Part shown: piece by piece, positions 1-33,104 of the stretch
How positions within the stretch are numbered: position 1 is the stretch's first letter
Layout of the letters: every line of letters starts with the position of its first letter
DNA from: Clostridia bacterium
GTDB lineage: Bacteria > Bacillota > Clostridia > Oscillospirales > Acutalibacteraceae
Assembly: GCA_017434855.1 (NCBI GenBank)
Contig: JAFRUA010000011.1
Location: 1-33,104 of the forward strand
Direction: 5' to 3'
Length of the DNA: 33,104 nt
Notes under the pieces: generated by a model
Seen by the model: only the letters and a program-made list of their open reading frames with translations
Told to the model about the DNA's origin: nothing
Database searches by the model: none
Program-made: the position numbers and the translations under genes

Positions 1-40
1 ATGTTTGCTTACCGCCGCCGCACAAAATATGAAGAAAATC

Positions 41-74
41 GCCATGTGCTGTGGGTAAAACACATGGCTTTTTT
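41..74 (+). terminator. Rho-independent terminator (plus strand)
   Basis: An 8-bp stem (GCCATGTG at 41-48 with CACATGGC at 61-68) is followed directly by six T. It probably ends a plus-strand gene lying to the left of the window. Confidence 0.75.
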
Positions 75-91
75 CTTGCCCTGAGCAAAAA

Positions 92-121
92 ACAACCCTA
101 TGCCTCTTGCAAAACATAGGG
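92..121 (-). terminator. Terminator of the small secreted protein gene
   Basis: On the minus strand CCCTATG pairs with CATAGGG (96-102 and 115-121) and is followed by GTTGTTTTTTG. It lies 55 bases past the stop codon of the gene at 177-779. A second hairpin (136-145 with 150-159, 10 bp, loop TTGC) lies between them and has T only on the plus-strand side. Confidence 0.65.
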
Positions 122-176
122 TTTGTCAGCAGTCTGAAAGCGGCATTGCTGCCGCTTTCTTTGTTGATTCACTCGA

Positions 177-779
177 TTAGTCCATCAGACCTGCGAAGAG
201 TTTCTTCATGGTCGCGATGCCCTTCGCGGTGTCGCCACCGGTCAGAAGGCCATAGATGGTGCCGAAGACCTTGATCAGAATGTCAAAGACCTTCGCAAAG
301 GTGTCCTGCTCAGGAGCAACGGGGCTGTAAGCCGCACGGAACTCGATGGTCTTGCCGGCCATGGAGCCGTCTGCCGGGACGGTGTAACCGCCGGGAACTG
401 CGCCGTAGGTGTTGCCGTCAGTGACGCAGTACCAACCGTCGAACTGATAGCCCTTCGGGCCGGTGACGACGGGAAGGGTCACCTTTGAACCAGCGACGAA
501 ATCAGAATCATCAGCCGGAACCCAGACGAACTTTTCAGCCATCTCGGAAGCGCTGAGCTCACGACGCTCGATCTTGCCGGTCTGCAGGTTGTAGACGGGC
601 TGAGCATCTCTGAACTTGCCGTTGGCAAGGTCAAGCACAAGGATGGACTGGTTCGACTTTGCCGGATAGCCCTGATAATCCCAGGTGTCCAACGGCTCAG
701 TGTCTTCTGCGGATGCGCCGATCGCCATGACAGAGAACATCATGAGAACAGCCAGGAACAAAGATAATGCCTTTTTCAT
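177..779 (-). CDS. Small secreted protein with InlB-type beta-grasp segment
   Basis: A 200-residue protein with a clear Sec signal peptide: a Lys pair, a hydrophobic core and a likely cut after ASA near residue 24. Residues about 85-155 (WVPADD, GYQFDGWY, EFRAAYSP) resemble the Flg_new/InlB B-repeat beta-grasp fold, common in surface proteins of gut Firmicutes. The C-terminus (about 160-200) is an amphipathic Phe/Leu/Lys helix like the tails of several other secreted proteins in this window. The start is supported by AAAGGGAGG eight bases upstream and a good promoter at 822-850. No enzyme motif is visible. The cellular role is unknown; an exported binding or envelope protein is the most that can be said. 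Confidence 0.85.
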   Translation of the reverse strand: MKKALSLFLAVLMMFSVMAIGASAEDTEPLDTWDYQGYPAKSNQSILVLDLANGKFRDAQPVYNLQTGKIERRELSASEMAEKFVWVPADDSDFVAGSKVTLPVVTGPKGYQFDGWYCVTDGNTYGAVPGGYTVPADGSMAGKTIEFRAAYSPVAPEQDTFAKVFDILIKVFGTIYGLLTGGDTAKGIATMKKLFAGLMD

Positions 780-821
780 TTGGAAAGCCTCCCTTTAAAT
801 TTTTGCTATTATCTTGGTTAG

Positions 822-850
822 ATTATAACACCAGTTTCCCAAAAATGCAA
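822..850 (-). promoter_or_regulatory. Sigma-A promoter for the small secreted protein
   Basis: On the minus strand TTGCAT (845-850) and TATAAT (822-827) are separated by 17 bases. Transcription would start near 815, leaving a short leader with the GGGAGG ribosome site. This lies in the 780-1087 gap between divergent genes, which otherwise holds only AT-rich sequence and the plus-strand promoter region near 1052. Confidence 0.75.
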
Positions 851-1051
851 GCAATTTTTTCAACTTCATAAAATATTTTTTTCCCTGGAAAAACTTCACA
901 AAAACTGCAACAAACTTGTGGCGCAAGTCATAGACAGATGTCGCTTTTCAAGCAGAACTCCACAGATTTTTCGCGGAATCGCCCGCTGTTTTTTCCGATA
1001 TCGCACAGTGTTGATTGTTTAAATTTTATTCATATCATTCGCAGACTTTCG

Positions 1052-1060
1052 TGCTATGAT
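1052..1060 (+). promoter_or_regulatory. Probable extended -10 promoter of the hydrolase array
   Basis: TGCTATGAT is an extended -10 element 28 bases before the first gene of the array. No good -35 is seen at 16-18 bases, so this rests on the -10 and on position. AAAAGGGAGG follows just before the start codon. A second TATAAT at 1064-1069 is also possible. Confidence 0.45.
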
Positions 1061-1087
1061 ATATATAATGAAAAGGGAGGTTTTGTT

Positions 1088-2746
1088 ATGAAAAGGTTTC
1101 TTTCCCTGTGCCTGTGCGCACTGCTCACACTCACCTGCGTTCTGCCCGCGCTTGCGGCAAACCCCGGGCTCACCGGCAGTCAGGTCCCGGTGATCCTGCT
1201 CAGCGGTGACGGCGACGTCCTCTATGACAAGGACGGCAACCGCCTGTTTTCCATCCACGACCTTGGCAACATGTCTGCACAAGACGCCGACAAAAAAGAA
1301 CTGCTGCAATCGGTCGCCAACGTGCTGCAGCCCTTTTTGCTGGAGGGCCTGCTGCAAAACAAGTGGGACAACTATTACGATCAGTTGGAAAAGGAGATCG
1401 GCGAGCTGTTTGCCGGCGTGCGGCTGGACAACAACGGCGAAGCCTCCAACGGGTCCGACATCTCAAAGGAGCACCGCGACGAGGTCCGCAACAATATGAC
1501 GGTCGACAAAAAGGGCAAAAAGGGCTACTATGCCTGGAAAGACTATTCCTTCTGGTACGACTGGCGGCTGGACCCCATGGCGGTTGCCGACGAGCTGCAT
1601 GAATATGTGGAGGGCGTCAAGGCAATCACCGGCGCAGAGCGGGTTGCCATCGCCGGGCGGTGCGTTGGCATCAACGTCATGCTGGCCTATCTGGTCAAGT
1701 ATGGCTATGACAGCGTCTACGGCTTTGCGCTGGACGGCTCCAGCTCCAACGGCGGCGAATTCATCAGCGACGCCCTCAGCGGAAAATTCCGGTTGGACGG
1801 TGCCGCGGTGGAACGCTTTTTGATCGACTATGATTCCATCGACAAAATCAAGCTGTCCGACTTTGCGCTGGCCTCCATTGACCTTTTGGTCAAGAGCGGC
1901 GCGGTCGAGCGCCTGTCCAAAACCGTGCGCGCCACGATCTATGACAAGGTGGTGCAGGGCGTGACCAGCGCGCTGGCCCTGGGCACCTACTTCACCCTGC
2001 CGTGCTACTGGTCCTTTGTCAAGGCCGAGGATTTTGAAGAGGCCAAGAACTATGTCTTCGGCCCCGAAGGCAGTGAAAAGCGCGTGCAGTATGCCGGCCT
2101 GATCGAAAAGCTGGACCGCTATCAGGCCGAAGTGGTGCAGCATCTGCCGGAGATCATGGGCGGCCTGCGCGAGCACGACGTCAACACCGTCATCATTTCC
2201 AAATACGGCTTCCAGAACATCCCCATCTGCGCGTCACACGACCTGATCTCTGACCAGTACGCTTCGGTGACCAGCTCGTCCTTCGGCGCGACGACCGCCC
2301 CCTCGCTTTATGAAACGCTGTCTGACGACTACATCGCCAACCGCGTGGCCGAGGGCAAAGGCAAATATATCTCGCCCGACAAACAGATCGACGCGTCCAC
2401 CTGTATTTATCCGGACTATACCTGGTTCACCAAGGGCGCCGGCCATGCCGAATGGTCCGCGACAGAAAACGAACTGATGTATACCGTCACCACGGCCGAC
2501 CGCCAGCTCACCGTGGACGACTTTGACCTGACGCAGTTCATGGTCTATGACCGGGCGACCAAGACCATGTCGCCCATGACGGAAGAGAACTGCCACACCG
2601 AATACTGGACGGCGGACTATGAAACCGACCACCCGTCAAACATCATTCAGTGGCTGCGCGCCTATTTCAATTCGCTGCAGGCGTGGCTGAAAGCCGCGTT
2701 TGAGGCGATCAAGGCAAAGATCGCGGCAAAACAGGCAGAAGGATAA
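1088..2746 (+). CDS. Secreted LCAT/lipase-like alpha/beta-hydrolase with Cys nucleophile, copy 1
   Basis: A 552-residue protein whose signal peptide ends near ALA at 21-23. The start is taken at 1088 (GGGAGG seven bases upstream, then the signal peptide), not at an upstream in-frame ATG. Residues 33-44 (VPVILLSGDGDV) resemble the N-terminal oxyanion-loop strand of LCAT-type lipases. DWRLDP (158-163) followed by GAERVAIAGRCVG (182-194) matches the LCAT/lipase pattern in which GHSxG is the nucleophile elbow, but Cys192 replaces Ser. A helical cap-like region spans about 225-370. SPDKQIDAST (429-438) resembles the acid-loop GDGTVPxxS, pointing to Asp431. His453 in GAGH fits the catalytic His. 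The last ~35 residues form an amphipathic helix. Known Cys-nucleophile relatives in this fold (dienelactone hydrolase, BAAT, PHA synthase) include several acyl-transfer enzymes. Substrate unknown. Confidence 0.8.
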   Translation: MKRFLSLCLCALLTLTCVLPALAANPGLTGSQVPVILLSGDGDVLYDKDGNRLFSIHDLGNMSAQDADKKELLQSVANVLQPFLLEGLLQNKWDNYYDQLEKEIGELFAGVRLDNNGEASNGSDISKEHRDEVRNNMTVDKKGKKGYYAWKDYSFWYDWRLDPMAVADELHEYVEGVKAITGAERVAIAGRCVGINVMLAYLVKYGYDSVYGFALDGSSSNGGEFISDALSGKFRLDGAAVERFLIDYDSIDKIKLSDFALASIDLLVKSGAVERLSKTVRATIYDKVVQGVTSALALGTYFTLPCYWSFVKAEDFEEAKNYVFGPEGSEKRVQYAGLIEKLDRYQAEVVQHLPEIMGGLREHDVNTVIISKYGFQNIPICASHDLISDQYASVTSSSFGATTAPSLYETLSDDYIANRVAEGKGKYISPDKQIDASTCIYPDYTWFTKGAGHAEWSATENELMYTVTTADRQLTVDDFDLTQFMVYDRATKTMSPMTEENCHTEYWTADYETDHPSNIIQWLRAYFNSLQAWLKAAFEAIKAKIAAKQAEG

Positions 2747-2778
2747 AATAAAGTATTAAGTATAAAGGAGATCATACC

Positions 2779-4443
2779 ATGAAACGTGCTTTGTCATTCT
2801 TGCTCTGTCTGCTGCTCATTGTCCCGGTTTTGACCACCCCCCCTCGTGTTCGTGCGGCGGCGCCAACACTCACGGGCAGTCAGATTCCGGTGATCCTGAT
2901 CGGCGGCGACGGTGATCTGCTGTATGACGCAGATGACAACCGGCTGTTTACGATCCATGACCTGGGCCACATGACCGAGGGCGGCGACCGCAGCGAGCTG
3001 CTGAAATCCGTCGCCAATGTGCTGCAGCCCTTCCTGCTGGAGGGCCTGCTGCAAAACAAATGGGACAACTATTACGATCAACTGGAAAAAGAGATCGGCG
3101 AGCTGTTTGAAGGCGTGCCGCTGGATGAAAACGGCGAGGTCAGCAACGGCAGCCACATTGCAAAGGCGCACCGCGACGAAATGACCAGGAACATGGCCGC
3201 CGACAAAAAAGGCGCCAAAGGCTACTACGGGTTCCAGGATTATATTTTCTGGTACGACTGGCGCTGCGACCCGCTGGCCGTCGCCGACGAGCTGGCCGCA
3301 TACATCGAAGGGATCAAAGCGTCCACCGGCGCAGAGCGGGTTGCGGTCACCGGCCGCTGCGTGGGCTGCAACGTCATGCTGGCCTATCTTGCCAAATACG
3401 GCTATGACAGCATTTACGGCTTCGGTCTGGACGGCACCAGCTCCAACGGCGGTGAATTCATCAGCGAGGCCATCAGCGGAAAGTTCAAGCTGGACGGCCC
3501 GGCGCTGGAACGCTTTTTGATCGACTACAATGCGCTGGGCAAGATCACCGTTTCCGACTTTGCGCTGGCAACGATCGACCTTTTGGTCAAAAGCGGCGCG
3601 GTGGAGGGTCTGACCAAAGCCGTGCGCGCCACGATCTATGACAAGGTGGTGCAGGGCGTGACCAGCGCGCTGGCGCTTTCCACCTTCTTTACCATGCCGT
3701 GCTACTGGGCCTTTGTCAAGGCAGAGGATTATGAAACCGCAAAGGACTATGTCTTCGGCCCCGAGGGCAGCGAAAAGCGTGTCAAATACGCCGGCCTGAT
3801 CGAAAAGCTGGACCGGTACCAGGCGCAGGTGGTGCAGCAATTGCCCGAACTGATGGGCGGCCTGCGTGAGCACAACGTCAACACCGTCATCTTTTCCAAG
3901 TACGGCTTTCAGAACATCCCCATCTGCGCGTCAAGCGACGTGATCACCGATCAGTACGCCTCGGTCACCAGCTCTTCCTTCGGCGCAACGACCGCCGACT
4001 CGCTGTATACCACCCTGTCAGACGAGTATATTGCGCAGCGCGTGGCAGAGGGCAAGGGCAAATATATTTCGCCTGACAAGCAGGTGGACGCCTCCACCTG
4101 TATTTATCCGGATTTCACCTGGTTTTCCAAGGGCGCGGGCCACGGCGACTGGACACGCACCGAAAACGAGCTGATGTACACCGTTTCCACAGCCGACCGT
4201 CAGCTCACGGTGGATGACTTTGACCTGACGCAGTTCATGGTCTATGACCGTAACACCGGCGCCATGGCGCCCATGACGGAAGAAAACTGCCACACCGAAT
4301 TCTGGGCGGCGGACTATGAAACCGACCACCCGTCCAACCTCTTTCAGCGGCTGCGCGCGTTCCTGAACTCGTTGAAAAACTGGATGAAAGCAGCGTTTGA
4401 GGCGATCAAAGTCAAGATTGCGGAAAAGCAGGCGGAAGGATAA
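2779..4443 (+). CDS. Secreted LCAT/lipase-like alpha/beta-hydrolase with Cys nucleophile, copy 2
   Basis: A 554-residue close paralogue of the preceding gene, 32 bases downstream and probably in the same operon; AAAGGAG precedes the ATG. The signal peptide runs to about VRAAA (24-28) and contains a C7 tract (2837-2843) encoding Thr-Pro-Pro. GRCVG places the candidate nucleophile at Cys194. The motifs DWRCDP, SPDKQVDAST and GAGH (Asp and His of the proposed triad) are intact. The C-terminal 40 residues form a Lys-rich amphipathic helix. The last ~50 bases and the first ~70 bases are almost identical to those of the next gene, suggesting recombination between copies. Like copies 1 and 4 it belongs to the GRCVG subgroup. 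Function is inferred from fold-level motifs only. Confidence 0.8.
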   Translation: MKRALSFLLCLLLIVPVLTTPPRVRAAAPTLTGSQIPVILIGGDGDLLYDADDNRLFTIHDLGHMTEGGDRSELLKSVANVLQPFLLEGLLQNKWDNYYDQLEKEIGELFEGVPLDENGEVSNGSHIAKAHRDEMTRNMAADKKGAKGYYGFQDYIFWYDWRCDPLAVADELAAYIEGIKASTGAERVAVTGRCVGCNVMLAYLAKYGYDSIYGFGLDGTSSNGGEFISEAISGKFKLDGPALERFLIDYNALGKITVSDFALATIDLLVKSGAVEGLTKAVRATIYDKVVQGVTSALALSTFFTMPCYWAFVKAEDYETAKDYVFGPEGSEKRVKYAGLIEKLDRYQAQVVQQLPELMGGLREHNVNTVIFSKYGFQNIPICASSDVITDQYASVTSSSFGATTADSLYTTLSDEYIAQRVAEGKGKYISPDKQVDASTCIYPDFTWFSKGAGHGDWTRTENELMYTVSTADRQLTVDDFDLTQFMVYDRNTGAMAPMTEENCHTEFWAADYETDHPSNLFQRLRAFLNSLKNWMKAAFEAIKVKIAEKQAEG

Positions 4444-4478
4444 AAGAATATAGTATTAAGTATAAAGGAGATCATACC

Positions 4479-4637
4479 ATGAAACGTGCTTTGTCATTCT
4501 TGCTCTGTCTGCTGCTCATTTTCCCGGTTTTGACCACCCCCCCCTCGTGTTCGCGCGGCGGACTTTGTCGATATCGACTCACGCCGCAGCCCGATGCCCA
4601 TCGTACTCATCACCGGCGATGCTGCCGCAATCTATGA
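4479..4637 (+). other. Out-of-frame signal peptide reading frame of copy 3
   Basis: AAAGGAG and an ATG at 4479 duplicate the start region of copy 2 almost base for base, encoding the same MKRALSFLLCLLLI signal peptide. An eighth C (4537-4544; copy 2 has seven) shifts the frame, so this reading ends at TGA 4635-4637 after 52 codons. With seven C the frame would run on into the hydrolase body and give a normal secreted protein of about 562 residues. The lesion could be a phase-variable switch, a true pseudogene mutation, or a sequencing or assembly error in a homopolymer. Confidence 0.8.
4537..4544 (+). repeat. Homopolymer C8 tract in signal peptide of copy 3
   Basis: Eight consecutive C at the place where the duplicated copy 2 has seven (2837-2843). 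Slipped-strand mispairing in poly-C tracts of 7-12 is a known mechanism of phase variation, for example in Campylobacter surface-structure genes. The tract lies just before the expected signal peptidase site. Confidence 0.85.
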
Positions 4638-6168
4638 CGCAGACGGCAACAAAATCTTTAAGATCAGTGAAATCGGCGACACGCTGAAAAGCGCCGGCGA
4701 CGGCGACAACGATCTGAAAGAATCCGTCAAAAACGTGTTGCTGCCGTTCCTGACCAAGGGGCTGCTCGGCGGCAACTATGACGAGTATTACGCCCAACTG
4801 GAAAAAGAGATCGGCGAGTTGTTTGAACAGGTCCGGCTGGACAACAACGGCGACCCGCAATACGGCACGGGCATTCTGCCGGAAGACGTGGACGCAAGAC
4901 GCATCGAAAACATGCGCGACCAAAAAAGCGCCGACGGCACCTATGGCTGCTATGATTACCATTTCTGGTACGACTGGCGGCTGGACCCGATGCAGATTGC
5001 AGACGACCTGCACGAATACATTCTGAACGTCCGCAAAGTAACCGGCGCCGAAAAGGTCGGTCTCATCTCAAGCTGCCTGGGCACCAACGTCTGCATGGCC
5101 TATATCGCCAAATACAACGACGCCTTCCCGCTGGAGATCAACGGCTTCGGCGTCAACGCGGCGCTGATCAACGGGTCAGAGTTCATCGGCGAGGCCATCA
5201 GCGGCAAATTCCATCTGGACGCCAACGGCCTGAACCGTCTGTTCATCGACACGGGCGAATGGGGCTGGCTCAACGTGCCCGAAATCGTCACCGCCACGCT
5301 GGACCTGGCACAAAAGAGCGGCCTGCTTGACGGCATGAGCGCCCTGCTGCACAAAACGCTGTATGACAAGCTGGTGGAGGGCGTCACGTCCGCGCTGGCG
5401 CTGGCCACATTCTTCACCATGCCAGGGTACTGGGCCTGTGTTTCCAACGAGGATTATGACGAAGCGATCCGCTATGTCTTCGGACCCGAGGGCAGTGAAA
5501 AGCGCACACAGTACGCCGGCCTGATCGCAAAACTGGACAATTACCACAACACCGTCTCCAGGCATGTGCCGGAGCTGATGCAGTCCATCCACGACAACAA
5601 CGTCAAGCTGTGCATCGAATCGAAGTACGGCTTCCAGATGGTGGCAGTCTGCGAATCAAGCGAAGTGATCGGCGACCAGTTTTCTTCGGTCACAAGCTCG
5701 TCGTTCGGCGCAACCACCGCGCCTTCAATCTATGAAACGCTGTCTGACGATTACATCGCGCAGCGCGTCGCCGAGGGCAAGGGCAAATACATTTCGCCCG
5801 ACAAGCAGATTGACGCGTCCACTTGCCAGTTCCCGGACTACACCTGGTTTGTCAAGGGTGCCACCCATTCCGAGCGCACCGGCTTTGAAGACGACATCCT
5901 GACCGCCGTTGTGAGCGCCGACCGCCAGCTGACGGTTGACGACATCAAATACACCCAGTTCATGGTCTATGACAAGCACGCAAACACCATGGAACCCATG
6001 ACAGAAGAGAACTGCCACACCGAGCTGTGGACTGCGGACTATGAAACCGACCACCCGTCCAACATCATCCAGCGCCTGCGTGCGTTTTTCGCTTCGCTGA
6101 AAAACTGGCTGAAGGTCGTGTTTGAGGCGATCAAAGTCAAGATTGCGGAAAAGCAGGCGGAAGGATAA
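4594..6168 (+). CDS. LCAT/lipase-like Cys-nucleophile hydrolase copy 3 (signal peptide out of frame)
   Basis: The 524-residue in-frame body of the third tandem paralogue. As it stands it begins at MPIVLITGDA, which corresponds to the first core strand of its relatives, so the export signal is separated by the frameshift at 4537-4544. In this numbering DWRLDP is at 127-132, the nucleophile elbow is SSCLG with Cys161, and the Asp loop SPDKQIDAST and His in GATH follow. It differs from copies 1, 2 and 4 in having SSCLGTNV rather than GRCVG, and in this and other central positions is closer to the fifth copy at 23236. Both ends, however, match copy 2, so it looks chimeric. The ORF stays open over 1.5 kb, arguing that the frameshift is recent or reversible. 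Confidence 0.75.
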   Translation: MPIVLITGDAAAIYDADGNKIFKISEIGDTLKSAGDGDNDLKESVKNVLLPFLTKGLLGGNYDEYYAQLEKEIGELFEQVRLDNNGDPQYGTGILPEDVDARRIENMRDQKSADGTYGCYDYHFWYDWRLDPMQIADDLHEYILNVRKVTGAEKVGLISSCLGTNVCMAYIAKYNDAFPLEINGFGVNAALINGSEFIGEAISGKFHLDANGLNRLFIDTGEWGWLNVPEIVTATLDLAQKSGLLDGMSALLHKTLYDKLVEGVTSALALATFFTMPGYWACVSNEDYDEAIRYVFGPEGSEKRTQYAGLIAKLDNYHNTVSRHVPELMQSIHDNNVKLCIESKYGFQMVAVCESSEVIGDQFSSVTSSSFGATTAPSIYETLSDDYIAQRVAEGKGKYISPDKQIDASTCQFPDYTWFVKGATHSERTGFEDDILTAVVSADRQLTVDDIKYTQFMVYDKHANTMEPMTEENCHTELWTADYETDHPSNIIQRLRAFFASLKNWLKVVFEAIKVKIAEKQAEG

Positions 6169-6201
6169 AAAGATATCAGACAAGCGAAAGGATGTACCAT
6201 T

Positions 6202-7863
6202 ATGAAACGAACGCTTTCTTTCCTGCTGTGTGTGCTGCTGCTCTTCACGGCGATGATGCCCGCGTTTGCGCGGCTGCCGGAGATCTGCGGCAGCCAGATC
6301 CCCGTCGTCATTCTGGCCGGCGACGGCGAGGCGCTGTATGACGCCGACGGCAACTATGTCTTTCAGATCGACGACCTCGGCAGCCTGACCGAGGGCAGCG
6401 ACCGAAAAGAGCTGCTGAGATCCATCGCCAACGTTCTGCAGCCGTTTTTGCTGGAAGGTCTGCTGCAAAACAAATGGGACAACTACTATGAAAAGCTGGA
6501 AGAAGAGGTCTCCGAGCTGTTTGAAAACGTGCGTCTGGATGAAAACGGTGAAGTGACCAACGGCACCGATATTTCCAAAGCCCGCCGCGATTACCTGCGC
6601 GACAGCGTCACCGTGGACGCCAAGGCGGATAAGGGCTACTATGATCTGTATGACTATCACTTCTGGTACGACTGGCGGCGCGATCCGCTGGCCATTGCAG
6701 ACGAGCTGGCCGCGTACGTTGACGCGGTCAAGGCGATCACCGGCGCGCCAAAGGTCGCGATTTCCGGCCGCTGCGTGGGCTGCAACGTGATGCTGGCCTA
6801 TCTTGCCAAATACGGCTACGACAGCGTTTACGGCTTTGGCTTTGACGGTACCAGCTCCAACGGCGGCGAATTCATCAGCGAGGCCATCAGCGGAAAATTC
6901 AAGCTGGACGGCCCGGCAGTCGAGCGCTTTTTGATCGATTATGACGAAACGGGCATGATCGACCTGTCGGACTTTGCCGTGGCATCGATCGACCTTTTGG
7001 TCAAAAGCGGTGCAGTGGAGGGTCTGTCCAAAACCGTCCGCGCCACAATTTATGACAAGGTTGTCTATGGCGTGACCGGCGCGCTGGCGCGGTCCACCTT
7101 CTTTACCATGCCCTGCTACTGGGGCTTCGTGGAGCCGGAGGATTATGAGGACGCGAAACTGTATGTCTTCGGCGAAGCGGGCAGCGAAAAGCGCGTGCAG
7201 TACGCGGGACTGATCGAAAAGCTCGACAACTATCACAATCAGGTGGCGGAGCGCATTCCGGAGCTGATGCAGGGTCTGCAGACGCACGGCGTCAAGACCG
7301 CCATCATTTCCAAGTACGGCTTCCAGATGCTGCCGATCTGCGTCTCGGGCGTGGACGTGGTCTCCGACCAGTACGCCTCGGTCACCAACTCCTCCTTCGG
7401 CGCGACGACCGGGACGCTGTATGGGCCCCTCTCGGATGAGTACATCGCGCAGCGCGTGGCCGAGGGCAAGGGCAAATACATCTCTCCCGACAAACAGGTG
7501 GACGCATCCACCTGCATGTTCCCGGACTACACCTGGTTCACCAAGGGCGTGCGCCACGGGGAATGGACACGCACCGAAAACGAAATTCTTTACAGCGTCA
7601 TCACTGCCGACACGCAGCTTACCGTCGACGACTTTGACCTGACGCAGTTCATGGTCTGGGACCCGGAAACCGAAACCATGTCGCCCATGACGGAAGCGAA
7701 CTGTCATACCGAGTATTGGACCGCCGATCAAAAGGTCGACCACCCGGCGTGCATGTTCCAGCGTCTCCTGCCCTTCCTGCGGTCGCTGAAGGTCTGGCTG
7801 AAAGAAGCGTTCAAGGCGCTGAGGGTCAGGGCGGAAGAAAGGATCACAGAGCGCAAAGGATAA
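6202..7863 (+). CDS. Secreted LCAT/lipase-like alpha/beta-hydrolase with Cys nucleophile, copy 4
   Basis: A 553-residue protein and last gene of the array, 33 bases after copy 3 with GAAAGGATG before the ATG. The signal peptide ends near AFA (21-23). GRCVG gives Cys191 as candidate nucleophile. DWRRDP, SPDKQVDAST and His in GVRH keep the proposed Cys-Asp-His set. Compared with copies 1 and 2, the C-terminus is more divergent (ends RITERKG) but still an amphipathic helix with alternating Leu/Phe and Lys/Arg. A strong bidirectional terminator follows at 7893-7924, closing the array. The substrate cannot be read from sequence; the conserved Cys rather than Ser argues for a thioester intermediate and possibly acyl transfer. 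Confidence 0.8.
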   Translation: MKRTLSFLLCVLLLFTAMMPAFARLPEICGSQIPVVILAGDGEALYDADGNYVFQIDDLGSLTEGSDRKELLRSIANVLQPFLLEGLLQNKWDNYYEKLEEEVSELFENVRLDENGEVTNGTDISKARRDYLRDSVTVDAKADKGYYDLYDYHFWYDWRRDPLAIADELAAYVDAVKAITGAPKVAISGRCVGCNVMLAYLAKYGYDSVYGFGFDGTSSNGGEFISEAISGKFKLDGPAVERFLIDYDETGMIDLSDFAVASIDLLVKSGAVEGLSKTVRATIYDKVVYGVTGALARSTFFTMPCYWGFVEPEDYEDAKLYVFGEAGSEKRVQYAGLIEKLDNYHNQVAERIPELMQGLQTHGVKTAIISKYGFQMLPICVSGVDVVSDQYASVTNSSFGATTGTLYGPLSDEYIAQRVAEGKGKYISPDKQVDASTCMFPDYTWFTKGVRHGEWTRTENEILYSVITADTQLTVDDFDLTQFMVWDPETETMSPMTEANCHTEYWTADQKVDHPACMFQRLLPFLRSLKVWLKEAFKALRVRAEERITERKG

Positions 7864-7892
7864 AGGATAGAAGAATAAAGTGAATCCGTAAA

Positions 7893-7924
7893 AAAAGCGT
7901 GTTGCACATGGCAGCACGCTTTTC
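7893..7924. terminator. Bidirectional terminator between convergent genes
   Basis: AAAAGCGTGTTGC (7893-7905) pairs with GCAGCACGCTTTT (7911-7923) over 13 bp with one G-U, loop ACATG, and runs of A and T on either side. It serves the hydrolase array on the plus strand and the lipoprotein gene at 7941 on the minus strand. Confidence 0.85.
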
Positions 7925-7940
7925 TGTATGTTGTTGTACG

Positions 7941-10043
7941 TTATGCGTCAAGGGTGATCCACATCGCGGGGCGAACGGCATAGTTGCTGAAAGCGACACT
8001 GTAGCCACGGGAATTGACGGAGCCATAGTCGATAACATTAGCAGCGCCGTAAGGAAGGGAGCCGGGCGACCGCAGCCACCACCAGCAGGCGGCTGTGCCA
8101 CCTATGGTGGTATTGGAGTCGCTTGCCCAAGCGCCATGTTCGATCGCATACGCCGTTGGCGCACACTTTCTTGTCTCGTCTGAACTAAAATACATGCTCA
8201 CTTCGCCAATGCTCAGAAGAAACACCTTGTCCTGTGTATTGTTGCCACCCTCTGTTCCATGGTCGGGGTTGTCATCGTTTTTCACCGTCGTCATCTGTAT
8301 TTTGCTCTGTTCTGCAGTACTGAACGCATTATTATAAAAATCATTATTCAGCCATGTCCGCAGTGTGCAGGTTTCCCACGTCACATCGTATTTTTCTGGA
8401 TAGTATTTCTGGCAGTCCAGACCGTACCTGCTGATCACCAGCGCTTTGTCGCCGTCACGGTCCAGCACCAGCCACTCGATGGGTTCGGGGCCGTTGGACG
8501 TGTCGTTGTCCTGCTCATACCGGCCAAAGGTGATATAATCGCCGGTGTTGCCGGTGAGGGCGGTATCTTCGGCGGTGGGCGATGTGCTTTCTGTCTGCGC
8601 GGCATCGGGATACTGAAAGGTTTGCGGCGGCATGTCGGCAATCTGGCTGAAATCGACCGTGATGTCGGCGCTGTAACTGTAAATGGACCAGACGCGCTGA
8701 CCGTCAATGTCCTTCAATCCGGCGATCATGGTGCCCTCGCCGTTCACGGCATAGGTTTCGCCGTAAGCGTCGTGAAAATACTCGATCGTGAGGCGATACC
8801 GGTGGTCATCCATCATTTCGGCCGATTTGATTCTCGACAACTCGCCCCAATCAAGAGAGTATCCGTACGACGGGAAATAGAAGTCACCGTCTTTGTATCC
8901 GCACGGCGTCGAAAAACCGGCGACGCCATCACAAAACGCATTTCGGTCAAAGGGCTGCTCCATATTCAGAACATTTTCCGCAAGCCAAAGAATGTTCTTT
9001 TCAGAATACTTTAAATAATAAGTCGATTCCTCCAACTCCGGGAACGGATCATTTGATGCATCGAACATCGCCTCTTCCGGTTCCTCAAAGAACAATTGAT
9101 ACAGCTTGGAATAAGTGATATAGAACAGGGCGCCCTTCAGGTCAGCCGAATCCATGTCCGCACTGTTGAACGCTGCCGTTTGCTTTTCAACACCGGTCTC
9201 TTCGTCCGGCATGAAAAGCGTTGAGGCAAGTGTATTCAAAATTGAATCGTAGTTATGAAAATCTGTACCAAGCACGTCAAAGTCTGCGGCGGTCGCCGTA
9301 AGATACATCGACGCTTTTGCCGGAATGATCTCTTTGCCGCTGTCTTCCAGCGTCGCTTCATCCAGGTCGTCAAACGTCTTCATCTGCGTTTCGGCCTGCT
9401 TGTAGTCCTTCGCTTCGCGGTCATAGTCCGCCTGCGAAATGACCTGCAGCATATCGGCATAGATCTCGCGCTCGTCCGCCGGCAGCGCAGCATCCGTTTC
9501 AAAGCAGTCGTTCATCCCGTCGATGATGCGGTCCGGGTCGTGGATAACGGCCTTGACGGGAACCACTTCGCCGTCCCTGACCTCATAGAAGACCGTCACT
9601 TCCAGATGCGCGTAATCGTCGCCGGTTTCGACCAGACGGCCGTCTTCGGTCACAGTCATCGGCGCTTCGCTTGTCGCGTCAGTCAATTGCCGGATGCCCT
9701 CGCTGTCTGCCCTGTAAAGGTCATAGGCCGTGGCAGGTTCGTCCGCGCGGCCGATGAACAGTTCCGGCGTCTTGTCGTTGTCAAGATCGACAAAGGCAAA
9801 GCTCGGCTCGGCGCTCTTGTCCAGATTCGCAAGGTTCGGCGACAGGTTGTTTTCGACAAATTTTTCGCGGGACCAACCCTCGTCAAAGGCCTGCTTATAC
9901 TTTTTCAGCACCGGGGCATAAAGCGCCTCATATTCCGAGGTGTCCTCCGGCTCCGCTTTGGCGCCGGGGCTCTTTTTCACACAGCCCGCAATCGCGGTCA
10001 GCAGCAGGGCCAGCGTCAGCACCAGGGCAATTGTTCGTTTCAT
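7941..10043 (-). CDS. Modular lipoprotein with C-terminal DUF6273-like domain
   Basis: A 700-residue predicted lipoprotein with lipobox AIAGC (Cys21). Residues about 35-245 form a module shared at high identity with the lipoprotein at 18636-20474: EALYAPVLKKYKQAF, then FAFVDLDNDKTPELFIG, an acidic loop resembling a Ca-binding FG-GAP/VCBS repeat. The middle (about 250-500) is unrecognised. The last ~165 residues (ITFGRYEQ, EWLVLD, WWWLRSPG, AVRPAMWI) match the DUF6273 pattern, related in look to formylglycine-enzyme/C-type lectin-like folds. It probably sits on the outer face of the membrane as a ligand-binding protein. It is last in the valS-lipoprotein run, and a fragment of the valS 3' end lies just upstream, marking a past tandem duplication. 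Confidence 0.85.
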   Translation of the reverse strand: MKRTIALVLTLALLLTAIAGCVKKSPGAKAEPEDTSEYEALYAPVLKKYKQAFDEGWSREKFVENNLSPNLANLDKSAEPSFAFVDLDNDKTPELFIGRADEPATAYDLYRADSEGIRQLTDATSEAPMTVTEDGRLVETGDDYAHLEVTVFYEVRDGEVVPVKAVIHDPDRIIDGMNDCFETDAALPADEREIYADMLQVISQADYDREAKDYKQAETQMKTFDDLDEATLEDSGKEIIPAKASMYLTATAADFDVLGTDFHNYDSILNTLASTLFMPDEETGVEKQTAAFNSADMDSADLKGALFYITYSKLYQLFFEEPEEAMFDASNDPFPELEESTYYLKYSEKNILWLAENVLNMEQPFDRNAFCDGVAGFSTPCGYKDGDFYFPSYGYSLDWGELSRIKSAEMMDDHRYRLTIEYFHDAYGETYAVNGEGTMIAGLKDIDGQRVWSIYSYSADITVDFSQIADMPPQTFQYPDAAQTESTSPTAEDTALTGNTGDYITFGRYEQDNDTSNGPEPIEWLVLDRDGDKALVISRYGLDCQKYYPEKYDVTWETCTLRTWLNNDFYNNAFSTAEQSKIQMTTVKNDDNPDHGTEGGNNTQDKVFLLSIGEVSMYFSSDETRKCAPTAYAIEHGAWASDSNTTIGGTAACWWWLRSPGSLPYGAANVIDYGSVNSRGYSVAFSNYAVRPAMWITLDA

Positions 10044-10075
10044 ACGTTATCCTCCGTTTTCGCCGTCTGTCGGTT

Positions 10076-10135
10076 TCACTGGTCAAAGGCCGCAAGGCTC
10101 TCGTCGATCACGCGAAGCTTTTCCAGCGTCTTTGC
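10076..10135 (-). pseudogene. Remnant of the valS 3' end (duplication scar)
   Basis: On the minus strand this stretch encodes AKTLEKLRVIDESLAAFDQ and then a stop. The true valS terminus (10995-11054) encodes the same peptide with three changes, and the nucleotide match is nearly exact over about 47 bases. The ribosome-site region after it also resembles that after valS. It lies between the stop of the lipoprotein at 10159 and the start of the lipoprotein at 10043, as expected if a unit of valS tail plus lipoprotein gene was duplicated in tandem. Confidence 0.9.
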
Positions 10136-10158
10136 TCTCTGTTCCGTTTTCGTATGGA

Positions 10159-10962
10159 TTACGATGCGGGAGCGTTTGTGTCCTGCGCGCTGAACAGCGT
10201 AATCGGAATGGTCATCACCTCGCCGTTAAAAGCCGCCATCGCCGCTTGATATTCTTCCGGATCGATCGGCTGCATTTGATCAAGCAGAACCTCGTCGTCA
10301 CCGTCAACGGGCAATGCGCCGTCAACAGAATAGGTTTGTGTGACTTTGTAAACGCCTTCTGCTTCATCAAATTCATTCACACCGAAATAAGTCTTTTCAG
10401 CCGACAGCTCCCCGGCTTTGATTTCATAAACAATGGATACGAATCCCTCTTTAATCTGGGTTCCCCAATACATGCGGGTCTCTATAATCTTTCCTTCTTT
10501 CAGCACCTTGACGCCGGCAAACTCATAATCGGAACCGATCAGCCATTTGGGGGTCCCAGCCTTCAGCGTATAGATTCCGGCGAGTCCTTCCAGCGGCATC
10601 TGTTCGGGATTCTGCTCGTCCCTTGCACCGATCAGCAATTCGGGCGTACCGTCCCCGTCGATGTCATAGAACGCATATCCCACCTGACTGCTGCCGCTGT
10701 AAGTATCAACAATCAAATAGTTGATCTCCAGATCATAGCTGTCATGGCTGAAGTTTAAAAAAGCTTCCCGGTATCTTTCGATCAGCGGCGCGTACAGTGC
10801 CTCAGCGTCCGCACCCGTGGGTTCGGACGGCTGGGCGTCGGGCGTTTCGGCGTCCGAGGCATTGACCGGTGCGGTGTCATCTTCTGCAGTCTTTTTCCCG
10901 CAGCCCGCGCACAGGGCCAGCAACAGCATCAGCGCGAGAACGAGTGCAAGCATTCGTTTCAT
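10159..10962 (-). CDS. Small lipoprotein with acidic Ca-binding-like repeat
   Basis: A 267-residue lipoprotein with lipobox CAGC (Cys21), followed by a low-complexity Asp/Glu/Pro/Thr linker (about 24-55). EALYAPLIERYREAF and then YAFYDIDGDGTPELLIGARDE repeat the motif pair found in the larger lipoproteins at 7941 and 18636, so it is a shorter member of the same family without a big C-terminal module. It begins 32 bases after the valS stop with CGGAGG upstream and no terminator visible between, so it is probably co-transcribed with valS and thus under the T-box. DxDGDGxPEL acidic loops usually bind Ca2+ in VCBS/FG-GAP proteins. Ligand and role are unknown. Confidence 0.85.
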   Translation of the reverse strand: MKRMLALVLALMLLLALCAGCGKKTAEDDTAPVNASDAETPDAQPSEPTGADAEALYAPLIERYREAFLNFSHDSYDLEINYLIVDTYSGSSQVGYAFYDIDGDGTPELLIGARDEQNPEQMPLEGLAGIYTLKAGTPKWLIGSDYEFAGVKVLKEGKIIETRMYWGTQIKEGFVSIVYEIKAGELSAEKTYFGVNEFDEAEGVYKVTQTYSVDGALPVDGDDEVLLDQMQPIDPEEYQAAMAAFNGEVMTIPITLFSAQDTNAPAS

Positions 10963-10994
10963 GATTCGATCCTCCGTTTTTTATTCGGTTCGGC

Positions 10995-13619
<2,625 letters not shown>

Positions 13620-13698
13620 GTGTATCAACCTTTCAAAAGTGATCTATGATTTATAAAGTTCAGCATGATTCAGGCGCAAGCCGTTGAATAAGTGTAGA

Positions 13699-13932
13699 GT
13701 GTGCAGTGTGCAGTGTGCAGTTGAGGTCGCGGGGTACCGTTCGGCGACTTCAACATTCTCTCCGCGAAGAAACCGCGTAACCAACTGAGCGCTCGTTGAT
13801 CAGATATGTATCTTACGGTTTTCATTCTGATTGATACGTTTGCTGTTGAAATCAAGTTATCTTTGCGGTATGAACCTGACAGTTATCGGATCGCGACCTC
13901 AACTGCACACTGCAAACTCCAAACTGCACACT
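13699..13932. mobile_element. MITE-like element bounded by 7-bp tandem repeats (copy E1)
   Basis: A perfect 23-bp inverted repeat (13709-13731 with 13892-13914) bounds the element. The left end extends into three copies of GTGTGCA (13699-13719) and the right end into four imperfect ACTGCAC-type heptamers (13902-13929). The interior aligns with the reverse complement of the element at 32733-32977 over most of its length, best around 13780-13870. No transposase is encoded; a reading frame on the minus strand is not conserved as a frame in the second copy. It lies between the valS T-box terminator and the valS start codon. Confidence 0.7.
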
Positions 13933-13944
13933 TTCTTCTATCTC

Positions 13945-14175
13945 AAATAAAAAGCTCCATCCCAAGAACATCTCAGGACGGAGTTTTCCGCGGTACCACC
14001 TGAGTTCGGCAAACGCCGCACTCTTTGTTTTGCGGGGTCTACTGCGCTGCAACAGCGGTTCTTCCCGCGGCTCCCAAGCGACCTTCGCAGCGTGTTCGTC
14101 AAGGCTTGCACCCACCGCCTTGTCTCTGGAACGAAAATGCTGTTACTCCTCTTGTTCATCGCCTTTTGTATGAAT
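13945..14175 (-). promoter_or_regulatory. T-box leader (tRNA-Val sensing) of valS
   Basis: On the minus strand the canonical T-box bulge AGGTGGTACCGCGG is at 13988-14001. It is followed by an 8-bp terminator stem (13955-13962 with 13976-13983) and a T-rich run. Upstream, GAGTAA, CAGAGA and GGGTGCAAGCC resemble the Stem I conserved elements. GUC inside GCGAAGGUCGC (14080-14082) is the likely valine specifier. By the known mechanism, uncharged tRNA-Val stabilises the antiterminator and allows read-through into valS. Confidence 0.93.
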
Positions 14176-14181
14176 GGACTG

Positions 14182-14210
14182 ATTTTATCACACTTTCAAC
14201 AAAATGTCAA
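14182..14210 (-). promoter_or_regulatory. valS promoter, overlapping the end of the upstream gene
   Basis: TTGACA (14205-14210) and TAAAAT (14182-14187) are 17 bases apart on the minus strand. Transcription would start near 14175, at the expected 5' end of the T-box. The -35 and spacer lie inside the last codons of the DNA glycosylase gene, which stops at 14188. Confidence 0.85.
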
Positions 14211-14694
14211 GCCCGTTTTTGTGAAATTCTTCTCCCCACGCTTCCGTCAGTTTCGCCATCGTCCACCGGGCGTTCGCCGGGCTGGTGCTGGGCAGACAGA
14301 CCGCCGACCGGTGCGTCTGCGGTTCGAGATATCGGCGGTACAGCGTGTCGGCGGTTTTGCCATTGGTCAAGACGGCCCGGAGGTTGGCTGTACCGAAGAT
14401 CGGCGACAGATCGTTCGGCGTGACGTTTTTGATGGTGCTGTCGGCGCTGCCGGTGATCTCACACGCCGCGATCACGTCCCACAGCGCAATGTGATGCCGC
14501 AGCAAAAAGGCCGTCTTTTCTTTTGGCGTTTCCCCTGCCGGTTCGCCGAACAGCGCGGCCATCAGGGGCCAGAAGCGGTTTTGCGGGTGGCCGTAGAAAA
14601 ACTGTGCCGCGCGCGATTTCACCGACGGGAACGAGCCGAGGATCAGCACGCGGCTGTGTTCGTCAAAGACGGGCGGAATGGGATGGGTCAGCAT
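14188..14694 (-). CDS. DNA-deoxyinosine (hypoxanthine) glycosylase, UDG superfamily
   Basis: A 168-residue cytoplasmic base-excision repair enzyme that would remove deaminated adenine (hypoxanthine) from DNA. ILGSFPSVKS (18-27), FYGHPQNRFW (33-42), with the conserved Asn39, TIKNVTPND (87-95) and LPSTSPAN (135-141 region) are hallmarks of family 6 glycosylases, and the length fits. The start at 14694 is chosen because CGGAGG lies seven bases upstream; the longer in-frame extension reads through a terminator, promoter and repeat sequence and is not coding. It has its own promoter at 14743-14771. The valS promoter overlaps its 3' end. Confidence 0.92.
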   Translation of the reverse strand: MLTHPIPPVFDEHSRVLILGSFPSVKSRAAQFFYGHPQNRFWPLMAALFGEPAGETPKEKTAFLLRHHIALWDVIAACEITGSADSTIKNVTPNDLSPIFGTANLRAVLTNGKTADTLYRRYLEPQTHRSAVCLPSTSPANARWTMAKLTEAWGEEFHKNGLDILLKV

Positions 14695-14742
14695 GGGGCG
14701 CCTCCGGTGCAATGAAGAGTGGAAAATGATCTGGATGCATCT

Positions 14743-14771
14743 ATTATACCGAAAGGCGGTGCGCACGTCAA
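14743..14771 (-). promoter_or_regulatory. Promoter of the DNA glycosylase gene
   Basis: TTGACG (14766-14771), 17-base spacer, TATAAT (14743-14748) on the minus strand. Start of transcription is expected near 14736, about 40 bases before the ATG. Confidence 0.88.
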
Positions 14772-14782
14772 GGCGACGCGGC

Positions 14783-14822
14783 AAAAAAGCGCTGCCGCAG
14801 CGGTACAGCACCGTCGCGGCAG
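14783..14822 (-). terminator. Terminator after the aminotransferase gene
   Basis: On the minus strand CTGCCGC and GCGGCAG (14816-14822 with 14792-14798) enclose a smaller inner pairing and are followed by CGCTTTTTT. It separates the aminotransferase from the glycosylase promoter. Confidence 0.8.
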
Positions 14823-14862
14823 GAGAAAAATCAGGAATTGCAGTATCTGCCCATTTTATCAT

Positions 14863-14890
14863 CCATTCTCCATTTTCAATTCTCAACTGA
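14863..14890. repeat. Degenerate 7-bp tandem repeat
   Basis: Four consecutive heptamers, CCATTCT, CCATTTT, CAATTCT and CAACTGA, lie directly after the aminotransferase stop. The unit sequence drifts but the 7-bp register holds. Confidence 0.6.
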
Positions 14891-14892
14891 TT

Positions 14893-16170
14893 TCACTCTT
14901 CCAGGAGCTTTTCCAGCGCGGCCTTTCTGACGCAAAGGCACAGCAGCTTGGTGGCGCTCAGCAGTTCGTCCACCGGCGGATAAGACGGCGCAATGCGCAG
15001 GTTCTGGTCCGCCGGGTCATAGCCGTAGGGATAAGTCGCGCCGGCCGGGGTCAGGGTGACGCCCGCCTCTTTGCAAAGCTGGCAGACGCGCTTGGCCGTG
15101 CCGCGCATGACGTCCAGGCTGATGAAATAGCCGCCGCGCGGGTGGGTCCACTGGGCGATGTTGCAGTCGCGCAGCTCCTCTTCAAATTCATACAGCACGA
15201 TCTTGAACTTCGGCTGCAGGATGTTGCGGTGCAGGCGCATGAAATTTTTCAGGCCCTCCACGTTCTTATAGAACTTCACATGGCGGTACTGGTTCAGCTT
15301 GTCATAGCCGATGGTCTGATACTTCATGCGGCTCTTGATGATCTCGATGTTGCGGTCGGAGGCAGCCAGCGCAGCCACGCCCGCGCCCGGAAAGCTGATC
15401 TTGGACGTGGAGGTGAATTCGATCACCATGTCGTCGTGGCCGTAACGGTGCAGCGCGTCAAAGATGTTGTCCAGCCGGTCGCCCTTGCTGGTCAGGTCGT
15501 GCACGATGTAGGCGTTGTCCCAGATGATGCGAAAGTCCTTGGCGGCGGGCTCCATCGCGGCGATGCGGTCCACGGTCTCGTGGCTGTAGGTCACGCCCGT
15601 GGGATTGGAGTACTTCGGCACGCAGAACATGCCCTTCACCTGCGGGTCGCGGATGATCGCCTCCACCGCGTCCATGTCCGGCCCGGTGTCGGTCATATCG
15701 ACGGGGATCATCTGGATGCCGTAGTATTCGCAGATGGCAAAGTGGCGGTCATAGCCCGGCGAGGGGCAGATGAACTTGATCTCGCCCTGATGGCTCCACG
15801 GCGTGCCGTCAGACCCGGTCAGCATACACTGCGTGATGTAGTCGAACATCATGTTCAGACTGGAGTTGCCGCAGACGATGATGTTCTTTTGCGGCACCTG
15901 CAGCAGGTCGGCAAAGATCTCTTTGCATTCGTCGATGCCGGTCAGCAGCCCGTAGTTCAGGTACCGCAGGCTGTGGTTGTTGTCGTCGTCCCAGTCGCGC
16001 GAGGTGATCGCGTCCAACAGGCCGTTGGAGACCGAAAGCTGGTCGGTCCCCGGTTTGCCGCGGGACATGTCGAGCTTGAGGCCCATTTGCTTGAAGCGGT
16101 CATAGGCCTCATCCACGCGCTTCAGTTCGGCACGCAGCTTTTCTTTGGATAGTTTGTTGTAATCGGGCAT
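14893..16170 (-). CDS. Aspartate aminotransferase, type Ic (PLP fold type I)
   Basis: A 425-residue cytoplasmic PLP enzyme that would interconvert aspartate/2-oxoglutarate and oxaloacetate/glutamate. Visible landmarks are SRGKPGTDQLS near the N-terminus, KYSNPTG (Asn189), WDNAY (Asp218, PLP nitrogen contact), STSKISFPGAG (Lys257, Schiff base) and NLRIAPSYP (Arg392, substrate carboxylate). This pattern fits the Asp_aminotransf family rather than classic AspC. The start at 16170 follows AAAGGTTGGTGG; an upstream in-frame extension runs into heptamer repeats. Closeness to asnS (one lipoprotein gene between) echoes the known aspB-asnS neighbourhood of Bacillus subtilis. Confidence 0.93.
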   Translation of the reverse strand: MPDYNKLSKEKLRAELKRVDEAYDRFKQMGLKLDMSRGKPGTDQLSVSNGLLDAITSRDWDDDNNHSLRYLNYGLLTGIDECKEIFADLLQVPQKNIIVCGNSSLNMMFDYITQCMLTGSDGTPWSHQGEIKFICPSPGYDRHFAICEYYGIQMIPVDMTDTGPDMDAVEAIIRDPQVKGMFCVPKYSNPTGVTYSHETVDRIAAMEPAAKDFRIIWDNAYIVHDLTSKGDRLDNIFDALHRYGHDDMVIEFTSTSKISFPGAGVAALAASDRNIEIIKSRMKYQTIGYDKLNQYRHVKFYKNVEGLKNFMRLHRNILQPKFKIVLYEFEEELRDCNIAQWTHPRGGYFISLDVMRGTAKRVCQLCKEAGVTLTPAGATYPYGYDPADQNLRIAPSYPPVDELLSATKLLCLCVRKAALEKLLEE

Positions 16171-16195
16171 GATGCCACCAACCTTTATGTAGAGT

Positions 16196-16251
16196 AGAGT
16201 GGAGAGTGGAGAGTGAAGAGAAAAATTCGCAATTCGCAATTCGCAATTAGA
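16196..16251. repeat. Two adjacent 7-bp tandem arrays
   Basis: AGAGTGG, AGAGTGG, AGAGTGA (16196-16216) are followed by three exact AATTCGC units (16224-16244) and a decayed fourth. Two unrelated heptamer arrays thus lie side by side in the 88-bp gap before the aminotransferase gene. Confidence 0.8.
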
Positions 16252-16258
16252 AATTGAT

Positions 16259-16864
16259 TTACGCGCGGCAGGAATCCAGGAACGCGATCAGGCCGTCAAA
16301 GCTGTTCATTGCCGCCTCAAACATCGGATCGATCTCTCCGGTGAGCGGCTCATCTGCAAAGGCTTTCTGAACCGCTTTCGCATAATTCTGCAAAAACGGG
16401 CCGGTCGTGATGATCATGTAATGATCAAAATCATAGGGTTCGGATGTCGTCTCATCCGCTTGATACACCAGGTAATTCTGATCGGGGTCCGTATAGGCCA
16501 ACGTCCATGTATAACACGCTTCCCCGTTCCCGTACTTTTGTGAAAGATGTGTATCATCCGGAACTTCAACCGTGAATGGTTCGCAGTGGTCATAGCTGTC
16601 CGGATTCAGGTCCACAAAATCGTTCATGCCGTCCCAGTCCGCAAGGTTCTGAAAATGGGTCGCATCCGTAAACTGCAGGATATAACCGTTTTCCGCACAT
16701 ATCAAACAAACAGAACCGTTCTCATCCGCAAGGCGGCCGACGTTCGTATTGCTGACGGCAGCAGCGGCGTTGCTTTCCGTTTTGGGCGCGTCATCTTTTT
16801 TGCCGCAGGCGCACAGCGCACAGCACAGCACCACAGCCAGAAGCAGGGCAAGGATTCGTTTCAT
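16259..16864 (-). CDS. Small lipoprotein of unknown function
   Basis: A 201-residue predicted lipoprotein with a Lys/Arg start, a Leu-rich core and Cys20 in LCAC, then GKKDD and a Ser/Ala/Asn linker. The body (about 45-200) is unrecognised; it is acidic and aromatic with four further Cys (CLIC, HCEP, ACYT). It lies between asnS and the aminotransferase on the same strand, with AAAGGATG ahead of the ATG. The 148-bp gap from asnS contains a hairpin and heptamer repeats, so co-transcription is uncertain. It lacks the acidic DxDGD repeat of the other lipoproteins here. Confidence 0.8.
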   Translation of the reverse strand: MKRILALLLAVVLCCALCACGKKDDAPKTESNAAAAVSNTNVGRLADENGSVCLICAENGYILQFTDATHFQNLADWDGMNDFVDLNPDSYDHCEPFTVEVPDDTHLSQKYGNGEACYTWTLAYTDPDQNYLVYQADETTSEPYDFDHYMIITTGPFLQNYAKAVQKAFADEPLTGEIDPMFEAAMNSFDGLIAFLDSCRA

Positions 16865-16938
16865 ACTCAGTCCATCCTTTCATACATCAATCGATCGGCG
16901 CGGGCAGGCGCTTTTGGCTGCCGCCCTGTCCGGCGCAT

Positions 16939-16991
16939 AATTGCGAATTGCGCCCCGAACGCTTGCGATCAATTGCGAATTGCAAATTGAT
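16939..16991. repeat. AATTGCG heptamer repeats in a split arrangement
   Basis: Two AATTGCG units (16939-16952) and, after 18 bases, three more drifting units (16971-16991: AATTGCG, AATTGCA, AATTGAT). The same heptamer is found at 32957-32970 and as its reverse complement at 16224-16244. Confidence 0.75.
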
Positions 16992-16993
16992 TG

Positions 16994-17012
16994 AACCTTT
17001 GCCATGCAAAGG

Positions 17013-17014
<2 letters not shown>
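16994..17014 (-). terminator. Hairpin over the asnS stop codon
   Basis: A perfect 9-bp stem (AACCTTTGC with GCAAAGGTT) with a 3-base loop overlaps the last bases of asnS. The following minus-strand sequence is TCAATCAATTT, not a clean T run, so termination may be weak. Confidence 0.45.
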
Positions 17015-18407
<1,393 letters not shown>

Positions 18408-18439
18408 CGCGCTCATCTCCTATAAATATAGATAGTGAG

Positions 18440-18467
18440 ATTATAGCACATTTTGCCCAAAAATCAA
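18440..18467 (-). promoter_or_regulatory. asnS promoter with overlapping hairpin
   Basis: On the minus strand TTGATT (18462-18467), a 16-base spacer and TATAAT (18440-18445) with a TG extension. A terminator-like hairpin (AAGGGG and CCCCTT, 18466-18482, loop CGAAA, then TTGATTTTT) overlaps the -35, so its T run also forms the -35 element. Confidence 0.75.
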
Positions 18468-18542
18468 GGGGTTTCGCCCCTTTTGGAGATTCTGCCGAAA
18501 AACAGGCGCGGTTGTCAAAAATCTTTGACACACTTGTGAACT

Positions 18543-18561
18543 GTTAGCGGTTAGCGGTTAG
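18543..18561. repeat. GTTAGCG heptamer repeat
   Basis: Two full and one partial tandem GTTAGCG units in the gap between the lipoprotein gene and asnS. Confidence 0.7.
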
Positions 18562-18595
18562 TACGCGCCGCACAGATCGGCAACCGAAAGAACTC

Positions 18596-18622
18596 CCCCG
18601 CCACTGCAGCCGAGCGGCGGGG
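18596..18622 (-). terminator. Probable terminator of the RsiV-like lipoprotein gene
   Basis: CCCCGCC and GGCGGGG (7 bp) lie about 14 bases after the stop codon on the minus strand, followed by GAGTTCTTTC; the T stretch is short. Confidence 0.5.
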
Positions 18623-18635
18623 AAGGGAAGGATAT

Positions 18636-20474
18636 TTATTCGTTTTCCATTTGAACGAAGTCAATGGGTTCTCCAACAGCCGGATTGTCTACGCTTGCAT
18701 TCCAATCCTGATCATATTCAAAAAAGATCTGGTCCGACAGATGCAAAGCACCGTTCTCAATACTGATGTATTGGTAATAACCGATACCTGTATGTGCGTA
18801 ACACAGGACCACAGCGTGATCGTCATCGTCAAACGATCCGGCGCTGGATTCGCCAAGATAGACTGCTTCGTTATTTTGGCAGGTATAAAAACTGACATGA
18901 TTGTCTGCCATCGACTGTCCCGATTCAATCAGCAGTTCCGGCACGCCGTCTTCGTCAATATCGTGATAAGCATAGCTGCACCAGCCGTAACGGTTTTCGT
19001 CGACGTCCTGTTTGTACTGCTGCAGCACGGGCGCGTAGATTTCTTCATAGGATACGTCTTGCGGAGTGTCGGACATCTCCTGCTCCGTGGAAGCAGTACT
19101 GCCGTCAGAATAAATAAACGGTTCTTCACCCGGAGTATATGGGACCAGAATGTCCCCTTGTAAATAAAAAGTTTCATAACGGTGAAAATTCAAACCGTCT
19201 TCGGTCAATGTAAAAGGTATATCCTCCATCCAGTTTTCTCCGGGACGTTCTCCTCCATTGTAATACGGGGTTCCTTCTAATACTTCTTTCGTCTGCTGCC
19301 AAATGATACTTTCACGTTCCTCAACAGAACATCGGAAAAAGAAATCATACGTTTTTTCTTCGCCGGTCAAAACATCCCAAGTGTAACTTTCATAAAATGC
19401 ATAAGGATGAACACCACCTGCCCAATCAACAAATCTTTCAAAAATCGAAAGATAACCGTGGTCATTATAGTTTAGTTCGTATTGGTAATCATAATACAGA
19501 GGGAGGAAAGATTCATTATTCTTGGCCATATCTTCAACCCGAATAAGCGCATCTTCCACTTCGCTTTGTTCCATGTATTTACATTTTTCAATTGATTTCC
19601 GGATCACTTCATTTGCAGCAATTTCTCCGGGCGTAGTACCAAGAAAATACGGATACTCAATCGTGTTTGAGTAAACCAGAATACCTGAATTGCTTTTGTG
19701 ATCAAAGGTTTCTTTTCTCATTTCATATGGAACCGGTGAAACGTCTGTTTCCATCGGCACGATCTCTTTGCTGCTGTCTTCCAGCGTTGCTTCGTCCAGC
19801 TCCTCAAACGTCTTCATCTGGGTCTCGGCCTTCTTATACTGTGTCGCCGCGCGGCTATAGTCCTCTTCGCTGATGACTTCCACCAACTCGCCATAAATCT
19901 CTTTTTCGTCCGCCGGCAAGGGGGCTGTGGCGCGGAAGAACGGGTGCATGCCGTCGATCATCATATCCGGATCGTGGATCAGGGCTTCGACCATCGTCAC
20001 TTCGCCGTCTTTGACCTCATAGATCACGGTGACCTCCAGGTGCGCATAGCTGTCGTCGGTTTCGATCATGCGGCAATCGTCGGTCAGGGTCAGGGTCGTG
20101 TCCTGCGCGGCGTCGGTCAACTGGCTGATGGTGTCGTCTTTGATGCTGTACATATCATATGCCGTGGCGGGTTCGTCCGCGCGGCCGATGAACAGCTCGG
20201 GCGTCTTGTCGCCGTCAAGATCAACAAAGGCAAAGCTCGGCTCGGCGGTTTTCTCCAGGTTCGCAAGGCCCGGCGCCAGATGATTTTCCGCAAACTTTTC
20301 TCTGGACCAGCCTTCGTCAAACGCCTGCTTGTATTTTTTCAGAACGGGGGCATACAGCGCCTCGTATTCCGACGTGTCTTCGGGTTCGGGACTGCCGTCC
20401 GTCTTCTTTATACAGCCCGCAAATGTGGTCAGAAGCAGAACCAGCGTCAGCGCCAGGGCAACGGCTCGTTTCAT
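18636..20474 (-). CDS. Modular lipoprotein with RsiV/DUF3298-like domain
   Basis: A 612-residue lipoprotein (lipobox FAGC, Cys21), started at 20474 with AAAGGAG eight bases upstream. Residues about 30-240 are a near copy of the N-terminal module of the lipoprotein at 7941 (YEALYAPVLKKYKQAFDEGW, FAFVDLDGDKTPELFIG). Residues about 265-470 resemble the DUF4163/DUF3298 extracellular domain of anti-sigma factor RsiV (GGVHPYAFYESYTWDVLTGE, PFTLTEDGLNFHRYE). The last ~120 residues repeat the first motif pair (EIYAPVLQQYKQDV, YAYHDIDEDGVPELLIESG). The middle is markedly AT-rich: one 60-base line at 19441 has 30% GC against 62% at 20221. So a foreign module appears to have been joined to a local N-terminus. 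It may sense an extracellular ligand. Confidence 0.85.
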   Translation of the reverse strand: MKRAVALALTLVLLLTTFAGCIKKTDGSPEPEDTSEYEALYAPVLKKYKQAFDEGWSREKFAENHLAPGLANLEKTAEPSFAFVDLDGDKTPELFIGRADEPATAYDMYSIKDDTISQLTDAAQDTTLTLTDDCRMIETDDSYAHLEVTVIYEVKDGEVTMVEALIHDPDMMIDGMHPFFRATAPLPADEKEIYGELVEVISEEDYSRAATQYKKAETQMKTFEELDEATLEDSSKEIVPMETDVSPVPYEMRKETFDHKSNSGILVYSNTIEYPYFLGTTPGEIAANEVIRKSIEKCKYMEQSEVEDALIRVEDMAKNNESFLPLYYDYQYELNYNDHGYLSIFERFVDWAGGVHPYAFYESYTWDVLTGEEKTYDFFFRCSVEERESIIWQQTKEVLEGTPYYNGGERPGENWMEDIPFTLTEDGLNFHRYETFYLQGDILVPYTPGEEPFIYSDGSTASTEQEMSDTPQDVSYEEIYAPVLQQYKQDVDENRYGWCSYAYHDIDEDGVPELLIESGQSMADNHVSFYTCQNNEAVYLGESSAGSFDDDDHAVVLCYAHTGIGYYQYISIENGALHLSDQIFFEYDQDWNASVDNPAVGEPIDFVQMENE

Positions 20475-20514
20475 CACATCGTCTCCTTTCGGCATTGCAA
20501 ACGATTTCATTTCA

Positions 20515-20543
20515 ATCCTACCATATCCCGACAAAATTTGCAA
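20515..20543 (-). promoter_or_regulatory. Promoter of the RsiV-like lipoprotein gene
   Basis: TTGCAA (20538-20543), 17-base spacer, TAGGAT (20515-20520) on the minus strand. Confidence 0.6.
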
Positions 20544-20578
20544 GCAAAACTTTCCCTGTCACCCCACGTTTCCGCGTA

Positions 20579-20613
20579 CCAAAAAACACGCCCACCGAGT
20601 TGCCCCGGCAGGC
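20579..20613 (-). terminator. Terminator of the C39-like peptidase gene
   Basis: GCCTGCCG and CGGTGGGC (20606-20613 with 20590-20597) pair over 8 bp with two G-U, followed by GTGTTTTTTGG on the minus strand, 23 bases past the stop codon. Confidence 0.8.
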
Positions 20614-20636
20614 CGTTTTAGCTTTTAAATTGTGTC

Positions 20637-22517
20637 TCATTCGCTCGGGATCAGCACGATCGCCTGCCGCCCCAGCAGGTTCCACCGCGCCTCAAACGTG
20701 CTGCGGTCATAGGTCCGCGTGCCATAGTACGGATCCATCAGCCAGACATAGGATTCCGAATAGCCCTTGATGACAAAAACGTGCGTGCCGCGCGGGTAGG
20801 AAAAATAATCGTAGCCGCCGTTGCCGTTGGGGATGTACCAGGCATTGACCGTCCTGGGCACCTGCATCTGATAGGTCGCCCACACGATGAGCGGCCGCCC
20901 CTGCGACAACTGGTTGCAGACCAGCTCAAAATTGCAGCCCGTCAGGTTGATTGCCGTGTAGCCGCCGCCGCGCGCGTCGATGGCGGTTTGCAGCGACCGG
21001 GTCACGCAGGGCGAAAACGCGCCGTACCCGGGATGGGCGGAGGTGTAGCCGCTGCGGGGGTTGCCGACGAAATAGTCATAAATGCTGGGGCCCACGGGCA
21101 TCCCGTTGACGTAAACGATGTCTTTGCGCGGGATGGTGGCAACCATCTGGTCCAGCGTGATGCTGAAGCCGTAGTACCGCAGCAGCGCCGTGCAGCTGGC
21201 GGCCTCGCACCCGGTGGGATAGTTCGGCAGCTGCGACACGAACGGCACCGCCAGCGGCGACACACTGACACTGGCGCTGGCCGAAACCCCGTTTGCGGTG
21301 GTCACGGTCACGGTGGCGCTGCCCACGGCCAGGGCATGGATCACGCCGTCTTCATCCACTGTGACGGCATAGGGATGCGAACTGGAATAGGTATAGCGGG
21401 TCTCCAGCGTGTTGGCCGGCAGCACGGGGTGCAGCTTTGCCGCCTGACCCGGGCGCAGCGAATAGTCGGTCTTTTTCAGCGAAATGGACGTCGGCGGCGC
21501 CAGAATGGTGACGGTCGTCTGCGCCGTCACGCCGTTATATGTGCGATAGGTCAGGGTCACAACGCCCTTTTTGCGTGCATAGAACACGTTGTTGCCCAGC
21601 GGCTTCAGCCGTTTGGGGTCGCTGCTTTCGATCGTGACACCCTGCGCACCATAGCCGTCCTTAAAGCTGTAGGTCGCCTTGTAACGGTCGCCGATGCCCA
21701 GCGTCACCTTTTTGCGGCCCGGAATGATCTTTTTGGGGGCTTTCAGTACCGTGACGGTGCAGCTTGCGCTGACGCCGTTATAGGTTGTGACAGTCACGAC
21801 TGCCGTACCGGGGGCCTTGGCGCGCAGCAGCCCGTTTTCGGGGTTCACCTTGACCACCGCCGGGTCCGATGTGGCATAGACCAGCGCACCCTCAAACGCA
21901 CCGTCGTTGACCGTCGCCGTCAACTGCGCGGTCTCTCCTTTGCCCAGAGACAAAGACTTGCTGCTCAGGCGCACGCGCTTGGGCGCCTTTTGCACCGTGA
22001 CAACGCAGATGTCGCTGCGGCCGTTATAGGTTTCCACCAGCAAAACGGCCGTGCCGCTGTGGATCGCCTTGAAATCGCCGTCGCCCAGGGGACGCAGCAC
22101 GTCGGTGTTGCCGCAGGAATAGGTCAGGGCAGAGGCGCTGCCTGCATTCACCGCCGCCTGCAGATGCAGCGTTGTTCCGATGCCTGTTGTCACCTCTGAC
22201 GCCGGGAAAGCCACCGATTTCGGCGCCGCCATCACCGTCACCCGCGCCAGCAGCGCGTTGTCTGCCGTGCGCAGCTCGGTTTCACCCACGGCACGGCCGG
22301 TCACCTCGATCATGTTGACCGAAACCACGGCGTCATCAAAGGTCGGCGGCGTTTCACCCAGGTCGGCAAGCGCCGGCACCAGGCCGGTTTCACCCACGCC
22401 GAGCGTCAGATGCAGCGGTGCGTCAGCCGCGGCGGCCAGCGTACCGAACGAAAAAAACAAAAACAGGAACAACAGACAGGCAAACAAGCGATTACGCAAG
22501 GCGGCGACCCCCTTCAT
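20637..22517 (-). CDS. Surface protein with Ig-like (BIG2) repeats and C39-like cysteine peptidase domain
   Basis: A 626-residue exported protein with a signal peptide ending near AAAA at 28-31. About four BIG2-type Ig-like repeats follow (about 98-175, 178-257, 259-338, 340-420; each ends in TYNG or TANGV and a VTV strand), with a degraded one before them. The C-terminal ~200 residues fit Peptidase_C39_2: VPFVSQLPNYPTGCEAAS with Cys437, GTHVFVIKGY with His579 and LMDPYYG with Asp595. Such proteins are extracellular or wall-bound cysteine peptidases; the substrate is unknown. ATG 22517 lacks a ribosome site; AAGGGGG just inside the frame suggests TTG 22499 as the real start. It is transcribed away from the small peptide gene at 22843. 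Confidence 0.88.
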   Translation of the reverse strand: MKGVAALRNRLFACLLFLFLFFSFGTLAAAADAPLHLTLGVGETGLVPALADLGETPPTFDDAVVSVNMIEVTGRAVGETELRTADNALLARVTVMAAPKSVAFPASEVTTGIGTTLHLQAAVNAGSASALTYSCGNTDVLRPLGDGDFKAIHSGTAVLLVETYNGRSDICVVTVQKAPKRVRLSSKSLSLGKGETAQLTATVNDGAFEGALVYATSDPAVVKVNPENGLLRAKAPGTAVVTVTTYNGVSASCTVTVLKAPKKIIPGRKKVTLGIGDRYKATYSFKDGYGAQGVTIESSDPKRLKPLGNNVFYARKKGVVTLTYRTYNGVTAQTTVTILAPPTSISLKKTDYSLRPGQAAKLHPVLPANTLETRYTYSSSHPYAVTVDEDGVIHALAVGSATVTVTTANGVSASASVSVSPLAVPFVSQLPNYPTGCEAASCTALLRYYGFSITLDQMVATIPRKDIVYVNGMPVGPSIYDYFVGNPRSGYTSAHPGYGAFSPCVTRSLQTAIDARGGGYTAINLTGCNFELVCNQLSQGRPLIVWATYQMQVPRTVNAWYIPNGNGGYDYFSYPRGTHVFVIKGYSESYVWLMDPYYGTRTYDRSTFEARWNLLGRQAIVLIPSE

Positions 22518-22537
22518 ACTGGATTTCGGTTGGTTTT

Positions 22538-22567
22538 ATTATATCACAGTTTCCGTGTCAGGCGCAA
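22538..22567 (-). promoter_or_regulatory. Promoter of the C39-like peptidase gene
   Basis: Minus strand TATAAT (22538-22543) preceded by TG one base upstream (extended -10), and TTGCGC (22562-22567) at 18 bases. The expected start near 22531 leaves only ~14 bases to ATG 22517, which favours the TTG start at 22499. Confidence 0.6.
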
Positions 22568-22725
22568 CGGCTGCGACAAATTTTTCTTCTCAATTTTGCA
22601 TGAACGATTTAAGGATGTTTTAAAGTGAATATGACATAATAATGACAAAGTGGCGCGCAGTTGTTCTGCTTTTTGTCCATAGCGAAAAAAGTTTTCCAAA
22701 GATTAAACTTTTTTTGAATTTTTTA

Positions 22726-22754
22726 TTGACAAACGCGCCGGTATCGTTTATAAT
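22726..22754 (+). promoter_or_regulatory. Consensus sigma-A promoter of the small peptide gene
   Basis: TTGACA (22726-22731), exactly 17 bases, TATAAT (22749-22754): a perfect match to the housekeeping consensus, set in AT-rich upstream sequence of the UP-element kind. It is the strongest-looking promoter in the window. The leader would be about 80 bases. Confidence 0.93.
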
Positions 22755-22842
22755 ATCGAATGTAAAAAGGTATCTTGTCGATCAGCTTTCTTTCGACTGC
22801 AGATAGATTCCCTTTGTATCACTGACGAAGAGGAGGAGCGAG

Positions 22843-22944
22843 ATGGAAAATATTGTATTATATGTCCAGATCCTTGTTGATTTTGTCATGAAACTGCTTT
22901 CCTTTTTCAAAAAGTCTGACACGGTCAGCAGTTCTGACGATTGA
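22843..22944 (+). CDS. 33-residue amphipathic small protein
   Basis: A short gene encoding MENIVLYVQILVDFVMKLLS and then FFKKSDTVSSSDD. It has GAGGAGG seven bases before the ATG, a perfect consensus promoter 89 bases upstream and a strong terminator 12 bases after the stop, so it is a complete single-gene transcription unit. Residues 4-24 form a hydrophobic, probably membrane-associated helix with Asp13 and Lys17 on one face; a Lys pair and a Ser/Asp-rich tail follow. There is no signal peptidase site or Gly-Gly leader. By shape it could be a phenol-soluble-modulin-like peptide, a type I toxin-like membrane peptide, a small regulatory membrane protein or a bacteriocin-like peptide. No family is recognised. 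No antisense RNA promoter was noticed. Confidence 0.75.
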   Translation: MENIVLYVQILVDFVMKLLSFFKKSDTVSSSDD

Positions 22945-22956
22945 TTCAAACATTTG

Positions 22957-22991
22957 CCCTTGGCCAAACGGCCGGGGGTTTTGTTTTTTTT
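22957..22991 (+). terminator. Strong terminator after the small peptide gene
   Basis: CCCTTGGCC (22957-22965) pairs with GGCCGGGGG (22970-22978) over 9 bp including two G-U pairs, loop AAAC, followed by TTTTGTTTTTTTT. Confidence 0.92.
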
Positions 22992-23096
22992 GCGAATACG
23001 GAACACGGTTTTGCCCGCAAAGGCGGCCGCTCTTTTTCCGGCGATGTTTTGGCGGCCGATCTGTTTGTTCCCGTCTCCCGCTCCCCCGTTTTGTCC

Positions 23097-23150
23097 TTTT
23101 ACGCTTTCATCCTTTTCCCCTTTGACGCACAGTACGCAAAAAACCTCACG
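23097..23150 (+). repeat. 54-bp inverted repeat, left copy
   Basis: These 54 bases occur in reverse complement at 27833-27886 with a single mismatch. The right end of the repeat is one arm of the terminator at 23136-23176. Similarity decays but continues a little beyond, through the other terminator arm. Confidence 0.92.
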
Positions 23151-23176
23151 CCCACTGCAGACGTAAGGTTTTTTGC
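23136..23176. terminator. Bidirectional terminator
   Basis: GCAAAAAACCTCACG (23136-23150) pairs with CGTAAGGTTTTTTGC (23162-23176), 15 positions with one mismatch. It would end the minus-strand hydrolase gene (copy 5) and any read-through from the plus strand. Confidence 0.85.
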
Positions 23177-23208
23177 AGTTTGATTTCATTCACACGGATA
23201 CCGTCACA

Positions 23209-23229
23209 GTCAACTGTTGACTGTTGACT
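23209..23229. repeat. GTTGACT heptamer repeat
   Basis: Three 7-bp units, GTCAACT, GTTGACT, GTTGACT, stop six bases before the end of hydrolase copy 5. The first unit is nearly the reverse complement of the others. Confidence 0.75.
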
Positions 23230-23235
23230 GTCTGC

Positions 23236-24912
23236 TCACTTTGCCAGCTTTGCCTTCACAAAATTGAACAGCGCCACCAGCCACTTGAAGAAGGACATCA
23301 GGCCGGTGTAGATCGTGGTCTTTTTGTCGGTCGCGGGCTGCTTCATTTCGTCCGTCGTCCAGTGCTCGGTGTCGCAGTTCTCCGCCGTCATCGGCGCCGT
23401 GGTCTTCGCATCGTGATCATAGACCATGAACTGCGTCAGGTTGAAGTCGTCCACGGTCAACTGACGGTCCGCCGTCATCACCGTATACATGATTCGGACC
23501 TCCGCGTCGGTTCGCAGGGTGTGGGTGGCGTTCTTGGTGAACCAGGTGCAGTCCGGGAACAGACAGGTGGAGGCGTCGATCTTTTTGTCGGGGGAGATGT
23601 ACTTGCCCTTGCCCTCGGCGACGCGCGATGCGATGTACTCGTCAGACAGGGTGTCATAGATGGTGGAGGTCGTAGCGCCGAAGGAGCTGTGGTTGACAGA
23701 GACGTACTGGTCAGACACCAGGTCGTTGTCCTGACAGATCGGCACGATCTGGAACCCGTATTTGCAGAGGATCGCAAGATTGGCGCCGCTGTCGACCGCG
23801 TCCTGCAGCAGCTCGTCCGCTTTCAGCGCCACTTCGTTGTGGTACCGCTCGATCTTTTCGATCAGGCCGGCGTACTTCTCACGCTTTTCGCTGCCCTCTT
23901 CGCCGAAGACATACAGCAGCGCGTCGTCATAATCCTCTGCAGAGACGCAGGCCCAGTAGCACGGCATCGTGAACACGGTGGACAGCGCGAGCGCGCTTGT
24001 CACGCCCTCGACCACCTTGGCATAGATCGTCTTTTTGACCGAGTCGCTCAGGGTGCCGAAGATGCCGCTTTTGCTCAGCAGGTCGAGTGTGGCGGTCGCG
24101 AAGGCGGGCATGTCAAATCTGTCGACGGCGTCCGTGTCGGTGAGGATGCGGTTGAGCGCGTCCATGTCCAGATGGAACTTTCCGCTGATCGCCTGGCTGA
24201 GGAATTCGGAGCCGTTGTTGAGCGACGCAAGCGCCCCGATGCCGGAGAGGTCCTCGGTCCCGTAGAGCGAGAGATAGGCGAGCAGGACGTTCGTGCCGAG
24301 GCAGGCGGTGCCGAGGGCGACCTTGTCGGAATGCGTCGCGGCCTTCACGCTTGCGATATAATCATGCAGCTGCACGGCGACCTCCAGCGGGTCGAGCCGC
24401 CAGTCATACCAGAACTGGTAGCTGTACATATCATAGCCGTTCGCGCCCTTCTTGTCGCGGGAGGCGTTGTTTGCGTTCTCTGCGCGGCGGGCGGAGGAGA
24501 TACCGGTTCCCGCCGGCGCGTTGCCGTTCTCGTCCAGGCGGCCTTCGGCGAAGAGATCGCCGATCTCTTTTTCAAGATTTTCAAAATACGGGTCCCAGTC
24601 GTCCATCAGCAGGCCCTGCACCAAAAACGGCATCAGGACGTTCGCGATGGAGGTATAGAGCTCGGTCTTTTCTTCGCTGTCTTCGTCTTCGCTGTCATCG
24701 CTGAAAACGCTGCTGAAGATGCCGAGCAGGCCGTTTTCGCTGATCTTCAGGATGACCTCGTCGTTTTCATTATAAATCGCTTCGCCGTCGCCCGCGAGGA
24801 AAACGATCGGGGTCTGGCTGCCCGTCCGCGTCGGGGTGAAGGCCGCAAATGCGGGGACGGCCACGGTGAACAGCAGCACCGCGGTCAAAAGGATGGTCAA
24901 TGCTTTTTTCAT
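23236..24912 (-). CDS. Secreted LCAT/lipase-like alpha/beta-hydrolase with Cys nucleophile, copy 5
   Basis: A 558-residue paralogue of the four-gene array, placed alone 15 kb away on the other strand. The start at 24912 has AAGGAG eight bases upstream; signal peptide ends near AFA (21-23). TPIVFLAGDG (34-43) is the first core strand. DWRLDP (170-175 region) and GTACLG (Cys204) form the nucleophile region, with Ala before Cys where copies 1, 2 and 4 have Arg. SPDKKIDAST and NATH supply the Asp and His. It has an acidic insertion (DDSEDEDSEEK, 72-82) not seen in the others. The C-terminal tail (TGLMSFFKWLVALFNFVKAK) is a clear amphipathic helix. It is divergent from the Ca2+ ATPase, and the pair is flanked by the 54-bp inverted repeats. 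Confidence 0.8.
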   Translation of the reverse strand: MKKALTILLTAVLLFTVAVPAFAAFTPTRTGSQTPIVFLAGDGEAIYNENDEVILKISENGLLGIFSSVFSDDSEDEDSEEKTELYTSIANVLMPFLVQGLLMDDWDPYFENLEKEIGDLFAEGRLDENGNAPAGTGISSARRAENANNASRDKKGANGYDMYSYQFWYDWRLDPLEVAVQLHDYIASVKAATHSDKVALGTACLGTNVLLAYLSLYGTEDLSGIGALASLNNGSEFLSQAISGKFHLDMDALNRILTDTDAVDRFDMPAFATATLDLLSKSGIFGTLSDSVKKTIYAKVVEGVTSALALSTVFTMPCYWACVSAEDYDDALLYVFGEEGSEKREKYAGLIEKIERYHNEVALKADELLQDAVDSGANLAILCKYGFQIVPICQDNDLVSDQYVSVNHSSFGATTSTIYDTLSDEYIASRVAEGKGKYISPDKKIDASTCLFPDCTWFTKNATHTLRTDAEVRIMYTVMTADRQLTVDDFNLTQFMVYDHDAKTTAPMTAENCDTEHWTTDEMKQPATDKKTTIYTGLMSFFKWLVALFNFVKAKLAK

Positions 24913-25059
24913 ATGGAACACTCCTTGACTTTCTGTTGATTTATTTATACCAATCTTTTTTGACGCGGGTGTTGTGGTGTCGTTCTGATTTTGTGAACAA
25001 TCTGTAAATTGTAGCGGATCGCCCGGGCCGGAACGGTTGCCGCGCGATGAAAAATGTGG

Positions 25060-25088
25060 TTGACAAAGCGGGGCGAAAATGGTACACT
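25060..25088 (+). promoter_or_regulatory. Promoter of the Ca2+ ATPase gene
   Basis: TTGACA (25060-25065), 17-base spacer, TACACT (25083-25088), 28 bases before the ATG with GGGAGG in the leader. No clear promoter for the divergent hydrolase was found in the 24913-25059 stretch beyond a TATAAA near 24945. Confidence 0.8.
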
Positions 25089-25116
25089 AATAGAAAGTAT
25101 AAGGGAGGAATTGCCC

Positions 25117-27795
25117 ATGAAGTATTATCTGTCAGAAGTGCAGGACGTCTTTCGCCATGTCAAAAGCAGCGAAGACGGCCTGACCGCCGCCGAAGCGCAA
25201 AAACGGCTGGAAGCAAACGGAAAAAACAAGCTGAAGGAAGCGAAAAAGCAGTCGCTGATTTCGCGCTTCTTTGACCAGATGAAGGACCCGATGATCCTCA
25301 TCCTGATCGTTGCAGCCATCATTTCCGCCGTGACGGAGTTCTATGAAGCAAAGGGGTCCGGGATTCCGTTTGACACCATCATCATCATGACGGTCGTCAT
25401 CATCAACGCCGTGCTGGGCGTGGTGCAGGAAAGCAAGGCCGAGGCCGCCATCGAGGCGCTGCAGGAGATGTCCGCCGCCACCAGCAAGGTCATCCGCGAC
25501 GGCAAGCTGACCACGGTCAAAAGCGAAGACCTGGTGGTCGGCGACGTGGTGGTGTTTGAGGCCGGCGACGCGGTGCCGGCGGACTGCCGCATTTTTGAAA
25601 GCGCAAGCATGAAGATCGAAGAGGCCGCGCTGACGGGCGAATCCGTGCCGGTGGACAAGATCATCAAGATGCTGGGCGCGGGCGGCGCCGATGCGGAGGT
25701 TCCGCTGGGCGACCGCAAAAATATGGCATACATGGGTTCCACCGTCGTTTACGGACGCGGCAAGGCCGTGGTGGTTGCCACAGGCATGGACACCGAAATG
25801 GGCAAGATCGCCGACGCCATCGCCAACGCGGAAGAGGGCGACACCCCCTTGCAGCAAAAGCTCGATCAGCTTTCCAAGGTCCTGACCTGGCTGGTGCTGG
25901 GCATCTGTGTGTTCATCTTCGGGTTCCAGGTGGTGATGACGCTTGTCCGCGGCGAAAAGGTGAGCTTTGACCTTGTGCTCGATTCGTTCATGATCGCCGT
26001 GTCGCTGGCCGTGGCCGCGATCCCGGAGGGCCTGGTGGCCGTGGTGACGATCGTGCTGTCGATCGGCGTGACCAACATGTCAAAGAAAAACGCCATCATC
26101 CGCAAGCTGACCGCGGTGGAAACGCTGGGCTGCGCGCAGATCATCTGCTCGGACAAGACCGGCACCCTGACCCAGAACAAGATGACCGTGGTGGAACATT
26201 TCGGCGACGACGAGGCGCTGATCGCAACCGCGATGGCCCTGTGCTGCGACGCCGAGATCGACGACGCCGGCGAAGTGACCGGCGAACCGACCGAAGCCGC
26301 GCTCGTTGCGTACGCGGCAAAGCTGAGTCTGAACAAAAACGACCTGGTCCGGGCGAACCCGCGCATCGGCGAAGCGCCGTTTGATTCCGGCCGCAAGATG
26401 ATGTCCACCGTGCACAACACGGCGACCGGCGTGGTACAGTACACCAAGGGCGCGCCCGACGTCATTCTGGGCAAATGCACCAAAGTGCTGCAGGACGGCA
26501 ATACTGTGCCGATGACCGAAGCGCTGCAAAATCATATTCTGAAGGCAAACAAGGCCATGGCAGACAAGGCCCTGCGCGTGCTGGCCGTCGCCATGAAGCC
26601 GTACGCCGCCGCGCCGGAAAGTTATGAACCCGCCGCGCTGGAAAACGACCTGATCTTTGTGGGCCTGGTCGGCATGATCGACCCGGTGCGTCCGGAGGTC
26701 AAGGCCGCGATTGAAGAATGCCGCGCCGCCGGCATCACGCCCATCATGATCACCGGCGACCACAAAGACACCGCCGTGGCCATCGCCATGGAGCTGGGGA
26801 TCATCGACGACCCGAGCCACGCCATCACCGGCGCCCAACTGGACAAGATCAGCGACGAGGCGTTTGACGAGCAGGTCAAGGATTATTTTGTCTATGCCCG
26901 CGTGCAGCCGGAGCATAAAACCCGCATCGTCAACGCATGGCGCAAACGCGGCATGATCACTGCCATGACGGGCGACGGCGTCAACGACGCCCCGTCGATC
27001 AAGAGCGCAGACATCGGCGTCGGCATGGGCATCACCGGCACCGACGTCACCAAAAACGTGGCCGACATGGTGCTGACGGACGACAACTTTGCCACCATCG
27101 TGGGCGCCGTCAGCGAAGGCCGCCGCATCTATGACAACATTCGCAAGGCCATCCAGTTCCTGCTGGGCTCCAACCTGTCCGAGGTTCTGTCGGTCTTCAT
27201 TTCGGCGATGCTGAGCTTCACGATCCTGAAGCCGGCGCACCTGCTGTTTATCAACCTGGTGACCGACTGCTTCCCGGCGCTGGCCCTGGGCCTGGAAAAG
27301 CCGGAAAGCAACATCATGCGCCGCCAGCCGCGCAAAAGCAGCGACGGCATCTTTGCCGGCGGCATGGGTGTGGACTGCATGTATCAGGGCGTGATGGTGA
27401 CGGTCCTGACCCTTGCGGCGTTCTTCATCGGCGCCAATCTCGGCAGCGACCACTGGCAGTTCATGCACCTTGATTCCACCGTCGGCATGACCATGGCCTT
27501 TTTGACCATGAGCATGGCAGAAATTTTCCACTCCTTCAACATGCGTTCGCAGCGCGGCAGCGTTTTCAAAATGATGATTAAAGACAAGTCGCACAACATT
27601 GCGCTGTATCTGTCGATGGTTGCCTCTTTGGCGCTGACCACCGCCATCATCGAGATCGGCCCCATTGCAAACGCCTTTGACTTTGCCCACCTGGACCTCA
27701 CGCATTATCTGATCGCCCTGGGCCTTGCATTCTGTGTCATCCCGATCGTCGAGATCGTCAAGTGCTTCCAGCGCCTGGCGGCGAAAAAGAAATAA
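25117..27795 (+). CDS. Ca2+-transporting P-type ATPase (SERCA-like, P2A)
   Basis: An 892-residue inner-membrane pump expected to export Ca2+ at the cost of ATP. An N-terminal cation-ATPase domain, TGES (173-176, actuator), CSDKTGTLTQ with the phosphorylated Asp346, MTGDGVNDAP (from residue 617) and about ten membrane helices are in order. Ligand residues known from SERCA are all present: PEGL Glu in M4 (303-306), SNLSE in M5 (Asn and Glu), NLVTD in M6 (713-717) and an aligned Glu in M8 (SMAEIF). PMCA-type pumps lack the M5 Glu, so this resembles the two-site SERCA type. Start chosen at 25117 for its GGGAGG; an earlier in-frame ATG overlaps the promoter. It is monocistronic, ending at the terminator 27815-27845. 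Confidence 0.95.
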   Translation: MKYYLSEVQDVFRHVKSSEDGLTAAEAQKRLEANGKNKLKEAKKQSLISRFFDQMKDPMILILIVAAIISAVTEFYEAKGSGIPFDTIIIMTVVIINAVLGVVQESKAEAAIEALQEMSAATSKVIRDGKLTTVKSEDLVVGDVVVFEAGDAVPADCRIFESASMKIEEAALTGESVPVDKIIKMLGAGGADAEVPLGDRKNMAYMGSTVVYGRGKAVVVATGMDTEMGKIADAIANAEEGDTPLQQKLDQLSKVLTWLVLGICVFIFGFQVVMTLVRGEKVSFDLVLDSFMIAVSLAVAAIPEGLVAVVTIVLSIGVTNMSKKNAIIRKLTAVETLGCAQIICSDKTGTLTQNKMTVVEHFGDDEALIATAMALCCDAEIDDAGEVTGEPTEAALVAYAAKLSLNKNDLVRANPRIGEAPFDSGRKMMSTVHNTATGVVQYTKGAPDVILGKCTKVLQDGNTVPMTEALQNHILKANKAMADKALRVLAVAMKPYAAAPESYEPAALENDLIFVGLVGMIDPVRPEVKAAIEECRAAGITPIMITGDHKDTAVAIAMELGIIDDPSHAITGAQLDKISDEAFDEQVKDYFVYARVQPEHKTRIVNAWRKRGMITAMTGDGVNDAPSIKSADIGVGMGITGTDVTKNVADMVLTDDNFATIVGAVSEGRRIYDNIRKAIQFLLGSNLSEVLSVFISAMLSFTILKPAHLLFINLVTDCFPALALGLEKPESNIMRRQPRKSSDGIFAGGMGVDCMYQGVMVTVLTLAAFFIGANLGSDHWQFMHLDSTVGMTMAFLTMSMAEIFHSFNMRSQRGSVFKMMIKDKSHNIALYLSMVASLALTTAIIEIGPIANAFDFAHLDLTHYLIALGLAFCVIPIVEIVKCFQRLAAKKK

Positions 27796-27814
27796 ACAAC
27801 TCTGAGAAAGAAAG

Positions 27815-27845
27815 CCTCACGTCCGCAGCGATCGTGAGGTTTTTT
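27815..27845 (+). terminator. Terminator of the Ca2+ ATPase gene
   Basis: CCTCACG (27815-27821) pairs with CGTGAGG (27833-27839), followed by six T, 20 bases past the stop codon. Its right arm is part of the 54-bp repeat. Confidence 0.85.
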
Positions 27846-27886
27846 GCGTACTGTGCGTCAAAGGAGAAAAGGATGAAAGCGTAAAA
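27833..27886 (-). repeat. 54-bp inverted repeat, right copy
   Basis: Reverse complement of 23097-23150 with one mismatch. Together they bracket the hydrolase copy 5 and Ca2+ ATPase genes. Confidence 0.92.
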
Positions 27887-28080
27887 GAAGACTCTGTAAT
27901 TTTTCTTCTCATCAAAACCGCCTTAAAAATTAAGCAGCCGCCTGATTGCAACTGCTCGTTTCGTTCATTCTTGTTTTTTCTCTTGCCCCAGCCATTGACA
28001 CCGAGCCCCTTTTCGGTCCACGGAATACGGGGGGCGATCCATGTCAATATCTTGCGCCGATCATCGATGCCGCATAGCCA
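27887..28080. other. Intergenic stretch without a supported gene
   Basis: No start with a ribosome site or plausible frame is seen. An imperfect palindrome spans about 28000-28052 (ATTGACA at the left and TGTCAAT at the right, with partly complementary C- and G-rich inner parts); its role is unknown. Confidence 0.5.
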
Positions 28081-28113
28081 ATGCCCGCGAAGGAGCATCC
28101 TCCCCGCGGGCAT
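28081..28113. terminator. Strong hairpin after the Cys-repeat protein gene
   Basis: ATGCCCGCG (28081-28089) pairs with CGCGGGCAT (28105-28113), with an inner GGAG/CTCC pairing. T-rich sequence follows only on the plus-strand side, so on the minus strand it may act as a 3' stabiliser rather than a classic terminator. Confidence 0.6.
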
Positions 28114-28147
28114 CATCATTTTCAGTTCAATCCGCCGGCAGCGAATC

Positions 28148-28960
28148 TCATCCGAACAGTGCGGAGAAGAACGCCTTGATCGTACCCCAAAGGGTGCGGA
28201 AGAAGTTGGCGGGCTTGAAGAACGCCTTGACGATGTCGCCAAAACTCTTCTTTTCACTGCCCGGTTCGGGAATGGCCTTTCCGCAGTTGTCGCAGATCTT
28301 GTCGCCGTCTGCATCAACGTGCTCGCCGGTGGGCAGCAGATCACAGCCCTGGGTCATCAGGTGGCCGCAGCCCGTGCAGTATGTGTCGCCGCTGTAGCCA
28401 TGTTCGCCGCAGGTGGGTTCTTTCGCGTCACGGACCTCCAGCTCGTAATCGCCGTGATGCTTTTCGTTGATCGGCGTCACATGGCCGGTGACCAGCAGCG
28501 CGTTGCACTCGCCGCAGTATTTGTCGCCGCTGTAGCCGGCGTCGGTGCAGGTCGCATCCACTTTGCCGCGCACCTCAACCTGACCGGTATGGGTCGTGCT
28601 CTTGGGAATCGTTGTGCCCATGCTGATCGGCTCGCCGCAGGCCAGGCAGTAGACGTCGCCGCTGTAACCTTCGTGCGCGCAGGTCGCGTCCACCGCATCA
28701 CGCACTTCGGTCTTGTAGTTTGCGTGGTTGGTGGGAACCAGCCCGGTATCTTCCACGCCGGAAAGGATCGTGCCGCAGTCGGCGCACTTGGTGCCGGCCG
28801 TTTTGCCGGAATGGGTGCAGGTACCTTCCACCGCCGGAACGTCGATCACGTGCTCATGCGGGCAGGTTTCGGGGTCCGCATCAGCCGCCAGCGCCGCAAA
28901 GGGAAGCATGAGGCACAGAACCAGCAGAACGGATAACAGGATCGCAAAACATTTTTTCAT
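28148..28960 (-). CDS. Secreted protein with four CxxC repeats and amphipathic tail
   Basis: A 270-residue exported protein with a signal peptide ending near ALAA (22-25). It carries about four repeats of 40-45 residues with the pattern ATC-x3-GYSGD-x-YC-x2-C followed by a Pro/His segment and EVR (about 33-75, 76-120, 121-165, 166-210). A shorter DADGDKICDNCGK unit follows (about 215-230). The CxxC plus upstream Cys and His residues suggest small metal-binding (zinc-ribbon-like) knuckles, though that is inference. The last 32 residues (SFGDIVKAFFKPANFFRTLW) form an amphipathic helix like the hydrolase tails. AAGGAGG supports the start. It follows the YhhN gene by 51 bases with a small hairpin (28986-29001) between. 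Function unknown. Confidence 0.85.
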   Translation of the reverse strand: MKKCFAILLSVLLVLCLMLPFAALAADADPETCPHEHVIDVPAVEGTCTHSGKTAGTKCADCGTILSGVEDTGLVPTNHANYKTEVRDAVDATCAHEGYSGDVYCLACGEPISMGTTIPKSTTHTGQVEVRGKVDATCTDAGYSGDKYCGECNALLVTGHVTPINEKHHGDYELEVRDAKEPTCGEHGYSGDTYCTGCGHLMTQGCDLLPTGEHVDADGDKICDNCGKAIPEPGSEKKSFGDIVKAFFKPANFFRTLWGTIKAFFSALFG

Positions 28961-29011
28961 AAAATAGCCTCCTTAAATTTTATCGAACGGGTGTCCCCGT
29001 TGAATCTGAAC

Positions 29012-29764
29012 TCAGCCGGCCGCCGGTGCGGTCAGGAAAAAGATGCTGCTGCCCAGCAAAATCTGCGCCGCAAAATAGGTGCCGATGTTGAACCATTTGA
29101 GCGGGCGGTTTTTTTCGTGCCCGGCAAACAGGATCATGCCCAGCGTGGCGTCTGACAGGATGAACAGCACCGCGCCCAGGGCCACGGTCAAAAACAGCGG
29201 CCACACCCCGGCATAATGCGGGTCTGCCAGCGCGTTTTCGATGCAAAGGCGAAACGCCTTGGCCAGCATGGTCGAGATCGTCACGGCATACAGCACCACG
29301 GGAATGACCATGTAGAGCTTTTGTTTGATCTTTTTGACCGCCGCATACACGATGAACAGTGCCAGCACACCGCAGACCACCGCGATCTCCTGCCAGGTGA
29401 CGGGCGCCGCCCTGCCGCCTGTTATGGCCGCCAGCGCCTTCTGGAACGCAACGATATAAAAGATGTGGCCGCCGAGAAAAGCGAACAGCCCGATGCCGAA
29501 CACCCACATTTTTTCTGTGATCAGGTGCAGGAACAGGTCGCCGGCCCAGCCGAGCGCCAGGCCCCACAAAATCAGCCACGCATAGCTTGACGTGTTGCCG
29601 GAGATTATGATTGCCAGCAGCCCCGCCGCAAAAAACAGTGCGGAGCAGACCATCTTCAGGCAAAACGACGTCCAGCACTTCTTCGGCCAGGAATACTTCA
29701 GAAACAGCGGAACAAACACAAACTCCAGCGCAACACAAAGGGCAAACAAAACTTTAAAGATCAT
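29012..29764 (-). CDS. YhhN/TMEM86-family membrane protein (lysoplasmalogenase-like)
   Basis: A 250-residue polytopic membrane protein with about eight hydrophobic helices. GWAGDLFLHL, FAFLGGHIFYIVAF and ILSDATLGM match the conserved Asp/His/Ser-Asp positions of the YhhN family. Characterised members (TMEM86A/B and a Legionella homologue) cleave the vinyl-ether bond of lysoplasmalogens; plasmalogens are common in anaerobic Clostridia, so the role is plausible here. Its start lies 14 bases after the stop of the upstream serine hydrolase, with GGGGGG in that gap, so the two are translationally close and probably one operon. Confidence 0.85.
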   Translation of the reverse strand: MIFKVLFALCVALEFVFVPLFLKYSWPKKCWTSFCLKMVCSALFFAAGLLAIIISGNTSSYAWLILWGLALGWAGDLFLHLITEKMWVFGIGLFAFLGGHIFYIVAFQKALAAITGGRAAPVTWQEIAVVCGVLALFIVYAAVKKIKQKLYMVIPVVLYAVTISTMLAKAFRLCIENALADPHYAGVWPLFLTVALGAVLFILSDATLGMILFAGHEKNRPLKWFNIGTYFAAQILLGSSIFFLTAPAAG

Positions 29765-29778
29765 ATGCGCACCCCCCG

Positions 29779-31371
29779 TCAGTCGCGCAGCACGCCCACA
29801 TGGACCATGTCCACCAGCGGCACCACACGGGGCAGCCCGGTGGAAATCAGCTTTTTCAGCATCGGCTGCTTGAACACGCTTTTGACCGAGCCGACCAGCG
29901 ACATGACCAGCTCCACCGTGTCGGGCAGCATCCGCGGCTTCATCGTCACCACGTTGCCGCGGAACTTAAAGGTCAGCAGCCGGGCGGCCACGGATTCGAT
30001 CGGGCGGATCATGACTTCCAGCGTGTTGGCGTCCTTCCACGCGCCGACGGCGCAGATGTGATACGGCGCCTGACCCAGCGTTGCGGTGCCCCAGCGATAA
30101 TCGCCGTCCATCCCGATGTGGATGGTATTGGTCTCCTTCCCTTCGGTCCAGGTCATGACCAGCTCGCTTTCCAGCGCATGGAACGCCAGGTTGGTGATGT
30201 TGCCCGCCTTGTCACGGCTCATAAAGGTCGCCGTCATCGGCAGCGCGCTGACCGGAAAACCGATGGCGTTGATCAGCAGCGGCTTGTTGAAGACGATCTT
30301 TTTGCCCTCCAGCCTTGCTTCTGTTTTGCTGCGCGGCATCGCCGGCAGCTTTTCATACGGCGGAATGCTGATCGGTACCGTTTCGGCGTCGGGCGCGTCG
30401 TCGATGAACGCCTTCGGAAAGTGATCCCAGATCACGTCGCGCATCCCCTGCTCTTCGATCTCACCGGCCGTGATGATCAGGCAGGCGTCCAGGTCTTCAA
30501 ACACAATGCCGAACTGGCTGAACATGCCGTCGGCACGATAGGCGTTCTTGTAGCCGCCGCAGCGCCAGAAGCAGTAGCCGTACCCCAAAACGGTATCCAG
30601 CGAATTCTTGGCGGGGACGGTCGCGGCGTGATAGCTTGTGGCCTGCTCGGCCCAGCCCGCGGGCAAGATCTGTTTGCCGCCGAATGTTCCGCCCTGCTGA
30701 TAGGTCAGCATGATCTTGGCCAGGTCCATCGTCTTCAGGGTGATGCCCCAGCCGCCGGCCTCAATGCCGCGCGGGCAGGTCTCCCAGAACGGACGCTCGA
30801 TGCCCAGCGGTTCAAACAGGCGCGGCATCAGATAGTCGATCACGCTCATGCCGGCACGTCTGTGGATCATGGCGCAAAGCAGATACATATTTTCACTGAT
30901 ATAGTCAAATTTGGTGCCCGGCTCGCTGATCCACGGGCTGCTGACGATGTCATGGAACCAGCGGTCTTTGGTCTTATCCATCATCGGCGACACCGAAAAG
31001 CCCGACCGCATGGTCAACAGGTCCTCCACACACAGCTTTTGCATATTCGCGTCGTCGCGGATTTCACGCGCCTCCGGAAAGATGTCGAGGAATTTTGTGT
31101 CCAGGGCAAACAGGCCCTCTGCAACGGCAAAGCCGATGGCGGTGGCGGTGATGCTTTTGCTGACGGAATACATGATGTGCGCATACTGCGGCGCATAGGG
31201 TGCGCGGTACGCCTCACAGGCGATCTGGCCGTGGCGCAGCACAAGGATGGAATGCAGTTGTTTTTTTGCCTGCATGCAGTGGTCGATGAAGGCCTGCACC
31301 TCTTTGGAATCGACGCCGACCGCTTCCGGCGTTGCGGCGCGCGGAATTTCTGCCGCACGGATGTCAGTCAT
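29779..31371 (-). CDS. Class C beta-lactamase-like serine hydrolase
   Basis: A 530-residue protein. The first ~330 residues fit the serine beta-lactamase/DD-peptidase-like esterase fold: SVSK (Ser69 nucleophile, Lys72), YISEN with Tyr157 as the likely second-motif base, and YRADGMFSQFG in place of the third KTG motif. The remaining ~190 residues form a beta-rich extra domain, as in other large members of the family. No signal peptide is seen, so it is probably cytoplasmic, unlike true penicillin-binding proteins. AGGAGGGGG precedes ATG 31371. It sits between the GDPD-like protein and the YhhN protein on the same strand; a lipid or ester substrate fits that setting but is not shown. Confidence 0.88.
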   Translation of the reverse strand: MTDIRAAEIPRAATPEAVGVDSKEVQAFIDHCMQAKKQLHSILVLRHGQIACEAYRAPYAPQYAHIMYSVSKSITATAIGFAVAEGLFALDTKFLDIFPEAREIRDDANMQKLCVEDLLTMRSGFSVSPMMDKTKDRWFHDIVSSPWISEPGTKFDYISENMYLLCAMIHRRAGMSVIDYLMPRLFEPLGIERPFWETCPRGIEAGGWGITLKTMDLAKIMLTYQQGGTFGGKQILPAGWAEQATSYHAATVPAKNSLDTVLGYGYCFWRCGGYKNAYRADGMFSQFGIVFEDLDACLIITAGEIEEQGMRDVIWDHFPKAFIDDAPDAETVPISIPPYEKLPAMPRSKTEARLEGKKIVFNKPLLINAIGFPVSALPMTATFMSRDKAGNITNLAFHALESELVMTWTEGKETNTIHIGMDGDYRWGTATLGQAPYHICAVGAWKDANTLEVMIRPIESVAARLLTFKFRGNVVTMKPRMLPDTVELVMSLVGSVKSVFKQPMLKKLISTGLPRVVPLVDMVHVGVLRD

Positions 31372-31459
31372 GGGAACCCCCTCCTGTTCTGATTCGGGAA
31401 CCTCAAAAGCGCAAGTGGTTTGCGCGCGATCGGGCGACGCGCGGTTTTAGAGATGCCCT

Positions 31460-32647
31460 TTATGTGGTTTCTTCCTTTTTACGCATACGAAATACAAAGA
31501 CGTCGCCCAAAAGCAGCAGCGCACCAAACACAACGATCACGATGAGCTTTCCGGGCGTGACCCGCCAGCTCCCCTTGAGGTTGGACGCTTCGCCCTGTTT
31601 TGTCAGATCGGCGGTCGCCGCGCGCAGGTCGGCGCTTGCGGTCTGCAGGGTGCTCAGCGCGGCATAGGGGTCCGCAGCAGCGTCCTGTGCCGCCGCAAGG
31701 GCTTTGGAAAAGTTCTTTTCACTTGTGGCTTCCAGCGCGGACCGGTCCACCGCTTCGGCGGCAGAAAGCTGCGCGGTCAACCGGCTGCGGGCAGCGTCCC
31801 GCTGCGCAAGATAGGCCGCAAAGCCCGCCGGGTCGCCGGTCTCGATCACGCTGTAGCCCTTTGCGATCAGGGCGTCCCAGCCCAGAATGTCGTCGCTGCG
31901 CTGGCCGCAGCGGTTCCGGTCAAACGTCGAAACCATCACGCGGGCGTCCGCGTGCTTTAAAAAGCGGTTCGGCAGCAGCGTTTCAAAGGCGACGTTGAAA
32001 TAGTTTTTGCTTTGATACTGCACCACCCGGCAGCCGCTTTGGGTCAGCGTGGTCAGGTGCGCATCGGCGTTGAAGATCACGTTGCCGGTATAGACGCCGA
32101 TGATCTGCGGCGCATCGGGATGCTCCTGACAAAAGGCCGCAACGGTCCCGGCGCTTTCTTCCGTCCGCAAATAGAGCTTGTCTGCGGCGGCGTGTTCGGC
32201 TGCCCAGCGGGTCAGGTCTTCGCGGTACCCCCAGGCGCCGTCCAGAATCAGTGCCGCGTGTTCGGGCAAAAGGTCCACGGCAGCTTCCAGCGACGCCACG
32301 GGCTCGGCCCCCGGCGTGCCGTCGGCATTGAAAAGGTGCAGCGCGGTCAATTCCTCCAGCGTCAGGTCACAGACATTCCCGCCCGCTGCGTCGCACTGCG
32401 TGGACAAAGCCCCGTCTTTCAGCAGGACAAAGCCGCCGTCTTTGGTGCGGGCCGCATCCACACTGACCAGGGCCGCGCCGCTTTGCACCGCCGCACGGAT
32501 CCCCGCAAGGGAATTGGCCGGGAACAGCGCCGTGTCGCCGCGATAGGCCGCGCAAACAGGGCCGTCGCCAAAGTCCGCAGCAGCGGCAGGCGCCATGAAC
32601 GCACACAGCAGCGCACAAATAAACAAGCAATACAGAATTCGTTTCAT
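31460..32647 (-). CDS. Membrane-anchored GDPD-like protein lacking catalytic residues
   Basis: A 395-residue protein with a signal peptide ending near AAAA (21-24). Residues 32-100 follow the glycerophosphodiester phosphodiesterase pattern (AYRG, FPANS, GAALVSVDAARTKDGGFVLLKDG, DLTLEEL). Key positions are changed: His of HRG is Tyr35, the metal-binding Glu of PENT is Ala44, Glu of ExD is Ser62, and the second catalytic His is Lys77. Arg36, Asp64 and Asp78 remain. After about residue 275 comes an Ala-rich coiled-coil segment, then a membrane helix (about 370-388) and RMRKKEETT inside. It is probably an extracellular pseudoenzyme or binding protein. Promoter at 32684-32712; AAAAGGACAG before the ATG. 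Confidence 0.8.
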   Translation of the reverse strand: MKRILYCLFICALLCAFMAPAAAADFGDGPVCAAYRGDTALFPANSLAGIRAAVQSGAALVSVDAARTKDGGFVLLKDGALSTQCDAAGGNVCDLTLEELTALHLFNADGTPGAEPVASLEAAVDLLPEHAALILDGAWGYREDLTRWAAEHAAADKLYLRTEESAGTVAAFCQEHPDAPQIIGVYTGNVIFNADAHLTTLTQSGCRVVQYQSKNYFNVAFETLLPNRFLKHADARVMVSTFDRNRCGQRSDDILGWDALIAKGYSVIETGDPAGFAAYLAQRDAARSRLTAQLSAAEAVDRSALEATSEKNFSKALAAAQDAAADPYAALSTLQTASADLRAATADLTKQGEASNLKGSWRVTPGKLIVIVVFGALLLLGDVFVFRMRKKEETT

Positions 32648-32683
32648 GAAGCTGTCCTTTTACATCATAGGGTCGTTCATATT

Positions 32684-32712
32684 ATTATAACATTGATTTT
32701 TGGTTTTGGCAA
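32684..32712 (-). promoter_or_regulatory. Promoter of the GDPD-like gene (and perhaps the genes after it)
   Basis: TTGCCA (32707-32712), 17-base spacer, TATAAT (32684-32689) on the minus strand. No promoter was seen before the serine hydrolase, so this one may serve the run 32647-29012. Confidence 0.85.
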
Positions 32713-32732
32713 GAGGCAGAATGGAATAATTC

Positions 32733-32977
32733 CAATTCGCAATTCGCAATTCGCAATTGCGCCGAACGTCACAGAAACTTTCAGCATTGCACCGCAAAGG
32801 AAACGTGATTGCAATGGCAAATGTGTAAATCAGAATGGAAATCGTGAGATACATCATCTAATCAACGGGCTTCATCTAATCAACGGGCTTCCGGTTGGCT
32901 GCACGGTTCTTTCGCGGGTACGGCATCAGGACAGCGTATCCGATCCTCGCGACCGCAATTGCGAATTGCGAATTGGG
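32733..32977. mobile_element. MITE-like element bounded by 7-bp tandem repeats (copy E2)
   Basis: The left end has three CAATTCG units plus a drifting fourth (32733-32760), the right end two AATTGCG and one AATTGGG (32957-32977); the ends are inverted copies of each other over about 23 bases. The interior is a diverged reverse-complement copy of E1 (13699-13932). It also contains an exact 18-bp tandem duplication (32855-32872 and 32873-32890) absent from E1. No protein is encoded. Confidence 0.7.
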
Positions 32978-33104
32978 CACCTCTAAAAACCGGTAGTAGA
33001 AAAGGAAAACCAGCTAATTAGAGTGTAGATGCGGTCAAATTTATCAAATTTCATGAGAAATTCAAAACTTTCACAAAAAAGTGTGAAATATTCTGCGGCT
33101 TTGG
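32978..33104. other. Window edge without a supported gene
   Basis: AT-rich sequence with no supported frame. A small hairpin (TTTCAC 33069-33074 with GTGAAA 33083-33088) is the only structure seen. Confidence 0.4.

Follow-up and report, generated by a model that had tools for sequence, protein, structure and literature searches.

In the window, a 33,104-nucleotide stretch of DNA from a Clostridia bacterium, five open reading frames encode LCAT-like proteins with a cysteine at the nucleophile elbow. We asked whether this residue marks a dead enzyme, a structural site, or a natural exchange of the catalytic serine, and what chemistry such an exchange might serve. The genes, and the gene 1 elements that bear on the question, are as follows.

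1088..2746, + strand: gene 1, putatively secreted LCAT-like Cys-type protein, 552 aa, elbow GRCVG; ORF with a structure model (pLDDT 90.0)
2779..4443, + strand: gene 2, Cys-type paralogue, elbow GRCVG, Cys194; ORF and alignment
4481..6168, + strand: gene 3, Cys-type paralogue, elbow SSCLG; frame of the body open from ATG 4594, not in register with the start at 4481
6202..7863, + strand: gene 4, Cys-type paralogue, elbow GRCVG, Cys191; ORF and alignment
23236..24912, - strand: gene 5, Cys-type paralogue, elbow TACLG; ORF and alignment
1661..1663, + strand: codon (TGC) of the proposed nucleophile Cys192, gene 1; between strand 186-191 and helix 194-205 of the model
2252..2254, + strand: codon of the proposed acid Asp389, gene 1; aligned with the LCAT GDGTV Asp, and Asp in 196/196 lettered rows of the family alignment
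2444..2446, + strand: codon of the proposed catalytic His453, gene 1; after model strand 445-449, kept in 193/193 Cys/Ser rows aligned at both positions
2642..2740, + strand: C-terminal helix of gene 1 (residues 519-551) in the model; cationic and amphipathic by eye, shuffle test p 0.096

Genes 1 to 4 probably form a single operon, since they follow one another on the same strand with gaps of only 32, 37 and 33 bases. The other window paralogues are 54-79% identical to gene 1, and dN/dS across the ten pairwise comparisons ranged from 0.22 to 0.50, indicating purifying selection. A sequence-only reading of this DNA had described a Cys elbow, DWRxDP, SPDKxIDAST and a later His as common to all five proteins, and we found each of these in 5/5, with TGC as the elbow codon every time. 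Its description of the family as secreted fits the four proteins that have a signal-peptide-like N terminus, but gene 3 lacks one in its body frame. There, a run of eight C at 4537, downstream of the ATG at 4481, leads out of the body frame; the equivalent run in gene 2 (at 2837) has seven C, a difference that accounts for the out-of-frame gene 3 start. Judging from these runs, the frame break could reflect phase variation, recent loss or an assembly error. The whole window contains two C or G runs of seven or more. Genes 3 and 2 are near-identical over the ribosome site and the start of the signal peptide (4481-4600 versus 2779-2860), while their bodies have diverged.

Elsewhere in the window, two lipoprotein-like ORFs (7941-10043, and 18636-20543 on the - strand) look alike by eye in their N-terminal parts and differ at their ends, the former finishing in DUF6273 and the latter having a sub-threshold PdaC match; domain shuffling is possible. 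Another - strand ORF (20640-22517) combines Big_2 domains with a C39-like peptidase domain.

Predicted fold and kinship with LCAT

The leading structural matches of the gene 1 model were LPLA2 and LCAT, with which it shares the overall fold. Its elements also follow the alpha/beta-hydrolase order as defined in a 2024 superfamily survey (PMC11878206): the elbow comes after beta5, the acid after beta7 (or beta6) and the His after beta8. The lipase/LCAT layout and the alpha/beta-hydrolase fold that had been proposed from the letters were upheld by this structure prediction and fold search, and by the alignment of Asp and His with LCAT given below. The assignment of the window proteins as predicted alpha/beta-hydrolases with an LCAT-like layout is therefore supported. 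Foldseek TM-scores were low (0.23-0.26 on the query for the best four matches), which counts against the explanation that we favor.

None of the five window proteins passed any Pfam cut-off or matched LCAT (PF02450), and a PF02450 search of the whole genome gave no match above cut-off; against seven Ser paralogue fragments, one score was marginally above it (21.3 against 21). The profile match to LCAT spans the N-terminal half only. When PDB sequences were searched with family profiles, the matches included bacterial lipases and Tle4, and neither LCAT nor LPLA2. LCAT and lysosomal phospholipase A2 (group XV; PF02450; 5txf, 4x97) have a Ser nucleophile where the window proteins have Cys, the LCAT-type GxSxG serine being absent from all five genes, and the window family further differs from them in a large helical cap and the SPDKxIDAST insert, as well as in scoring below the Pfam cut-off. 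BAAT, another protein of interest here, is a Cys enzyme. Profiles for BAAT, dienelactone hydrolase and PHA synthase did not match any of the five proteins in Pfam and NCBIfam searches to E 1, in which the HMMER filters lose weak matches. Like the window proteins, dienelactone hydrolase, PhaZ and PHA synthase have this fold and pair a nucleophilic Cys with Asp and His; the survey reports C-D-H triads for these clusters (PMC11878206). They are nevertheless other families, and the window proteins show only a weak match to the Ser-type depolymerase PhaZ7, confined to the elbow region (NF050060, at most 13.6 bits against an NCBIfam cut-off of 450).

The candidate catalytic triad

To compare residues across the family, we pooled members from the source genome and from named and unnamed loci (207), of which 204 were long enough and 198 remained after removal of near-copies. 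The acid had been assigned to Asp431 of SPDKxIDAST, an assignment that did not survive. A joint alignment of ten proteins placed the LCAT GDGTV Asp on Asp389, in an SDQ stretch (gene 1 numbering), with this Asp and the His both invariant; a C-terminal profile comparison gave the same Asp pairing, weakly (E 5e-4, probability 31). Two of the 198 rows have a gap at Asp389 and the rest have Asp, whereas the Asp431 column is substituted in 8/196 rows (S 2, N 2, and A, E, R and G once each), and an otherwise intact Cys-type member from the source genome (L012) has Ala there. None of the three aligned LCAT-family proteins has an equivalent of the SPDKxIDAST stretch, which holds both Asp431 and Asp435. 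Because Asp431 is replaced in intact members and its stretch is missing from these relatives, we rejected it; the alignments make Asp389 the more likely acid. Conservation of Asp435 comes near that of Asp389 (Asp in 201 and Asn in one among 204 rows), so Asp435 may also have a role.

Asp and His are both present in every one of the 193 Cys/Ser rows aligned at both positions, three further rows being gapped, and in an alignment of the 26 members from the source genome the Asp of column 389 and the His of column 453 (gene 1 numbering) are each kept in 26/26. The elbow is only ever Cys or Ser where the His is kept, and the two Gly rows lack it, which makes a dead enzyme unlikely. These counts, together with the trees below, sustain the original view of a Cys nucleophile in a working enzyme. 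The two Gly rows (L190 and L191) have the elbow EGMG, with Arg and Asn in place of the catalytic His, and from these residues are likely to be natural pseudoenzymes.

Distribution and history of the Cys and Ser members

The five paralogues first described are confirmed as ORFs in the window, but the family is larger: the source genome (2.74 Mb, 97.9% complete) has 26 matches, 15 with Cys and 11 with Ser. Matches occurred in all 34 genomes of the source genus, at 8 to 27 each (at least that many in some genomes), and in at least 49 of 200 genomes and at least 33 of 135 genera of its bacterial family (about 7 candidates scored per genome). Any match at all was found in at least 16/197 genomes of the order (best 8 candidates per genome) and at least 28/299 of the phylum (best 5), both including the source genome. 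Outside the bacterial family of the source, no match listed among these order and phylum genomes exceeded about 140 of 487 positions; under looser search conditions, some of these LCAT-type proteins were stretched to 220-230 positions. Among the genomes sampled, full-length members were seen in one bacterial family only, and we rejected a wide distribution since the matches listed beyond it were partial. The best 80 of 573 candidate relatives came from assemblies with names such as Clostridia, Ruminococcaceae and Oscillospiraceae; gut sites of ruminants were the source of many, and rabbit or horse the source of some. No constant gene neighbor emerged across 80 loci: the commonest non-family cluster was present at 12/80 and the next ones at 7/80, and the former is probably an antisense frame, since in the example locus it overlaps the family gene and is read from the other strand.

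The elbow residue in the 198-row pool is Cys in 135, Ser in 61 and Gly in 2, proportions skewed toward Cys by the queries used. Two genomes taken whole gave 11 Cys, 6 Ser and one without an elbow among 18 ORFs (G031), and 4 Cys, 9 Ser and one without an elbow among 14 ORFs (G208, another genus), so that Ser and Cys copies coexist in single genomes. Profile searches across genomes thus bore out the idea of a Cys variant as a family of its own only in part: there is a large Cys clade, but it belongs to a mixed Ser/Cys family.

A FastTree phylogeny of 202 rows with the elbow columns removed required 2 Cys/Ser changes, compared with a mean of 52 after shuffling. An IQ-TREE run on 109 rows, for which three LCAT proteins served as outgroup, likewise gave 2 (35 in shuffles); its search was short, several branches are long and the outgroup rows are gappy. 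In this tree Cys arises a single time, on a branch with support 100, and Ser reappears once within the Cys clade, in three rows (GRSIG; L211, L219 and L221). From these trees, the catalytic Ser appears to have changed to Cys once, after which the clade expanded and Ser was regained in one branch. The residue following the oxyanion Gly is hydrophobic in 50/54 Ser rows and polar or charged in 120/131 Cys rows (Asp in 92), and Lys372, Tyr285 and Tyr307 are further markers of the Cys clade. Given the single switch, such residue changes are correlated on one branch and are not repeated events. The three reverted rows retain Gln after the oxyanion Gly and Arg before the nucleophile.

Proposed chemistry and its alternatives

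Sequence and model together lead us to regard these proteins, with good confidence, as secreted alpha/beta-hydrolases of an LCAT/phospholipase-A2-like type that form a lineage-specific family, one clade of which swapped its catalytic Ser for Cys and stayed catalytic. After presumed export via a Sec signal peptide, a cationic C-terminal helix may aid seating on a lipid or cell surface; the C-terminal tail is amphipathic at p<0.05 in 114/188 family tails, but in only 1/5 window genes. An unrelated secreted-looking ORF in the window (28148-28960, - strand) also ends in a cationic and amphipathic tail of this kind (p 0.03). Sequence and fold support a relay in which Asp389 would orient His453 and His453 would activate Cys192, whose thiolate would attack an acyl ester. 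Judging by the fold, the loop that follows Gly40 would hold the oxyanion together with the backbone after Cys192. Water, an alcohol or an amine could then take over the acyl group from the resulting thioester acyl-enzyme, and the activity that we favor, by analogy with LCAT and from thioester chemistry, is that of a lipid acylhydrolase with acyl-transfer capacity.

That Cys192 is instead structural, in a disulfide or metal site, or that the Cys clade consists of non-catalytic binding proteins, seems improbable. Cys439 is conserved in 119/135 Cys rows, as such a reading would have it, but it is also present in 41/61 Ser rows and is substituted in 15/135 Cys rows that retain Cys192, a distribution that leaves a Cys192-Cys439 disulfide unsupported. 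A Cys with a structural role would hardly be expected to revert to Ser, and true loss in this family takes the form of Gly with a lost His. A secreted enzyme that simply hydrolyzes small or bulky esters (plant, lipid or polymer), in which Cys merely fits the substrate without transfer, is a possible reading that we hold at somewhat less than even chances. An engineered Cys-lipase is good on bulky esters (PMC6642262), and many named relatives among the best 80 of 573 come from the guts of plant-eating animals. Against it, the structural matches were led by LCAT and LPLA2, not small esterases. The same kinship speaks for a dedicated acyltransferase in which, much as LCAT transfers acyl groups to cholesterol, most acyl groups would go to an acceptor other than water (a sterol, ceramide, sugar, amino acid or amine) and hydrolysis would be minor. 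So does the polar residue after the oxyanion Gly in the Cys clade, as do the same-fold Cys enzymes that polymerize acyl units (PHA synthase; PMC5509742) or form rings (NRPS thioesterases; PMC11298585). Dienelactone hydrolase and PhaZ are Cys hydrolases of this fold (PMC11878206), so a Cys nucleophile does not imply acyl transfer, and we consider this reading rather unlikely.

Returning to the acylhydrolase that stayed catalytic, we tentatively extend it to a natural cysteine-lipase or cysteine-LCAT lineage, doubtful as the full sequence of events must be: a single Ser-to-Cys exchange, accompanied by a rebuilt oxyanion loop, would have turned the enzyme toward thioester chemistry for transferring acyl groups on gut lipids; the gene would then have multiplied within genomes, and a single branch would have gone back to Ser against a Cys-adapted background. 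In the literature searched, which lay mostly outside subscription journals, we found no natural LCAT-like or lipase Cys family. The CALB Cys-lipase (6isr; PMC6642262) was evolved in the laboratory, whereas the exchange in the window family appears to be natural, to be old enough that a large clade descends from it, and to have been reversed once.

Swapping Ser for Cys is hard for protein engineers; here it has apparently occurred naturally in an LCAT-like lineage and been undone once, which amounts to a natural test. With the apparent exchange, its reversal, and the presence of both Ser and Cys copies in single genomes, existing sequences allow one to ask which nearby residues let Cys function and what it gains the enzyme chemically. 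In gut Clostridia, many of them known from ruminant assemblies, the family also represents a large, putatively secreted enzyme repertoire that carries no specific annotation.
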